From: Sphingobacteriia bacterium
GTDB taxonomy: Bacteria; Bacteroidota; Bacteroidia; Bacteroidales; UBA7960
Direction of reading: 5' to 3'
NCBI GenBank assembly: GCA_011390785.1
Contig: JAABRR010000012.1
Span: 1 to 64,000 of the forward strand
Length of the DNA: 64,000 bases
In this document: piece by piece, positions 1-64,000 of the stretch
How the letters are laid out: each line of letters opens with the position of its first letter
Position numbering within the stretch: the stretch's first letter is position 1
The notes under the pieces: generated by a model
The model's database searches: none
The model's input: the letters and a program-made list of their open reading frames with translations, nothing else
What the model was told of the DNA's origin: nothing
Position numbers and translations under genes: made by a program

Positions 1-678
1 CACCCATACCTGATTCCGAAAATTGCGATCGTAGATCCTGTTTTGACCAGGTCTCAGCCCCCACAGATTACGGCATCGTGCGGAATGGATGCTTTGACAC
101 AACTCATTGAACCCTATGTTTCGCTCAAATCAAATCCATTTATTGATGCCATTTGCCTGAAAGGTATCGGACTTGTGGTAAATTCCCTTCTGCGGGCTTA
201 TAAGGATGGTGAAGACGCCCAGGCCCGCGAAAACATGAGTCTTGCATCGTTGATGGGGGGTATAGCATTGGCCAATGCCGGCCTGGGTGCTGTGCATGGA
301 TTGGCATCGCCGCTGGGTGCTTTCTTCCCTTTGGCCCATGGCACTGCATGTGCCACAACTTTGCCATCTGTATTCGAAACCAACTTCAATGCACTCCTTG
401 AAAGGGGAAACAAAACGGATGTTGCCGGTAAATTTGCTGATGTTGCACGTTTATTATCGGGTTCGTCTGAAAAGGACAACATCGTAGCTATGCAATTGGG
501 AACAGCATGGTTAAAGGATTTGAAAAAACAATTGAACATCCCTTCTTTAAGCAAGCTGGGTATCAGGCAAACGGATATCCCATTTATTTTACAGGAAAGC
601 AGAGGATCGAGCATGAAAACCAACCCGGTGGTATTAACAGATGATGAAATCCGTAAAATACTTGTTGATTCTCTTTAG
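1..678 (+). CDS. Iron-containing alcohol dehydrogenase, C-terminal part (5' end lies outside the window)
   Basis: Frame +1 is open from base 1 (HPYLIPKIAIVDPVLTRSQPPQITASCGMDALTQLIE); Fe-ADH motifs GMDALTQLIEPY and GAVHGLASPLGAFFPLAHG. Confidence 0.85.
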   Translation, partial: HPYLIPKIAIVDPVLTRSQPPQITASCGMDALTQLIEPYVSLKSNPFIDAICLKGIGLVVNSLLRAYKDGEDAQARENMSLASLMGGIALANAGLGAVHGLASPLGAFFPLAHGTACATTLPSVFETNFNALLERGNKTDVAGKFADVARLLSGSSEKDNIVAMQLGTAWLKDLKKQLNIPSLSKLGIRQTDIPFILQESRGSSMKTNPVVLTDDEIRKILVDSL

Positions 679-765
679 TGGCCTGTTGTGTAAAATGAAT
701 TTTGTGGAAATGTCCTTCTGACAATAAGAAATTCGGGAAAGGGCTGTGAAGAGAGTAAGCTTACA

Positions 766-1338
766 TTACAATAAGGGCATTACTTCGTGCAGATCTCTGC
801 GGAGTTTTACCAATGCACGTGAAATTTGTGTTTTTACCGTACTAACAGAAACCCCCAGTGTTTCTGCAATTTTGTCGTTTTTCATGTCTTCAAAACGACT
901 CATCTTAAAAATTTCCCGGCATTGGGCTGGTAAGTTATTCACTGATTTCTCAACCAGATACTCAATTTCTTTATTTAGTAATTCCGATAGCGGAAAATCA
1001 AAACAATAGGCGGAGTCGTAATGTGCTGATTTTATGTGATGTAAGAAATACAATCGGTATTTATCACGTACTTTCAGGTGTTTGAAATGATTAATGCATT
1101 GGTTGTAAATACTGCGAAACAAATAAGATCGGATAGAAGAATCGATATTAATGGTTTTTCTGTTTTCCCATAATTTTACAAAGGTATCTTCAGCCATCTC
1201 TTCTGCCAGATCATGGTCTTTCAGTATCTCTTTTGCATAGTTCAGAAGTTGCCCAAAGTATGATTTGAACAAGGTTTCGAAGGCCTTCTGGTCTCCATTG
1301 CGGATATTATCCCAGATATTTTTTTCGAGTTGATGCAC
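766..1338 (-). CDS. RNA polymerase sigma-70 factor, ECF subfamily (Bacteroidota type)
   Basis: Sigma region 2 (LLNYAKEILKDHDLAEEMAEDTFVKLWENR) and region 4 (LPAQCREIFKMSRFEDMKNDKIAETLGVSVSTVKTQISRAL). Confidence 0.9.
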   Translation of the reverse strand: MHQLEKNIWDNIRNGDQKAFETLFKSYFGQLLNYAKEILKDHDLAEEMAEDTFVKLWENRKTINIDSSIRSYLFRSIYNQCINHFKHLKVRDKYRLYFLHHIKSAHYDSAYCFDFPLSELLNKEIEYLVEKSVNNLPAQCREIFKMSRFEDMKNDKIAETLGVSVSTVKTQISRALVKLRRDLHEVMPLL

Positions 1339-1595
1339 ACATCAAATATAATAATTTTATTAAACAAATGTTAATTTTGAGCAAATTTTCATTTATAGTA
1401 ATATAGTATTAGCTTATATGTTAGTGTAAACGAATATCAGGAAAACTAGTAAAATCAATTATTGACCGGATTATTAGCACCACAATTATATTGGCATACA
1501 TTGAAATTGGGAAATTTTGTAATTACATTTGCAACCATAAATACCCAATAATATTTAATAGGATGTAAACTAATATTTCAAATTTCCCTCTACTT

Positions 1596-4310
1596 ATGGA
1601 TTTCGACCTTAGCTCACTTAGCGAACAATATTTTTTGAATAAAATTGATTATTCAGATAATTTCCGAACGAAATGTTTAAAAACCTATGTATCGCAGGTT
1701 TTGCTTCAGGATAACCAAAGATTGTATAGGTCGGTATTCGAGAAGGACGAGCTCAGTTATATGTATGTAGATTTTGTGTTCTACAATAAAAAATTTGATG
1801 AAGAAGATTGGGAAGCTTCTATTGATTTTGAACTCTCGAAGTTGGAAAAAGATACGCTTCCGATTATCCTTGATACAACCGATTTGCAACAAACCATTAC
1901 CAAAGATTTAAATCTTGTCACCATTACTGATAACTGGGGTGGGAGTGAGCCTGGCAGTGCATGGGAACCCGGTGTTTATCGGTGGGAAGTGTCAATAAAT
2001 GGCGATGTGGCCGAATCTGTAATTTTCTATGTTCAGGAAGATGGGATGGTAAAAGTAGGAGAGAACCCCTATTTTAATGTGTATGCTTTGCGCATGTTCG
2101 AGTCAGGGGATAAACCCCAGGAATATGATGACAGACATTACTTTTCCTGTTTTCGTACTGATGCAACAAGGTATGTTTGGGCAGAACTCGAATTCGAAAA
2201 TCGTTTGCAGGGAAAAACCTGGATGGGTGAGTTTACCTTTCGGTTTTATAATGATGCCCGCTTGCTTATGGGTACACGCACCTTGGTAGAACCCGTTACT
2301 ACATTAAGCAACAACCGTATTTTCAGAATTGAAGCTGGCGTTGGGCACGAAACCCAGGTAAGCTGGTTTCCGGATAAATACACAGTGGAAGTTTGGTTTA
2401 TGGGTGTAAAAGTGGCTTCCACTTCATTTGAAGTAGGAGAAAAAGATGTTTATGGTTCTACGAAACTGGAAATACCTGAAAAGGAAGAATCCAATGTTGA
2501 GATCAAACCTAAGGCTGCGCTAAGCGAACCAGTTGCTGATGAGCCTGTATTTGACGTAAACGATCCCAAATCTGATGAATATTTGCTAAAAGACCTGGCC
2601 GAATTGGTGGGACTTGATTCAATCCGGCAAAAGTTGCGGGAATATATTGCATTTGTAAGGTTTAATACATTATTGAAAAGCAAAGGGGTGGAAAGTAAAG
2701 ATCCCATAAACCTGCATGCTGTTTTTATGGGTAATCCCGGAACGGGAAAAACCACTGTGGCAAGAACCCTGGGTAAGATCTACCATCATCTCGGGCTCTT
2801 ATCGCGCGATACTGTTTTTGAGGCCGACCGTTCGTCGTTAATTGGCCGCTATATTGGTGAAACAGCCCCTATGACGCAGGATGTGATCAACAAAGCACGC
2901 GGTGGCATTTTATTTATTGATGAAGCCTACGCCCTCAGCAAAAAGCACGATGAGAAAGATTTCGGTCGCGAAGCCCTTGAAATAATTCTCAAAGAAATGT
3001 CTGATGGACCAGGCGATCTGGCCGTTATTGTGGCCGGCTATCCCAAAGAGATGAAAGATTTTCTCAATTTTAATCCCGGCCTACGGTCCCGTTTCCAGAA
3101 TATTTATGATTTTCCGGATTATTTACCTGAAGAGCTGGTTGAAATTGCCCGAATAAAGGCTGAAAGAAAGCGATTAAAAATTGCTGAAGATGCTGATTAT
3201 TTGTTAAGGCAGATATTAAGCGAAGAATACCGTAACCGCGATATCACCTTCGGTAACGCCCGCCTGGTTGGCTCTCTCATTGAAGCTGCACAACTGAATC
3301 TTGGGGTTCGGATTATGAAAAATAAGTACCCTGAAAAGCTTGATATTGATACCATTTGCACCATAACAAAAATTGATCTTCAATGCATTTCGCTCAAACC
3401 CGGAGCCAAAAGAGCTGATTTACCTGTTAATGAAGAGCTGTTGAATCAAACCATGGTTGAACTGAATCAGATGGTGGGAATAGAAAAAGTCAAGCAGGAA
3501 ATTCACGACCTGGTAAAACTGGTTCGCTATCAAAAAGAGATAAACCGAAATATTTTAAATTCCTTTAGTCTTCATAATGTTTTTATGGGCAATCCCGGTA
3601 CCGGAAAAACAACGATTGCCCGGCTTATGGCCCGACTTTTCAAAGCTTTGGGATTATTGGAAAGGGGCCATTTGGTTGAGTGTAGTCGCGAAAATCTGGT
3701 GGCAGGTCATGTTGGACAAACAGCCATTAAAACCAACGAAATGATTGAACATGCCTTAGGTGGGGTGCTTTTTATTGACGAAGCCTATTCGTTGTTTTCA
3801 CCCAGGGGCAGTAACGATTTTGGTAGCGAGGCGGTAGAAATTATCCTGAAAAGAATGGAAGACGACCGCGGACAATTTGCCCTGATCATGGCTGGTTATA
3901 CCCAGGAAATGCAGGTTTTTCTCGATAGCAATCCCGGCTTACGCTCGCGGCTCGACAACCACATTATGTTTGATGATTACTCGGCAGATGAATTGTGCAA
4001 GATAGCCCGGATCATGTTCGACAATAAGGGGCTTCTGCCAACGGATGAAGCCATGGAAATTCTAAAAAAATATTTTCTGCTACATACATCTAACAGCGAC
4101 CGGTTTTTCGGCAACGCACGATTTGTGCGAAAAGTAATTGAAAAATCGGTGAAAAATCAACTGCTCAGAATGGGATCTACCTTGCCTGGTGAACGAACAC
4201 TGGAAATGATGGAGACATTAACAGCAGATGATGTGAGCGAGTTTGTAAATTCGAAAGATGCTCTGCAATCTAAAAACTCCATAGGATTTTCTATGAAAAA
4301 TCCACGTTGA
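1596..4310 (+). CDS. Tandem CbxX/CfqX (SpoVK/EccA)-type AAA+ ATPase with ~300-aa N-terminal beta-rich domain
   Basis: Two Walker A motifs (GNPGTGKTT twice) and two Walker B motifs (GGILFIDEAYAL, GGVLFIDEAYSL), with an arginine-rich sensor region after each. Confidence 0.85.
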   Translation: MDFDLSSLSEQYFLNKIDYSDNFRTKCLKTYVSQVLLQDNQRLYRSVFEKDELSYMYVDFVFYNKKFDEEDWEASIDFELSKLEKDTLPIILDTTDLQQTITKDLNLVTITDNWGGSEPGSAWEPGVYRWEVSINGDVAESVIFYVQEDGMVKVGENPYFNVYALRMFESGDKPQEYDDRHYFSCFRTDATRYVWAELEFENRLQGKTWMGEFTFRFYNDARLLMGTRTLVEPVTTLSNNRIFRIEAGVGHETQVSWFPDKYTVEVWFMGVKVASTSFEVGEKDVYGSTKLEIPEKEESNVEIKPKAALSEPVADEPVFDVNDPKSDEYLLKDLAELVGLDSIRQKLREYIAFVRFNTLLKSKGVESKDPINLHAVFMGNPGTGKTTVARTLGKIYHHLGLLSRDTVFEADRSSLIGRYIGETAPMTQDVINKARGGILFIDEAYALSKKHDEKDFGREALEIILKEMSDGPGDLAVIVAGYPKEMKDFLNFNPGLRSRFQNIYDFPDYLPEELVEIARIKAERKRLKIAEDADYLLRQILSEEYRNRDITFGNARLVGSLIEAAQLNLGVRIMKNKYPEKLDIDTICTITKIDLQCISLKPGAKRADLPVNEELLNQTMVELNQMVGIEKVKQEIHDLVKLVRYQKEINRNILNSFSLHNVFMGNPGTGKTTIARLMARLFKALGLLERGHLVECSRENLVAGHVGQTAIKTNEMIEHALGGVLFIDEAYSLFSPRGSNDFGSEAVEIILKRMEDDRGQFALIMAGYTQEMQVFLDSNPGLRSRLDNHIMFDDYSADELCKIARIMFDNKGLLPTDEAMEILKKYFLLHTSNSDRFFGNARFVRKVIEKSVKNQLLRMGSTLPGERTLEMMETLTADDVSEFVNSKDALQSKNSIGFSMKNPR

Positions 4311-4342
4311 TTAAGGCGTGATAACCAAATAGGGATATTGTC

Positions 4343-5002
4343 TCAGCCAAATATTTGCGGTGAGTTAACTTCGACAACATTTTCCAAATAATCTCTTGTA
4401 TCTGGGCCAAGATTGAATAAAACATCCAGAATGCTTGTGTTGGCTAAGAAACCAAAACGGTCTTTAAAAATCTGGTAATATTTGGGGTAGGTGAGGGGAT
4501 GCAACAACTTCCTGTCACGGTTCTTGGGGCTGATAGCAAAACGTAAGTCAGTGTTATTACCTGTATCAGCAATAAACGCTGATGAGTATTCAATATGGGT
4601 AGGAATCTTTAATTCTTTTAGAAAAATATCCAGTATGGCCTTATTCAGATCCAAAAGTAGTTCTGTTTCTGTTTGATAAATCAGGTCTTCCACCAAATCG
4701 GCATAGTAAATAAAGTAGGGTGCATTGCGATAAGCGGAATGAAGGGTTCTCCAATGGTTTTTTTTCCACTGAATATGATCGCTGATTAAAACTTTGTTGG
4801 TTGGAGTGTGGTTGCCCAAGGGTTTTTCTACCGGAACTGTAATGTCTGCCTCGCCATTGCCTGTTATAACCCTGCATCGGTTGCGCCAGGTTTGTCTCGG
4901 ATAGGTTTCGTGTAAATCAATAACAGCCTTTTCGTGGGACAATAAGTAAGCAAAATATTCAACGGGGGGGAAATAGGCTGTAGATAACAATATCATAATC
5001 AA
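4343..5002 (-). CDS. WbqC family protein
   Basis: LLSTAYFPPVEYFAYLL...YPRQTWRNRCRVITGNG...LTVPVEK-like pattern typical of WbqC-like proteins. Confidence 0.75.
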   Translation of the reverse strand: MIMILLSTAYFPPVEYFAYLLSHEKAVIDLHETYPRQTWRNRCRVITGNGEADITVPVEKPLGNHTPTNKVLISDHIQWKKNHWRTLHSAYRNAPYFIYYADLVEDLIYQTETELLLDLNKAILDIFLKELKIPTHIEYSSAFIADTGNNTDLRFAISPKNRDRKLLHPLTYPKYYQIFKDRFGFLANTSILDVLFNLGPDTRDYLENVVEVNSPQIFG

Positions 5003-5019
5003 GATTCTTTTGGTAATAT

Positions 5020-6123
5020 TTATTCGGATTCAACCGGACTAAGTTTTTTTATGGTTGTAAAGCATCTTTTCCATCTAATTTTATGAAGCAGCCCCGCATC
5101 TTTATCAAAGGAAAGAAAAACCCCTGTAACCTCACCAATTATATGGCTTTCAGGAACCATTCCCCACAGTCTGGAATCGGAAGTGTTGTGCCGGTTTTCG
5201 CCCATCATAAAATAATAATCATTTTTAAAAGTATAGGTATCCATATACTTTCCTTCCAGAAAAATAGAATCGTTACTTATCGTAATGGCTTGTCTTTCAT
5301 GATATAAAATATGATACCGATAAAAATCAAAGTTGGTGGGATTCATTGTGATCTTCATTCCTTTGTACGGTAATTTGATGGGGCCGTAATTATCAGGGGT
5401 CCATTTAAGGGCTTCATCACCAAAGGGATAAACAAAGTCTTTTTCCTTTTCGGGAAAGTGTCGTTCAATACGTCTTACAAGATGATTTCTGGCCAGTGAA
5501 TCGGCAGTTTCCTCTGTAAAAGGCAGGATAAAGCGGTTTCTTCCTCTGGCCCTTGAACCTTCTTTAATCTTGTATTCAGTTAGAAAATCTTCAGCCACCA
5601 CATCATTTTTTAATTCTGTTTCATAGCTCCATTGCAATGTTTTGGTGCCGGGTATTTTTACATTGTTAACCCAAATATCACCTTTTTTGATGATGATCTC
5701 ATCTCCGGGCTGGGCGGCAACTCGTTTGGCGATAGGGGTTCTTTGGTCTATGGCGGTTTGGTGATAAGCAGGCAGGTTTATCAAAACAACATCATTTATC
5801 ATAGGTTGGTTATAACCGGGAAAGCGCCAGTAGGGAAGCTGTCTTAACGGAGCCAGTGTATCGGTGGTAAAAAATAGATCTACCCATTTTTTTGGTAAAA
5901 TTCGCATGGGCATCCGGGCCCCGTATTGGTATTTGTTAACCCAAACTACATCGCCTGCCAGGATGGCTTTTTCCATGCTGCTGTCGGAAATGGTTTTCAG
6001 ATCAAAAACAAACCACCGTAAAATGATTAGAAAACCAATGGCAATGATGAAAGCTTTTAACCATTCGCGCCAATGCGATGGGATGTTAGCTTTGGGTTTA
6101 GGTCTTCTGATTTTTTTGGTCAT
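5020..6123 (-). CDS. lepB: Signal peptidase I
   Basis: SDSSMEKAILAGDVVWVNK (catalytic Ser), KRVAAQPGDEI (catalytic Lys region), MGENRHNTSDSRLWGMVPESHIIGE. Start placed at the internal ATG (MTKKIRRPK), because the longer ORF start (6174) overlaps a terminator hairpin. Confidence 0.9.
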   Translation of the reverse strand: MTKKIRRPKPKANIPSHWREWLKAFIIAIGFLIILRWFVFDLKTISDSSMEKAILAGDVVWVNKYQYGARMPMRILPKKWVDLFFTTDTLAPLRQLPYWRFPGYNQPMINDVVLINLPAYHQTAIDQRTPIAKRVAAQPGDEIIIKKGDIWVNNVKIPGTKTLQWSYETELKNDVVAEDFLTEYKIKEGSRARGRNRFILPFTEETADSLARNHLVRRIERHFPEKEKDFVYPFGDEALKWTPDNYGPIKLPYKGMKITMNPTNFDFYRYHILYHERQAITISNDSIFLEGKYMDTYTFKNDYYFMMGENRHNTSDSRLWGMVPESHIIGEVTGVFLSFDKDAGLLHKIRWKRCFTTIKKLSPVESE

Positions 6124-6158
6124 GTAAAAGGAATTGCCCGCAAAAGTAAGATAAAATA

Positions 6159-6189
6159 AAAACAGCCCCAACACTGTTGAGGCTGTTTT
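6159..6189 (-). terminator. Rho-independent terminator of the OFOR operon
   Basis: AAAACAGCC...GGCTGTTTT stem; T-rich tail on the minus strand immediately downstream of the 6206 stop. Confidence 0.6.
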
Positions 6190-6205
6190 GCATTACTTCA
6201 CGAGT

Positions 6206-7480
6206 TTATTTTACTTTGGCCAAAGCTTCTTTTATTTTTGGCAGGGGCAATTTGTCTGTTTTGCCTTCTTCTTCAATTACTTTAAGTATTGCTTCTGAAG
6301 AAATAATTCCTGTTTTCAGAGCGAAGAAAAATACGGCAAAAATAGCAGCATTTCTGGCTCCAACTGTCCTAAAATCGTGCTGTATTACATCGGCCCCAGT
6401 TTTAGGAACTTCCAGACTGCTATCGATCATGAGTTTACCATTGGTCATAGATTCGATTCGTTTCCTGTTGTGTGCCAGCCCGTCTTCGGAAGTAATAATG
6501 GCCATATCGGGTACGTTGATACCGTGGAAGTCTATAGGCTGTGTAGAAATATTGATTTCTGACGTTGAAAATCCCACACCCACCGTTACCGGATAGCTTC
6601 CCTTTTGGGTAACACAAAGTCCAGAGCTTACGCAGGCTTTACTGATCAGGCCGGCGGCAAGTTGAACTCCTTCTCCGGCTGAACCGCTTATAACCAGTGA
6701 AACCGTGGTTTTAAGGTAAGATTGGAATACCTTCTTAATTTCACGAACTTCTCCCAGTAAATCATCAGTTTTCTTTCCCTGATGTTTTTCAAAAGGTTCA
6801 CGATGTTGCGTCCATTCTCCCAGTGGTTTGCCCGAAGAAGCCGCTATTTCCTGTAATTTGCGTTTGGGGTTGAGTTTTACGCCATAACTGGGGCAGATTT
6901 CAAGAATTTCTACCAGAGAAAATCCTTTGTTGGAAAAAGCTACTGCCAGCTGGTCGCTGATATCGCCAATTCCGGTAATTCTACTTACGTAAGGGGCACC
7001 TGCTGTACGGGCCAGGGCACAAATGTCATAGCCTGAGAATTGATTTCCTTCATGCGACGTGGTGGTATGAAATCCTACCGGGGTTAGACCACTGGTTTGC
7101 CCACCCGTCATGCCATACAGATAATTGTTATGCACTACAAGTGTCATATTTACATTTAGTCTGGAAGCTTCCATGATATGCTGCAAACCAATAGTAGCTC
7201 CGCCATCACCAATAAAAACGATGATTTTCTTATCAGGGTTATCAGTACCAAAGCTTATTCCTGAAGCCAGGGCTGCTGATCTTCCATGCAGGCCATGCAC
7301 AGTATGTGTATTAAGAGCTTTGTCTATTATGCCGTGGCAGCCAATATCGGTTACAACAATTATATCGAGTGGTTCATAATTAAGTTTTCCGAGTGCCTTT
7401 GTTGTATTTTTGGCTATAAGGTCGTGTCCGCATCCCTTGCAATAAGGAAGGATTTCAGTATTTAAGAACAGATTATTCAT
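6206..7480 (-). CDS. 2-oxoacid:ferredoxin oxidoreductase, fused beta (TPP-binding) and gamma subunits
   Basis: YCKGCGH and GDGG...N TPP motif (FIGDGGATIGLQHIMEASRLNVNMTLVVHNN), cluster cysteines (CKGC, GCHG, EICPSYG); C-terminal gamma domain (SGSAGEGVQLAAGLISKACVSSGLCVTQKGSYPV). Confidence 0.88.
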   Translation of the reverse strand: MNNLFLNTEILPYCKGCGHDLIAKNTTKALGKLNYEPLDIIVVTDIGCHGIIDKALNTHTVHGLHGRSAALASGISFGTDNPDKKIIVFIGDGGATIGLQHIMEASRLNVNMTLVVHNNYLYGMTGGQTSGLTPVGFHTTTSHEGNQFSGYDICALARTAGAPYVSRITGIGDISDQLAVAFSNKGFSLVEILEICPSYGVKLNPKRKLQEIAASSGKPLGEWTQHREPFEKHQGKKTDDLLGEVREIKKVFQSYLKTTVSLVISGSAGEGVQLAAGLISKACVSSGLCVTQKGSYPVTVGVGFSTSEINISTQPIDFHGINVPDMAIITSEDGLAHNRKRIESMTNGKLMIDSSLEVPKTGADVIQHDFRTVGARNAAIFAVFFFALKTGIISSEAILKVIEEEGKTDKLPLPKIKEALAKVK

Positions 7481-8601
7481 TTTCTTACCTCCTCTCTAAT
7501 TTGCTGGGGTGTGATCATTTTCCCCAAAGATCCAACAAACCGATGACCGACAGGTTTTTTCAACCCATATATCAGGTCGCTGAATTGGTTATTGATGTTT
7601 TCTTCGGCTACAATAACTTCATCGTAGCTTTCCATGATTTCCAGGTAAACTTCAGGTACTGGAATAAGGGTTTTGGGAATGAGTAACGAAATATGTCGTC
7701 CTTCTTCTCTTAGTTGATTAACAGCATGTCGGGCTGCGGCAGCAGTAATACCAAAGGCAACTACCAGTTTTTTTGCCTGTTCATCTTCATCCAGGTCGTA
7801 CCAGGTATATTCATAGGCTCTTTTCCTTATTTTTTCTTCCAGGCGGCGGGTGTTGGCCATAGATTCTTCATCAGCGTGCTGAAGTATTCCTTTTTCATTG
7901 TGAGTGGAAGCATTGAATCTTATCTGGTGTTTGTTTTGTCCCAAGGGCAGAAAATCGGGAACAAAATTGGTGGCTTTGTAGGGTTTGTAATTTCCATCGC
8001 ATTCCAGATCGTAGTATTTTCTTTCCAAAGGAGTTATTTCAGGGAGCAGGTCCATATTAAAGCTTTTGGTTGTCATTACTTCTTCTTTCGATGTAAGCAA
8101 AACAACCGGAGTTCTCAGCTTTACTGCCAGTTCAACGGCTTTGGCAGAGAGAGTCCAGCAGTCTTCCATGTTTGAAGTACATAATACCGGAAGCGGGTGG
8201 CCTCCTGAAATATTTCCTTTCAGCAGCGATAAGTCGCCCTGCGCGCCGCTGGTAGCTGTTCCTGTGGCAGGCCCGAGGCGTTGTACCAGTACGATGACCA
8301 TGGGTAGTTCCATCATAAATGCCATGTTTATGGATTCAATCATAAGGGCATAGCCGGGGAATGATGTGGCAGTAACAGCGATTTTGCCAGTGGCTGCAAG
8401 GCCGCTCATCCATTGTACGGTGGTTATTTCATCGGGGGCAGCCAGCATTAATGGCATTCGCTGCAATCCGTACTGGTAAAGCAGGTTGGCTGGTGTAATG
8501 GGGTAGCCTATAAAGGCATCGGCACCAGCCCTGGCCATTGATTCGATAATAAGACGAGACCCATCCAAAAGGGCATGTCGTCCTTTTTTATTCTCTTGCA
8601 T
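7477..8601 (-). CDS. 2-oxoacid:ferredoxin oxidoreductase alpha subunit
   Basis: GADAFIGYPITPANLLYQY; TSFPGYALMIESINMAFMMELPMVIVLVQRLGPATGTATSGAQGDL; 4-bp overlap with the downstream beta-gamma gene. Confidence 0.9.
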   Translation of the reverse strand: MQENKKGRHALLDGSRLIIESMARAGADAFIGYPITPANLLYQYGLQRMPLMLAAPDEITTVQWMSGLAATGKIAVTATSFPGYALMIESINMAFMMELPMVIVLVQRLGPATGTATSGAQGDLSLLKGNISGGHPLPVLCTSNMEDCWTLSAKAVELAVKLRTPVVLLTSKEEVMTTKSFNMDLLPEITPLERKYYDLECDGNYKPYKATNFVPDFLPLGQNKHQIRFNASTHNEKGILQHADEESMANTRRLEEKIRKRAYEYTWYDLDEDEQAKKLVVAFGITAAAARHAVNQLREEGRHISLLIPKTLIPVPEVYLEIMESYDEVIVAEENINNQFSDLIYGLKKPVGHRFVGSLGKMITPQQIREEVRK

Positions 8602-9805
8602 AGATTACTCCTTTATTTAGTAGTTGGGTGACTGTGTTTTGATTATATGAAAGCAATCCGGACAATATTGCCCGGGTGTGTTGACCATAATGGGGGGGAG
8701 GGCTTAGTTTTTCCACATACATTTTATCTGATGTATTAAAGGATATACTTCTGATTCCCTTAATTGTATTGCCATTTTCATAAGTTGCATTGAGCAGCAT
8801 GGGTTGTGATTCAGGAATTTCGAATACTTCTTTCATGTTGAATACTCCGCCGGCAGGAATTCGTTTTTCCTGAAGCAGGGATAAAATTTCATCGCGTGAG
8901 TATTTGATGATTTGATCCTGAATAATCTGATTGATCTCTTTCTTATGGATAACTCGTGCATGATTTTTGGCAAATCTGCAATCCGTTGCCAATTCAGGTT
9001 TCCCAAGCAATGTTATGAGCTGTTGAAATTGTTTATCGGTACCTGCTGCCATTACTATTTCTTTACCATCAGCAGTTTTGAAGATGGTACCGTAGGGCAC
9101 AATGTTCGGATGATCGGAGCCCATTCTTTGGGGTATAGCATTGCCAACCAGCCAGTTGGTAGCCTGGTTGGCTAAAGAAGAAATCCCTGAACGGAAAAGC
9201 GATGCCTCTATGTATTGCCCGTTGCCGGTTTTTTCACGGTAATATAAAGCCAGCAAAATAGCCTCCTTAAGTTGATGAGCCGCCAGAACATCCATCAAAG
9301 CAACCGGCATTTTGGTGGGTGAGCTACCGGGTTCTCCATTCATAAACGTAAAACCGGTTTCCGCCTGAATTATGGCATCAAACCCTGACCTTGGGTTTTG
9401 CTGCCCGTAACCTGTTATATGCGAATATATTATACGTCTATTTTTACCCTTTAAAGTTGGATAATCCACTTTTAGTTTTTCCGCATCTCCGGGTTTGTAA
9501 CTTACCAAAACAATATCGCAAAGGGCAGCCATATCGTAAATAATTTGCAGACCTTCGGGTTTGCTCAGATCGAGCGCCATGGATTGTTTCCCCCAGTTAA
9601 CGCAAGAGAAATAGCCGGAAATATCAGTTTCCGCATCTTCCTTCGGTAGTTTCCAGCTGCGGGTAACATCGCCCTGGGTGGTTACATTCTCAATTTTATA
9701 AACGGTGGCACCCAGCTCAGCGAAAAACATTCCAACCGAAGGACCTGCCAAAACGCTGGCCAATTCCAAAACTTTTAAACCTTCCAGGGGTGTAGAGAGG
9801 CTCAT
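8588..9805 (-). CDS. CaiB/BaiF (class III) CoA-transferase family protein
   Basis: LEGLKVLELASVLAGPSVGMFFAELGATVYKIE; FDAIIQAETGFTFMNGEPGSSPTKMPVALMDVLAAHQL including the conserved Asp; 14-bp overlap with the OFOR alpha gene. Confidence 0.9.
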   Translation of the reverse strand: MSLSTPLEGLKVLELASVLAGPSVGMFFAELGATVYKIENVTTQGDVTRSWKLPKEDAETDISGYFSCVNWGKQSMALDLSKPEGLQIIYDMAALCDIVLVSYKPGDAEKLKVDYPTLKGKNRRIIYSHITGYGQQNPRSGFDAIIQAETGFTFMNGEPGSSPTKMPVALMDVLAAHQLKEAILLALYYREKTGNGQYIEASLFRSGISSLANQATNWLVGNAIPQRMGSDHPNIVPYGTIFKTADGKEIVMAAGTDKQFQQLITLLGKPELATDCRFAKNHARVIHKKEINQIIQDQIIKYSRDEILSLLQEKRIPAGGVFNMKEVFEIPESQPMLLNATYENGNTIKGIRSISFNTSDKMYVEKLSPPPHYGQHTRAILSGLLSYNQNTVTQLLNKGVIYARE

Positions 9806-9895
9806 AATAAAAATGTTTTATTTTAGATTTTGCGTGTTTGGATTATGTAAGGGTTTTATAAATGCACAAGGTGATGAAAGGCAATGGATGGTCAA

Positions 9896-11341
9896 TTAGT
9901 TTTTCTTTGAGAAAGTATTACCCAAAAGTACAAAAAGAATAGCAGCTCCCACAGCCATGTAAGTATCTTCTATTCGCCACCATCCTGCAAGTTTGGCAAT
10001 AATATTAACCAACACAGCCAAAGTACCACCTATAAAAGCCCAACGAACACCATTGGTGGTTATCCACCCCCGTTTGTAGATTCCCATCACGATAACGATG
10101 GCTCCAATTGCCCTGATACCATAGGAAATATAGGCCATGCTGAGAATGGCTCCTGTGCTGTAGAATGCAAGAGGAATAGTGATCAGGTTTACCAGGATAA
10201 CCAGTTTACGTGCTGTTGAAATAAGTTTTTGATCTACAGCAGTTTTGTTTATTATACCATGGTATATGTCTTTGGTGGCAATGGTTACCACAGCAAAGTT
10301 CACGGGCCCAACGGTGGAAAGGATGGCTGCCAGAATTCCCGCCAGGGCTATTCCTCCCAATATGGGGTGGATGAATTCGGGTGTCACCATGAGGGTGGGG
10401 AGTACCATTTTGGGATTGATCATTTCTGTTGTGGCATTCCACAAGGGACTGGCAATGGTAGAAACATCGAAGTAATTTCCGGTTTTTGCTACCAATCCGA
10501 GCAATGCTACCATGATTCCAAAGGGTGCAATAATGAAAGCCGAAAAGATGGCTGCTTTTTTCGCAATGGCTGCACTTCGGGCAGCAAAAATGGGCTGAAT
10601 ACTTGCCTGGCCAGCCATACCTCCCAAAACACCTCCCAAAATCAGGCTCCAGGCATAGCTAAGACCCCCGCTAAATGGGTTGTAAAGATTTGCAGGAGAT
10701 CCGTTTGAGATCATTTCCTGTTTCAGGGCAACAAAACCACCTACATCATTTATTCCTATCCAGGTTGCTAGGCCAATGCCCAGAAACATTGTAATAACGT
10801 GGATTATTCCTGTTATGGCTAATGCATGCATGCCACCCACATAAGTATAGGCTGTAATTACGAGCGAAGATATGATTACCGAATACAGCCAGGGAGTGCC
10901 AAACATGGCAGAAATTACGCTGGATGCGGTTTGCAGCTGAACGAAAGCCAGCACCATATAAGCAAAAAGAAAGGCAATAGCCGAAATGGCTCTTGCCCTG
11001 CGTCCGAATAAGGTTTCCAGCATTTCGCTGACAGTATGCACGTTATTTTGCCGGTAATGCCGGGCTACCGTAAACCCGATAATGATCATCCCGATGGCTG
11101 TTGAAATGTTGTAAAGAATGGGTTGCAAGGTACCGGAGGTAAAGGCACGCTCACTAACACCGATGGTGCTCATTCCACCCAGCCATTCCGATGCTACCAC
11201 TACAGCACAGGCAATTACACCAAGATTCCGGCCCGCTACCAGGTAATCGGCAGCGGAGCGACTGGCCACTTTTTTGGTGAGTAACGATATTAGCGTTATA
11301 AACCCAAAATAAGCCACCACCACTATTAAATAAACATTCAT
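9896..11341 (-). CDS. Sodium:solute symporter (SSS) family transporter
   Basis: Multi-TM protein; DYLVAGRNLGVIACAVVVASEWLGGMSTIGVSERAF and TYVGGMHALAITGIIHVI SSS signatures. Confidence 0.85.
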   Translation of the reverse strand: MNVYLIVVVAYFGFITLISLLTKKVASRSAADYLVAGRNLGVIACAVVVASEWLGGMSTIGVSERAFTSGTLQPILYNISTAIGMIIIGFTVARHYRQNNVHTVSEMLETLFGRRARAISAIAFLFAYMVLAFVQLQTASSVISAMFGTPWLYSVIISSLVITAYTYVGGMHALAITGIIHVITMFLGIGLATWIGINDVGGFVALKQEMISNGSPANLYNPFSGGLSYAWSLILGGVLGGMAGQASIQPIFAARSAAIAKKAAIFSAFIIAPFGIMVALLGLVAKTGNYFDVSTIASPLWNATTEMINPKMVLPTLMVTPEFIHPILGGIALAGILAAILSTVGPVNFAVVTIATKDIYHGIINKTAVDQKLISTARKLVILVNLITIPLAFYSTGAILSMAYISYGIRAIGAIVIVMGIYKRGWITTNGVRWAFIGGTLAVLVNIIAKLAGWWRIEDTYMAVGAAILFVLLGNTFSKKN

Positions 11342-11521
11342 TACGGTTTTTGATTTAAGTGTTTTGATAACTGCAAATCAGAAACCCGTGGGCTATATAA
11401 AAAACCAACCCAGGTTATCTGATTCTATTTGACAACTGGGCGCAAAATTAGTTATTTAGCCTATACAAGGCAATAAATAACAAAAAAATGTTAATGGTAA
11501 TTTTTGTTTTAAACTCCTGAT

Positions 11522-13162
11522 TCAGAATACTCTTTTTCCTTCCAACCAGGTTTCATGAACCTTAAGATCATAAATCTTTTCGGGTTCTATTGTCAGAAGA
11601 TCTGCATCGAACACCACAAAATCGGCAAATTTGCCTTTTTCAAGGCTACCTCTGGTCTTTTCTTCAAAGTTGGCTTTGGCTGCCCAAATGGTCATTCCAC
11701 GGAGAGCTTCTTCGCGGGTAAGCGCCTGTTCGGGGTGCCAGCCACCTGCCGGAAATCCTCCGTTTTCCTGACGGGTAAAAGCAGCATGAAAACTGTACAG
11801 GGGATTGATATCCTCTACAGGAAAGTCGCTTCCATTAGGTAACCACCCCGTTTGATTCATCAAATCGCGGTAGGCATAGGCACCCTTAATTCTCTCGGGG
11901 CCAATCCGGTTTTCTGCCCAGCGCATGTCAGAAACAGCATGAATGGTTTGAATAGATGGGATGATGTTGTATTTTCCAAATTTATCAAAATCTGCAGGGT
12001 CAACTACCTGAGCGTGTTCAATCCTCCAGCGTAAGTCATTGTCAGGTTTCAGATGTGTTGCATACATGTCAAGAATAAGGCTAACAGCTGAATCGCCTAT
12101 GCAATGGGTATTAACCTGGAATCCATGTCTTTTTGCCAACTCACAGGCACTCCGCATCAAGTTAACATCATCCACCAGCAAACCGCGGGAGTAAGGTCTG
12201 TCGTTATAGGGTTGTTTTAGCAAGGCACCTCTTGAACCCAGCGCTCCATCAGCAAAAAGTTTGATTGATCGGACTGTTAAACGATCAGTAATATAGGGCC
12301 CATTTGAAAGAAAGTAATCGTAGTTTTCCCGGGTTGGATTGAGCATTGCATAAACACGAATATCAATTTCAGCGTTTTTTTGCAAGCTGTCCAGAAAAAG
12401 GATACTTTCAAGGGGCAAACCTGCATCACAAACTGATGTTAGCCCAACAGAAAAAAGATTTCTTTCGCCTTTTTGAAGTAATACAACTTTCTCTTCATCT
12501 GTAGGATTTGGAATTAAAGATGATATCATCGACATTGCCTTATCAATAAGCAACCCGGTGGGTTTTCCATTCTCCATTACCACTTCTCCGCCTCCAACAG
12601 ACGTACGGCCATTTATATCAGCCATATTCAGTGCCTCATTATTGGCAATGGCTGCATGGCCATCCACACGAACTATATAAACAGGTTTGTCGGGAAACAT
12701 TTCATTCAACAGACTATTATCTGGCATTTCTGTTACTTCAAAATTATTTTGATCCCAGCCACGGCCCAATATCCAATTATCATCAGGGTTTGCTTCTTCA
12801 TGCTCTTTAAGTCTTTCGATTATTTCTTCCATAGAGGCAGATAGCCATAGATCAGCATACATTAAATTGATTGAATAGCCAATAAAATGACTGTGAGGAT
12901 CTATGAAGCCGGGGTAAACAAATCTGTTTTTAAAGTCGATGGTTGCAGCTGAACTATATGTTTTATTGATGTATTTACTACTACCCAAATCCAGAATCCT
13001 TCCTTCTCTTACTGCCATGGCCTGAAAGAACTGCAGGGCACTATCAACAGTTTGGATATGAGCGTTGTAAACAATAAGATCAACATTTTCCTTTTCTTGG
13101 TTGCAAGAAACAAAAAACAAGGGCAAAACAAAAAACAAGGAAAGAATTCTAATCATTTTCAT
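11522..13162 (-). CDS. YtcJ-like metal-dependent amidohydrolase lipoprotein
   Basis: Lipobox FFVSCNQ; FVYPGFIDPHSHF; GRGWDQNNF; DFPVEDINPLYSFHAAFTRQ. Confidence 0.88.
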   Translation of the reverse strand: MKMIRILSLFFVLPLFFVSCNQEKENVDLIVYNAHIQTVDSALQFFQAMAVREGRILDLGSSKYINKTYSSAATIDFKNRFVYPGFIDPHSHFIGYSINLMYADLWLSASMEEIIERLKEHEEANPDDNWILGRGWDQNNFEVTEMPDNSLLNEMFPDKPVYIVRVDGHAAIANNEALNMADINGRTSVGGGEVVMENGKPTGLLIDKAMSMISSLIPNPTDEEKVVLLQKGERNLFSVGLTSVCDAGLPLESILFLDSLQKNAEIDIRVYAMLNPTRENYDYFLSNGPYITDRLTVRSIKLFADGALGSRGALLKQPYNDRPYSRGLLVDDVNLMRSACELAKRHGFQVNTHCIGDSAVSLILDMYATHLKPDNDLRWRIEHAQVVDPADFDKFGKYNIIPSIQTIHAVSDMRWAENRIGPERIKGAYAYRDLMNQTGWLPNGSDFPVEDINPLYSFHAAFTRQENGGFPAGGWHPEQALTREEALRGMTIWAAKANFEEKTRGSLEKGKFADFVVFDADLLTIEPEKIYDLKVHETWLEGKRVF

Positions 13163-13426
13163 AAAGGAAGGTTTGGGTAATGGAATGTAAATTTTTGATA
13201 TATACTAAATTACCTATAATTCGTATAACCTTTGTAGGTTTGGGTAGTATAAAATTAAAATATTATAATTTATTTTGAGTATTCTTTTTTAAAGAATATC
13301 TAACGGTCACTATTTCAGTGAAATAATGTTACAGATTATCCGGTTCTGTTAAATAAATTACAAGAGATATAGCCTAATTGGACTATTTTGTTGAGACGGG
13401 AAATGAAAATTTTGAAGATATCTTCA

Positions 13427-14752
13427 TTAGTTTATTATTTCATCCAGAATTCTGCCTGAAATTTGCAACAGACTGATTTCAGCAATCTTGGTTTGGTATT
13501 GAATAGAAAGCAGCCTTTCTTCGGCTTCAAGAAGATCTTTTTGTACTTCGCGAAGTTCAAAGCCTGATAACCCACCTAACCGATATCTTTCAAAGGCTAT
13601 ATCAAGATTCTCTCTTGCTACATCAAGATTTTGGGTTTCCAGGGTTAAAAGGCTCAGGTTGTTGGTGTATGTATTGTAGAGAGTAATAAGATCGGCTGAA
13701 ACGACTTGTTTTACATGATCCAGTGAAATATGACTGTTCTCAATCTGAATACGGGCATTGCGTTCCAATCTTTTCTGGTTGGAGCCATTGTATAAATTTA
13801 ATCCCAGGGTTAGAGAATAATTCATACCCCATGTTTGCTGATCGCTTAAAGTACTGTTTTGAAATGTGTTATGAGTATATCCATAACCCGACGAAAGATT
13901 GATATAAGGATATCGTTGTGAAAAAGTTAGCTTAAGATCCTGTTCGGCAAGGTTAATATTATGTTCTGCTGCCAGGATGGAAACATTTTTTTTCATAGCA
14001 AGATCATACAATTCATTGTAAACTAATGATTTATTGATGACAATATTTGTATCGAAAGGCGAAAAACTTTCATTCAGGTTTTCCAAAGCCATAATTTCGT
14101 TGAGTCTAACCCGGGAAGCGTTGAGCACTTCATATTGCCTTTCAAACCTCGAACTGTCTGCATTTAGGTTAACCTGTGCCTGCAGCAACCTGACTTTTGA
14201 ACCCGAACCAAGTAAAAAGTGCTCTTGTTCAATACGTACTCTTTCTTTGGAAAGATTTACAGCATATTTAAGATTAGAGAAAAGCTGGGTCTGCTGAATA
14301 AAATAATAGTATTCTGATGCCAGCTGCCCAATGGTATTCTCAATAGACATGCGGGTATTGATTTCTGAGAGATGATTTAATTCTTCCAGACGTTTGTATC
14401 TGTATTGAGCATTAAAGCCATCAAAAATCATCCACTGGCCCTGTAGTGCCATGTTGGTGGTTGTATTGTGAATATTGGGATTGAAAGCAGAACCACCATC
14501 AGTAAAATTCTGATTGGTATTGTTCAGATTTCCGGCAAAAGACGATCTGAGATCCAGGGTGGGGAGCAATCCTGCATTTCCACGTGTGTAATTACTTACA
14601 GCAATTTTTTGCTGGTTTTGTATGATTCTGATAGAAAAATTGTTTTCTACTGCTGTTTCAATACATTCTTCAAGGCTTTTGGTTTGTTGAGCATGAAGGG
14701 AAAAAAAACTGGCAAAAACAATATTAATTAGCAGAAACGATATTTTCTTCAT
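13427..14752 (-). CDS. TolC-family outer membrane efflux protein
   Basis: Signal peptide MKKISFLLINIVFASFFSLHAQQ; OEP repeat architecture. Start trimmed to the internal ATG; overlaps the RND gene by 29 bp. Confidence 0.88.
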   Translation of the reverse strand: MKKISFLLINIVFASFFSLHAQQTKSLEECIETAVENNFSIRIIQNQQKIAVSNYTRGNAGLLPTLDLRSSFAGNLNNTNQNFTDGGSAFNPNIHNTTTNMALQGQWMIFDGFNAQYRYKRLEELNHLSEINTRMSIENTIGQLASEYYYFIQQTQLFSNLKYAVNLSKERVRIEQEHFLLGSGSKVRLLQAQVNLNADSSRFERQYEVLNASRVRLNEIMALENLNESFSPFDTNIVINKSLVYNELYDLAMKKNVSILAAEHNINLAEQDLKLTFSQRYPYINLSSGYGYTHNTFQNSTLSDQQTWGMNYSLTLGLNLYNGSNQKRLERNARIQIENSHISLDHVKQVVSADLITLYNTYTNNLSLLTLETQNLDVARENLDIAFERYRLGGLSGFELREVQKDLLEAEERLLSIQYQTKIAEISLLQISGRILDEIIN

Positions 14753-17700
14753 TTCTAATTTTCTTTTTTGTACTTGAAATATATGAATAAACAGCCGGCA
14801 CAACATACAAGGTAAGGAATGTTGAAATGATAAGTCCACCAACTACGGCAACACCCATTGCTACACGGCTTTGTGCACCTTCGCCAAAACCGAGGGTAAG
14901 GGGTAAAACACCCAGAATGGTTGATAAGCTGGTCATAAGAATTGGTCTGAACCTGGCGGCTGCAGCGTATTTAATAGCTTCTATTTTCGACATCCCTTTT
15001 TGCCGGTTCTGATTGGCAAATTCTACCATTAGAATTCCATTTTTAGAAACCAGACCAATGAGCATAATGATTCCAATCTGGCTAAAAATATTCATGGTTA
15101 TGTCAAAGTACCACATAAAGAGCAAGGCACCGGTAAGTGCAAGTGGCACGGTCATCATAACAATAAACGGATCGCGGAAGCTTTCAAACTGGGCAGAAAG
15201 TACCAGGAAGATTAAAATTAAAGCCAGCAGGAAGGCAAACATAAGACTTGACGCACTTTCCTGGAAATCGCGTGAATCACCCGCAAGGGCGGTACGGAAT
15301 GTTTCGTCGAGCACTTCATCAGCAATTCTGTTCATTTCTTCAATTCCTTCGCCAATGGTATGCCCTGGCGCCAGACCCGACGACACGGTTGCAGAAACAA
15401 ATCGGTTGTATCGGTAAAGTTGAGGGGGGGCGGTTTGTTCTTTCAGGTCAACCAGATTGTCGAGCTGAACCATGTCACCCTGGTTATTACGAACGTAAAG
15501 AGATTTAAGATCGAGGGGTTTGTTTCGGTTTTCACGGGCCAGTTCACCCAGTATCTGGTATTGCTTTCCATTCATAAAGAAATAACCGAATCGCTGGCCC
15601 GAAAGCGCCAGTTGGATGGTTTGGCCAATATTTTGGGTAGATACACCCATTAGGTTGGCTTTATCGCGGTTTATGGAAACCTGTAGTTCAGGTTTGGTAA
15701 AACGTAGGTTAACATTAGCCATTTGCAATACCGGACTTTGATCAACTTTTTCCATAAATGCAGGCAGAACTTCTCTTAGTTTCTCTATATTTTGGGCCTG
15801 TAAAACATACTGAACCGGCATACCCGATCTGCGGCCTCCAAAAGTAGATTGTTGCAGAACAAAGGCGCGTGCAGTAGTTTTTTTTCGCACTCTTTCAGAA
15901 AGATAATCGGCAATTTCCTGCTGACTTTTCTCTCTTTCAGCAGGTGGTATTAAGGTGGTTCGAACATTGGCCCATGACCCAAAAACCATGTAAGTAACCG
16001 ATTCCACTTCAACTACTTCGTCCATTACCATTTCTGCTATGTCAAAAACATAATCGCGGGTAAACTCAAAAGTAGCGCCTTCAGGTGTCTGCGCATTGAT
16101 GTTAATTTGAGAGCGGTCTTCCAAGGGAGCCATTTCTGAAGGTATATTGCTGTATAGCAAAATTATAAGACCTATAGAAATAACCAAGACCAAAATGCTA
16201 AGCCATCTTTTGTTTAGAAATACATCAAGAGATTCTTTGTAGGCATTATTTACTAATATGAAGAACTTTTCTGTTTTCATGTACAGGGCTCCTCTTTTTG
16301 CCCTTTGCTTTAGAATTTTGGTTGAAAGCATGGGCGTAAAGGTGAGCGCAACAAATGAACTAATAGCCACTGCACCGGCAATAACAATGCTAAACTCACG
16401 AAAAAGACGGCCTGTCATCCCTTCCAAAAATACGATCGGTATGAAAACTGCGACAAGTGTTATCGTAGTGGCAATAATGGCAAAGAATATTTCCTGTGAG
16501 CCTTGTAAGCCGGCTTCTCTGGGAGTCATGCCCTGCTCAATCTTTACATAAATATTCTCCATCATAACAATGGCATCATCAACCACGAGCCCGATAGCCA
16601 AAACTATAGCCAGTAGGGTAAGAACGTTGATGGTGAATCCTGCCAGGTACATGATAAAAAATGAACCCACCAACGATACGGGTATAACCAGAATGGGGAT
16701 TAAGGTAGTTCGCCAGTCGCGAAGGAAAAAGAATATAATTACCACCACCAGAATAAAGGCAATAAATATTGTATTGCGAACTTCTACAATAGATGATCTT
16801 ATGTATTTTGTGTTATCAAAACCTATTTTAAAGAAAATATCATCGGGCAGGTCTCTTTTTATGTGTTCTAATCTGAGATAAACTTCATCGGCTATTTCGA
16901 TATGGTTTGAGCCAGGTTGCGGCACAATGGCCACTCCCAGCATGGGAATTCTATCGCGCATAAGGATGCTTCTGAGATTTTCTGAAGCCAATTCAGCCCT
17001 TCCAATATCAATGAAGCGAATTACCTGATCATCTTCCTGTTTGATGATTAAATTGTTAAACTCTTCGGGAGTAGTTAGAAGTCCTAACGTTCTGATAGTA
17101 AGCTCTGTAGTAGTTCCTTCGATACTTCCGGAAGGTAATTCTACATTTTCGCGTGCAATTGCGTTTCTAACGTCAAGGGGAGTAAGTCCATAACCGGCCA
17201 GCTTGGCAGGATCCATCCACAGTCGCATACTCCATCGGCGCTGCCCCCAGATGGGTACGGCACTTACTCCGTCAATGGTTTGAAGCCTTTCGCGAAAAGT
17301 TAACTCAGCATATTCAGATAGTTCGGTGAGTGGCCGGCGGTCGCTTTGTATGGTAATGAACATGATGGGACTTGCGTCTGCATCGGCTTTGGAAACAACA
17401 GGTGGGTCAACATCTCGGGGTAGTCTTCGTTGCGCCTGTGCTACTTTGTCTCGCACATCATTGGCAGCAGTTTCCATATCTACAGTCAGCTCAAACTCTA
17501 CGGTAATATTGCTGCCCCCTTGCCGGCTAACACTGGTTATAGAGCGAATACCCGGCACCGCGTTGATGGATTGTTCCAGAACTTCTGTAATTTGGGCATC
17601 AATAACATCAGAGTTGGCGCCAGGATAAGAGGTGCTAACAGAAATAATCGGAGGATCTACACTGGGAAACTCACGTACTCCAAGGAAGGTCATTCCGATG

Positions 17701-17777
17701 ATGCCAAACAGGAGTATGATGATGGTTAAAACGGTTGCTAAAACCGGTCTTTCTATACTTAAGGATGATAAACTCAT
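14724..17777 (-). CDS. Efflux RND transporter permease (AcrB/MexF family)
   Basis: 1017 aa, GxxxDxxxxxxEN motif (AIGLVVDDAIVMMENIY), GVREFPSVDPP, two RND repeats. Confidence 0.95.
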   Translation of the reverse strand: MSLSSLSIERPVLATVLTIIILLFGIIGMTFLGVREFPSVDPPIISVSTSYPGANSDVIDAQITEVLEQSINAVPGIRSITSVSRQGGSNITVEFELTVDMETAANDVRDKVAQAQRRLPRDVDPPVVSKADADASPIMFITIQSDRRPLTELSEYAELTFRERLQTIDGVSAVPIWGQRRWSMRLWMDPAKLAGYGLTPLDVRNAIARENVELPSGSIEGTTTELTIRTLGLLTTPEEFNNLIIKQEDDQVIRFIDIGRAELASENLRSILMRDRIPMLGVAIVPQPGSNHIEIADEVYLRLEHIKRDLPDDIFFKIGFDNTKYIRSSIVEVRNTIFIAFILVVVIIFFFLRDWRTTLIPILVIPVSLVGSFFIMYLAGFTINVLTLLAIVLAIGLVVDDAIVMMENIYVKIEQGMTPREAGLQGSQEIFFAIIATTITLVAVFIPIVFLEGMTGRLFREFSIVIAGAVAISSFVALTFTPMLSTKILKQRAKRGALYMKTEKFFILVNNAYKESLDVFLNKRWLSILVLVISIGLIILLYSNIPSEMAPLEDRSQININAQTPEGATFEFTRDYVFDIAEMVMDEVVEVESVTYMVFGSWANVRTTLIPPAEREKSQQEIADYLSERVRKKTTARAFVLQQSTFGGRRSGMPVQYVLQAQNIEKLREVLPAFMEKVDQSPVLQMANVNLRFTKPELQVSINRDKANLMGVSTQNIGQTIQLALSGQRFGYFFMNGKQYQILGELARENRNKPLDLKSLYVRNNQGDMVQLDNLVDLKEQTAPPQLYRYNRFVSATVSSGLAPGHTIGEGIEEMNRIADEVLDETFRTALAGDSRDFQESASSLMFAFLLALILIFLVLSAQFESFRDPFIVMMTVPLALTGALLFMWYFDITMNIFSQIGIIMLIGLVSKNGILMVEFANQNRQKGMSKIEAIKYAAAARFRPILMTSLSTILGVLPLTLGFGEGAQSRVAMGVAVVGGLIISTFLTLYVVPAVYSYISSTKKKIRNEENIVSAN

Positions 17778-17795
17778 GAATTGATTTAAACTAAT

Positions 17796-18875
17796 TTACT
17801 TAATAGTATCTAAAACGACTTCCATACCATGTCTTAACTGTAATATTCCGGTAATAATCAATGTATCGCCAGGTTGCAATCCATTTGTAATCTGGATCAT
17901 ATCTGATGTGCGCAAACCTGTTGATACCAGTTGCGATTCGGCTTTCCCTGATTTGAAAGTAAAAACCCTGTCGCCATCCATTTCGGGTATTAGTGCTTCG
18001 GTGGGAATGGCTATTGCATTTTGTATTTCATTCAGATTCAGTTCTATTGAAACAAAACGTCCGGGTTTTATGACTTCTCCGGGATTATTATATAAAGCTC
18101 TTACTACCATGTTTCTGGTTCGAATATCTATATTCGGATCAACAGCATAGACTTCTGCATCCAGGGTATCTATTAGTCCGTCAAGGGTAAAACGGATCGG
18201 AAATCCGGGCATAACTTCACTGGAATATCGCTCGGGGATTGCAAATTCAATTTTCAGGGGATTTCTTTTGATCAGGCTGGCAATACGGGTATTTACATTT
18301 ACGAATGCACCTTCGCTAACATGTCGTAACCCAATAACGCCATCAAAAGGCGCTTTGAGCTCCGTTTCAGCAATTCTTGCTTCAATAAGCATTATGTCGG
18401 CTTCAATGGTTTGCACTTCGGTTACAATCTGGTCGTAGCTTTCCTGGCTGATAGCATCACGAGACAAAAGACTCTTCTGTCTGAATTCTCTCTCTTCAGC
18501 CAGCTTTTTCTGTGCCTGAAGTTTCAGGAGTTGTGCCTGCAAGGGGCGATCATTAATTTTTGCAAGCAACTGACCTTTGTTTACTTTGGTGCCTTCGTCA
18601 AAATAGATATTGATGATCTTACCAGATGTTTCGAAAGATAGATCAACCTGCTCATCAGGGATCAGAGTACCCGAGCTGTTAATCCTTTCAATTAAAACTT
18701 CACTTTGAAGAAGTTTTGCTTCAACATTGAGAATATTTTGGTTTCTGGGCCCTGCAATTTCAGGGTTTGGCTGGCTTTCGTTAATAAATAGTGGTTTTAA
18801 TTTGGGAATGAAAATAATAACCAGTATAGCAATTATGGCTATGGTTAGATAAAGTGGTCGATAATTCCTTTTCAT
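17796..18875 (-). CDS. Efflux RND transporter periplasmic adaptor subunit
   Basis: Membrane-fusion protein pattern (GKIINIYFDEGTKVNKGQLLAKIND; ELKAPFDGVIG). Confidence 0.92.
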   Translation of the reverse strand: MKRNYRPLYLTIAIIAILVIIFIPKLKPLFINESQPNPEIAGPRNQNILNVEAKLLQSEVLIERINSSGTLIPDEQVDLSFETSGKIINIYFDEGTKVNKGQLLAKINDRPLQAQLLKLQAQKKLAEEREFRQKSLLSRDAISQESYDQIVTEVQTIEADIMLIEARIAETELKAPFDGVIGLRHVSEGAFVNVNTRIASLIKRNPLKIEFAIPERYSSEVMPGFPIRFTLDGLIDTLDAEVYAVDPNIDIRTRNMVVRALYNNPGEVIKPGRFVSIELNLNEIQNAIAIPTEALIPEMDGDRVFTFKSGKAESQLVSTGLRTSDMIQITNGLQPGDTLIITGILQLRHGMEVVLDTIK

Positions 18876-19133
18876 TATTATTACTAAGATTATAGAAACT
18901 ACCCTGAGTTATCAGGGACTTTTATTTTGTTTAAGGGTATTTATTTCCTTTTCTGGATTTGAAAAAACTCATTCAAAATAACCGAAAATGAATCTTTGTA
19001 GATGTTTTCCTGGCATCAAAAGTAAATATAATTGTATGTTATGCACTTCCAAATAATCTTAAAAGGGGATGATGGAAATTTAATCATACTTATTATCTAA
19101 TAAGTTTCCGTAAGAAAACCCATGTTTTCATCA

Positions 19134-19263
19134 AGTGCCTGATAAGAAAGCGTTAAGTGCAAGGCGGGCGAAGACTTAAAAACTGAGAGTCCCGATTAAA
19201 ATAGGGATGATTGTTTTTGAAGGCAAGCCCAATGAAGCAATTGGCGTTTTCTTATCAGGTACT
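19134..19263. repeat. Element bounded by ~20-bp imperfect inverted repeats and foldable along its whole length into an extended hairpin
   Basis: Left arm AGTGCCTGATAAGAAAGCG, right arm CGTTTTCTTATCAGGTACT; internal complementary segments CGTTAAGTGC/GCAATTGGCG, GGGC/GCCC, CTTAAAAAC/GTTTTTGAAG, TCCC/GGGA. Confidence 0.65.
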
Positions 19264-21346
19264 AATTAAGGCTGGGGTATGCTATTCTAATATGAAAAAT
19301 ATGCATCATCCTATTTTTGAAAACTTTTTTGATGGTGGCAATATCACGAAACGTTACATCGGCATTGTCGAACTGGTTTTCGTTTATTTGGGTATCAATA
19401 ATACTATCAACCAGTTGATTAATGGTTTCTTCACTTGGTTTTTTCAGACTCCTTGAGGCAGCTTCAACCGAATCGGCCATCATCAAAACGGCAGTTTCCT
19501 TGCTAAAGGGCTCCGGGCCTTTATATCTGAATATCTCTTTGTCTATTTCCTTATCGGGATTTTTGTTTTGTTCCATTACGTAAAAATAGCGGGTGGTTGT
19601 TGTTCCATGGTGCGTTCTGATAAAATCAATGATATATTCCGGCAGATTATGTTTCCGGGCTTTTTCGATACCTTTTATTACATGAGTAATAATGATTTCA
19701 GCACTTTCGGTGTAGGTAAGTTCATCGTGAGGATTAATTTCTGAATTCTGGTTTTCGATAAAGTATTGCGATTGTTCCATTTTTCCAATATCATGATACA
19801 ATGCCCCGGTGCGTACCATTAAAGAGTTTCCCCCGATAATATTTATGGCTTCTTCTGCCAGGTTGGCTACCTGTAGTGAATGTTGAAAAGTTCCTGGAGC
19901 TTCCATGTTAAGTTCCCTTAGCAGGGGAGAGTTGGTATCAGATAATTCAAGTAGTGAAAAATCAGTGGGTAAACCGGATGTCCTCTCAAAAATAAAAATC
20001 AAAGGATAGGAGAAAAGTGTCAACAACGCGCTTCCGGCAAAGTATAGATAATTGATCGGTTGTATAGCAGTCAATGATCCGGTTTGCGCTAAAATAAGTC
20101 CGGTGAAAACTGTGGAATAAGTTATAAAAATAAGAAATACCGTAAAGAATAATTGAGATCGCCTGCGAAGGCTGGCCATGCTAAGAATGGAAATTATACC
20201 GGCTATGAATTGAAGAAAAACAAATTCAAAGCTTTTGGGCACGAGAAATCCAATTAATATTGTGCTTATAATGTGCACATATAAGGCTAACCTGTTGTCG
20301 AAAAAACTTCTGATGATTATAGGAACGATACAAACCGGAACCAGGTATAGCAGGTTGATATTTACTTTAACAACCTGGCTGGTAAGAAAAATCATAAGGT
20401 AAATGGAAAGCAAGATAACAATCAGTTTTCGCGTGCTGTAAAAAATATGCCTTTTGAAGGCCATTAGAAATAAGCTCAGAACCACCATAGAAATTGCCAC
20501 AAGCATAAATTGCCCTGTCAAAACAAAATAATTGGCCGAAGAACTGCCTAATTGACGAACATATTCTGCTCTGAACGACTCAAGAATAATATATTTTTCG
20601 TCGGTAATAATTTCTCCTTTTGACACAATTTTTTCGCCTTGCTGTATCATTCCCCTGCTTGGTGAAATACGATCCAGAGCCATTGTTTTGGCTCTTTCAT
20701 TAGCATTTTCATCCCAAAATACAGAATGTGTAATAGACCCCTCAAGTACATTTCTTAATAAAATTCGATATTCAGCAATATTTTCCTTTTTCGATAATTC
20801 CTGTGCGATAAACTCAAATGCTTCCTGGATGGTAAAAAACTCATTTGCTTTTCTTACCCTTGCAATATTTCCGTCCAATAGTAAAATTTCCTGCTGGGGT
20901 TCTGCTTTCTCTAAACTTCCTTCCTTAAAAATTACTCCCTTTCTGTAAATAGAATCAAAAATGTTTAGAGCAAGTCTCTTTTTTTGTTGCTTTATTTCTG
21001 AAGAATACTGATTGTCAGTAAATTTATCTTCCCATGTTTTTTCAAAACGACTATTGAGAATTTGAAACTGACGTTCATAAACAAGTGAATCGTAACGGTA
21101 AAAGGGAGTATAGTCATCTAAAACTTCTTTGCGTTCTTGTTCTAACTCCTCTTGTGTTTTTAAAATAGCAAAATTGAAAGGAGCAATTAAATCATCATAC
21201 ATCCATGGGCGGGTTTGCGAAAATTCTCGGTAAAAACCTGTCTCACGTGGGAAAAGCATTAAAATCAAAATGCCACTGATGGCAAATAGGGAGAACCTAA
21301 CCCAATGCGCAAAATTTTCCTGAAACCACTCAATGACTCTCTTCAT
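19262..21346 (-). CDS. 7TM-HD family membrane phosphohydrolase (PgpH-like, putative c-di-AMP phosphodiesterase)
   Basis: Extracellular 7TMR-HDED-like region, TM helices, HD motif GTFQHSLQVANLAEEA...GALYHDIGKM...IRTHHGT. Confidence 0.85.
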   Translation of the reverse strand: MKRVIEWFQENFAHWVRFSLFAISGILILMLFPRETGFYREFSQTRPWMYDDLIAPFNFAILKTQEELEQERKEVLDDYTPFYRYDSLVYERQFQILNSRFEKTWEDKFTDNQYSSEIKQQKKRLALNIFDSIYRKGVIFKEGSLEKAEPQQEILLLDGNIARVRKANEFFTIQEAFEFIAQELSKKENIAEYRILLRNVLEGSITHSVFWDENANERAKTMALDRISPSRGMIQQGEKIVSKGEIITDEKYIILESFRAEYVRQLGSSSANYFVLTGQFMLVAISMVVLSLFLMAFKRHIFYSTRKLIVILLSIYLMIFLTSQVVKVNINLLYLVPVCIVPIIIRSFFDNRLALYVHIISTILIGFLVPKSFEFVFLQFIAGIISILSMASLRRRSQLFFTVFLIFITYSTVFTGLILAQTGSLTAIQPINYLYFAGSALLTLFSYPLIFIFERTSGLPTDFSLLELSDTNSPLLRELNMEAPGTFQHSLQVANLAEEAINIIGGNSLMVRTGALYHDIGKMEQSQYFIENQNSEINPHDELTYTESAEIIITHVIKGIEKARKHNLPEYIIDFIRTHHGTTTTRYFYVMEQNKNPDKEIDKEIFRYKGPEPFSKETAVLMMADSVEAASRSLKKPSEETINQLVDSIIDTQINENQFDNADVTFRDIATIKKVFKNRMMHIFHIRIAYPSLN

Positions 21347-21623
21347 TTTTTCTTTTGAGATTTACTTTTTCTTAAATAATTTTTGCACCAAAATGATTTA
21401 AAACTTATTTGATTACAAAATTTTTCTTCGTCGTAAATACGAATTTACGGTTTTTTTATTATTGAGGTTTCCTAAAGTTACTCAGATTGAGAAGTGCAAC
21501 TTATTTAAATAAGAATATTATTTCAGTTATCAGAGATATGTTCAACTTATTGTTATTTATTCGCTGACTTTTTAACTTATAACAATGTTTCTTTTTATTA
21601 AATTTACCATCAAAACTTAAACT

Positions 21624-22403
21624 ATGGAACATGCTATCAGTCTATTAAGTGTTATTCCGGTAAGATCAGTTGCAGACGACCGCAGCGAACAGGTTACTCA
21701 ACTTCTTTTCGGAGAATTGGTTCATATTCTGGAACAAAAAGGAAATTGGTTATTTATTCAGGTTTTGGCTGATAGTTATCAGGGTTGGGTTTCATCAGGT
21801 CAACTAACCAAAATCAGTGAAGTTTTGTTTCACGATTTAAGTAATCAAAAATATTGGGTTAGCAATGATCTGGTTCAGATTATTCATAATAAGACCGCAA
21901 ATTTTAGGATGCTTCTCTCTGGCGGAAGTACCTTTTATAATTGTGCCAGTAATCAATTCACTTTGCTCGATCAAGAATGGGAATATATGGGTGGGATGCA
22001 ACCGGTAAGTAGTTTTCAACCCGCTGATATTATTGGTAATGCATTACTTTTTTTACATTCACCTTACCAGTGGGGCGGAAAGTCTGCATTTGGTATTGAT
22101 TGTTCGGGCTTTACACAATTGGTTTTTAAAATGTCGGGGGTAATAATCCATCGGGATGCATCGCAACAAGCTCGACAGGGTGATGTTGTAAACCTCCTGC
22201 CCGAAGCCCAACCCGGAGATTTGCTGTTTTTCGATAATGAAGAAGGTGAGATTATTCATACAGGCATACTATTGCCAGATTCAAAAATTATTCATGCGCA
22301 TCAGAAAGTTCGTATAGATATTGTTGACCACCAAGGTATTTTCAATAAAGAATCAGGAAAATACAGCCATAAACTTAGAATTATTAAACGAATTGGGGGT
22401 TGA
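21624..22403 (+). CDS. C40 family (NlpC/P60) peptidase with SH3-like N-terminal region
   Basis: PYQWGGKSAFGIDCSGFTQLVFK (catalytic Cys), GEIIHTGILL (His). Confidence 0.9.
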   Translation: MEHAISLLSVIPVRSVADDRSEQVTQLLFGELVHILEQKGNWLFIQVLADSYQGWVSSGQLTKISEVLFHDLSNQKYWVSNDLVQIIHNKTANFRMLLSGGSTFYNCASNQFTLLDQEWEYMGGMQPVSSFQPADIIGNALLFLHSPYQWGGKSAFGIDCSGFTQLVFKMSGVIIHRDASQQARQGDVVNLLPEAQPGDLLFFDNEEGEIIHTGILLPDSKIIHAHQKVRIDIVDHQGIFNKESGKYSHKLRIIKRIGG

Positions 22404-22500
22404 TTTTGGCCTGTTTTTTTATGATTTATTTTTCCTTCCTGTATTTTCTTCCTTTCTTAAAAAAACAGTTGTTATTTAAACAATATTTCTCCCGGATTTA

Positions 22501-22533
22501 TTTGTTTAACAAAGGATAAATTTTGTACCTTTG
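22501..22533 (+). promoter_or_regulatory. Putative Bacteroidota promoter for thrS operon
   Basis: TTTG at 22501 and TACCTTTG at 22526-22533, spacing 21. Confidence 0.5.
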
Positions 22534-22558
22534 CACCCTTGAAAATTAATCTATTGTG

Positions 22559-24496
22559 ATGATAAATATAACACTTCCCGATAAATCAAACAGGCAATAT
22601 CCAGAAGGAGTAACTGGCTTGGAAATAGCTAAAAGTATTAGTGAAGGACTGGCCCGTAATGTACTTTCAATAAGTGTTAATGGGGAAGTATGGGATTTGA
22701 ACCGCCCCATAAAAGAAGATTCGCTTATTAAGCTCAATACATGGAACGATAAGGAAGGTAAGGCAACCATGTGGCATTCATCTGCCCATTTAATGGCTGA
22801 AGCTATTGAAACCCTTTATCCCGGAACAAAGTTTGGAATTGGTCCGGATGTAGAAAATGGATTTTATTACGATATAGATCTCGGAGATAAAACAATATCG
22901 AGCAACGATTTCGAAAAAATTGAACATAAAATGCTTGAATTGGCCCGACATAAACAGGAGTTTAAGCGAAGAGAAATCTCTAAAAGTGAAGCAGTAGATT
23001 TTTTCACTGAAAAGGGAGACGAATATAAGATTGATTTGCTTCAGGATCTTGATGATGGCACCATCTCCTTTTACGAATCGGGCAATTTCACAGATCTTTG
23101 TCGAGGTCCTCATTTGCCTGATACCAGTCCCATAAAGGCGGTTAAACTGCTAAGTATTGCAGGAGCATATTGGCGTGGTGATGAATCCCGTAAACAACTT
23201 ACAAGAGTATATGGTATTACATTTCCTAAACAAAAGGAATTAACCGAGTACCTGGAACTTTTAGAAGAAGCCAAAAAGCGTGATCATCGTAAAATTGGGA
23301 AGGAAATGGAATTATTTGCCTTCTCTCCCAGCGTTGGACAGGGTTTACCACTGTGGTTACCCAAAGGAGCCATGCTTCGCGAGAATCTTGAGAAATTTTT
23401 AAAAAATGTACAGCGTAAAGCAGGCTACTTGCCTGTTATTACTCCACACATAGGTAATAAAAATCTTTACATTACCAGTGGGCACTATGAAAAGTATGGA
23501 AAAGACTCGTTTCAACCTATTCATACACCTGCTGAAGGAGAAGAATTTCTTCTCAAACCTATGAATTGTCCGCATCATTGCGAAATATATAAGACTAAAC
23601 AATATTCTTATAAAGATCTACCCGTACGTTTAGCCGAATTTGGTACTGTTTATCGATACGAACAAAGTGGTGAATTGCACGGTTTAACGCGTGTACGTGG
23701 CTTTACACAGGATGATGCACATATTTTCTGTCGACCTGACCAGGTAAAAGAAGAGTTCCTGAAGGTTATGGATATTATATTGTATATTTTCAAAGCACTC
23801 GATTTTAAAGATTACAGCGTGCAGATCTCTTTGCGTGATCCGGAAAATATGGAAAAATATATAGGAACAGAAGAAAATTGGGAAAAAGCTGAGAAAGCCA
23901 TTATTGAAGCTGTAGAAGAAAAGGGTATTGAAGCCGAAGTTGAAACCGGAGAAGCTGCTTTTTATGGCCCCAAACTCGATTTTATGGTTAAAGACGCTTT
24001 GGGCCGTAAGTGGCAACTGGGTACTATCCAGGTAGATTATAATCTGCCCGACCGGTTTGAATTGGAATATACCGGTAGCGATAATCAGAAGCACAGGCCT
24101 GTAATGATACACCGGGCACCATTCGGTTCAATGGAAAGATTTGTTGCCGTACTTATTGAACATTGTGCCGGAAACTTTCCTTTATGGCTTACTCCTGAAC
24201 AGGCTATCGTATTGCCAATCAGTGAGAAATATGAAGAATATGCAAAAAAAGTCTTAACTTTGCTCAATAATGCCGATATAAAAACTATAATTGATGAGCG
24301 GAGTGAGAAAACCGGAAAAAAAATCAGGGACGCCGAGACCAGAAAAATCCCCTTTATGATTATTGTTGGAGAAAAAGAAGAAACAGAAGGGACGCTTTCA
24401 GTAAGAAAGCATGGAGAAGGTGATTTAGGAACCTTTAAACCAGAAGAGTTTTTAAAACTGGTTAACAACGAAATTAATGAGCTTTTAGCTTTTTAA
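22559..24496 (+). CDS. thrS: Threonyl-tRNA synthetase
   Basis: TGS domain, [13 protein letters not shown] (HxxxH), [55 protein letters not shown] at 22559 preferred over the overlapping GTG at 22556. Confidence 0.97.
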
Positions 24497-24553
24497 AATA
24501 CCACAGCTTAATTTAAAAAATTTAGTATTCACAAAAGTAAGGAGGAACCAAGT

Positions 24554-25111
24554 ATAGCAACACCTTATAAACCAAGACCTAAGAGAGGTTTTGTAAAACC
24601 GGAAGACCCTCATAATATTAATGAAAAAATTAAAGCCCCAGTAGTTAGGGTTGTTGGGGACGAAATGGAACCGGCTATATTGCCCGTAAAAGAAGCATTA
24701 GTTTTAGCTGAAGAGCGGGGACTCGATTTGGTGGAAATAGCACCAACTGCCAATCCTCCCGTTTGTAAAATCCTTGATTACAAAAAGTTTCTTTACGAAC
24801 AAAAAAAGAAGCAAAAGGAAGTTAAGGCAAATGCAGCTAAAATTGTGGTTAAAGAAATCAGGCTTGGTCCAAACACCGATGACCATGATTTTAACTTCAA
24901 GCTCAAACATGCTCAACGATTTCTTGAAGATGGAACAAAAATTAAGGTGTATGTTTTTTTTAAAGGTCGTTCAATTGTTTATAAAGAACAGGGCGAAGTT
25001 GTGTTATTAAGATTTGCTCAGGAGTTGGAAGAAATTGGTAAAGTTGAGCAAATGCCCAAACTCGAAGGCAAAAGAATGATTATGTTTCTTTCTCCCAAGA
25101 AGAAAAAGTAA
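24554..25111 (+). CDS. infC: Translation initiation factor IF-3, start codon apparently AUA
   Basis: Canonical [20 protein letters not shown] lies upstream of the first ATG (24665). The in-frame reading ATA-GCA-ACA-CCT-TAT follows AAGGAGG with 8-nt spacing. The C-terminal domain is typical. Confidence 0.88.
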
Positions 25112-25154
25112 TATTTGTTTATTTTTTATTTATTAACCATAATTTTTAATTGCA

Positions 25155-25349
25155 ATGCCCAAAGTAAAAACTAAATCCGCAGCCAAAAAGCGTTTTACGC
25201 TTACCGGAACTGGTAAAGTTAAGCGTAAGCACGCTTATAAAAGCCATATCCTTACTAAAAAAACAAAGAAGAGGAAAAGGAATCTTACCAAAACCGGTCT
25301 TATACATTCAAGTGATGAAAAAAATGTTTTAGCAATGCTAAATATTTAG
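25155..25349 (+). CDS. rpmI: 50S ribosomal protein L35
   Basis: [33 protein letters not shown]. Confidence 0.97.
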
Positions 25350-25451
25350 CAAAGAAAAACTCCCAGTAAACAAATTGTTAAATCTTTGTTTAGCCTGAAA
25401 AGTCTTTTCCATATTTGGTAAAGCGCTAAACGAAATTAAATCTTAAAACAA

Positions 25452-25799
25452 ATGCCCAGATCAGTAAATAATGTCGCCTCAAGGCGTAGAAGAAAAAAAA
25501 TACTAAAACTAACCAGAGGTTATTTTGGTGCAAGAAAAAATGTTTGGACAGCAGCCAAGAATACCTGGGAAAAAGGCCAGGGTTATGCTTATCGTGACAG
25601 ACGTACCAAAAAGAGAAATTTCAGAAAACTCTGGATTCTGCGAATCAACGCGGCTGTTAGAATGTATGGCTTAAGCTATTCAAAATTTATGGGTGATCTC
25701 AGTAAAGCCGATGTTCAAATAAACCGTAAAGTTCTTGCCGACCTGGCAATGAATAATCCGGAAGCTTTTAAAGCGATTGTAGAGAAAGTAAAAAAATAA
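25452..25799 (+). CDS. rplT: 50S ribosomal protein L20
   Basis: [62 protein letters not shown]. Confidence 0.98.
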
Positions 25800-25818
25800 A
25801 CCAAATATATTTTAAATG

Positions 25819-25851
25819 AAAAGGGTTGACTTTTTAAAAGTCAACCCTTTT
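25819..25851. terminator. Bidirectional terminator between rplT and the convergent hydrolase
   Basis: AAAAGGGTTGACTTTT-T-AAAAGTCAACCCTTTT, 16-bp arms; contains the stop codon of the minus-strand gene. Confidence 0.85.
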
Positions 25852-26773
25852 TTAGTTTTTCATCCATCCAGTTTAGAATGATTTCATAGGTTTGCATCTT
25901 CACAGGTTCCTTTTCATTTAGGAGTTCATGACGACCTTCCAGAAGCTTAATTTGAGTGTTGAAAAACCCCTGGTCAAGGTACTTTTGACATAGAACTGAA
26001 GGATCCTTACCAAAATTCCCTACCGGATCTTGTTTCCCGGAAATAATAAGAGTGTTGAAATTTTTTCTAAATCGTAATTGTTTTTCACATTTCAGCATCT
26101 GTAGAGTTCCTTGCAATAGGTTTTTATAAAAGCCTAAAGATAAACTAAAGCCACAAAGGGGATCATTTATGTATTTTTCTACTTCTTCATTATTGGATGT
26201 TAACCAATCGAATCTTGTAGTGGTATTTTTGAGAGCCTTATTAAAAGTTTTGTAAAAAAAATCGTTTAACCATGGATTTTTATGGGTGTCTTTCTTAAAC
26301 ACTTTGAATGCTTTTACCAAAAAAAGAGAAGATTTAAGTCTTGCTGTATCCGGATTGCTGGTTCCTGAAACAATCATTCCTTTAAAATACATTGGGAAAG
26401 TAGCATTGTAATACCTGGCCATTATAGAACCCATACTATGGCCCATTAAAAATACAGGTACTGATGGATGCGTTTTTCTGATATTTTTGTTTATTCCATG
26501 AATAACGTCCAGCATATCGTCCCATCCATTGTGCCATTTTAAATGTCCGGTATTTTCAAAAGAGTCTGCTGTTTTGCCGTGAGCCGGATGATCATGAAGA
26601 TAAATTCCATAACCTTTATTACATAGGTGTCTGGCAAAATCAAAGTATCTTTCGCTATGCTCTGCCAAACCATGATTAATTTGGACAATTGCTACAGGAG
26701 GTGTTAACGGCATAAATGTAGTTACGAATACATTAAAACCCTTAATAGAAACTAACTTACTGTTTTCGGTCAT
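25841..26773 (-). CDS. Alpha/beta hydrolase (monoacylglycerol lipase-like, serine aminopeptidase S33 family)
   Basis: HGLAEHSERYFDFARHL, GHSMGSIMARYY nucleophile elbow, GRHELLNE. Confidence 0.88.
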   Translation of the reverse strand: MTENSKLVSIKGFNVFVTTFMPLTPPVAIVQINHGLAEHSERYFDFARHLCNKGYGIYLHDHPAHGKTADSFENTGHLKWHNGWDDMLDVIHGINKNIRKTHPSVPVFLMGHSMGSIMARYYNATFPMYFKGMIVSGTSNPDTARLKSSLFLVKAFKVFKKDTHKNPWLNDFFYKTFNKALKNTTTRFDWLTSNNEEVEKYINDPLCGFSLSLGFYKNLLQGTLQMLKCEKQLRFRKNFNTLIISGKQDPVGNFGKDPSVLCQKYLDQGFFNTQIKLLEGRHELLNEKEPVKMQTYEIILNWMDEKLKKG

Positions 26774-26823
26774 GGCATTTGATTTATTGAGTTGGGTGAT
26801 TTGAAAAGGTATGGGTATACAAA

Positions 26824-26848
26824 AAAAGCCTTACATTGTAAGGCTTTT
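26824..26848 (-). terminator. Terminator downstream of the cold-shock gene
   Basis: AAAAGCCTTACA-T-TGTAAGGCTTTT stem with a T tract on the minus strand. Confidence 0.75.
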
Positions 26849-26877
26849 AGTCATAAATGAGCAATACTGTCATGCAT

Positions 26878-27069
26878 TCAGGCCAGCCTTACATTTACTG
26901 CATTTAGTCCTTTTTTACCTTCTTTGAGGTCAAAAGTTACTTCGTCGTTTTCGCGGATCTCGTCGACCAGCCCGGTAGCATGTACGAAGTATTCTTTGTC
27001 TGTTTCATTTTCTTTAATGAATCCAAAACCTTTGGTTTGATTAAAAAATTTTACTGTTCCGTTACTCAT
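26878..27069 (-). CDS. Cold-shock domain protein
   Basis: MSNGTVKFFNQTKGFGFIKENETDKEYFVHATGL. Confidence 0.95.
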   Translation of the reverse strand: MSNGTVKFFNQTKGFGFIKENETDKEYFVHATGLVDEIRENDEVTFDLKEGKKGLNAVNVRLA

Positions 27070-27105
27070 GATAATAAAAAATAAGAAATAAAATAAATTA
27101 CTTCA

Positions 27106-27113
27106 CAAAGATA
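27106..27113 (-). promoter_or_regulatory. Putative -7 element (TATCTTTG) for the cold-shock gene
   Basis: CAAAGATA on the + strand, ~37 bp upstream of the start; no -33 TTTG at standard spacing. Confidence 0.35.
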
Positions 27114-27188
27114 ACATATTTCCTAAATAAAAATACTGGAAGATAAAATAACACATACCGGAAATAAATTCATTTATAGAACTAATTT

Positions 27189-27686
27189 TTAGTGACCATC
27201 AGTGCCGTTATGAACATGCTTATGATCTAATTCTTCGGGGCTGGCATCTCTGGTTTTTAGAATTTCTCCCTTAAAATGAAGGTCATGTCCAGCAAGTGGG
27301 TGATTAAAATCCATTTTAACCTTTTCGTCCATAATTTCGATAACAACACCTTGTAATGGTTGTCCGTTCTGATCTCTCATGGGTATAGTATTGCCAACCA
27401 CAAGCAGATCGTCTGCTTCTTTTCCGTCCACAACAAATATGTTGCGTGGAAGATCAACCACGGCAGTAGGATCAGTTGGACCATAAGCATTTTCGGAATT
27501 TATTAAAAAATCAAAGTTATCTCCAATTCCAAGGGGTACAATATGATCTTCGAATTCATTGATCAGGTTACCAACACCAAAAAGAAATTCAGCTGGATTT
27601 TCTTTATCTGCTATTTCTATTACTTCCCCCTGGGGGCTGCCTGAACGCAATTCGTAAGATAATGTAATGACTTTGGGTGTACTCAT
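27189..27686 (-). CDS. FKBP-type peptidyl-prolyl cis-trans isomerase, SlyD-like
   Basis: Domain order of SlyD; DFNHPLAGHDLHFKGEI; histidine-containing C-terminus (HKHVHNGTDGH). Confidence 0.9.
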   Translation of the reverse strand: MSTPKVITLSYELRSGSPQGEVIEIADKENPAEFLFGVGNLINEFEDHIVPLGIGDNFDFLINSENAYGPTDPTAVVDLPRNIFVVDGKEADDLLVVGNTIPMRDQNGQPLQGVVIEIMDEKVKMDFNHPLAGHDLHFKGEILKTRDASPEELDHKHVHNGTDGH

Positions 27687-27764
27687 AATAAATTTTATTT
27701 GGTTAAAAAAAATGGTTTGTACTCAATAAAAACATGAGCAACAAACCCTATATTGAAACTTTTG

Positions 27765-27796
27765 CAAATTTAAGACAAAAAATGCAGATTATCAAA
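27765..27796 (-). promoter_or_regulatory. Putative promoter for the SlyD-like gene
   Basis: Minus strand TTTG-N20-TAAATTTG. Confidence 0.5.
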
Positions 27797-27872
27797 TTTT
27801 TAGCGCCATTTGTGTAACAGTTTAGCCGGTTAAGTAAGAAAATAAAAAGAGTAATTTTTTTTTAATTCTTGT

Positions 27873-27903
27873 TTTGTCTCTTTATAATAAATACGTATCT
27901 TTG
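27873..27903 (+). promoter_or_regulatory. Putative sigma-ABfr-type promoter for rpmG
   Basis: Exact TTTG-N19-TATCTTTG. Confidence 0.75.
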
Positions 27904-27943
27904 CGCTCCTGAAAATAAACCATCAAAATTAGTTCGAAGTAAA

Positions 27944-28132
27944 ATGGCTAAGAAATCAAAAGAAGCAAGAGTACAAGTGATTCTGGAATGTACAGAACAC
28001 AAAACCAGCGGAATGCCAGGCACATCAAGGTATATTTCTACCAAGAATAAGAAAAATACTCCTGATCGGCTTGAGCTAAAAAAGTACAATCCGATTTTAA
28101 GAAAAATGACTGTTCATCGCGAAATTAAATAA
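27944..28132 (+). CDS. rpmG: 50S ribosomal protein L33
   Basis: [62 protein letters not shown]; start trimmed from the ORF-track entry. Confidence 0.95.
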
Positions 28133-28139
28133 GTAAATT

Positions 28140-28295
28140 ATGGCAAAGAAAGTTGTTGCAACCCTTAAAACCGATACCGGAAAGGGTTACACTAAAGTTA
28201 TCAAAATGGAAAAATCTCCCAAAACCGGAGCCTACTCTTTCAAAGAAGAAATTGTTGAAAGCGATAAGGTAAAGGATTTTTTCGCAAAAAAATAA
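28140..28295 (+). CDS. DUF4295 family small protein (51 aa, below the ORF-track cutoff)
   Basis: MAKKVVATLKTDTGKGYTKVIKMEKSPKTGAYSFKEEIVESDKVKDFFAKK; 7 bp after the rpmG stop, the usual Bacteroidota position. Confidence 0.88.
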   Translation: MAKKVVATLKTDTGKGYTKVIKMEKSPKTGAYSFKEEIVESDKVKDFFAKK

Positions 28296-28369
28296 TATCC
28301 GGTAATTAGTATCGAACTTTTTAGACAAGGTTTAACTGTCTGCAGAACGAAATTATTATCAGTTAAAAG

Positions 28370-28405
28370 ACTTCCGGAAAGAAAATTTTCGGAAGTTTTT
28401 TTTTT
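28370..28405 (+). terminator. Terminator after rpmG-DUF4295
   Basis: ACTTCCG...CGGAAGT followed by a run of 10 T. Confidence 0.8.
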
Positions 28406-28460
28406 ATCTTTGATTCAACTATTTAATAATTAGTTTATTATAATTTTATAGTTCATATCC

Positions 28461-29417
28461 ATGGGTTTGTTTGATATTTTTTCAAAGAATAAGAAGGAAA
28501 AGTTAGATCAGGGTTTGAATAAAACCCGCGAAAATATCTTTTCTCGGCTTGGAAAAGCTGTAGTAGGTAAATCTGAAGTAGATGCCGAAGTTTTAGATAA
28601 CCTGGAAGAAGTTTTAGTATCTTCGGACGTAGGTGTTAATACTACCTTGCGGATTATTGAACGGATCGAAGCGCGTGTGGCCCGCGATAAGTATTTGGGA
28701 ACTCAGGAATTAAATACGATTCTTAAAGAAGAGATAAAATTTTTACTGGCTGAAAATACAGTAAATGATTTCTCTACATTTGGAAAAGAGGAAATGAAAG
28801 GCCCGTATGTTATTATGGTGGTAGGGGTTAATGGTGTTGGCAAAACCACAACTATTGGTAAACTGGCCCACAAATTTAAATCAGCAGGAAAGTCGGTAGT
28901 CTTAGGTGCTTCTGATACCTTCAGGGCTGCGGCAGTTGATCAGCTTACCATTTGGTCTGAGCGGGTAAATGTGCCAGTTGTTTCCCAGGGAATGGGAGCT
29001 GATCCGGCATCTGTTGCTTTTGAAACTCTTTCATATGCAGTAAAAAATAAAACTGATGTAGCTATAATTGATACTGCAGGGCGCTTGCATAACAAGGTTA
29101 ACCTGATGAATGAATTAAGTAAAATAAAAAGAGTAATGCAAAAACATATTCCTGAAGCACCTCACGAGATTTTACTCGTTCTGGATGGTTCTACCGGGCA
29201 AAATGCTTTTGAGCAAGCCAAACAGTTTACTGCAGCCACAGAAGTTAATGCTTTGGCAATAACCAAGCTCGATGGAACCGCAAAAGGCGGCGTTGTTATA
29301 GGAGTTAGTGATCAGTTTCAAATTCCTGTTAAATATATTGGTGTTGGTGAGGGTATTGATGATTTACAGATTTTTGACCGGGATGCATTTGTAGATACAC
29401 TTTTTGAAAAATCATAA
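28461..29417 (+). CDS. ftsY: Signal recognition particle receptor FtsY
   Basis: GVNGVGKTTTIGKLA, DTFRAAAVDQL, DTAGRLHNKVNLMNEL, TKLDGTAKGG. Confidence 0.97.
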   Translation: MGLFDIFSKNKKEKLDQGLNKTRENIFSRLGKAVVGKSEVDAEVLDNLEEVLVSSDVGVNTTLRIIERIEARVARDKYLGTQELNTILKEEIKFLLAENTVNDFSTFGKEEMKGPYVIMVVGVNGVGKTTTIGKLAHKFKSAGKSVVLGASDTFRAAAVDQLTIWSERVNVPVVSQGMGADPASVAFETLSYAVKNKTDVAIIDTAGRLHNKVNLMNELSKIKRVMQKHIPEAPHEILLVLDGSTGQNAFEQAKQFTAATEVNALAITKLDGTAKGGVVIGVSDQFQIPVKYIGVGEGIDDLQIFDRDAFVDTLFEKS

Positions 29418-29482
29418 ATAGTTTAATTTGTGACAACTGAACAGTTTGTTGCTTTTGGGTAAATTTTTGGTAATGCTACAAT

Positions 29483-30766
29483 ATGAAGCATATAAATATT
29501 ATCACCTTAGGATGTTCGAAAAATCTTGTAGACTCTGAGCGAATTCTAGGGCAATTGGATAATGGAAGTTATAAAGTTACTCATAACGCTGATGGCCCGT
29601 CAGATATTGTAATTGTTAATACCTGCGGGTTTATTCATGATGCCAAAGAAGAATCTATTGATACTATTTTGCGCTACATCGAAGCCAAAAAACAGGGGCT
29701 TGTTGAAGAAGTTATTGTTACAGGTTGCTTATCCCAAAGATATAAAGACGAATTAAAAGCTGAAATTCCTGAAGCAGATGCTTGGTTTGGTATTGAAGAG
29801 CCTCATGGATTGTTTGATCACCTCCGTAATAAGTATTCAGCAGAAAATACCGACAGATACCTTGCTACTCCTTCTCATTATGCTTATTTAAAAATTGCTG
29901 AAGGATGTGATCGCACATGTTCTTTTTGTGCCATACCTATGATAAGGGGACGTTATATTTCACGCACACCCGAAAGTCTTAAGCAGGAAGCCCGAAAGCT
30001 TGCAGATAAGGGTGTAAAGGAGTTGTTGCTTATAGCGCAGGATTTGAGTTATTATGGGTATGATCTGCAAAGAAGGCCAATGTTGGCCGATTTGTTAAAA
30101 ACACTTGTGAAAATTGAAGGTATTCAATGGATAAGAATTCATTATGCTTACCCGCAAAAATTTCCGAAAGAGGTTATTGACCTTATGGCATCAGAGGCAA
30201 AAATCTGCAAATACCTTGATATACCAGTGCAGCATATTAATGATATTATTTTAAAAGCAATGCGTCGGAATACTTCAAGAAAACAAACCCTGAATCTTAT
30301 TAATAATTTTAGGGAAAAAATTCCTGACATTGCTTTGCGAACTACCTTGCTGGTAGGATTTCCAGGGGAAACAAAGGCACAGTTTAATGAACTACTTGAA
30401 TTTGTTGAGCATACCCGTTTTGAAAGATTGGGGGTTTTTACCTATTCTGCTGAAGAAGGTACACGCGCTTACCACCTTAAGGATACAGTGAGTGAAAAGG
30501 TCAAACAAGAACGTGCGCAACAAATAATGCAAGTCCAGCAAAATATATCACTTAAACTTAATGAAGCCAAAATTGGAAAATGCTATACCGTTTTAATAGA
30601 TCGTGAAGAACAGGATTATTTTGTAGGAAGAACGCAGTATGATTCACCTGAAGTGGATAATGAAGTGTTTGTACAAAAGGATGTCAGGATTAAGATTGGG
30701 TCTTTCGTTCAGGTTGAAATTGTTAGTGCTTCAGAGTTTGAATTATCAGGTAAAATTGCTAAATAG
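29483..30766 (+). CDS. rimO: Ribosomal protein S12 methylthiotransferase
   Basis: TLGCSKNLVDSE, radical SAM CDRTCSFCAIP, GRYISRTPE, C-terminal TRAM-like domain. Confidence 0.96.
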   Translation: MKHINIITLGCSKNLVDSERILGQLDNGSYKVTHNADGPSDIVIVNTCGFIHDAKEESIDTILRYIEAKKQGLVEEVIVTGCLSQRYKDELKAEIPEADAWFGIEEPHGLFDHLRNKYSAENTDRYLATPSHYAYLKIAEGCDRTCSFCAIPMIRGRYISRTPESLKQEARKLADKGVKELLLIAQDLSYYGYDLQRRPMLADLLKTLVKIEGIQWIRIHYAYPQKFPKEVIDLMASEAKICKYLDIPVQHINDIILKAMRRNTSRKQTLNLINNFREKIPDIALRTTLLVGFPGETKAQFNELLEFVEHTRFERLGVFTYSAEEGTRAYHLKDTVSEKVKQERAQQIMQVQQNISLKLNEAKIGKCYTVLIDREEQDYFVGRTQYDSPEVDNEVFVQKDVRIKIGSFVQVEIVSASEFELSGKIAK

Positions 30767-30860
30767 TAATATAATTTTTTATACATTTGATGGTTTTTAC
30801 TTCTAAATTTCATTAAATCATATAATATTACAATCAAATTTTAATCCTAAACACAGCAAC

Positions 30861-32963
30861 ATGAAAAAAATCATTTTTATTTTAATCGCTTTTATTATGG
30901 TATTGAATGCATGTACCGAGAAGAAAGTGGAAGAAAATCCATTTTTCACAGAGTGGAATACACCCTTTGGTTCCCCTCCGTTTGATCAGATAGAAGAAGA
31001 TCACTATCTGCCGGCTTATGAAGAAGCCATGAAACAGCACAATGAAGAAATTACGGCAATTACCAAAAATCCGGATGCACCCAACTTTGAAAATACGATT
31101 GAAGCCTACGACCAGGCTGGTGGTATGCTTAGACGTATCAGTGCTGTGTTTGGTGGCTTACGTAGCGCAGAAACTACTCCCAGGTTGCAGGAAATTGCCA
31201 GGGAAACGACCCCTATGCTTTCTGCACATTATAATTCCATCCAGTTAAATCAAGACCTTTTTCAGAGAATTCAGGATGTTTATAATAATCGGGAGAGTTT
31301 AGGCCTTAATAGGGAGCAACTTATTGTAGTTGAAAAAATGTTTCGGGATTTTGAAAGATCAGGAGCCGCATTACCCGAAGATCAACGAGAAGAGCTTAAA
31401 AAATTAAGCGAAAGAATGTCTATGGTTTCCCTTGAACTCAATAATAACTTACTGGCCGAGAACAATGGTTTTCAATTGATTATAGAAGATGAAGCTGACC
31501 TTGAAGGACTCCCGGAAAACGTTATCTCTGCTGCGGCCGAAGAAGCTATCCGTAATGATATGGAAGGGAAATGGGTATTTACCACCGCAGGTCCAAGCAG
31601 AATTCCTTTTCTGCAGTTTTCTGAACGACGAGATTTAAGGGAGAAAATGCTGAACGCTTATGGAAATCGTGGAAACAACAACAATGATAACGACAATAAA
31701 GAATTATTTAAAGAGCTGATTATGCTACGACAGCAAATGTCGGAAATGTTGGGATACGATAATTATGCTGTTTATTTTACCGATATACAAATGGCTGAAA
31801 ACCCTCAGAATGTTTATGATTTTCTTTACAGGGTTTGGGAACCCTCTATAAAGCGTGCAGAAGACGAACGTGCTGAAATGCAGCAAATCATAAATCGTGA
31901 AGGTGGAAATTTTGAACTCGAAGCATGGGATTGGTGGTATTATGCTGAAAAAATAAGAAAAGAAAAATATGACCTCGACGATGATGAAGTAAAGCCCTAT
32001 TTCTCAATTGAGAATGTTACCAATGGTAGCTTTATGCTTGCCAACAAACTTTGGGGTTTAACTTTCGAAGAACGGCCAGCAGTTCCGGTTTATCACCCCG
32101 AAGTAAAGGCTTATGAAGTATTTGATAAAGATGGCAGTCATCTGGCCCTTTTGCTTGTAGATCCACACCCCAGACCAGGCAAACGCAGCGGAGCATGGTG
32201 CGGTACTTACAGGAGCGGAAGCTATGAAGATGGTGAATGGGTTGCTCCCGTGGTAACCATGGTAATGAACTTTACACGGCCTTCAGGAGATACTCCTGCA
32301 TTGCTCAGCTGGGATGAAACAACTACTTTTTTCCATGAGTTTGGCCATGCAGTGCATAATTTCTTTGCAAAAGGGCACTACCGCAGAACCAGCAGAAGCG
32401 TTCCACGAGATTTTGTTGAGCTTCCTTCACAAATTCTTGAAAACTGGGCCGGAGAACCCGAATTGCTTAAGTCTTATGCTTTTCATTATCAAACTGGTGA
32501 ACCAATTCCGGATGAATTGATAACCAAACTACAAAACAGTGGCAATTTTAATCAAGGTTTTGCCAATACTGAATACATTGCTGCTGCTATTCTTGATATG
32601 GATTGGCATACATCTGAAATAACTGATGATGTTGACGTTGTTGCTTTTGAGAAAGCCAGTATGGATAGAATTGGTTTAATTGATGAGATTATTCCCCGTT
32701 ATAGAACAACCAATTTTGGCCATATTTTTGGCGGCGGTTATGCTGCAGGATATTATGTATATCGCTGGGCAGGCGTTCTCGATTCTGATGCATTTTATGC
32801 TTTTAAAGAATCAGGAGATTTGTTTGATCAAGAACTGGCTGCTGACTTCAGAAAGTATATATTGGCCAATAACGCAATTTATGAAGGAATGGATGCTTAC
32901 AGAAGTTTTCGCGGTAAGGATCCTTCCATTGAACCTTTTCTTGAAAAGAGCGGATTAAAATAG
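30861..32963 (+). CDS. M3 family metallopeptidase (Dcp/oligopeptidase A type), lipoprotein
   Basis: Lipobox VLNACTE; zinc motif FFHEFGHAVHNFF; FGHIFGGGYAAGYYVYRWA. Confidence 0.94.
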   Translation: MKKIIFILIAFIMVLNACTEKKVEENPFFTEWNTPFGSPPFDQIEEDHYLPAYEEAMKQHNEEITAITKNPDAPNFENTIEAYDQAGGMLRRISAVFGGLRSAETTPRLQEIARETTPMLSAHYNSIQLNQDLFQRIQDVYNNRESLGLNREQLIVVEKMFRDFERSGAALPEDQREELKKLSERMSMVSLELNNNLLAENNGFQLIIEDEADLEGLPENVISAAAEEAIRNDMEGKWVFTTAGPSRIPFLQFSERRDLREKMLNAYGNRGNNNNDNDNKELFKELIMLRQQMSEMLGYDNYAVYFTDIQMAENPQNVYDFLYRVWEPSIKRAEDERAEMQQIINREGGNFELEAWDWWYYAEKIRKEKYDLDDDEVKPYFSIENVTNGSFMLANKLWGLTFEERPAVPVYHPEVKAYEVFDKDGSHLALLLVDPHPRPGKRSGAWCGTYRSGSYEDGEWVAPVVTMVMNFTRPSGDTPALLSWDETTTFFHEFGHAVHNFFAKGHYRRTSRSVPRDFVELPSQILENWAGEPELLKSYAFHYQTGEPIPDELITKLQNSGNFNQGFANTEYIAAAILDMDWHTSEITDDVDVVAFEKASMDRIGLIDEIIPRYRTTNFGHIFGGGYAAGYYVYRWAGVLDSDAFYAFKESGDLFDQELAADFRKYILANNAIYEGMDAYRSFRGKDPSIEPFLEKSGLK

Positions 32964-32981
32964 AAGGTTTTCTTTAAGTTT

Positions 32982-33025
32982 AAAAAACGGTTCATCTCAA
33001 TTTTGGGAAATGAACCGTTTTTTTT
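32982..33025. terminator. Terminator between the convergent M3 peptidase and GH3 genes
   Basis: AAAACGGTTCAT...ATGAACCGTTTTTTTT. Confidence 0.8.
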
Positions 33026-33049
33026 GTGGATTTTTAAATTGGAAATAAG

Positions 33050-36000
33050 TTATGGTAACCTGCTATTATCCACAAACCGATCGAAATAAATAGCATTATA
33101 GATGGCCTGATGGATTTGGGTGCGGATGTCCAGTTCTGATATTTTTCGGTTGGAAGCATCCGGATGCACTCTATTTGACAGGAATACGTATACAAGGTCT
33201 TCCTGTGGATCCACCCAAACGTAGGTGCCTGTAAAACCCGAGTGGCCAAAGCTGCGGAATGAGGCACTTTCGCATGATGGATGGCTCTCGTCATCTTTTG
33301 TTATGGATGGTTTATCAAAGCCAAGCCCCCTGCGATTACGGTTTCCTGCAAATTGTGTAGTGGTAAACTCTTTGAGTGTTTCGGGCTTAATATAGTTTAC
33401 TCCTCCATAATTTCCGCCATTTAAAAGCATTTGCATAAAAACAGCCAACTCTTCGGCATTTGAGAACAAGCCTGCATGCCCTGATATTCCGCCCAACATA
33501 GCAGCACCAGGATCGTGCACATAACCTTTAATGAGTTGTCTTCTAAAAAGGGTGTCTGATTCGGTGGGCACTATCCGACTTTCATCAATTCGTTGACGTG
33601 GATTAAAACCCAGATTCTTTAATCCCAGGGAACTGTAAAATGTTTTTTGAAGGTAGTTATCAAAGGGTTCTCCTGTTATTCTCTCAATCATCTCTACAAA
33701 AAGAATAAACCCAAGATCTGAATAAATATAACGCTTCTTGTTCAACAGGTCAGAATCTACAATAGCTTTCAAAATAGTATCTCTGTAATCTTTATGAATG
33801 TAAAGATTATGTGCAACTTCTACCGGGAAATCATCTGATTTTTGATTTCTGTAAACCAGCTCTGATGGCTTACCATCTGCGAGAGTATTAATAAAAAACG
33901 GAATCCAGGATCTTAGTCTGGCCTGGTGAGAAAGTATATCCCGCAGAATCAGGTTTTCTTTATTAGATGCATGGAGCAAGGGCAAATAGTAACCAATTGG
34001 CTCGTCAATATTTATTTTTTCTTCATCAACCAGTCTCATAATGGCACTGGTAGAAGCAATTATTTTTGTAAGGGAAGCAATATCATAAATATCATTATTA
34101 GTAACAGGTTGTTTTTTTTCATAGGTATGATATCCAAATGATTTATTATATACCATAAACCCATCTTTAACCACTGCGATCTGGCAACCCGGATAAGCCA
34201 TAATTTCTATACCTGCCAAAGCCATGCTATCAACCAAACGAAGCATTTTTTGATTAATGCCTTCATTATCATCAAAACTGTATTTTATCCGCAACCCTCC
34301 CGGGGTATTTTCCCCGGCATAAATCGAAAAAAATGGTACTACTGAAACAGGCAATTTTCCTCTTGCTGGTAATGCTCCAAAAATAATCTGAGCAGAAGCT
34401 TCTTCGAAGTCACGTCCATCCTGGTATGATACAATAATAGCTTTAGTATTAAGTAGTTTACTGCCAAATGAGCTTAGGCTGTAGGGGCTGGCAAATATAT
34501 TCAGTATAACATTTTTAGTTTCAGAAAGACGATTAATCAGATTAATTGTATTATTATTTATACCATAATTTCTACCAGGCCACATGCTGTTATTTTGTAC
34601 AGAAATAATAATCAGGTTATGATTATCAAGCTGTTGAATGATACTTTCTGCTTGTTGGGCATTATGGTTTTTGGCGATGTCAAACATGCTTATTGGTGCA
34701 TAATTACCAAGCATTGCCTGAAAAGGATTATCCTTTGATGAACCAATGGTTAATGCAGCAATGGAGTATTTATCGATGTTTTTCAGTGGAAGGATATTCT
34801 CGTCGTTTTTTAAAACTGTTATAGCCGACTCAGCGAGTTTCATATTCAGAGTTTGGGCTTTGGCTGAATTAATATCTTCAAGAAGATTCGATGTTGAAAG
34901 GGTTCTTAGCCTTTTCAGACCTGATTTTTCTTTGAAGTAAAGAATTTTTCTTACTTTTTGATTCAGGTATTCCTCTGTTATTAATCCGTTGGTTATAGCC
35001 TCTTTAATAGCATTTATGGCTTGTGGTACATTTTCTGGCATTAGTAAAATATCATTTCCTGCCATAAGGGCCATTACTTCTGATTGTCCGGAACTGTAGC
35101 CAGCAGAAACTCCTTTCATATTCAAAGCATCGGTAACAATCAAACCTTTAAACCCGAGTTGATTTTGAAGAAGATCAGTAACAATTTCTTTCGAAAGACT
35201 TGACGGCAAATCTTCTGTTGGCCCAAGCGAAGGAACATTAAGATGAGCTATCATAATTGCTTGAAGCCCCTTATCTATAAGGTGTTTATAAGGAAACAAA
35301 TGAAGAGAATCCAGTTTTTCAAACGGATGGTTAATCAGTGGAAGGGCGTAGTGAGAATCTACATCAGTATCTCCGTGCCCGGGAAAATGTTTTGCAGTGG
35401 CAATTATTCCGGCATCTTGTAAACCAAACATCATGGCCATTCCTTTTCGGGTAACATTGTATCTGCATTCGCCGAAAGAGCGCGAGTTTATTACCGGATT
35501 ATCCGGATTCGAGTTAACATCTACCACGGGCGAGAAGGTCATGTGTACACCCATTCTCCGGGCTTGTCTTCCCATTTCAAGGCCCAGTTCGTATACCAGC
35601 CTTTCATTGGCAATGGCACCCAGGGTTAACTGCCTGGGAAAAGTTGTAGTGCTGTCTAAACGCATAGATAATCCCCATTCAGCATCCATGGCAATAAACA
35701 TGGGAGTTTGTGCTATTCTTTGCCAGTGGTTGGTAAGGTTTACCTGGCTGATGGGGCCTCCTTTAAAAAAAATTAGTCCGCCAACATTGTAATTTCTAAT
35801 GATTCGTTCAATGCGGTTATTATAGGTTCTGTTTTGGTTCGAACTAACTTCAATCATTAAAAGCTGAGCAATACGCTGCTCAAGGCCTAAAGATAGCATA
35901 ACAGAGTCTACCCAGGGAGTATAAAAATCAGAATTTTGTATGTATTCCCTCTTATCTTCTTCTTCAAAAGCAGGATTGCTGGTGTATGTAATAATGGAAA

Positions 36001-36055
36001 TGAATAAAAGAATAATAAAAACTAAGTATGCAGGTCTGCTATTTTTGGTATTCAT
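33050..36055 (-). CDS. Glycoside hydrolase family 3 N-terminal domain (NagZ-like) fused to a serine beta-lactamase-like hydrolase
   Basis: GH3 FSPVVDVNSNPDNPVINSRSFGE and AKHFPGHGDTDVDSHYALP; C-terminal SxxK motif ASLTKIIAS with YSDLGFILF and HSGFTGT. Confidence 0.9.
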   Translation of the reverse strand: MNTKNSRPAYLVFIILLFISIITYTSNPAFEEEDKREYIQNSDFYTPWVDSVMLSLGLEQRIAQLLMIEVSSNQNRTYNNRIERIIRNYNVGGLIFFKGGPISQVNLTNHWQRIAQTPMFIAMDAEWGLSMRLDSTTTFPRQLTLGAIANERLVYELGLEMGRQARRMGVHMTFSPVVDVNSNPDNPVINSRSFGECRYNVTRKGMAMMFGLQDAGIIATAKHFPGHGDTDVDSHYALPLINHPFEKLDSLHLFPYKHLIDKGLQAIMIAHLNVPSLGPTEDLPSSLSKEIVTDLLQNQLGFKGLIVTDALNMKGVSAGYSSGQSEVMALMAGNDILLMPENVPQAINAIKEAITNGLITEEYLNQKVRKILYFKEKSGLKRLRTLSTSNLLEDINSAKAQTLNMKLAESAITVLKNDENILPLKNIDKYSIAALTIGSSKDNPFQAMLGNYAPISMFDIAKNHNAQQAESIIQQLDNHNLIIISVQNNSMWPGRNYGINNNTINLINRLSETKNVILNIFASPYSLSSFGSKLLNTKAIIVSYQDGRDFEEASAQIIFGALPARGKLPVSVVPFFSIYAGENTPGGLRIKYSFDDNEGINQKMLRLVDSMALAGIEIMAYPGCQIAVVKDGFMVYNKSFGYHTYEKKQPVTNNDIYDIASLTKIIASTSAIMRLVDEEKINIDEPIGYYLPLLHASNKENLILRDILSHQARLRSWIPFFINTLADGKPSELVYRNQKSDDFPVEVAHNLYIHKDYRDTILKAIVDSDLLNKKRYIYSDLGFILFVEMIERITGEPFDNYLQKTFYSSLGLKNLGFNPRQRIDESRIVPTESDTLFRRQLIKGYVHDPGAAMLGGISGHAGLFSNAEELAVFMQMLLNGGNYGGVNYIKPETLKEFTTTQFAGNRNRRGLGFDKPSITKDDESHPSCESASFRSFGHSGFTGTYVWVDPQEDLVYVFLSNRVHPDASNRKISELDIRTQIHQAIYNAIYFDRFVDNSRLP

Positions 36056-36437
36056 AAAATGTTTAATGGATCAAATGGTTATGGGGTGGCTTATTTTATT
36101 TCAGTTTAACCATTATAAAGTAAAGTTTTGAGTTAGATTGCACCATAAAGCCTGTAATAATGGACATATATTGTTTTGCAAACGTACGTTTTTTTTGGTT
36201 AACCATAGTCAGAAAGATCAGAAAATCAAACGAATGTTATGAACAAAAATTGTAAGTTGATAACTTGCTAAAAATTTAATTAATTTTAAAACTATTGTTT
36301 TATTCTTTTTGGAGATGTAAGGTGAACGATTCTTAGCGTCTGAAATTGATTTAAATTATTACAATCCTGAAAAGTATTTTCTGCAAATCTAAATTTGCAA
36401 ATCTGAATAAGATGATAATCAATAAAGTTATTCCTGA

Positions 36438-37766
36438 TTAAAGCTCAATGGATTGCCAGTTTCCTTTTTTAAGGGCAATTAAAGCAAATATACCCATCAT
36501 TGAGAAATAGACAATCTCTACACTCCAAACCACTGATGCATTAGCCCTGAGAAAAAATGCCAGGAATATAGCGGTAAGTAAATAGAATATGATGCTGGCT
36601 ATTTCTATTTTTAACGCAAGCATAGTTTTTCCTGTTCCGGATAATCCATTGAACAGAATCATCCCAAAAGAAAAGGCAATTAAAGCCATGCTAATTACCC
36701 TGAGTAGTGGTACAGTTGTATCAATAAGTGTTTGACTGTCTGTATAAAAGGAGACTATAGGTTCGGGTATAAAAATAATCAGTTGAATCAGCAGAATGTT
36801 AATTACCAGTCCAATAAGAAAAACTCTGTATATAAGCGGCATCACCATTTCATGTTTTCCTTGTCCAATAGTATTGCTAACCAATGTATTCACAGATGCA
36901 CTCAATCCCCATACCGGAATCATTAATACCATATATATGCTTCGTGTAATATTGGATGCCGCAAGGGCAGTTTCTCCAATATTTTCGATTATTAGAAAGA
37001 AAACAAACCAGGCAGAAAAAGACAAAAAGTATTGAAACATAACAGGAGTGGCAAGTTTAAAAAGTGAGTTTAATAATAGCCAATCAGGCTTTTTAAAGTG
37101 GAAAAGTAAATATCTCTCATGATGTTTTTTCTTAATTGTCCAAATCAGATAGAAGAAGAAGGTTAGCATTTCTGCAATATTGGTTGCAATAGCAGCGCCT
37201 GCAATACCCATTTCAGGAAAACCAAAATGGCCAAAAATAAGTGCATAATCGAATATTATGTTGAAAAAAGACATTATAATGGTGCTTAAAGAAAGAACCA
37301 GCGTACGTGTATTACCAATATAAAATGCGTTAAAACCTAATACGATAAATCCGAAAAGAAGCCCATATTTTCTGTAATTAATAAAAATCAAACTTTCTGC
37401 TAATACTGCCGGCGATTGAATAAATATTCTGAGCAGGACAGGGGCTAATATTTCCAACAATATCCATAGAAATATTGCCAGCAGGATCAGGAAAATTTGT
37501 GTATGATCAAATATGGTTCCTATGGCTGTAATCTTTTTTTCTCCGTTTCGTCGTCCGATCATTATTTGGGCACCAATAGAAAACCCAGTGGCAAGCATAA
37601 CCATGCAAAGGTAAAATACCCCTCCTATAGCAGCAGCTCCCAAAGTAACTTCCGAAACCCTTCCCAGAAAAGCAGTATCAATTACCATCATTATGTTCTG
37701 AGCAATCAGCCCAAGAATAATGGGGAAGGAAATCTTCCATATATTACGAAACGTAAACATGCCCAA
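36438..37766 (-). CDS. MATE family efflux transporter
   Basis: 12-TM pattern; PIILGLIAQNIMMVIDTAFLGRVSEVTLGAAAIGG. Confidence 0.9.
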   Translation of the reverse strand: MGMFTFRNIWKISFPIILGLIAQNIMMVIDTAFLGRVSEVTLGAAAIGGVFYLCMVMLATGFSIGAQIMIGRRNGEKKITAIGTIFDHTQIFLILLAIFLWILLEILAPVLLRIFIQSPAVLAESLIFINYRKYGLLFGFIVLGFNAFYIGNTRTLVLSLSTIIMSFFNIIFDYALIFGHFGFPEMGIAGAAIATNIAEMLTFFFYLIWTIKKKHHERYLLFHFKKPDWLLLNSLFKLATPVMFQYFLSFSAWFVFFLIIENIGETALAASNITRSIYMVLMIPVWGLSASVNTLVSNTIGQGKHEMVMPLIYRVFLIGLVINILLIQLIIFIPEPIVSFYTDSQTLIDTTVPLLRVISMALIAFSFGMILFNGLSGTGKTMLALKIEIASIIFYLLTAIFLAFFLRANASVVWSVEIVYFSMMGIFALIALKKGNWQSIEL

Positions 37767-37769
37767 TTT

Positions 37770-38969
37770 CTATTCTATATATAATACAAGTCCTTTTAAA
37801 TATTCTCCCTCGGGATGAAAAGCATTAACTGGATGATCGGCAGGCTGCGATAGCTGATGCAATATTTTTGCCTGTCTGCCTGACTGTATGGCTGCTGAGA
37901 TTACAGTAGCTTTAAATAAGGTCATATTTACTACCTGCGAACAACTAAAGGTAAAAAGAATACCACCCGGTGCAATTTTTTTAATAGCTTCTGCATTAAG
38001 TCTTTTGTAACCCTGGACGGCGTTGTGTCTCACGTGGGTATGCTTTGCAAAAGCCGGAGGATCAAGAATAATTATGTCGTGGATTTTCTCATTTTCTTTA
38101 ATGTACTGAAGTGCATCAGCTGTTACAGATGAGTGGTTTGCCGGGTTGCTGAAATTGATGGAAATATTTCTTTCTGTAAGTTCTATGGCTTTTCTGGAAC
38201 TATCAATAGATTCTACCTGCGAAGCCCCGGCTTTTAAAGCATAAACAGAAAAACCACCTGAGTAGCAAAATGTGTTCAATATTTTTTTGTCCTTCGCATA
38301 TTGAGATAATAGGTTACGATTTTCTCGTTGATCTATAAAAAAACCTGTTTTCTGGCCTTCAATAAAATCTATCTCAAATTTATTTCCATACTCCAAAACA
38401 ATATCTCTTGATGTATCGCCAAAAAGAAACCCTTCTGTATTGGTTTGTGAATTACTGATTTCTGATGGCAGTGTTTCTTTACTCTTATAATATATACTTT
38501 TAAGGTTTTCTTTGTAAATATTTTTCAGGCTTTCAACAATCATATCAATATGTTTGTGAATACCCATTGCATGGGCCTGAATCACAAGAGTTCCGTTGTA
38601 ATAATCGATTATGAGTCCGGGAAGTTGATCGCCTTCACCGTGCACAAGCCTGTAAGTATTGGTTTGATGATTTTGTGTAAGGCCAAGAGCATTTCTTAAT
38701 TTCCAGGCTTTGGCGAGTTTTGAATTCCAATAGTTAATATTAAGATTAGTGGGTCTTTCCGGAGTAAAAGCCATTATTCTTATTGCGATGGAAGCATCCT
38801 GATACAATCCGGTGCCCAGATATTCTTCTCTGTTTGAATAAACTTCAACCAAAGCTCCGTCTGGTGCGGGTCCTTGAATTTTTTTTATGGCACCACTGAA
38901 TACCCATGGATGAAATCTTCTTATGGCTTCATCTTTGCCCGATTTAAGAATGATTTTTGTGCTTGGCAT
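37770..38969 (-). CDS. Class I SAM-dependent rRNA methyltransferase (RlmI/RlmL-like, PUA domain)
   Basis: RFHPWVFSGAIKKIQG (PUA), GQKTGFFIDQRENR, NTFCYSGGFSVYALKAGA, IILDPPAFAK. Confidence 0.93.
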   Translation of the reverse strand: MPSTKIILKSGKDEAIRRFHPWVFSGAIKKIQGPAPDGALVEVYSNREEYLGTGLYQDASIAIRIMAFTPERPTNLNINYWNSKLAKAWKLRNALGLTQNHQTNTYRLVHGEGDQLPGLIIDYYNGTLVIQAHAMGIHKHIDMIVESLKNIYKENLKSIYYKSKETLPSEISNSQTNTEGFLFGDTSRDIVLEYGNKFEIDFIEGQKTGFFIDQRENRNLLSQYAKDKKILNTFCYSGGFSVYALKAGASQVESIDSSRKAIELTERNISINFSNPANHSSVTADALQYIKENEKIHDIIILDPPAFAKHTHVRHNAVQGYKRLNAEAIKKIAPGGILFTFSCSQVVNMTLFKATVISAAIQSGRQAKILHQLSQPADHPVNAFHPEGEYLKGLVLYIE

Positions 38970-39037
38970 AGTTGTTAAGTTTGCTTTTTTTAATTTAAAT
39001 GTTTTCCCGATTTTACAAATAGGGCGTAAATTTATTT

Positions 39038-39673
39038 TTATTTTTCGACACAGGGTAAAATGTTGTTGTAATTTATTTTTATTGATTCTAAAAAAGGTAC
39101 ATCATCAATAAAAAATCTATAAGGAAGGCTGGCATCTTCACCTGCATAATCAACACCTATCCTCGGGCCAATTAAGATTTTATTTTCAGGAATTTTTATT
39201 TTATGATCTTCCAGCCAGATTTCAGAACCTGTAAGGTCGGTTCCGTTATGTTTTGTTTTAATGCCTAATCCTTTGGTTAATATACCAGGGCCATTAAGCA
39301 GAAAGAGTGCTTTTTTTCCCGTTCTGCTTATTATATGTTTTAAGCCGTAAACAGGCATAATTGATCTTATTAGTATTGCATGTGCAATATTATTTTTATT
39401 TGTTACGATGTTAAACATGTGATGGATTCCATAACATAGATAAATATAAGCAATGCCCCCTTTTTGAAACATGATTTGGGTTCTTTTGGTTTTTTTATTT
39501 CCATAGGCATGTGATGCTTTATCATCAGGAGCAAGATAAGCTTCTGTTTCGGTAATTATGCCAGCTGTAAATTGTGCTTTGTCTGTATTTGAAAACAATA
39601 CTTTACCCAAAAGATCCTGGGCAACCCATAATGTATCGTTTTCAATGAAATATTCCCTTTTTATTCTGTTCAT
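39038..39673 (-). CDS. DNA-3-methyladenine glycosylase (AAG/MPG family)
   Basis: ITETEAYLAPDDKASHAYGNKKTKRTQIMFQKGGIAYIYLCYGIHHMFNIVT. Confidence 0.95.
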   Translation of the reverse strand: MNRIKREYFIENDTLWVAQDLLGKVLFSNTDKAQFTAGIITETEAYLAPDDKASHAYGNKKTKRTQIMFQKGGIAYIYLCYGIHHMFNIVTNKNNIAHAILIRSIMPVYGLKHIISRTGKKALFLLNGPGILTKGLGIKTKHNGTDLTGSEIWLEDHKIKIPENKILIGPRIGVDYAGEDASLPYRFFIDDVPFLESIKINYNNILPCVEK

Positions 39674-39701
39674 TATTAATTAATTGAACTATCAGATTGT
39701 A

Positions 39702-41336
39702 TTAAGGTTTGAAATCTGATTTTTGAAGGGTAAAGCTAAAAGTGGAACCTTTGCCCGGTTCAGAATCAATGTGTATATCACCACCCATTTTTCTGATCAT
39801 TTCTTTGGCAATGATAAGTCCAAAACCTGTACCTTTTTCACCTGCTGTGCCGCGCGATGTATGCCCTTTGTCGAGCGTAAACAATTTCTCTTTCAAATCG
39901 CTGGTAATTCCAACACCATTATCGGCTACTTTAATCTCTATTTTATCGCCTTTTACTTTCGCACTTATCTTAACATAACCTCCTTTACGGGTAAACTTAA
40001 TGGCATTTCCTACAAGATTTTGAATTACCGAAATAAGCATTAGCCGATCAGCAAATGGATAAATATCTTTATCCATTTTATTTTCAAGCTTAATATCTTT
40101 TTTGCCGGCAATACCTGTAAGGAGTTTCATGAGCGATTCCATCTCGTCGTAAATATTAAAAGGCATGGGTTCATAGGGGATTTTTCCCAGTTCTAGTCTC
40201 GACCATTTGAGAAGGTTATCAACCAGAGTGTAAAGATCTTTGCTGGAGTCGTGAACTTTACCCAGATAATCAAGAATTTCCTCTTTTTCCAGAAGATCAT
40301 ATTCTTCAATCAACATTTGGGTATAACCTTTTAATCCTAGAAAAGGTCCTCTCAGATCGTGAGAAATAATGGATAAAAACTTGTCTTTTCCCTTGTTAAC
40401 ATCTTCCAGTTCACGAGCATATGCTGCGAGCTGATCACGGCTTTTTTTTCTTTCAGTAATATCTCTTGCAATTGCAACTATAAGTTTTTCATCATCAATA
40501 GTAACTGTTTTTAGAAAAACCTCAACATCTATAAGTGTTCCGGTTCTTTTTACATATTGCATTTCGAGTGTAGCACTCTGATCGGAGTTATTAAGTTTCT
40601 CATCTCTTATTTTAAGTATATTTTCCGTTGTATATTCAGGGTTAATATCTTCCGGCATCATTTTTAAAAACTCTTCGCGGGTAAATCCTATATTGCGACA
40701 TGCTGCATCATTTACATCAATAAAAAAGGCCGTTTCATAATCAATAAGGAAAATGCTATCAGCTGAGCTATCAAGAGCTGCCCTAAATCTTTTAAGTTTT
40801 TTTTCTATACTTTTTCTCTCGGATATATCAAACATTACCAATCGAATTCGCCTGGCACCAGATAATACATCAAAATCGCGAATACATTGTAATTGCGTAT
40901 AAATGTTAGTTGATGCGTCTTTTCTTATTTTTATTTCTTCTGTAAAGATATTATCTGTATGAAGAACTTTCTGGGAGAGAAAGTAAAATTTATCTTGAGA
41001 ATCGGCACAAATGTACTGATGGAAGGGTGACCCTGTTACTTTTTCTTTGGGTTTATCGAGCATTATGCAGCCTGAAAGGTTAACATTGATAATGGTATGA
41101 TCTTCAGCCAAAAGAAAGTATCCAACCGGAGCATGCTCAAAGAGATCCGTAAATCTTTTATGCGATTTTTCGAGTTCATCTGCTGAACGTTTCAGTTCAT
41201 CGTTTTGCAGCTCAAGTTCAATCTGATATACCTGAAGTTCATGCAGGGCTTTTTCAGGATTGGTTGCTGATGTACCAGCAGTATTCTGGCTTTTAATTAA
41301 TTTCTCCGCTTCTTTTCTGAGTCTGTTTTGGCTCAT
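39702..41336 (-). CDS. PAS domain sensor histidine kinase
   Basis: Two PAS regions; H-box FLSIISHDLRGPF; N/G boxes NLVGNAIKFTRKGG, VADNGVGI, GTGFGLIIAKEM. Confidence 0.93.
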   Translation of the reverse strand: MSQNRLRKEAEKLIKSQNTAGTSATNPEKALHELQVYQIELELQNDELKRSADELEKSHKRFTDLFEHAPVGYFLLAEDHTIINVNLSGCIMLDKPKEKVTGSPFHQYICADSQDKFYFLSQKVLHTDNIFTEEIKIRKDASTNIYTQLQCIRDFDVLSGARRIRLVMFDISERKSIEKKLKRFRAALDSSADSIFLIDYETAFFIDVNDAACRNIGFTREEFLKMMPEDINPEYTTENILKIRDEKLNNSDQSATLEMQYVKRTGTLIDVEVFLKTVTIDDEKLIVAIARDITERKKSRDQLAAYARELEDVNKGKDKFLSIISHDLRGPFLGLKGYTQMLIEEYDLLEKEEILDYLGKVHDSSKDLYTLVDNLLKWSRLELGKIPYEPMPFNIYDEMESLMKLLTGIAGKKDIKLENKMDKDIYPFADRLMLISVIQNLVGNAIKFTRKGGYVKISAKVKGDKIEIKVADNGVGITSDLKEKLFTLDKGHTSRGTAGEKGTGFGLIIAKEMIRKMGGDIHIDSEPGKGSTFSFTLQKSDFKP

Positions 41337-41388
41337 AGCTTTATTTTGATAGCTGCTTCTATTTGTATTCGATTACAAAAAGTCTGAC

Positions 41389-43725
41389 TTAAATATTCTG
41401 AATAAAAGCTGCATAGGTATAACTATTATCAATTTTTACTTCGGAAAGGGTAACAAAAACCGGTACTTTTTTGCCAATTTTGTTTATGATATTAACTTCA
41501 GTTCTGTTTCCTTTCAGATGGTTTTTATCTGATTTTAAAAATTCTATCACATCGCCATCATCTAAATAATTGTAAGGTGGTGGTAAAATATCTCTTATAT
41601 GTTTACCCAACACTTCTCTTCTGTCTGTTTCCCAGAGTTTTTCGGCAGCCTTGTTGAATAGTTCAATTTTTTCATCCTGATTTATTGCCACAATGGCATT
41701 AGCGGCACTTTCAATAGTAAGATCGTTTTTCACCTTTTCGTATCGCTTATTTTCATTATGTTGCTGGACTTTATCTTTAAATTCCCCGTGTTTTATTTTT
41801 ACATCTTCCTGCTGAATTAAAAAGCTTTTTTGCATTTCATTAAACAGAAGGGTTTGCTTTTGATTTTCAAATTCAGCAGTTTTTTTATGCGTTATGTCTC
41901 TCCCCAGAAAGATTATCTTTGAAATTTCACCGTAAATACCAGTCGTAGGAATATAAGTGCCATCAATCCATATTTCCTGTTCGGAAGCAGTTCTATATTT
42001 AAACTGGGTTTCATATGTAGTGCCCTTAATAATATTTTTCCAATGATCTTTTAGTTCACGACCGCTTACCTGGTCGGCAAAACTAAATACTGAATAATTG
42101 TCTAGCATAGAGGCAGGAATTTCTGATATTTCAAGAAATTTTTCATTGGCTTCCAGAATACTGCCGTCCGGATTGTATTCAATTTTAAGATTATTTTTGC
42201 TTATAGCATTTATCTGAGCTTCATAGTCCAGATTTTTTTTCTTTTGTTTGGTAGTATCAATACCCAGAAACAGTATTTTTTCAACGGATCCGTCATAATT
42301 CCTAACGCAGGTAAATGTAGCCGTTGACCAGAAGTCTTTTCCATTTTTGGTAATATATTTCATGTCACCTTCAAAGTGTTTCCCCCCTTTGGCCAGCTTA
42401 TCCCATATTTGGAAAAACCACTCTTTGTCCTTATCACTAATCAAAGATGAAATATGTTTCCCTTCCACATCTTTATTGCTTGAATAGCCAAGTTTGTTCA
42501 GAAACCGGGTGTTTGCATAGAGAAGGATTCCCTCTGGTGAATACTCGGCTCTTACGAGAGTATGGTTAACGGTATTGGTGAAGCTGGCCAGCAATTCTCC
42601 CTGTTTGGCAGCTTCTTCTTTGGCAAAACTAAGTTCTTCCATATTTCTGCGCATTTCATCTTCTTGCACTGCGAGAATTTTTCCTTGTTCCTGCGATTCT
42701 TTTAACAGATGAGCTGTTTGCATGTTAATTTTTACACTCGATAAAACAGATGCGATACTTTCTGCAAGTTTTTCGAGAAAATCAATTTCAAATTTCTGAA
42801 ATACTTTTAAAGCAGCCAGTTCTATAACACCATGAACTACTTCGTTAACTTTTAAAGGAACAAGTATAATGCAATCAGGCCGGGTTTCTCCAAGTCCAGA
42901 TGTTATGGTAACATAATCCTGTGGTACATCGGTAAGCAAGATGGTATCTTTTTCAAGAGTACAGGCTCCTATCAGGCCTTCTTCCCATTCAATTCGCTTT
43001 TCGAGAAATTTTTTGCGACTATAAGCATAGCATGCAGCAAGTTCAATGTGTTTATCATTAGGATCGTTATCATTGATAATAAACATACCCCCCTGAACAG
43101 CTTCTACATAATTTACCAGATTACTGATAATATTATAAGATAACTCATTAATGCTATTATTATTTTGCCTCAGGATATCTCCAAATCTGGCCATTCCCTG
43201 GTTAACCCAATTTTGTTGTTGTTCGGCTTTTCGTCGTAATTCTTCTTCGAGTTTATTTTTTTTGAGATAATCTCTTAGTTTTTCTAATGACTGCCCAATA
43301 GAATCTTCTGTTTCTATATCATGATCAAATTCATATTCAACTTCTGTATCACCATTTGATAGTTTTTCGGTAAAATCATATATCTTTTTTGCTTTTAGAA
43401 GCCGGTCATCCTCATTTTTTTTCATTAAAGAAGATTTTTCAATAATAATCTTTCCCAAATACCAGGCAGCATAACCTAATACAAAAGGGGCCGCATATAT
43501 AATAAAAATAACAGGGCTTTCAATATGTATTTGTCTGATGTTTTGACCTGAAATTGATAAATTATTTCTTAGTAGTTCGAGCAGAATTGCAATAAGCGGA
43601 AATAAAAGACCGGCGAGAATCCCCAGAAACATATATTTTGAATTAGTTTTCCTATTTATTTTTTTATTCATCTCAATAGAATTTAATTTCACGAAATACC
43701 ATTTGGCCGCCAATATTTTTTGCAA
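41389..43725 (-). CDS. Membrane-anchored GAF/multi-PAS sensory protein lacking a transmitter domain
   Basis: Two TM segments near the N-terminus, GAF region (YVEAVQGGMFIINDND), repeated PAS-PAC motifs (KILFLGIDTTKQKK, KIIFLGRDITHKKT), ends in a PAS domain with no H/N/G boxes. Confidence 0.8.
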   Translation of the reverse strand: MQKILAAKWYFVKLNSIEMNKKINRKTNSKYMFLGILAGLLFPLIAILLELLRNNLSISGQNIRQIHIESPVIFIIYAAPFVLGYAAWYLGKIIIEKSSLMKKNEDDRLLKAKKIYDFTEKLSNGDTEVEYEFDHDIETEDSIGQSLEKLRDYLKKNKLEEELRRKAEQQQNWVNQGMARFGDILRQNNNSINELSYNIISNLVNYVEAVQGGMFIINDNDPNDKHIELAACYAYSRKKFLEKRIEWEEGLIGACTLEKDTILLTDVPQDYVTITSGLGETRPDCIILVPLKVNEVVHGVIELAALKVFQKFEIDFLEKLAESIASVLSSVKINMQTAHLLKESQEQGKILAVQEDEMRRNMEELSFAKEEAAKQGELLASFTNTVNHTLVRAEYSPEGILLYANTRFLNKLGYSSNKDVEGKHISSLISDKDKEWFFQIWDKLAKGGKHFEGDMKYITKNGKDFWSTATFTCVRNYDGSVEKILFLGIDTTKQKKKNLDYEAQINAISKNNLKIEYNPDGSILEANEKFLEISEIPASMLDNYSVFSFADQVSGRELKDHWKNIIKGTTYETQFKYRTASEQEIWIDGTYIPTTGIYGEISKIIFLGRDITHKKTAEFENQKQTLLFNEMQKSFLIQQEDVKIKHGEFKDKVQQHNENKRYEKVKNDLTIESAANAIVAINQDEKIELFNKAAEKLWETDRREVLGKHIRDILPPPYNYLDDGDVIEFLKSDKNHLKGNRTEVNIINKIGKKVPVFVTLSEVKIDNSYTYAAFIQNI

Positions 43726-43998
43726 AAAATGAATAGTGATTGATACTGATTTCGTTAATTGAAACCTTGAAAAGGATATTTGGGATTAATTTCAAGAACC
43801 TAATTACGAAACTATAGTATTTCTGAGAAGCCTATCAATAGTATGTTTAAGCTATTTATTAATAAAGCTATTCATCGAATTGCCTAAGCACATTTTGTTA
43901 ATCACTAATCTCCAAAGATCACACAAGAACCAATGTATAAAATTGCTATTTATTTTTTAATTAAAATTACTAGTTTTACTGAAAATGCTTAGGATAGC

Positions 43999-44610
43999 TC
44001 ATTTAATCGAGAGCGTTATCATATTTTTTTTCACAAGCATAGCTTTTAGTTCGTCGCCAATTTGCACAGGCCCCACGCCCGCTGGCGTACCAGTAAAAAT
44101 GAGATCGCCTCTTTTTAAGGTAACAAACCTGGATACATAGGAAATAATTTTCTCGAAATTAAAAATCATCATTCCTGAATTTCCCTGCTGTACGGTTTCT
44201 TCATTTTTGACCAGCGAAAAATTAATGTCGTAAATATCTTTAAATGCCTGTTTGGGAATAAAATCACTTGTTGGTGCTGAGCCATCAAATGCTTTTGCTA
44301 TTTCCCACGGAAGTCCTTTTTCTTTGCAGGTTTTTTGCAGATCGCGCGCAGTAAAATCAATACCAATTCCAATTGCATCGAAATACGTATTGGCAAATTT
44401 TTCGTTGATATTTTTTCCTACTTTAGAGATTCTTAAAACCAACTCCACTTCATAATGTATATCATTGGAGAAATCTGGGTAGAAGAAAGGTAAGCCTGCC
44501 CTTATGATAGCCGATTCGGGTTTCATAAAAAAAACAGGCTGGGCAGGCACAGGATTGTTTAACTCATGCGCATGTTCTATGTAATTGCGCCCAATGCAAA
44601 TAATTTTCAT
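43999..44610 (-). CDS. Fumarylacetoacetate hydrolase family protein
   Basis: MKIICIGRNYIEHAHELNNPVP, FFMKPESAI, HYEVELVLRISK, GDLIFTGTPAGVGPV; start trimmed to the internal ATG. Confidence 0.92.
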   Translation of the reverse strand: MKIICIGRNYIEHAHELNNPVPAQPVFFMKPESAIIRAGLPFFYPDFSNDIHYEVELVLRISKVGKNINEKFANTYFDAIGIGIDFTARDLQKTCKEKGLPWEIAKAFDGSAPTSDFIPKQAFKDIYDINFSLVKNEETVQQGNSGMMIFNFEKIISYVSRFVTLKRGDLIFTGTPAGVGPVQIGDELKAMLVKKNMITLSIK

Positions 44611-44774
44611 TTTTTTTAATTTGATTAAACAGGTCAGTAAGCTTGTCTCGCTTTCAACAGCGAGAGAGCTTATCAAAAAATATCCTTGCTTTCGTAATAT
44701 TTTTTCGCCAACACATAATGGCGGGCCAACTTCTGGTTTATGATAGTATTTTTATAACATTATTGGTATGACTA

Positions 44775-45602
44775 TTACTTCCTGATAATCATATTATTGT
44801 TGGCGAGAGGCCGGAATTTTACTTCTTTAATAACATTTTTGGTGTATAGAGGGAAATCAGCATTCATAATCCAATCGTAATAATGAGGATCTTTGTTGAA
44901 CACACTTTCAACTGTCTTTCCTTTATGTTTTCCAAAATTGAATGTTTCTTCGCCATTGGCATTGAAAACAATATGGCCCACCAGATCAGCATTTTTATGG
45001 TTGTAGGAAAATTGAAACAAGGCGTTCATATCATTTTTTATGGGTTTCGAAATTGTACCGTCTCTATCCTCAAACTCTGTATTTTCATATCGTTCTATCT
45101 GCGAAAGAAGAATTTCATAAGTGGCAAGTGTATCAGCTTCAGCTGTATGTGCATCAACCAAATCTTTTCCGCAATAAAATTTATAGGCTGCTTTTAGCGT
45201 TCGGGGTTCCATTTTATGAAAAATATTTTGTACATCGATAAGGTTTCGGTTTTTCAGGCTGAAATCTATACCACATCGCAAAAACTCTTCAATAAGCATG
45301 GGTATATCAAACTTATTAGAATTGTATCCGGAAAGGTCGCAGTCTTTAAGTAGTTCATGGAGTGATTTGGCTACCTGTTTGAATGTAGGTTCGTTGGCTA
45401 CATCTTCATTACTAATACCGTGTATTGCTGTTACTTCTGGTGGAATAGGAATCTCAGGGTTAATCCTTCTAAGTTTTGTTTCACTGGTACCATTGGGCAT
45501 TACTTTATAAATGCAGATTTCAACTATTCTATCTTTTACAACATTGGTACCGGTGCTTTCTATGTCAAAGAATGCTACGGGCCTTTTTAGATTTAATTGC
45601 AT
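44775..45602 (-). CDS. DnaQ-like 3'-5' exonuclease
   Basis: AFFDIESTGTN (ExoI), LSGYNSNKFDIPML (ExoII), DAHTAEADTLATYEIL (ExoIII). Confidence 0.92.
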   Translation of the reverse strand: MQLNLKRPVAFFDIESTGTNVVKDRIVEICIYKVMPNGTSETKLRRINPEIPIPPEVTAIHGISNEDVANEPTFKQVAKSLHELLKDCDLSGYNSNKFDIPMLIEEFLRCGIDFSLKNRNLIDVQNIFHKMEPRTLKAAYKFYCGKDLVDAHTAEADTLATYEILLSQIERYENTEFEDRDGTISKPIKNDMNALFQFSYNHKNADLVGHIVFNANGEETFNFGKHKGKTVESVFNKDPHYYDWIMNADFPLYTKNVIKEVKFRPLANNNMIIRK

Positions 45603-45738
45603 GAATTATTTTTTAAGAAGTTATTGTTGCGAAATTAACAAAATAAAACAAAAGCCCCGGTATATCAGTATTTTTAATTTCTGGATACCGGAGCTGTATT
45701 ATAAATTTTAATAGAAAATTTAAACTTATACCAGTGGG

Positions 45739-47046
45739 TTATATTGTTTGGGTTACATCCCAACTTTCGAGATATCTGCCAATCTGACGCAAAACCATAC
45801 CACCCAAAGCACCATCAATAATACGGTGATCGTATGACATTGAAAGGTACATCATACTTCTGATGGCTATGTTGTCTCCCTTTTCGGTTTCCACAACTAC
45901 TGGTTTTTTTTTAATAGCACCAGTACCCAAAATGGCTACCTGTGGCTGGTTAATAATTGGTGTGGCAAACAAGGTGTCGAAAGTTCCGAGATTTGTTAGG
46001 GTGTAAGTTCCACCTTTAATTTCGTCGGGTAGAAGTTTGTTTCTCCTTGCCCGGTTTGCCAGATCATTTACATTTTTAGCCAGGCCAATAAGGCTTTTAT
46101 GATCAGCATTCTTAATTACCGGAACAATTAAATTGCCATCGGGAAGAGCTGTAGCCATACCGATATTCACTTTTTTATGCACAATGATCTTATTGCCACT
46201 AAGGCTGGCATTGATCATTGGAAAATCTTTTATGGCTCTGGCTATTGCCCAGATAAATATAGGAGTGAAAGTTAGTTTTTCCCCTTCGCGGTCTTCGAAT
46301 ATTTTTTTTTGTTTTTCACGCCAATTAACCACATTTGTAACATCAAATTCTGCAATAGATGTAACATGAACACTGGTTTCTTTTGATTCAACCATATGAT
46401 CAAAAATAAGCCGTCTTAATCTCGATATTTCAATTACTTCATCTCCGGGTTCTGCTTTAATTTCATTGGTGGAGAGTATCTTTGCTGATCTGAATAGCCC
46501 TGAAGATGCGCCATCTTCCAGGCCTATTGATGGTTCATCGTCTTTACGTTCTGTCAGATAAGCAATAAGGTCTTCTTTGGTTACCCGACCTTCTTTTCCA
46601 CTTCCCTTTATAGAATCCAGTTCGGTCATTGTTAAGCCTTCCTTTTTTGCTATATTGCGAACCAGTGGGGAATAAAACCGGCCTGATTCACCTTTGCTGA
46701 TGATCAGGTTTTCACTTTCATGATTTTCTTTTTTGGGTACTATCTCAGATGAATCCATACTTTTTTCAATGGGCCCGGTACTTTCTTCTGAAGCTTTTTC
46801 ATTAGTTGCTGTTTGAATTAGAGCAATTGCTTTTCCTACATCAACCGTATCTCCTTCCTGAAACAATAATTTTTCAACAATTCCTTCTACCGGAGAAGGT
46901 ATTTCAGAATCAACTTTATCAGTAGCAATTTCTGCCAGCGGATCATCTTCAGAAATTTTATCCCCAGGACTTATTAGCCATTTGGTAATAGTAGCTTCAA
47001 TAATACTTTCACCAAGCCGGGGCATTATTATTTCAAATTTTGCCAT
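45739..47046 (-). CDS. 2-oxo acid dehydrogenase E2 component (dihydrolipoamide acyltransferase)
   Basis: Lipoyl motif EIATDKVDSEI, peripheral subunit-binding domain (SPLVRNIAKKEGL), catalytic SYDHRIIDGA. Confidence 0.94.
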   Translation of the reverse strand: MAKFEIIMPRLGESIIEATITKWLISPGDKISEDDPLAEIATDKVDSEIPSPVEGIVEKLLFQEGDTVDVGKAIALIQTATNEKASEESTGPIEKSMDSSEIVPKKENHESENLIISKGESGRFYSPLVRNIAKKEGLTMTELDSIKGSGKEGRVTKEDLIAYLTERKDDEPSIGLEDGASSGLFRSAKILSTNEIKAEPGDEVIEISRLRRLIFDHMVESKETSVHVTSIAEFDVTNVVNWREKQKKIFEDREGEKLTFTPIFIWAIARAIKDFPMINASLSGNKIIVHKKVNIGMATALPDGNLIVPVIKNADHKSLIGLAKNVNDLANRARRNKLLPDEIKGGTYTLTNLGTFDTLFATPIINQPQVAILGTGAIKKKPVVVETEKGDNIAIRSMMYLSMSYDHRIIDGALGGMVLRQIGRYLESWDVTQTI

Positions 47047-47225
47047 GAATACTGATTTTTTCGCGTGTCAACTATTGTTTGTTTTAAGTATTGCCAAATT
47101 TAGAAAATTATTTATTGAATTGGCAATTCTTTACTTCAAATAAAACTATGATCTTTCTGAAAGCAATTTTTCAACAGAACCTTTTGATAAAATGTTTGAT
47201 CAGCAGATTTTCAGAAATCAAACGG

Positions 47226-49184
47226 TTATGATCGCCCCACATTTCTGAAAGCTTTACGAATAATATGAAAATCATTTTCTAACCTAAAGTCCTTTGCATA
47301 AAGAGTATTAAGATTAGAAAGGGTAGTGTAATCTAATTTTTTGGTTTTGTACATATCTGCCGGATTTAAGACAGATTTTTTTATGGCAGGTAATTTTTCA
47401 TTTCCGGCAAGTGGATGATAACCTACCCAGGTTTTTTTATTTATCAAAACATAAATAATATTTCGGAAAAAGCCTATGGGTTGTTTAACAAATATAAAGA
47501 AACCCGGATATAAGATAAAAAAGAAGAGTGATGTAATTATATCGAACAGCCTTTTGTTTCTCTTATTTGCGGTTTGGTTTATGGTATTTATATCTACGGT
47601 GTAATAATCGCCAAAAGTATCTATGGAGTTACTTCCTATTATGAACAAGCTTTCAGGTGGAGCTATCTTAAAGTTTATAGTTTTATTTTTTAAGGCCGAC
47701 ATTTGGGAAATAATCTCTTGCGAAGAAACTTCGCTGGCACAAAATATTATTTCATTGATATTATATACTTCAATTATTTCATTAAGATTATCAATTGTTC
47801 CTAAATATCCTTTTTTTCTTGTTGTTTGATTGTTTAAATGGATTAATCCGATGAAAGCGTTATTACCGCTTTGTCGCAGCATCATGGCAACTCTTTCGGG
47901 CTCTGTGCCGTTACCTATTATAGCAATTCGTTTCTTTTGTTGTTGGCCAATAGAGAGATTCCTGTACCTTATAAGATGGCCTATAACACGGGTTAATAGC
48001 ATACTGGTAAGAGCCCAGAAGCTTCCGAGTAAAATTAATGCCCGCGAAAAACGCATGCTGAGAGGAAGCAATGCATATATTACAAGTATGATTACTGTTC
48101 CAAGGGCAATCCCTCTAACAATTCGGAAAAGTTTTAATGGTTTGTCGTATCCTCCGCTGATGTAAACTGAAAAAAGCCAGATCAGAATGTAAGCAGGTAC
48201 GAAATAGTAAATGAATTCGGGTGGATAATAGTTTTGATCAATATTAAAGACCTGTTTTTCCCAATAATCTTTGATGTAAAATATACCGGTAAAAATAATG
48301 GAAGCATCAATTGCCGGAATAATAATGCGTTGTACAAATCGCCTGGTAATAGCCAGCAGGGCTCTGAAGTATATGGCAATATTTATAAGGAAGGAGAAAA
48401 TGCTGGCGTTTTTTTTTGAAAAATGCTTACGTGCAAAAATGATCATAGCATTATAAAAAACGAAAACATAATTGATGCTACTTTTTTTTGTGCTTTCTCC
48501 TTTGTAATGAATAATACGGGTTTGTGGAAAATAGTAATTATTATAGCCAGCCTGAATAATACGCCACGAAAGGTCTATATCCTCGCCATACATGAAAAAG
48601 GTTTCATCGAGATACCCGGTTTTTTCCAGAACAGATTTTCTCAGCAACATAAAAGCTCCAGAAAGAATCTCAACTTTATGCAATCGATCGCTGTTTAAAT
48701 AGCCTAAATGATACTTTCCAAAGATTTTAGAATGCGGAAATAGCGCTGATAGACCAAATATCTTGTAAAAGGCAACTAGTGGAGTAGGCAAACCACGTTT
48801 CGACTCCGGAAGAAAAACCCCCTGACCGTCCAGCATTTTAACACCCAATCCGCCCGCATCGGGTGTTTTATCCATAAAATTCACAACTTTCGAAAGGGTA
48901 TCGTTCTCAACAACAGTATCAGGGTTAAGCAGTAATACATACTTACCTTTTGATACATTAATTGCCTGGTTATTGGCTTTGCTAAAACCATGGTTGTTTT
49001 TATTGGCAATAAGTTTAACCTGCGGAAACTTTTCTTTTACCATTTCTACAGAGCCATCAACGGAATTATTATCTACCACAAAAACTTCCATTTCAATGCC
49101 CTCTCCTGATATAAAAACGGATTTAAGACACTGTTCAAGAAAGTATTTTACGTTATAATTGACAATAATAACTGATAATTGCAT
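47226..49184 (-). CDS. GT2 family glycosyltransferase fused to a C-terminal membrane region resembling a degenerate polyprenyl-phosphate sugar phosphotransferase
   Basis: N-terminal GT2 (SVIIVNYNVKYFLEQCLKSV, LLLNPDTVVE, MYGEDIDLSWRI). C-terminal TM block, Rossmann-like region (KKRIAIIGNGTEPERVAMML), KRNKRLFDIITSLFFFILYPG and WVGYHPL. Confidence 0.82.
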   Translation of the reverse strand: MQLSVIIVNYNVKYFLEQCLKSVFISGEGIEMEVFVVDNNSVDGSVEMVKEKFPQVKLIANKNNHGFSKANNQAINVSKGKYVLLLNPDTVVENDTLSKVVNFMDKTPDAGGLGVKMLDGQGVFLPESKRGLPTPLVAFYKIFGLSALFPHSKIFGKYHLGYLNSDRLHKVEILSGAFMLLRKSVLEKTGYLDETFFMYGEDIDLSWRIIQAGYNNYYFPQTRIIHYKGESTKKSSINYVFVFYNAMIIFARKHFSKKNASIFSFLINIAIYFRALLAITRRFVQRIIIPAIDASIIFTGIFYIKDYWEKQVFNIDQNYYPPEFIYYFVPAYILIWLFSVYISGGYDKPLKLFRIVRGIALGTVIILVIYALLPLSMRFSRALILLGSFWALTSMLLTRVIGHLIRYRNLSIGQQQKKRIAIIGNGTEPERVAMMLRQSGNNAFIGLIHLNNQTTRKKGYLGTIDNLNEIIEVYNINEIIFCASEVSSQEIISQMSALKNKTINFKIAPPESLFIIGSNSIDTFGDYYTVDINTINQTANKRNKRLFDIITSLFFFILYPGFFIFVKQPIGFFRNIIYVLINKKTWVGYHPLAGNEKLPAIKKSVLNPADMYKTKKLDYTTLSNLNTLYAKDFRLENDFHIIRKAFRNVGRS

Positions 49185-49240
49185 CGATAACAGATTGTTG
49201 AATATCGGGGTTTTCAGATTTAAGCGGATTCAGAAATAAA

Positions 49241-49870
49241 CTATTTTTGACTGTTGAACATATTTATCTGGTAGGGAGTACGATTAAGAATTGAACGCCC
49301 CAGAGTGATCTCATCAGCATATTCCAGTTCATCGCCAATAGCAATACCACGGGCAATAGTTGAAAGTTTTACATTTGTATCCTGCAGTTTTCTGGAAATA
49401 TAGAAATTTGTGGTATCACCCTCCATTGTAGTACTTAATGCCAGAATAATTTCATTAATATCTTCCTTATTTACTCTTTCAATGAGGGCTTCAATTGTAA
49501 GATCATTAGGTCCAATGCCATCCATGGGGGATATGATCCCTCCTAAAACGTGATACAGGCCATAGTATTGGCCCGTATTTTCGATGGCAATAACATCTCG
49601 TAGATCTTCAACAACACATATAAGAGAAGTATCTCTTTTTTTTGATGAGCAAATATCGCAAATTTCATGATCGCTAATGTTAAAACATTTCTTGCAATAT
49701 TGAATGTGTTTTCTTAGGTTAACGATAGAATTAGCAAAACATTCTGTTTCGTCTTCTTCTTGTTTTAAAAGGTGCAGAACCAGCCTAAGGGATGTTTTCT
49801 TTCCTATTCCGGGAAGTTTTGAAAACTCGTCTACAGCTGTTTGTAAAAGTTTTGATGAAAAATTTTCCAA
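49241..49870 (-). CDS. recR: Recombination mediator RecR
   Basis: [18 protein letters not shown]4 zinc finger [28 protein letters not shown]. Confidence 0.96.
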
Positions 49871-50149
49871 TTTATTTCTTGTTGATGGTTAAGGCGGTCA
49901 AAGATAATAATAAAAGGTGCAAGGCCGGATTAAGAAATATTGTTATTGTTTTCTTTATATTGATAAATACAAAATAATCTGTATTTGTGGCTGATATTTA
50001 AAGCAGATAAAATTAATTGTGATATATTTTTTTCAATTTGAGTAATATTTTTTGCCGTTTATAGAATAATATTTTTAATTTTAAAAGTTATAATTCAAAA
50101 ATAAAACGTTCAAAATCCTAAATCCTTTAAAAAATCAAAACTCAGATTC

Positions 50150-52342
50150 ATGGAAAATTCGTTAATTTATTTTATTCCTTTATTGGGGGTAATCGCCCTG
50201 ATTTTTACTCTGATTAAAACCGGATGGATAAACCGGCAATCGGCTGGAAACGCTAAAATGAAGAAAATAGCTGCCTACATTTCAGAAGGAGCAATGGCAT
50301 TTATAACGGCAGAGTATAAGATTTTGGCCATTTTCGTAATCTCGGTTGCTGCGTTACTGGCCTTTACAACAGGCACCGAAACTTCGCATCCCCTTGTTGC
50401 AGTATCATTTGTAGCAGGGGCTTTTTGTTCCGGCCTGGCTGGATTTATTGGATTGAGAATAGCAACCAAAGCCAACGTTAGAACTACCGAAGCCGCCCGA
50501 ACCAGTTTAAATAATGCATTGAAAGTGGCTTTTACCGGTGGTAGTGTTATGGGACTTAGTGTTGTTGGATTGGGAATTCTGGGATTAAGTATTCTTTTTA
50601 TCGTGTATGCCAATATGTTTGGTGTTGAAAGTTTTCAACGCTTGTCAAAAGTGTTGTCAATAGTTACCGGGTTTTCTTTTGGAGCTTCATCTATTGCTTT
50701 GTTTAGCAGGGTAGGAGGTGGAATTTTTACCAAGGCTGCCGATGTGGGTGCCGACCTGGTAGGAAAAGTAGAAGCCGGTATTCCGGAAGACCATCCGTTA
50801 AATCCGGCCACGGTTGCTGATAATGTGGGCGACAATGTGGGTGATGTTGCCGGTATGGGTGCCGACTTATTCGAATCTTACGTGGGGTCAATCATTGCAG
50901 CTATGGTGCTTGGAGCAACCTTCGTTTTTACATCAGAGATGGATAGCTTCTCAGGGTTATCGCCGGTTTTGCTACCGCTGTTCCTGGCCGGGGCCGGAAT
51001 TTTTGCCTCTATCGTTGGAACTTTTTTTGTTAGGGTTAAAGAAGGTGGAAACCCGCAAACTGCCCTGAATATCGGTGAATTGGTTTCTTCTGCCATCATG
51101 ATCGTTCTTTCCTATTTTATTATTACTTCTTTGCTCCCCGCAAGCTGGGTTTTTATCGATTTGCTTTATGAAGTAGAACGAGAGATTACTGCTTTCAATA
51201 TTTTTCTGGCATCAATCATTGGTTTGGTTGCCGGATTGATAATTGGCTATTCAACCGAATATTTCACCGGACTGAATAACCTGCCTGTAAAAATCATTGC
51301 CCGTCAGTCAACATCGGGTAGTGCTACCAATATTATTTCGGGTTTGGGCATCGGGATGTTATCTACCATTATTCCGATAATTACCATTGCTGTTACCATT
51401 GTGTTGGTTTTTCATCTTAGCGGTTTGTATGGTATTGCTATTGCAGCTGTGGGTATGCTTTCCAATTTGGGTATTCAGCTTTCTGTTGATGCCTACGGAC
51501 CAATTTCTGATAATGCCGGCGGTATTGCAGAGATGTCTGAATTGCCGGCAGAAGTTAGAGAGAAAACAGATAAACTCGATGCGGTAGGTAATACAACTGC
51601 CGCCATTGGGAAAGGCTTTGCCATTGGTTCTGCCGCATTAACTGCTCTGGCCTTGTTTGGTGCTTATATGACCGCCGCCGAAATAAAATCTATTGACGTT
51701 TCCAAATCAACCGTAATGGCTGCAGTATTTCTGGGTGCTTTGTTGCCCTATGTTTTTTCTGCACTTACGATTAAGGCAGTGAGTGATGCTGCACAAGCTA
51801 TGATTGAAGAAGTGCGAAGGCAGTTTCAAACCATTGAACCCTTAAAAAGAGCTCTGGAAGTAATGAAAAAGAATGCCTCGCAGGGCACACATCAAAGTAT
51901 GTGGAGCGATAAAGATATCCAGGTTTTAAATGAAGCAGAAGGAACTCCCGAATATGGCAAATGTGTTACCATATCTACCCGGGCTGCTTTAAGGCAAATG
52001 ATCTTACCTGGAGTAATATCTGTTGCTGTACCGGTAATCATTGGGCTTACAATGGGTGCGGAAGCATTGGGCGGATTATTGGCCGGTGTTACTGTTTCCG
52101 GGGTATTGTTTGCTATTTTTCAGTCGAATGCAGGTGGTTCGTGGGATAATGCCAAAAAGCTTATTGAAAGTGGAATTACCTATCAGGGCCAGAAATATGG
52201 CAAAGGTTCCGAAGCGCATAAAGCATCTGTTGTTGGTGATACAGTGGGTGATCCATTAAAAGATACTTCAGGTCCATCGCTGAATATCCTTTTGAAACTG
52301 GTTTCTATTGTGGCGCTGGTGCTGGCGGGCTCTGTGTTTTAA
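50150..52342 (+). CDS. hppA: Membrane-bound cation-translocating pyrophosphatase
   Basis: [96 protein letters not shown]. Confidence 0.96.
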
Positions 52343-52363
52343 TTTCTACATAGCACAACCTGA

Positions 52364-52415
52364 TAAATAAAAAAATCCATCTGTAAAAATTTTTACAGAT
52401 GGATTTTTTTATTTA
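52364..52415. terminator. 52-bp perfect palindrome between convergent genes, probable bidirectional terminator
   Basis: TAAATAAAAAAATCCATCTGTAAAAATTTTTACAGATGGATTTTTTTATTTA, 26-bp arms, no spacer. Confidence 0.85.
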
Positions 52416-52428
52416 CAGCGTAGAAGGA

Positions 52429-53937
52429 TTAGTAAAAAGTCTTTTTAATAGCTCTGGGCAAAAATTCGATGATATTGCCAGCCACCAAACTTTCCATAGG
52501 TTTTTTGTTGATGGCCAGATCTGCCGCCAAACCATGCAGATAAACGGCGGCCATGGAGCTGTAAAGTGACGAATATCCCAGTGCCTGTAAACCCAACAGG
52601 ATTCCTGTAAGCACATCGCCACTACCACCAGTGGCCATACCCGGGTTACCGGTACTGTTAAAAATTACCTGCTTATCCGGACAAACGATGGCTGTATGAG
52701 CACCCTTCAAAATAACATAGATTCGATGTTTGAAAGCTAAATCCCTTGCTCTGTCAAGGCGCTCCCAACCATTGCTACATTTTCCGGCAATACGTTCAAA
52801 TTCTCCTACATGGGGAGTCAGGATACTACCAGGGGGCAGAAAGGAAAGCCAGGTAGGATTTTCTGTCATAATATTAAGGGCATCAGCATCCAGTATCAAG
52901 GGAACGGTTGAATTCTGAATAATCAGTTTCATTGCATTCTGTGTCTGATTTTCTTTTCCCAGACCCGGTCCAATGGCAATGGCCGAATAGGGGGAAATGT
53001 CTTTTATTCCGGTGAAGAATTTCTCATCCTCATCGATAGAAACCATCCCTTCAGGAAAGGATGATTGTTGGATGGTATAATTTAATGACGGTACGTGAGT
53101 GGTAATTAGTCCGGTGCCGGTTGCAAGTGCAGCTTTGGATGCCAGCACAGCGGCTCCGCTTTTGCCGTAGCTGCCTGCAATGAGCAACCCATGACCGAAT
53201 GTTCCTTTATGATCAAATTTTTTCCTGAATTTGTAACCGCTTTTCAAATCATCGGGCAATAAAAAATGCCACGGTGTTTCCTGCGCGTTGATAAAATCCT
53301 GGTTCAATCCTATATTCAGTAGCTGCCATTCACCAACATACTTATCATTTTCAGGAAACAGAAATGCAAGTTTCGGCAGCTGAAAAGTAAAGGTATAATC
53401 AGCCCTGATAATGGAATTATCATTAGTGCTATTATCTTCACAAAACAGTCCGCTGGGCATATCAAGGGCAATAACCCTGGCGCCTGATCCATTGATGTGG
53501 TTTACCATTTTTGCCGGAAAGCCTTCCAGGGGTCGTGAAAGTCCGCTGCCAAAGATGGCATCAATTACAATATCTTCAGTGTCTATTGTCGGAAGTGTAT
53601 CTTCGGACAACAAGGTTTGGTAGTCAATTCGTTTTATTTTTGTCAGCCTTTTTTCATTGGTGAGAAAATCAGGTGATGCATTTTCTGAAAAAGCGACTTT
53701 AAAGGCTTGTACGCGAAATCCCGAAAGTGCCAGCATACGTGATACAGCCAGGCCATCGCCGCCATTGTTTCCCACACCGCAAAATACTTTTATGGTGTTT
53801 TGCTTTTTCAGCTTTTGTTTAATGGCATCGAAAAACGATTTTGATGCTCTTTCCATCAAGTCAATGGAGGCAATTGGCTCGTTTTCTATGGTAAACTTAT
53901 CGGCTTCTCTAACTTGTGCACAGGTTAAAATCTTCAT
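52429..53937 (-). CDS. nnr: Bifunctional NAD(P)H-hydrate repair enzyme (epimerase and dehydratase)
   Basis: N-terminal VFCGVGNNGGDGLAVSRML; C-terminal ILTPHVGEFERI, NSTGNPGMATGGSGDVLTGIL. Confidence 0.94.
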   Translation of the reverse strand: MKILTCAQVREADKFTIENEPIASIDLMERASKSFFDAIKQKLKKQNTIKVFCGVGNNGGDGLAVSRMLALSGFRVQAFKVAFSENASPDFLTNEKRLTKIKRIDYQTLLSEDTLPTIDTEDIVIDAIFGSGLSRPLEGFPAKMVNHINGSGARVIALDMPSGLFCEDNSTNDNSIIRADYTFTFQLPKLAFLFPENDKYVGEWQLLNIGLNQDFINAQETPWHFLLPDDLKSGYKFRKKFDHKGTFGHGLLIAGSYGKSGAAVLASKAALATGTGLITTHVPSLNYTIQQSSFPEGMVSIDEDEKFFTGIKDISPYSAIAIGPGLGKENQTQNAMKLIIQNSTVPLILDADALNIMTENPTWLSFLPPGSILTPHVGEFERIAGKCSNGWERLDRARDLAFKHRIYVILKGAHTAIVCPDKQVIFNSTGNPGMATGGSGDVLTGILLGLQALGYSSLYSSMAAVYLHGLAADLAINKKPMESLVAGNIIEFLPRAIKKTFY

Positions 53938-54372
53938 ACTGTAAATGCTTTAGATGTCTTTATGCGAAAATACAAAAAGCATTTGTTGCATCCTTAAAAA
54001 TGACCAGGTTTTTACATTTTGCAGGAAAATGGGAATAATATAAATAAGGAATAATTTCTTTATTAAAATCTCTTATATAATTACCCGGTATCTTTCCGAA
54101 AATAAAGGCCTAAAGATATGATTGTGAGTTGATTACTACGTTCGTTATAAAATTTATACTTTAAAGCAAAACATTTTTATAACCTAATGTTAACATTACC
54201 GTAAAAAAGTTTGTTTATTGGACTTTTGTAGTGTATATTTATCTATAAATCGAGTCTGATAAAAATATTTTAATGTATAAATAATTGCCTGTTAATCTGA
54301 TTTATTATTCAGTTAATAATATATAATTAGTATTACAGGCTTAGTTTATAAATAAACCAACATCATTTATTT

Positions 54373-55200
54373 ATGGCATGGTATAGCAAAGCTATTACAG
54401 AAAAAAAGCAACAAATTGGATCTTTTTGGGTAAAATGTAAGCAATGTCGGTCTCATATCTGGCAAGAGCAGTGGAATGAAAATTTGTGGGTTTGTCCTAA
54501 TTGCAACTATCACGGAAGTATTAATGCTTTTCAACGAATTGAGCAGATTTTTGATAAGAATACTTTTAAGGAGTTATTTGCAGGAATAGGGCCTGTTGAT
54601 TCTTTACATTTCAATGATTTGAAGGGTAGTTATGCTGATAAGATTATTGCCAACAAGAAAAAGACAGGAATTTCAGAATCGGTAGTTACCGGACATGGAA
54701 AAATACATAACATTGCCGCAGTTGCGTCTATTATGGATTTTCGTTTTTTAGGCGGGAGTCTTGGCAGTGCTACTGGTGAAAAAATATTACAGGGAGCCAA
54801 TTATGCCTACGACCATCAATTGCCTTATATCGTTTTTTCTGCTTCTGGCGGAGCCCGCATGCAGGAAGGTGTTTTATCTTTGATGCAAATGGCCAAAACC
54901 TGCGCAGGGGTGGCAAGGCTCAACAAAAAGAATGTCCCTTTCATTTCTGTTCTAACCAATCCCACAACGGGCGGTGTTACTGCCAGTTATGCCATGATGG
55001 GAGATATAAATATATCTGAACCCGGTGCCGTAATTGGCTTTGCAGGCCGAAGGGTTATTGAGCAAACCATTGGAGAGAAGCTTCCGGACGATTTTCAAAC
55101 TGCCGAATACCTTCTTGATCATGGATTTGTTGATGCAATAGTAGATCGGAAGGATATGAAGGATTACCTTGGTAAAGTGCTGGCATATTATAATCGCTAA
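54373..55200 (+). CDS. accD: Acetyl-CoA carboxylase carboxyltransferase subunit beta
   Basis: Zinc finger VKCKQCRSHIW...WVCPNCNYH; FSASGGARMQEGVLSLMQMAKT; TNPTTGGVTASYAMMGDINISEPGAVIGFAGRRVIEQTIGEKLP. Confidence 0.95.
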   Translation: MAWYSKAITEKKQQIGSFWVKCKQCRSHIWQEQWNENLWVCPNCNYHGSINAFQRIEQIFDKNTFKELFAGIGPVDSLHFNDLKGSYADKIIANKKKTGISESVVTGHGKIHNIAAVASIMDFRFLGGSLGSATGEKILQGANYAYDHQLPYIVFSASGGARMQEGVLSLMQMAKTCAGVARLNKKNVPFISVLTNPTTGGVTASYAMMGDINISEPGAVIGFAGRRVIEQTIGEKLPDDFQTAEYLLDHGFVDAIVDRKDMKDYLGKVLAYYNR

Positions 55201-55252
55201 AACACATTTTACGAATATGACATTTAAATAGAAAACTAAACTATTAATATAT

Positions 55253-56116
55253 ATGACACCCGTAACAGGAGAAAAAATTTTATCAAATCCAATAAAAGGT
55301 ACTGATTCTAAAAAAACCACAGCGTGGGATATAGTTAAAATTAGTCGTCACCCACAAAGACCCGTTTTCCAGGATTATCTCTCGTTGGTGTTTACCGATT
55401 TTATGGAGTTTCATGGCGATAGGTATTTTGCTGATGACAAAGCGATTGTAGGCGGTTTTGCTCGAATTGACGAACAAAAAATAATGCTTATAGGGCATAG
55501 CAAGGGTAAAAATACCATTGAAAATATTGAGCAAAACTTTGGAATGGCAAAGCCGGAGGGATACCGTAAAGCTCTTCGGTTGATGAAACTGGCACAAAGA
55601 TTCAATGTTCCGATTGTTACTATTATCGATACTCCGGGAGCTTTTCCGGGTTTAGAAGCGGAAGAAAGAGGTCAGGCGGAATCTATTGCCAAAAATATTA
55701 CTGAAATGGCCAATATTGAGGTGCCAATTGTATCTTTAGTAATTGGCGAAGGTGGTAGTGGAGGAGCACTGGGAATTGGGGTAGGTGATAAAATTTTGAT
55801 GTTGTCTAATGCCATTTACTCCGTAATATCTCCTGAAGGTTGTGCATCCATTCTTTGGCGCGATGCATCCTTTGCACCCGATGCAGCTGAAGCACTCAAT
55901 ATAACAGCCCAGGCATTACTCCGGCTGGATGTTATTGATGAAATTATTGAAGAGCCCTCAGATGGAGCTCATTCTGATTATAATACAATTGCAGCAAAGG
56001 TGAAGGATTCTTTAATTAAAAATATTAAAGATCTTTTATCCAATTCAACCGAAGAACTATTACTTAAAAGATTTCAAAAATACTCTGCTATGGGTAAATT
56101 CGAAGACAGCCTTTAA
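55253..56116 (+). CDS. accA: Acetyl-CoA carboxylase carboxyltransferase subunit alpha (short N-terminus)
   Basis: ISRHPQRPVFQDYLSLVFTDFMEFHGDRYFADDKAIVGG; FGMAKPEGYRKALRLMKLA; IDTPGAFPGLEAEERGQAESIA; GEGGSGGALGIGVGDKI. Confidence 0.95.
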   Translation: MTPVTGEKILSNPIKGTDSKKTTAWDIVKISRHPQRPVFQDYLSLVFTDFMEFHGDRYFADDKAIVGGFARIDEQKIMLIGHSKGKNTIENIEQNFGMAKPEGYRKALRLMKLAQRFNVPIVTIIDTPGAFPGLEAEERGQAESIAKNITEMANIEVPIVSLVIGEGGSGGALGIGVGDKILMLSNAIYSVISPEGCASILWRDASFAPDAAEALNITAQALLRLDVIDEIIEEPSDGAHSDYNTIAAKVKDSLIKNIKDLLSNSTEELLLKRFQKYSAMGKFEDSL

Positions 56117-56230
56117 TTATTAATTAAGTGGCTTACTGAATTTCTGTTTTAAGAAAGCAGTTAATTTCAGTATGATTACTTTTCATTTGTTTGGATAATC
56201 AATAAAATCTATAATACTATTTTATAAACT

Positions 56231-58186
56231 ATGAGTAAAAAAGTTTTAAGAATATCAGACACTACTTTGCGGGATGGCCATCAGTCATTGTGGGCAACCA
56301 GAATGCGTACTCAGGACATTCTCAACATAATTGATGTAATTGATAATGTTGGATACTACTCGCTTGAAGTATGGGGAGGAGCCACATTTGATGTTTGTTT
56401 GCGGTTTTTGCGCGAAAATCCCTGGGAAAGAATCCGTCAGATAAAAAGCAAAGCAAAAAACACACCTCTGCAAATGCTTTTAAGAGGACAAAATATTGTT
56501 GGATATAAAAATTACCCGGATGATTTGATTGATCATTTTATCGATACTGCGGTAATAAACGGAATAGACATATTCAGAATATTTGATGCATTAAATGATA
56601 CACGAAATCTCGAAGCAGCTGTTAAATCTGTCAAAAAGCATGGTGGCCATGCTCAGGGTACCTTATCATATACTACCAGTCCTGTTCATACTGTGAAAAA
56701 ATATGTGCAATTTGCCAAAGAACAGGTGCAGTTGGGAATCGATTCTTTATGCATTAAGGATATGGCTGGTATTTTATCACCCGTTCGGAGTAAGGAACTG
56801 GTATCAGCACTAATCGAAGAAATAGATATTCCAATACAATTACATTGTCATTCAACAAGCGGTATGGCTGAAACAGCCTATCTTGAAGGAGTTTGGGCTG
56901 GTGCAGGTGCCATTGATTGTGCTGTAGCTTCGATGGCCGGTTTTTCTTCTCAGCCGCCCGTACAAACTCTACATGCAATTTTTTCAGAAACAGATATGGA
57001 AGTGAATCTGGATATGGATGCCATAAGAAAGGTTAATAAATACTTTGCTGATCTTACGCCAACCCGCTCGAAGGGTAGAGGATATGAGCCTTCCATTGAT
57101 GCGGAGATTCTTGTTCATCAAATCCCAGGTGGTATGATATCCAATTTCCGCTCTCAATTGGAGCAACAGGATGCATTGGATAAGTTGGATGAAGCATTGG
57201 AAGAAGTATCCAGAGTTAGAGAAGATTTGGGATTTCCTCCACTAGTTACTCCTACGAGCCAGATCGTGGGAACACAGGCAGTTATGAATGTGCTATCTGG
57301 AGAAAGATATAAAATTGTACCACAAGAAGTAAAAAACTATGTAAAAGGAATGTATGGTCGTTCTCCGGGGCCCATAAATCCTGATTTTATTAAAAAGATT
57401 CTGGGTGATGAAAAACCTATTAACCATAGGCCTGCAGATGATTTGAAGCCCATACTACCCGAGATAACCAAAAATATTTTACAACCCGAATTAATTCTTC
57501 ATGAAGAAGACATTATTTCTTATGCTCTTTTTCCTGAAATAGCAGTTGAGTTTTTTAAATGGCGGGCCCTACCTGAAAAGCAAAGACCAAAATCTCCTGC
57601 CGATATTGAAATTGAAGAGTTGGAAGCAAATCAAAAGGGAGTAAAACAAACTCCCCCTTTGAAAGCTGCTGCCGTCAATAATGGTATAGAAAAGATTTTG
57701 CATTCCGATGATTATGCCGGTATCAATACCATTTTAGATCGTGCTTCCAGAATGCAAATTAATGAACTCGTTATCAGAAAAGGCGACTTTAATCTGTCAC
57801 TGTTTTCCGGAAATCAGACAAATGGAAGTATGCGGTCAATACCAGCAGAAACGGCATCACCAACTCCAGCAACTGAATTAAGTAAAACGACTTCAGAGCA
57901 GAAGCAACCGGAAGTAGCAACTCCAAAGGCCGAAACTGCAGTTTTGGGCGAAACTATTGACGCTGTTATGGCGGGTACATTCTATCGGTCATCAGGAGAA
58001 AGTATTCCTTCATTTGTAAACGAAGGCGATGAAGTGCAGGCTGGTCAAACAATCTGTATTTTGGAAGCTATGAAACTTTTTAATGAAATACAGGCACCCT
58101 TTAAATGCCGGATTAAGAAAATTCTGGTTGAAAACAGTCAAAAAATTAAAAAGGGAGACCCATTGATGGAGATAGAGAAACTATAG
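56231..58186 (+). CDS. Oxaloacetate decarboxylase/transcarboxylase-5S/pyruvate carboxylase-type carboxyltransferase fused to an AccB-like biotin carrier domain
   Basis: DTTLRDGHQSLWATRMRT, LCIKDMAGIL (carboxy-Lys), QLHCHSTSG, GTQAVMNVLSGERYK; C-terminal MAGTFYRSSGESIPSFVNEGDEVQAGQTICILEAMKLFNEIQAP biotinyl domain. Confidence 0.93.
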   Translation: MSKKVLRISDTTLRDGHQSLWATRMRTQDILNIIDVIDNVGYYSLEVWGGATFDVCLRFLRENPWERIRQIKSKAKNTPLQMLLRGQNIVGYKNYPDDLIDHFIDTAVINGIDIFRIFDALNDTRNLEAAVKSVKKHGGHAQGTLSYTTSPVHTVKKYVQFAKEQVQLGIDSLCIKDMAGILSPVRSKELVSALIEEIDIPIQLHCHSTSGMAETAYLEGVWAGAGAIDCAVASMAGFSSQPPVQTLHAIFSETDMEVNLDMDAIRKVNKYFADLTPTRSKGRGYEPSIDAEILVHQIPGGMISNFRSQLEQQDALDKLDEALEEVSRVREDLGFPPLVTPTSQIVGTQAVMNVLSGERYKIVPQEVKNYVKGMYGRSPGPINPDFIKKILGDEKPINHRPADDLKPILPEITKNILQPELILHEEDIISYALFPEIAVEFFKWRALPEKQRPKSPADIEIEELEANQKGVKQTPPLKAAAVNNGIEKILHSDDYAGINTILDRASRMQINELVIRKGDFNLSLFSGNQTNGSMRSIPAETASPTPATELSKTTSEQKQPEVATPKAETAVLGETIDAVMAGTFYRSSGESIPSFVNEGDEVQAGQTICILEAMKLFNEIQAPFKCRIKKILVENSQKIKKGDPLMEIEKL

Positions 58187-58192
58187 TATCTT

Positions 58193-58750
58193 TTATTCCA
58201 AATTTACATCTAAACCTGCACCTTTGTATGATTTTAATACAGATTGATGCAGGTTTATTTCATTTTTTCTTACCTGGCGAAAATGCTCCATATGCAAAGA
58301 TTCAATCTCCTTTTCGAGCAATGAAAACTCATTCATAAGAAGAAATTTGAACTTTAGCAGGGCACTCAAAGAAAAAGACTTTTTCCAAAGCTCTGTAAAA
58401 TTGTCTATATAGTCAGTAATTTCCAAAATATTATCAGCTATATCATTCTTCATCTCATATAGATTGTTCAAAATTTCTTTCTGTTGGGCAAAATCCACTT
58501 TAGAACTCTTAAGCTCTATTAAAGAAGTAATATGATTTTGAAGTTTTGGAATACCAGTTTCAAGCTTTTGATTGGCATCATAGCATATTTGCCTGAATCG
58601 GGTAAGGAGTATAAGATCAGATTCTACTTTGGCAAAGCCTCTATCCATTGAAGTAAATAATTGGGCCGTACCTTTAATTATTTTTTCAATCCTTATAAGC
58701 TTCGTTCTCATATTTAAGCTGTTTTGGTTTGGAGAAACAATATTAAGCAA
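58193..58750 (-). CDS. Hypothetical helical/coiled-coil protein
   Basis: 185-aa ORF with long charged helical stretches; no family recognised. The start could also be the ATG at 58711 (MRTKLIRIEKI). Confidence 0.6.
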   Translation of the reverse strand: MLNIVSPNQNSLNMRTKLIRIEKIIKGTAQLFTSMDRGFAKVESDLILLTRFRQICYDANQKLETGIPKLQNHITSLIELKSSKVDFAQQKEILNNLYEMKNDIADNILEITDYIDNFTELWKKSFSLSALLKFKFLLMNEFSLLEKEIESLHMEHFRQVRKNEINLHQSVLKSYKGAGLDVNLE

Positions 58751-59051
58751 ATAATATCAAATAAAAATTGGGGTTTACCAGTCAGAATTCTTATTATGAA
58801 TGATTAATAATTGTCTTGGAAGGTTAATTTTACTGTTTTAGCCTTTTTAATGTAATTTGAAAATTTAATAAAATCATAATACAATGATTTTATGATTTAT
58901 ACGAATTTTTGTTGATAAGTTTTTACTGATTATTGTTCTATTTAATAGGTTTAATAGGTTCATATTGTTCATGTAATAAATTGTAAGTTAACAGAAATCA
59001 TGAATATGTAAAAAATGCGACATTTATTGCGGTTAAATTAAATAAATAAGT

Positions 59052-59059
59052 TAACTTTG
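59052..59059 (+). promoter_or_regulatory. Putative -7 element (TAACTTTG) for the ncRNA candidate
   Basis: TAnnTTTG match ~25 bp upstream of the long 5' helix; -33 element weak (ATTG at spacing 22). Confidence 0.4.
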
Positions 59060-59065
59060 ATGCAT

Positions 59066-59233
59066 CCTTTTTTTCCAAACCATGAACCGGGTAATGCCGG
59101 CTATTATTACAGAATCGTTGCTTCAAGGATTTGATCTTTGACAAATGATCTAAGAAGAATAGCGTTTTCAAATTGTTCAGCTGTCATGGCATAATGAAAA
59201 CGGCCGGTGTTGCCCGGGTTTTTTGGTTTTTTT
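59066..59233 (+). ncRNA. Structured ncRNA candidate with 6S RNA-like architecture
   Basis: Closing helix of ~18 bp with one bulge (AACCGGGTAATGCCGGCT 59085-59102 with CGGCCGGTGTTGCCCGGGTT 59201-59220), internal open region, distal stem (CGTTGCTTC 59116-59124 with GAAGAATAGCG 59154-59164), 3' T tract. Confidence 0.55.
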
Positions 59234-59336
59234 TATGAAAGGTTCGCAAACGATTGCAGCTAATAATTGAATGTAAAAAAACAGGATTATGGTTAAAAAT
59301 TAAAACATAGCTTGATTTTCGCCAAAATATTACCAG

Positions 59337-59362
59337 CCAATCTCAATTGAGGTTGGTTTTTT
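59337..59362 (+). terminator. Rho-independent terminator
   Basis: CCAATCTC-AATT-GAGGTTGG followed by TTTTTT. Confidence 0.7.
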
Positions 59363-59417
59363 ATTTGTTCCAGATTTATTTATATTCGTTGCTCCAATTA
59401 TTGTAATATTATTTATT

Positions 59418-60317
59418 TTGAAACATCCTGTTATTGAGTTCAATAAAAGTATGCAAGCCAATATTTCTGGTTTAATAAGACATTATAATAATCAGGCTGT
59501 TTTGCATTTGAGTAGAAAAACCCAGATAAACTATCATGTTCATCAATCAAGGCTTTGTTGTAAAAGAATCAGGAGTATTCTAAGACTGGCCCGACCCGCT
59601 TTAATAAATGATGATTACAGGTTTTTTAACCGGTTTTATCGTGATGCTTCAAGAAGAATTGCTCAGGCTCGCGATTTAACTGCACTTATTGAAACAATTG
59701 ATCTTTTAATATCAGGAACATCGAGTTCGAAACTGGTAATATTTCTTACCAGGGAGAAACACAGGTTATTTATAAAGCGAAAAAACTTGCTTAACAGCAC
59801 AGATTTTAAGAATCAAAAACAAGAGATTTCAGATCTTTTTGTTGCAGCTGAAACGAAATTGGAGAATATCTCTATTAAAGACAATGAAATTACCCTTTTA
59901 GGTAGTGGAATTCTTAACACCTATCATAAAGGTGTTATTTTTTGGGAATTGAATCTGAAGAATAATGATTGTCATTTAATGCATGAATGGAGAAAACAAG
60001 TAAAATATTTCTGGTATCAACTGGTTGTTTTAGAGCCATTATGGCCAGTTATTTTTGAAGCTTTGGCCAGAGAATTTCAAGCTTTAAGTAAACTATTGGG
60101 GCAATACCAGGATCTGACTTTATTGGAAATATATTTAAAAGAACAGCGAGAAAAAATCAATTTTCCCAATGAACTTGCAGTAGGGTTAAGAATTATTACA
60201 TTAAGAAAAAAGGATTTAGCTAAAAGGTCTTTGCATTTGGGTGATAAATTATTTGCTTCACAAAAATGCAAAGGCCTTTCCGGATGGTTTAAATTTCTTT
60301 TAAATACAATAGGTTAG
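59418..60317 (+). CDS. CHAD domain-containing protein (probable TTG start)
   Basis: INYHVHQSRLCCKRIRSILRLARPAL and LMHEWRKQVKYFWYQLVVLEPLWP, His/Arg/Lys-rich repeated helices typical of CHAD. Confidence 0.82.
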   Translation: MKHPVIEFNKSMQANISGLIRHYNNQAVLHLSRKTQINYHVHQSRLCCKRIRSILRLARPALINDDYRFFNRFYRDASRRIAQARDLTALIETIDLLISGTSSSKLVIFLTREKHRLFIKRKNLLNSTDFKNQKQEISDLFVAAETKLENISIKDNEITLLGSGILNTYHKGVIFWELNLKNNDCHLMHEWRKQVKYFWYQLVVLEPLWPVIFEALAREFQALSKLLGQYQDLTLLEIYLKEQREKINFPNELAVGLRIITLRKKDLAKRSLHLGDKLFASQKCKGLSGWFKFLLNTIG

Positions 60318-60402
60318 TTAAAACCAGTTACTTTAGGTTTTTTTATCTACCCTATTACCTGTACTTTTAACCCTTGTTTTAAACCTTTAAACCTTAGAAA
60401 CT

Positions 60403-61215
60403 ATGAGAGAGAGACGATTATTTTTTGTATTAATGATTATTTCAGGAATAGTATTTACATCCTGCAAACCAGAACCTGAATGGAGGGCTTTGTATAACGG
60501 TGAAAATCTGGACGGATTTGACACCTATTTAGGTAGATCGCTCGGCGGGGAGTGGGATAGTATTTCGCAGTCAGCAACCACCGAAAGTGTTTTCTCAGTG
60601 GTTGAACAGGATGGTGAAAAGGTTATCCGTATTTCGGGAGAAATTAATGGATCACTGGCAACAAAAGAATCGTTCGAAAACTACCATCTGCGTTTAGTAT
60701 TTAAGTGGGGCGAAACGGTATATTCCCGTCGTAACAGTGGCCTACTTTACCATAGTTTTGGAGATTTTGGTGTGGCTATCGATACCTGGATGACCAACAT
60801 CGAACTTCAGTTGATGCACGAAAATCTGGGCGATACGTACCTAATGATGAACACTGCCTGTGAAACTCCGGCAGAATTAAATGAAGATACCAACCAGTGG
60901 ATTTTTTCGCCTTTTGCAGAAAGGCAGGAGTTTGGGTTGCATGCTAACGGCCCTTTGGTAAGAAAGCTAAAGAATGTTGAAAAACCATTGGGTGATTGGA
61001 ATGTGGTTGATCTTTATTGTTATAATGATGTTGCCGTGCATGTTGTAAATGGCGAAACGGTTATAATTAATTTTAATACTGGTGTATTTGAGAACGATGC
61101 CATTACTCCGCTTACATCAGGAAAAATCCAGATACAATCTGAAGGGGCTGAATTGTTTATTAAAAGCCTTGATATAAAACCCATAAAAGACATTCCAACG
61201 GAGGTTTTGTTGTAA
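60403..61215 (+). CDS. DUF1080 family (3-keto-disaccharide hydrolase-like) lipoprotein
   Basis: Lipobox VFTSCKP; WRALYNGENLDGFDTYLG; YHLRLVFKWG...RRNSGLLYH; IELQLMHE. Confidence 0.88.
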   Translation: MRERRLFFVLMIISGIVFTSCKPEPEWRALYNGENLDGFDTYLGRSLGGEWDSISQSATTESVFSVVEQDGEKVIRISGEINGSLATKESFENYHLRLVFKWGETVYSRRNSGLLYHSFGDFGVAIDTWMTNIELQLMHENLGDTYLMMNTACETPAELNEDTNQWIFSPFAERQEFGLHANGPLVRKLKNVEKPLGDWNVVDLYCYNDVAVHVVNGETVIINFNTGVFENDAITPLTSGKIQIQSEGAELFIKSLDIKPIKDIPTEVLL

Positions 61216-61236
61216 ATCCCAATGGAGTTATTTTAC

Positions 61237-61288
61237 AAAGGCCTGTAATTGATCTTTCCTTATTGAAAGTCAGATTCAGGCCTTTTTT
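61237..61288. terminator. Terminator between the convergent DUF1080 and oxidoreductase genes
   Basis: AAAGGCCTG...CAGGCCTTTTTT. Confidence 0.75.
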
Positions 61289-62391
61289 ACATTAATTTTT
61301 TTGCCTGTCCGTGCAGCTTCATAAATTGCATCCACTACAAGGATATCTTTAAGGCCTTCTTCACCCGGCACGCGAGGTGTTTCTCCTTTTGAAAAGCTGA
61401 TTGCATCTTCATCCATTTGACGGGCTTGTTGATTAACATTTGGGAAATTGATGTCTCCTTGACTTGACCTGCCCTTTATTCCTCCAAAACCTGAGAAGGG
61501 TTCAAGCTGAAACCAACCCCCTAGGGTAACTACCCGCAAATAGTTGAAACTGGCATGGAAACCGGTAGATAAATTGGCTATAGCACCACCCGGAAATTCA
61601 AGCTGAAATGTAGTTGCTTCGTCAACTTCGGTTATCCTTTCTGCACGGACCTGGTAAGATTGTGCCGTTACACTTAAAGGTTCCAAACCGGTGCTGTAGC
61701 GAGCCGCCTGCAGGGGATAAACTCCCATATCCATCATAGAACCGCCACCCATATCTTTTTTTATTTTCCAGCTTTCAAAATTGTTGTGTCTGTAAGCTGC
61801 ACCACAGGATATGTGAAGCACCTTCCCTAGTTCCTCCTGCTGGCCTAATTGCATAATATGCTGTGTGTTACGTTCATATTGCATACGGTATCCAATGGAT
61901 AATCCAACATTATTTTCCTTACATGCTGCTATCATCTCACGGCACTCTTCTGCGTTCAAGGCCATGGGTTTTTCGCAGATTACATGCTTTTTGGCTTTGG
62001 CTGCTCTTATGGTAAATTCCTTGTGCATGCTGTTTGGAAGCACAACATAGATAATGTCAATATCAGGATTAGATACTATTTCATCAAAGTTTTGATAGTT
62101 GTAAATATTTTTTTGAGGGATGGTATATTTCTCTGCCCAAATTTTTTCTTTTTCGGGCGTGCCGGTAACAATGCCTGCAAGGTATGCTGTTTCGCACTGT
62201 TGCAGGGCAGGAGCAAGAATGTCGGTGCTATACCAACCCAGACCTACCAGGGCAATACCCATCTTTTTCTGTGTGTGGGAGCGTATTGATGGAAAACCTT
62301 GTAAAGAACTACCAAGAATTAACCCAGTGGTGCCCAGGGCAGAAGTTTTTAGAAAAGATCTACGTGTTTGTTCGTTAGAAAGATTATTCAT
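61276..62391 (-). CDS. Gfo/Idh/MocA family oxidoreductase with Tat-type signal
   Basis: TRRSFLKTSALGTTG; GIALVGLGWYSTDILAPAL; VICEKPMALNAEECREMIAAC. Confidence 0.93.
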   Translation of the reverse strand: MNNLSNEQTRRSFLKTSALGTTGLILGSSLQGFPSIRSHTQKKMGIALVGLGWYSTDILAPALQQCETAYLAGIVTGTPEKEKIWAEKYTIPQKNIYNYQNFDEIVSNPDIDIIYVVLPNSMHKEFTIRAAKAKKHVICEKPMALNAEECREMIAACKENNVGLSIGYRMQYERNTQHIMQLGQQEELGKVLHISCGAAYRHNNFESWKIKKDMGGGSMMDMGVYPLQAARYSTGLEPLSVTAQSYQVRAERITEVDEATTFQLEFPGGAIANLSTGFHASFNYLRVVTLGGWFQLEPFSGFGGIKGRSSQGDINFPNVNQQARQMDEDAISFSKGETPRVPGEEGLKDILVVDAIYEAARTGKKINVKKA

Positions 62392-62746
62392 ATCGTCAGA
62401 TTTTAGGATTTTTCACTGATAAAGATAGGAATATCTGGTGGTAAAAAGGTATAATATCAAACGGTTAACGGAATTTTCTAAGAAATATTAGCCAAAAAAG
62501 CATTGTGGGCTTTTTGATTTCAGCAGGATATTTTTAGCTCTGGAAATAAAACTGGGAGTAACATTTAAAATCGGAAGTCGCTGTAAATTATTCATATCAT
62601 ATTAGAATTGAAATATAATACTGTTGTTACGAAAGAAAAATATTCTATTAATACTTAGTATGTGTAAAACCAGGCTTTAATTTTTATGCTTATTCACAAT
62701 CTATCCAGTAAGTTTACTTTTGTCAAATCGGGCATCTTCTCAATTG

Positions 62747-62926
62747 CCGTCAGTTTTAACTGACGGATTAAATGTACACAAACCCACGACGGGACTTTAG
62801 TCCCATTAACAATTAACCTAAGGTAGCAATTGTGCTGCCATCAAATATTTTTCTTTTCTCATAATGTTTGTACAGCGCTGTCTTTTTCTTTTAATTCTTC
62901 CAACCGCCATGTCCCAAAGACGGGAC
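62747..62926. repeat. Cluster of short palindromic hairpins (REP-like)
   Basis: CCGTCAGTT-TT-AACTGACGG (62747-62766), GGGACT-TT-AGTCCC (62791-62804), GTCCC-N6-GGGAC (62911-62926); GACGGGACT occurs twice. Confidence 0.45.
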
Positions 62927-63050
62927 TGCAGTAGAATAAGTTGAGTCAAAAAGCGTAAATATAATTTTTAATGGCAAGATTGCGGATAATCATATTAATT
63001 TTTTACATTCGTAATATTAATAACTATTTTCAATTTTACTTAAATTCAAA

Positions 63051-63971
63051 ATGAACCGCAGAGAAACCCTACAAACCCTTGGTATTGCATCAGCAGCTCT
63101 TGTAATGGCTCCTTTAGCCTGCACCCCAACTGATAATAAGAAAAAAACAGATTTTCGCTATTGTTTAAATACCAGTACCATTCGTGGTCAGCAGCAAGGC
63201 CTCGAAAAGGATATTGAAACTGCTGCACGTGCCGGATACGGTGCGGTTGAACTATGGATACGCGATATTGAAATTTATCAAAATGATGGGAAAACCCTTT
63301 CTCAACTTAACAGTTTTATTAAGGATAATGGCCTTGAAGTGGCTAGTGCTATTGGTTTTGCTCCCTGGATGGTTGATGATTCTGCTGTAAGCAAGCAGGG
63401 ATTTGCGCAAATGGAACGAGAAATGGAAATAATGGCTGCTTTGGATTGCAAGCGCATTGCTGCTCCTGCTGCCGGGCAGTTTGTCAATCCAAAACTCGAT
63501 TTATTTGATGCCGGCGAAAAATACGGGCAACTGATCGAATTGGGTCGTAAAACCGGTGTAATGCCGCAACTGGAGTTTTGGGGTGCATCAACAGTGCTTT
63601 CTCATATTGGGCAGATACTAATGATCGGGGCTATTGCCAATAAACCGGATGTAAGATTTCTTCCTGATGTGTATCATATGTTTAGAGGGGGGTCTGGTTA
63701 TGATACATTAAAAATCTTGAATGGTGATATGATCGAGGTATTTCATATGAATGATTTTCCCACCCATATTCAACGAACCGAACAAAAGGATTCCGACCGT
63801 GTATATCCCGGTGATGGAGGAGCACCTATGCAACAGATAATAACAGATTTAAAAAATATGGGTGGAGTAAAATATCTATCCCTGGAGCTTTTTAATCCTG
63901 TCTATTGGGAAGAGGATGCTTTAGAAGTAGCAAGTAAAGGTTTAGAGAAAATGAAAAAATTTTCAGGTTGA
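63051..63971 (+). CDS. Sugar phosphate isomerase/epimerase (TIM barrel, hydroxypyruvate isomerase-like) with Tat/lipoprotein-type signal
   Basis: MNRRETLQTLGIASAALVMAPLACTP; DVYHMFRGGSGYD; EVFHMNDFP; YPGDGGAPMQQI. Confidence 0.88.
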   Translation: MNRRETLQTLGIASAALVMAPLACTPTDNKKKTDFRYCLNTSTIRGQQQGLEKDIETAARAGYGAVELWIRDIEIYQNDGKTLSQLNSFIKDNGLEVASAIGFAPWMVDDSAVSKQGFAQMEREMEIMAALDCKRIAAPAAGQFVNPKLDLFDAGEKYGQLIELGRKTGVMPQLEFWGASTVLSHIGQILMIGAIANKPDVRFLPDVYHMFRGGSGYDTLKILNGDMIEVFHMNDFPTHIQRTEQKDSDRVYPGDGGAPMQQIITDLKNMGGVKYLSLELFNPVYWEEDALEVASKGLEKMKKFSG

Positions 63972-64000
63972 TTTAAAATGAGATAAAAATACAGAACTTG

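Follow-up and report, generated by a model that had tools for sequence, protein, structure and literature searches.

Comparative analysis of the 64,000-nt stretch of DNA studied here (hereafter the window) and of related genomes points, on balance, to a new single-copy family of Bacteroidales small RNAs (sRNAs) that would belong to a LacI-family/Sus sugar-uptake regulon and repress the translation of SusC. The evidence, all of it computational, comes from a conserved structured RNA at 59066, an operator-like box common to the RNA locus and the susC locus, and conserved complementarity between the RNA and the start of susC. Some 170 nt long, with a second form of about 300 nt also possible, the RNA would be transcribed from its own housekeeping-type promoter and, across most of the species in the genus, would base-pair through an inner segment with codons 5–9 of the susC mRNA. 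By analogy with the FopS sRNAs, such pairing may block the initiation of susC translation and hence repress the transporter; the most likely role of lowered SusC synthesis, the sign of which we infer, would be to keep the sugar regulon quiet or balanced. The LacI-family regulator encoded beside susC would mark both loci through the box, its presumed operator.

Fold and conservation of the RNA

The RNA is flanked by a 185-aa gene on the minus strand (58193–58750) and by a CHAD-domain gene that starts at 59418 on the plus strand. A sequence-only reading of the window had proposed at this position an unannotated structured RNA with a promoter and terminator of its own, and this proposal holds: the minimum free energy is −55.2 kcal/mol compared with −36.8 ± 3.7 in 200 dinucleotide shuffles, none of which equals the energy of the RNA (z = −4.9), the element is conserved, and the anticipated TAnnTTTG-like element, downstream U-tract and long closing helix extended by AAACC/GGTTT are all present (Table 1), the first of these as a perfect match. 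The start of the RNA was placed from the promoter and the invariant CATCCTTTTTTTCC, and its length ranges from 171 to 184 nt across the genus copies. The same reading saw no ORF here, and indeed the one short frame, starting from an internal ATG, varies in length and sequence among relatives; a small-protein gene was accordingly rejected, the frame being unconserved and the ATG being replaced by ATT in the sister genus.

Table 1. Features of the RNA locus in window coordinates.
Feature	Position	Strand	Evidence
Candidate −33 element TTG	59027..59029	+	22 nt before the −7 element; spacer of 19–21 nt in 10 relatives
−7 promoter element TAACTTTG (TAnnTTTG, perfect)	59052..59059	+	Exact consensus at equal distance from the RNA in 11/11 genus members
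Small RNA, short form	59066..59236	+	Fold z = −4.9; covariance model E 2e-26; compensatory changes
Invariant unpaired 5′ end CCTTTTTTTCC	59066..59076	+	Identical in all genus members and the sister genus; mean unpaired probability 0.87
Closing stem, 5′ arm (AAACC, then AACCGGGTAATGCCGGCT)	59077..59101	+	Fold, compensatory changes, covariation; AAACC at 59077–59081, arm at 59084–59101
Inner segment, carrier of the susC-pairing seed GGUAAUCUGGCAA in relatives	59099..59127	+	Diverged in the window copy
3′ hairpin with conserved loop TTCAGCTGTCATGGCA (59176–59191)	59161..59202	+	Pairing in 97% of cells; loop almost invariant
Closing stem, 3′ arm with GGTTT extension	59202..59229	+	Fold, compensatory changes, covariation; arm at about 59202–59219, GGTTT at 59225–59229
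U-tract of first terminator T1	59227..59234	+	8 T here; 8–9 T in all genus members
LacI-type operator (predicted) CGCAAACGATTGC	59245..59257	.	Distance to the U-tract 10 nt in 11/11; rare 13-mer also present in the lacI–susC intergenic region
A-rich complement AAAAAAACAGGAT of the RNA 5′ end, present in the long form alone	59275..59287	+	Pairing energy −6.3 kcal/mol in the window, reaching −12.8 in relatives
Second terminator T2 (hairpin of 10 bp, then a T run)	59335..59362	+	Same position in relatives

The consensus structure, derived from an alignment of ten sequences, comprises 30 pairs, six of them with compensatory changes, as expected of a structured RNA and as a comparison across relatives had been predicted to reveal. 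In the two main helices (28 pairs), the fraction of paired cells is 98.2%; none of 500 shuffles reaches the observed covariation score, and sliding the register lowers pairing to 34–51% in every case. The second stem foreseen in the sequence-only reading exists, but it directly adjoins the closing stem at its 3′ arm rather than lying distally across a bubble, so that the fold is a multibranch junction. Likewise, the unit probably extends beyond the proposed end at 59233, because the LacI-type operator and T2 are conserved downstream.

A search of 11 other genomes of the genus recovered homologues with 72%–75% identity in nine, and one further genus copy resides in a public contig, PWLN01000347 (filed as Balneolaceae), bringing the family to 11 genus genomes and two of a sister genus, with a single copy per genome and covariance-model E-values of 1e-26 to 1e-35 across the genus. 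The genomes compared are mostly draft MAGs, and the failure of the covariance model to detect a copy in two genus genomes may reflect their incompleteness. Judging from contig titles (CSSed isolates), the carriers are presumably for the most part Bacteroidales MAGs from soda-lake sediment. The two sister-genus copies (L079 and L080), recovered with the covariance model of the 59066 RNA, R1 (E 2e-4 and 5e-4), are shorter and share with the genus copies the promoter, the CCTTTTTTTCC 5′ end and the closing stem; both the LacI box and the susC seed are absent from them. R1 detected no copy in 295 other genomes of the order, and a search of GTDB genomes with the exact 5′-end pattern returned only these two genera, plus chance matches. 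Short BLAST matches outside the genus (L011–L013) were set aside as chance or generic terminators.

The gene order accD-accA-carboxylase-58193–58750 gene-RNA is retained wherever contigs allow. The last of these genes, divergent from the RNA, encodes an uncharacterised protein of 165–185 aa with no Pfam family above the cut-off.

A shared LacI-type box and complementarity to the susC start

The box, CGCAAWCGWTTGC, is a palindrome of the LacI type with a central CpG and is found behind the U-tract in every genus copy. The intervening distance is exactly 10 nt in 11/11 genomes despite the variation in RNA length (two rows scripted as 21 were measured from an earlier T run and are taken as 10). 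In six genomes, the 13-mer has only two to four unique sites each (reversed control, 0), one invariably at the RNA and one invariably between a LacI-family gene and susC; the same lacI–box–susC arrangement recurs in three additional genus genomes in which the susC start could be read. As expected of a LacI-regulon member, the RNA locus shares the operator-like sequence with the regulator's own locus. The box lies 77–79 bp upstream of TAnnTTTG in 9/9 susC promoters, a placement that looks activator-like. Pfam searches confirmed LacI, the SusC-like TonB-dependent receptor, SusD and SusE/F at this locus, and the starch-type gene set suggests alpha-glucans as the substrate. Six genomes (L140–L145) also have a second conserved motif, resembling CTGACAATCAACAATTTG and possibly bound by another regulator, in the interval from the LacI box to the susC −7 element.

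The susC gene begins AUGGURAARARAAUUGCCAGAUUAU, and the segment that follows the 5′ arm of the RNA in relatives reads GGUAAUCUGGCAA. This inner segment is complementary to susC codons 5–9 in eight of the nine species examined, with 13 contiguous pairs (G-U allowed) at susC +14 to +26 in G002, G003, G007, G008 and G010. In G005, G009 and G011 the pairing is interrupted; a U-to-A substitution in the G011 RNA re-forms one pair with the altered susC of that species. Helix energies sum to −157 compared with −96 ± 7.7 in column permutations, none of 1000 being as low, a result to be read with the relatedness of the nine species in mind, which makes them non-independent. As the seed was first noticed by eye and tested afterwards, the permutation test spans the whole interior segment. 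An earlier permutation test with lax mismatch scoring had given 2 of 500. Contiguous helices with permutation controls were used because whole-molecule duplex energies were uninformative and an unrestricted ranking of windows placed susC best only in G002. The starts of susD, lacI and susE gave no comparable pairing signal, and AWTGCCAGATTAT, which occurs one to three times per genome, takes a gene-start position only at susC. The Ile and Ala codons of the seed region (ATT and GCC) are invariant in the nine species, whereas nearby Val and Lys codons vary. The seed is only 40%–70% unpaired in the predicted folds. Pairing within the first nine codons of a message is expected to hinder the initiation of translation.

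In the window copy (G000), the RNA, the box and the second terminator are intact and the seed is lost, the segment having diverged to GGCUAUUAUUACAGAAUCG; the susC gene of this genome keeps the target sequence. No comparable pairing was found between the window copy and its own susC start, nor did the diverged segment yield an alternative target among the seven SusC-like starts that lie in the 1.6 Mb covered, a third of the genome. The claim of susC targeting therefore concerns the family in the genus, and not this genome.

Two elements, CCUUUUUUUCC at the invariant 5′ end and UUCAGCUGUCAUG in the loop, are better conserved than any other unpaired part of the molecule and persist in the window copy, where the seed is lost. 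This speaks for another arrangement, in which these two elements make the main contacts, with other messengers or with a protein, and the susC match is secondary. We consider this possible but doubtful: the match to susC is both strong and specific, the searches revealed no other target, and neither element pairs significantly with the starts of susD, lacI or susE. Extending the comparison of the 3′ loop and the 5′ end to susC starts as well gave no convincing pairing (6 of 300 in the permutation test for the 5′ end with susC). We thus continue to favour pairing of the inner segment with susC.

Tandem terminators and the possible role of the box

In every genome with enough contig, a terminator-like hairpin followed by a T run (T2) is present about 100 nt past the box; in G010 the T2 hairpin, too short to pass the scripted filter, can be seen in the alignment. 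A complement of the RNA 5′ end occurs within the stretch from T1 to T2, and a long transcript, in which 59066–59076 and 59275–59287 are complementary, could therefore fold unlike the short one.

The LacI-family proteins PurR, GalR, CcpA and LacI are known to act as transcription roadblocks (PMC10310618), and in the systems of PurR, GalR and CcpA, as here, a LacI-type operator lies inside the presumed transcribed region; what differs is that the operator predicted here keeps a constant 10 nt from the sRNA terminator it follows and precedes a second one. A LacI-family protein bound at the box could accordingly halt RNA polymerase on the U-tract of T1, thereby deciding whether the short RNA (ending at T1) or the long one (ending at T2) is made. 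The constancy of the box spacing while the RNA length varies, the fixed distance of T2 and the lack of a conserved promoter coupled to the box beside the RNA, on either strand, are compatible with such a scheme, which we nevertheless hold to be unlikely, since the box could instead loop DNA or titrate the regulator. The composite circuit, in which a sugar-sensing regulator acts as the roadblock that selects the RNA form and the RNA in turn controls translation of susC, the other target of the same regulator, would be slightly harder still to credit.

A terminator stem built from distant arms, two terminators in series and the location of the sister-genus copies, 45–60 nt upstream of a gene of about 440 aa of unknown function, could also suit a transcription attenuator or leader, the first terminator of which governs read-through into downstream sequence. 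We judge this improbable, as the downstream genes differ within the genus and are often convergent, and T2 closes the unit before they begin; a leader of the downstream gene was likewise rejected as the neighbours differ. A trans-acting sRNA of the Sus regulon remains our preferred reading.

Relation to 6S RNA and to known Bacteroidota sRNAs

The sequence-only reading had likened the RNA to 6S and recommended a search with the Rfam models. No Rfam family matches anywhere in the window at its cut-off, and 6S (RF00013), 6S-Flavo (RF01685) and Bacteroidales-1 (RF01693) fail to match the RNA region even at E<=5, one of the outcomes that the same reading had named as counting against it, so that assignment of the 59066 RNA to any Rfam family, these included, was rejected. 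Weak 6S-Flavo matches in the genus map to another locus. The 6S-Flavo/Bacteroidales-1 homologue of the window genome is located at G000:C118:38273-38492 (L057:1539-1683), is 91% identical to its relatives, recurs in 11 of 12 genus genomes and shows 22 pairs with compensatory changes in an alignment across its family. A covariance model purpose-built from that alignment, R2, scores, at E 4e-8 to 0.011, eight of the nine loci of other families that pass the RF01693 cut-off and finds nothing at 59066; reciprocally, R1 gives no significant score on the 6S loci. Judged by sequence, the C118 RNA is the true 6S of the genome, and with the 6S niche thus occupied the 59066 RNA represents a different family. 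The C118-type homologue scores below the Rfam cut-offs, and the Rfam 6S models miss this lineage.

The 59066 RNA resembles 6S, Bacteroidales-1 and 6S-Flavo RNAs in its long closing stem, its own promoter and terminator and its similar size, and differs from them in sequence and junction: 6S RNA has stem, bubble and distal hairpin in one line, whereas here the 3′ hairpin is stacked on the closing stem, and the 6S-like plan previously suggested gives way to the multibranch consensus. Some bacteria possess two 6S RNAs. Despite that precedent, and despite the closing stem, the promoter, the length of about 170 nt and the lack of an ORF, it is scarcely credible that the 59066 RNA is the 6S of this genome or a second paralogue, a promoter mimic binding the housekeeping RNA polymerase, given the failure of every 6S-type model to match it, the 6S homologue at C118, the junction in place of a central bubble and its confinement to two genera. 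A 6S-like outline is insufficient for calling an RNA 6S, and the actual 6S of the family has now been located, below the Rfam cut-offs.

The closest precedent for the favoured reading is provided by the FopS sRNAs of Bacteroides thetaiotaomicron, which pair near the start of the susC gene BT_3983 and block its translation, with binding to further PUL mRNAs also reported (PMC11697453). In both cases a Bacteroidota sRNA with a housekeeping-type promoter shows complementarity to a susC translation start, here in eight of nine species and not in the window copy. However, FopS is a family of 14 copies, compared with one copy per genome here, and pairs through its 5′ end rather than an inner segment; unlike FopS, the present RNA is tied to a single SusC locus and is accompanied by a LacI-type box and a second terminator. 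The criteria for the FopS type include translational repression and interaction with RbpB. GibS, another sugar-related sRNA of B. thetaiotaomicron that acts at translation starts (PMC7366714, PMC11697453), differs from the 59066 RNA in targets and seeds. The family is set apart from FopS and GibS on the basis of their descriptions.

If the favoured reading is correct, sRNA control of SusC transporters would reach beyond gut Bacteroides into uncultured Bacteroidales of soda-lake sediment, and a conserved operator would tie a SusC-targeting sRNA directly into the regulon of a transcription factor.
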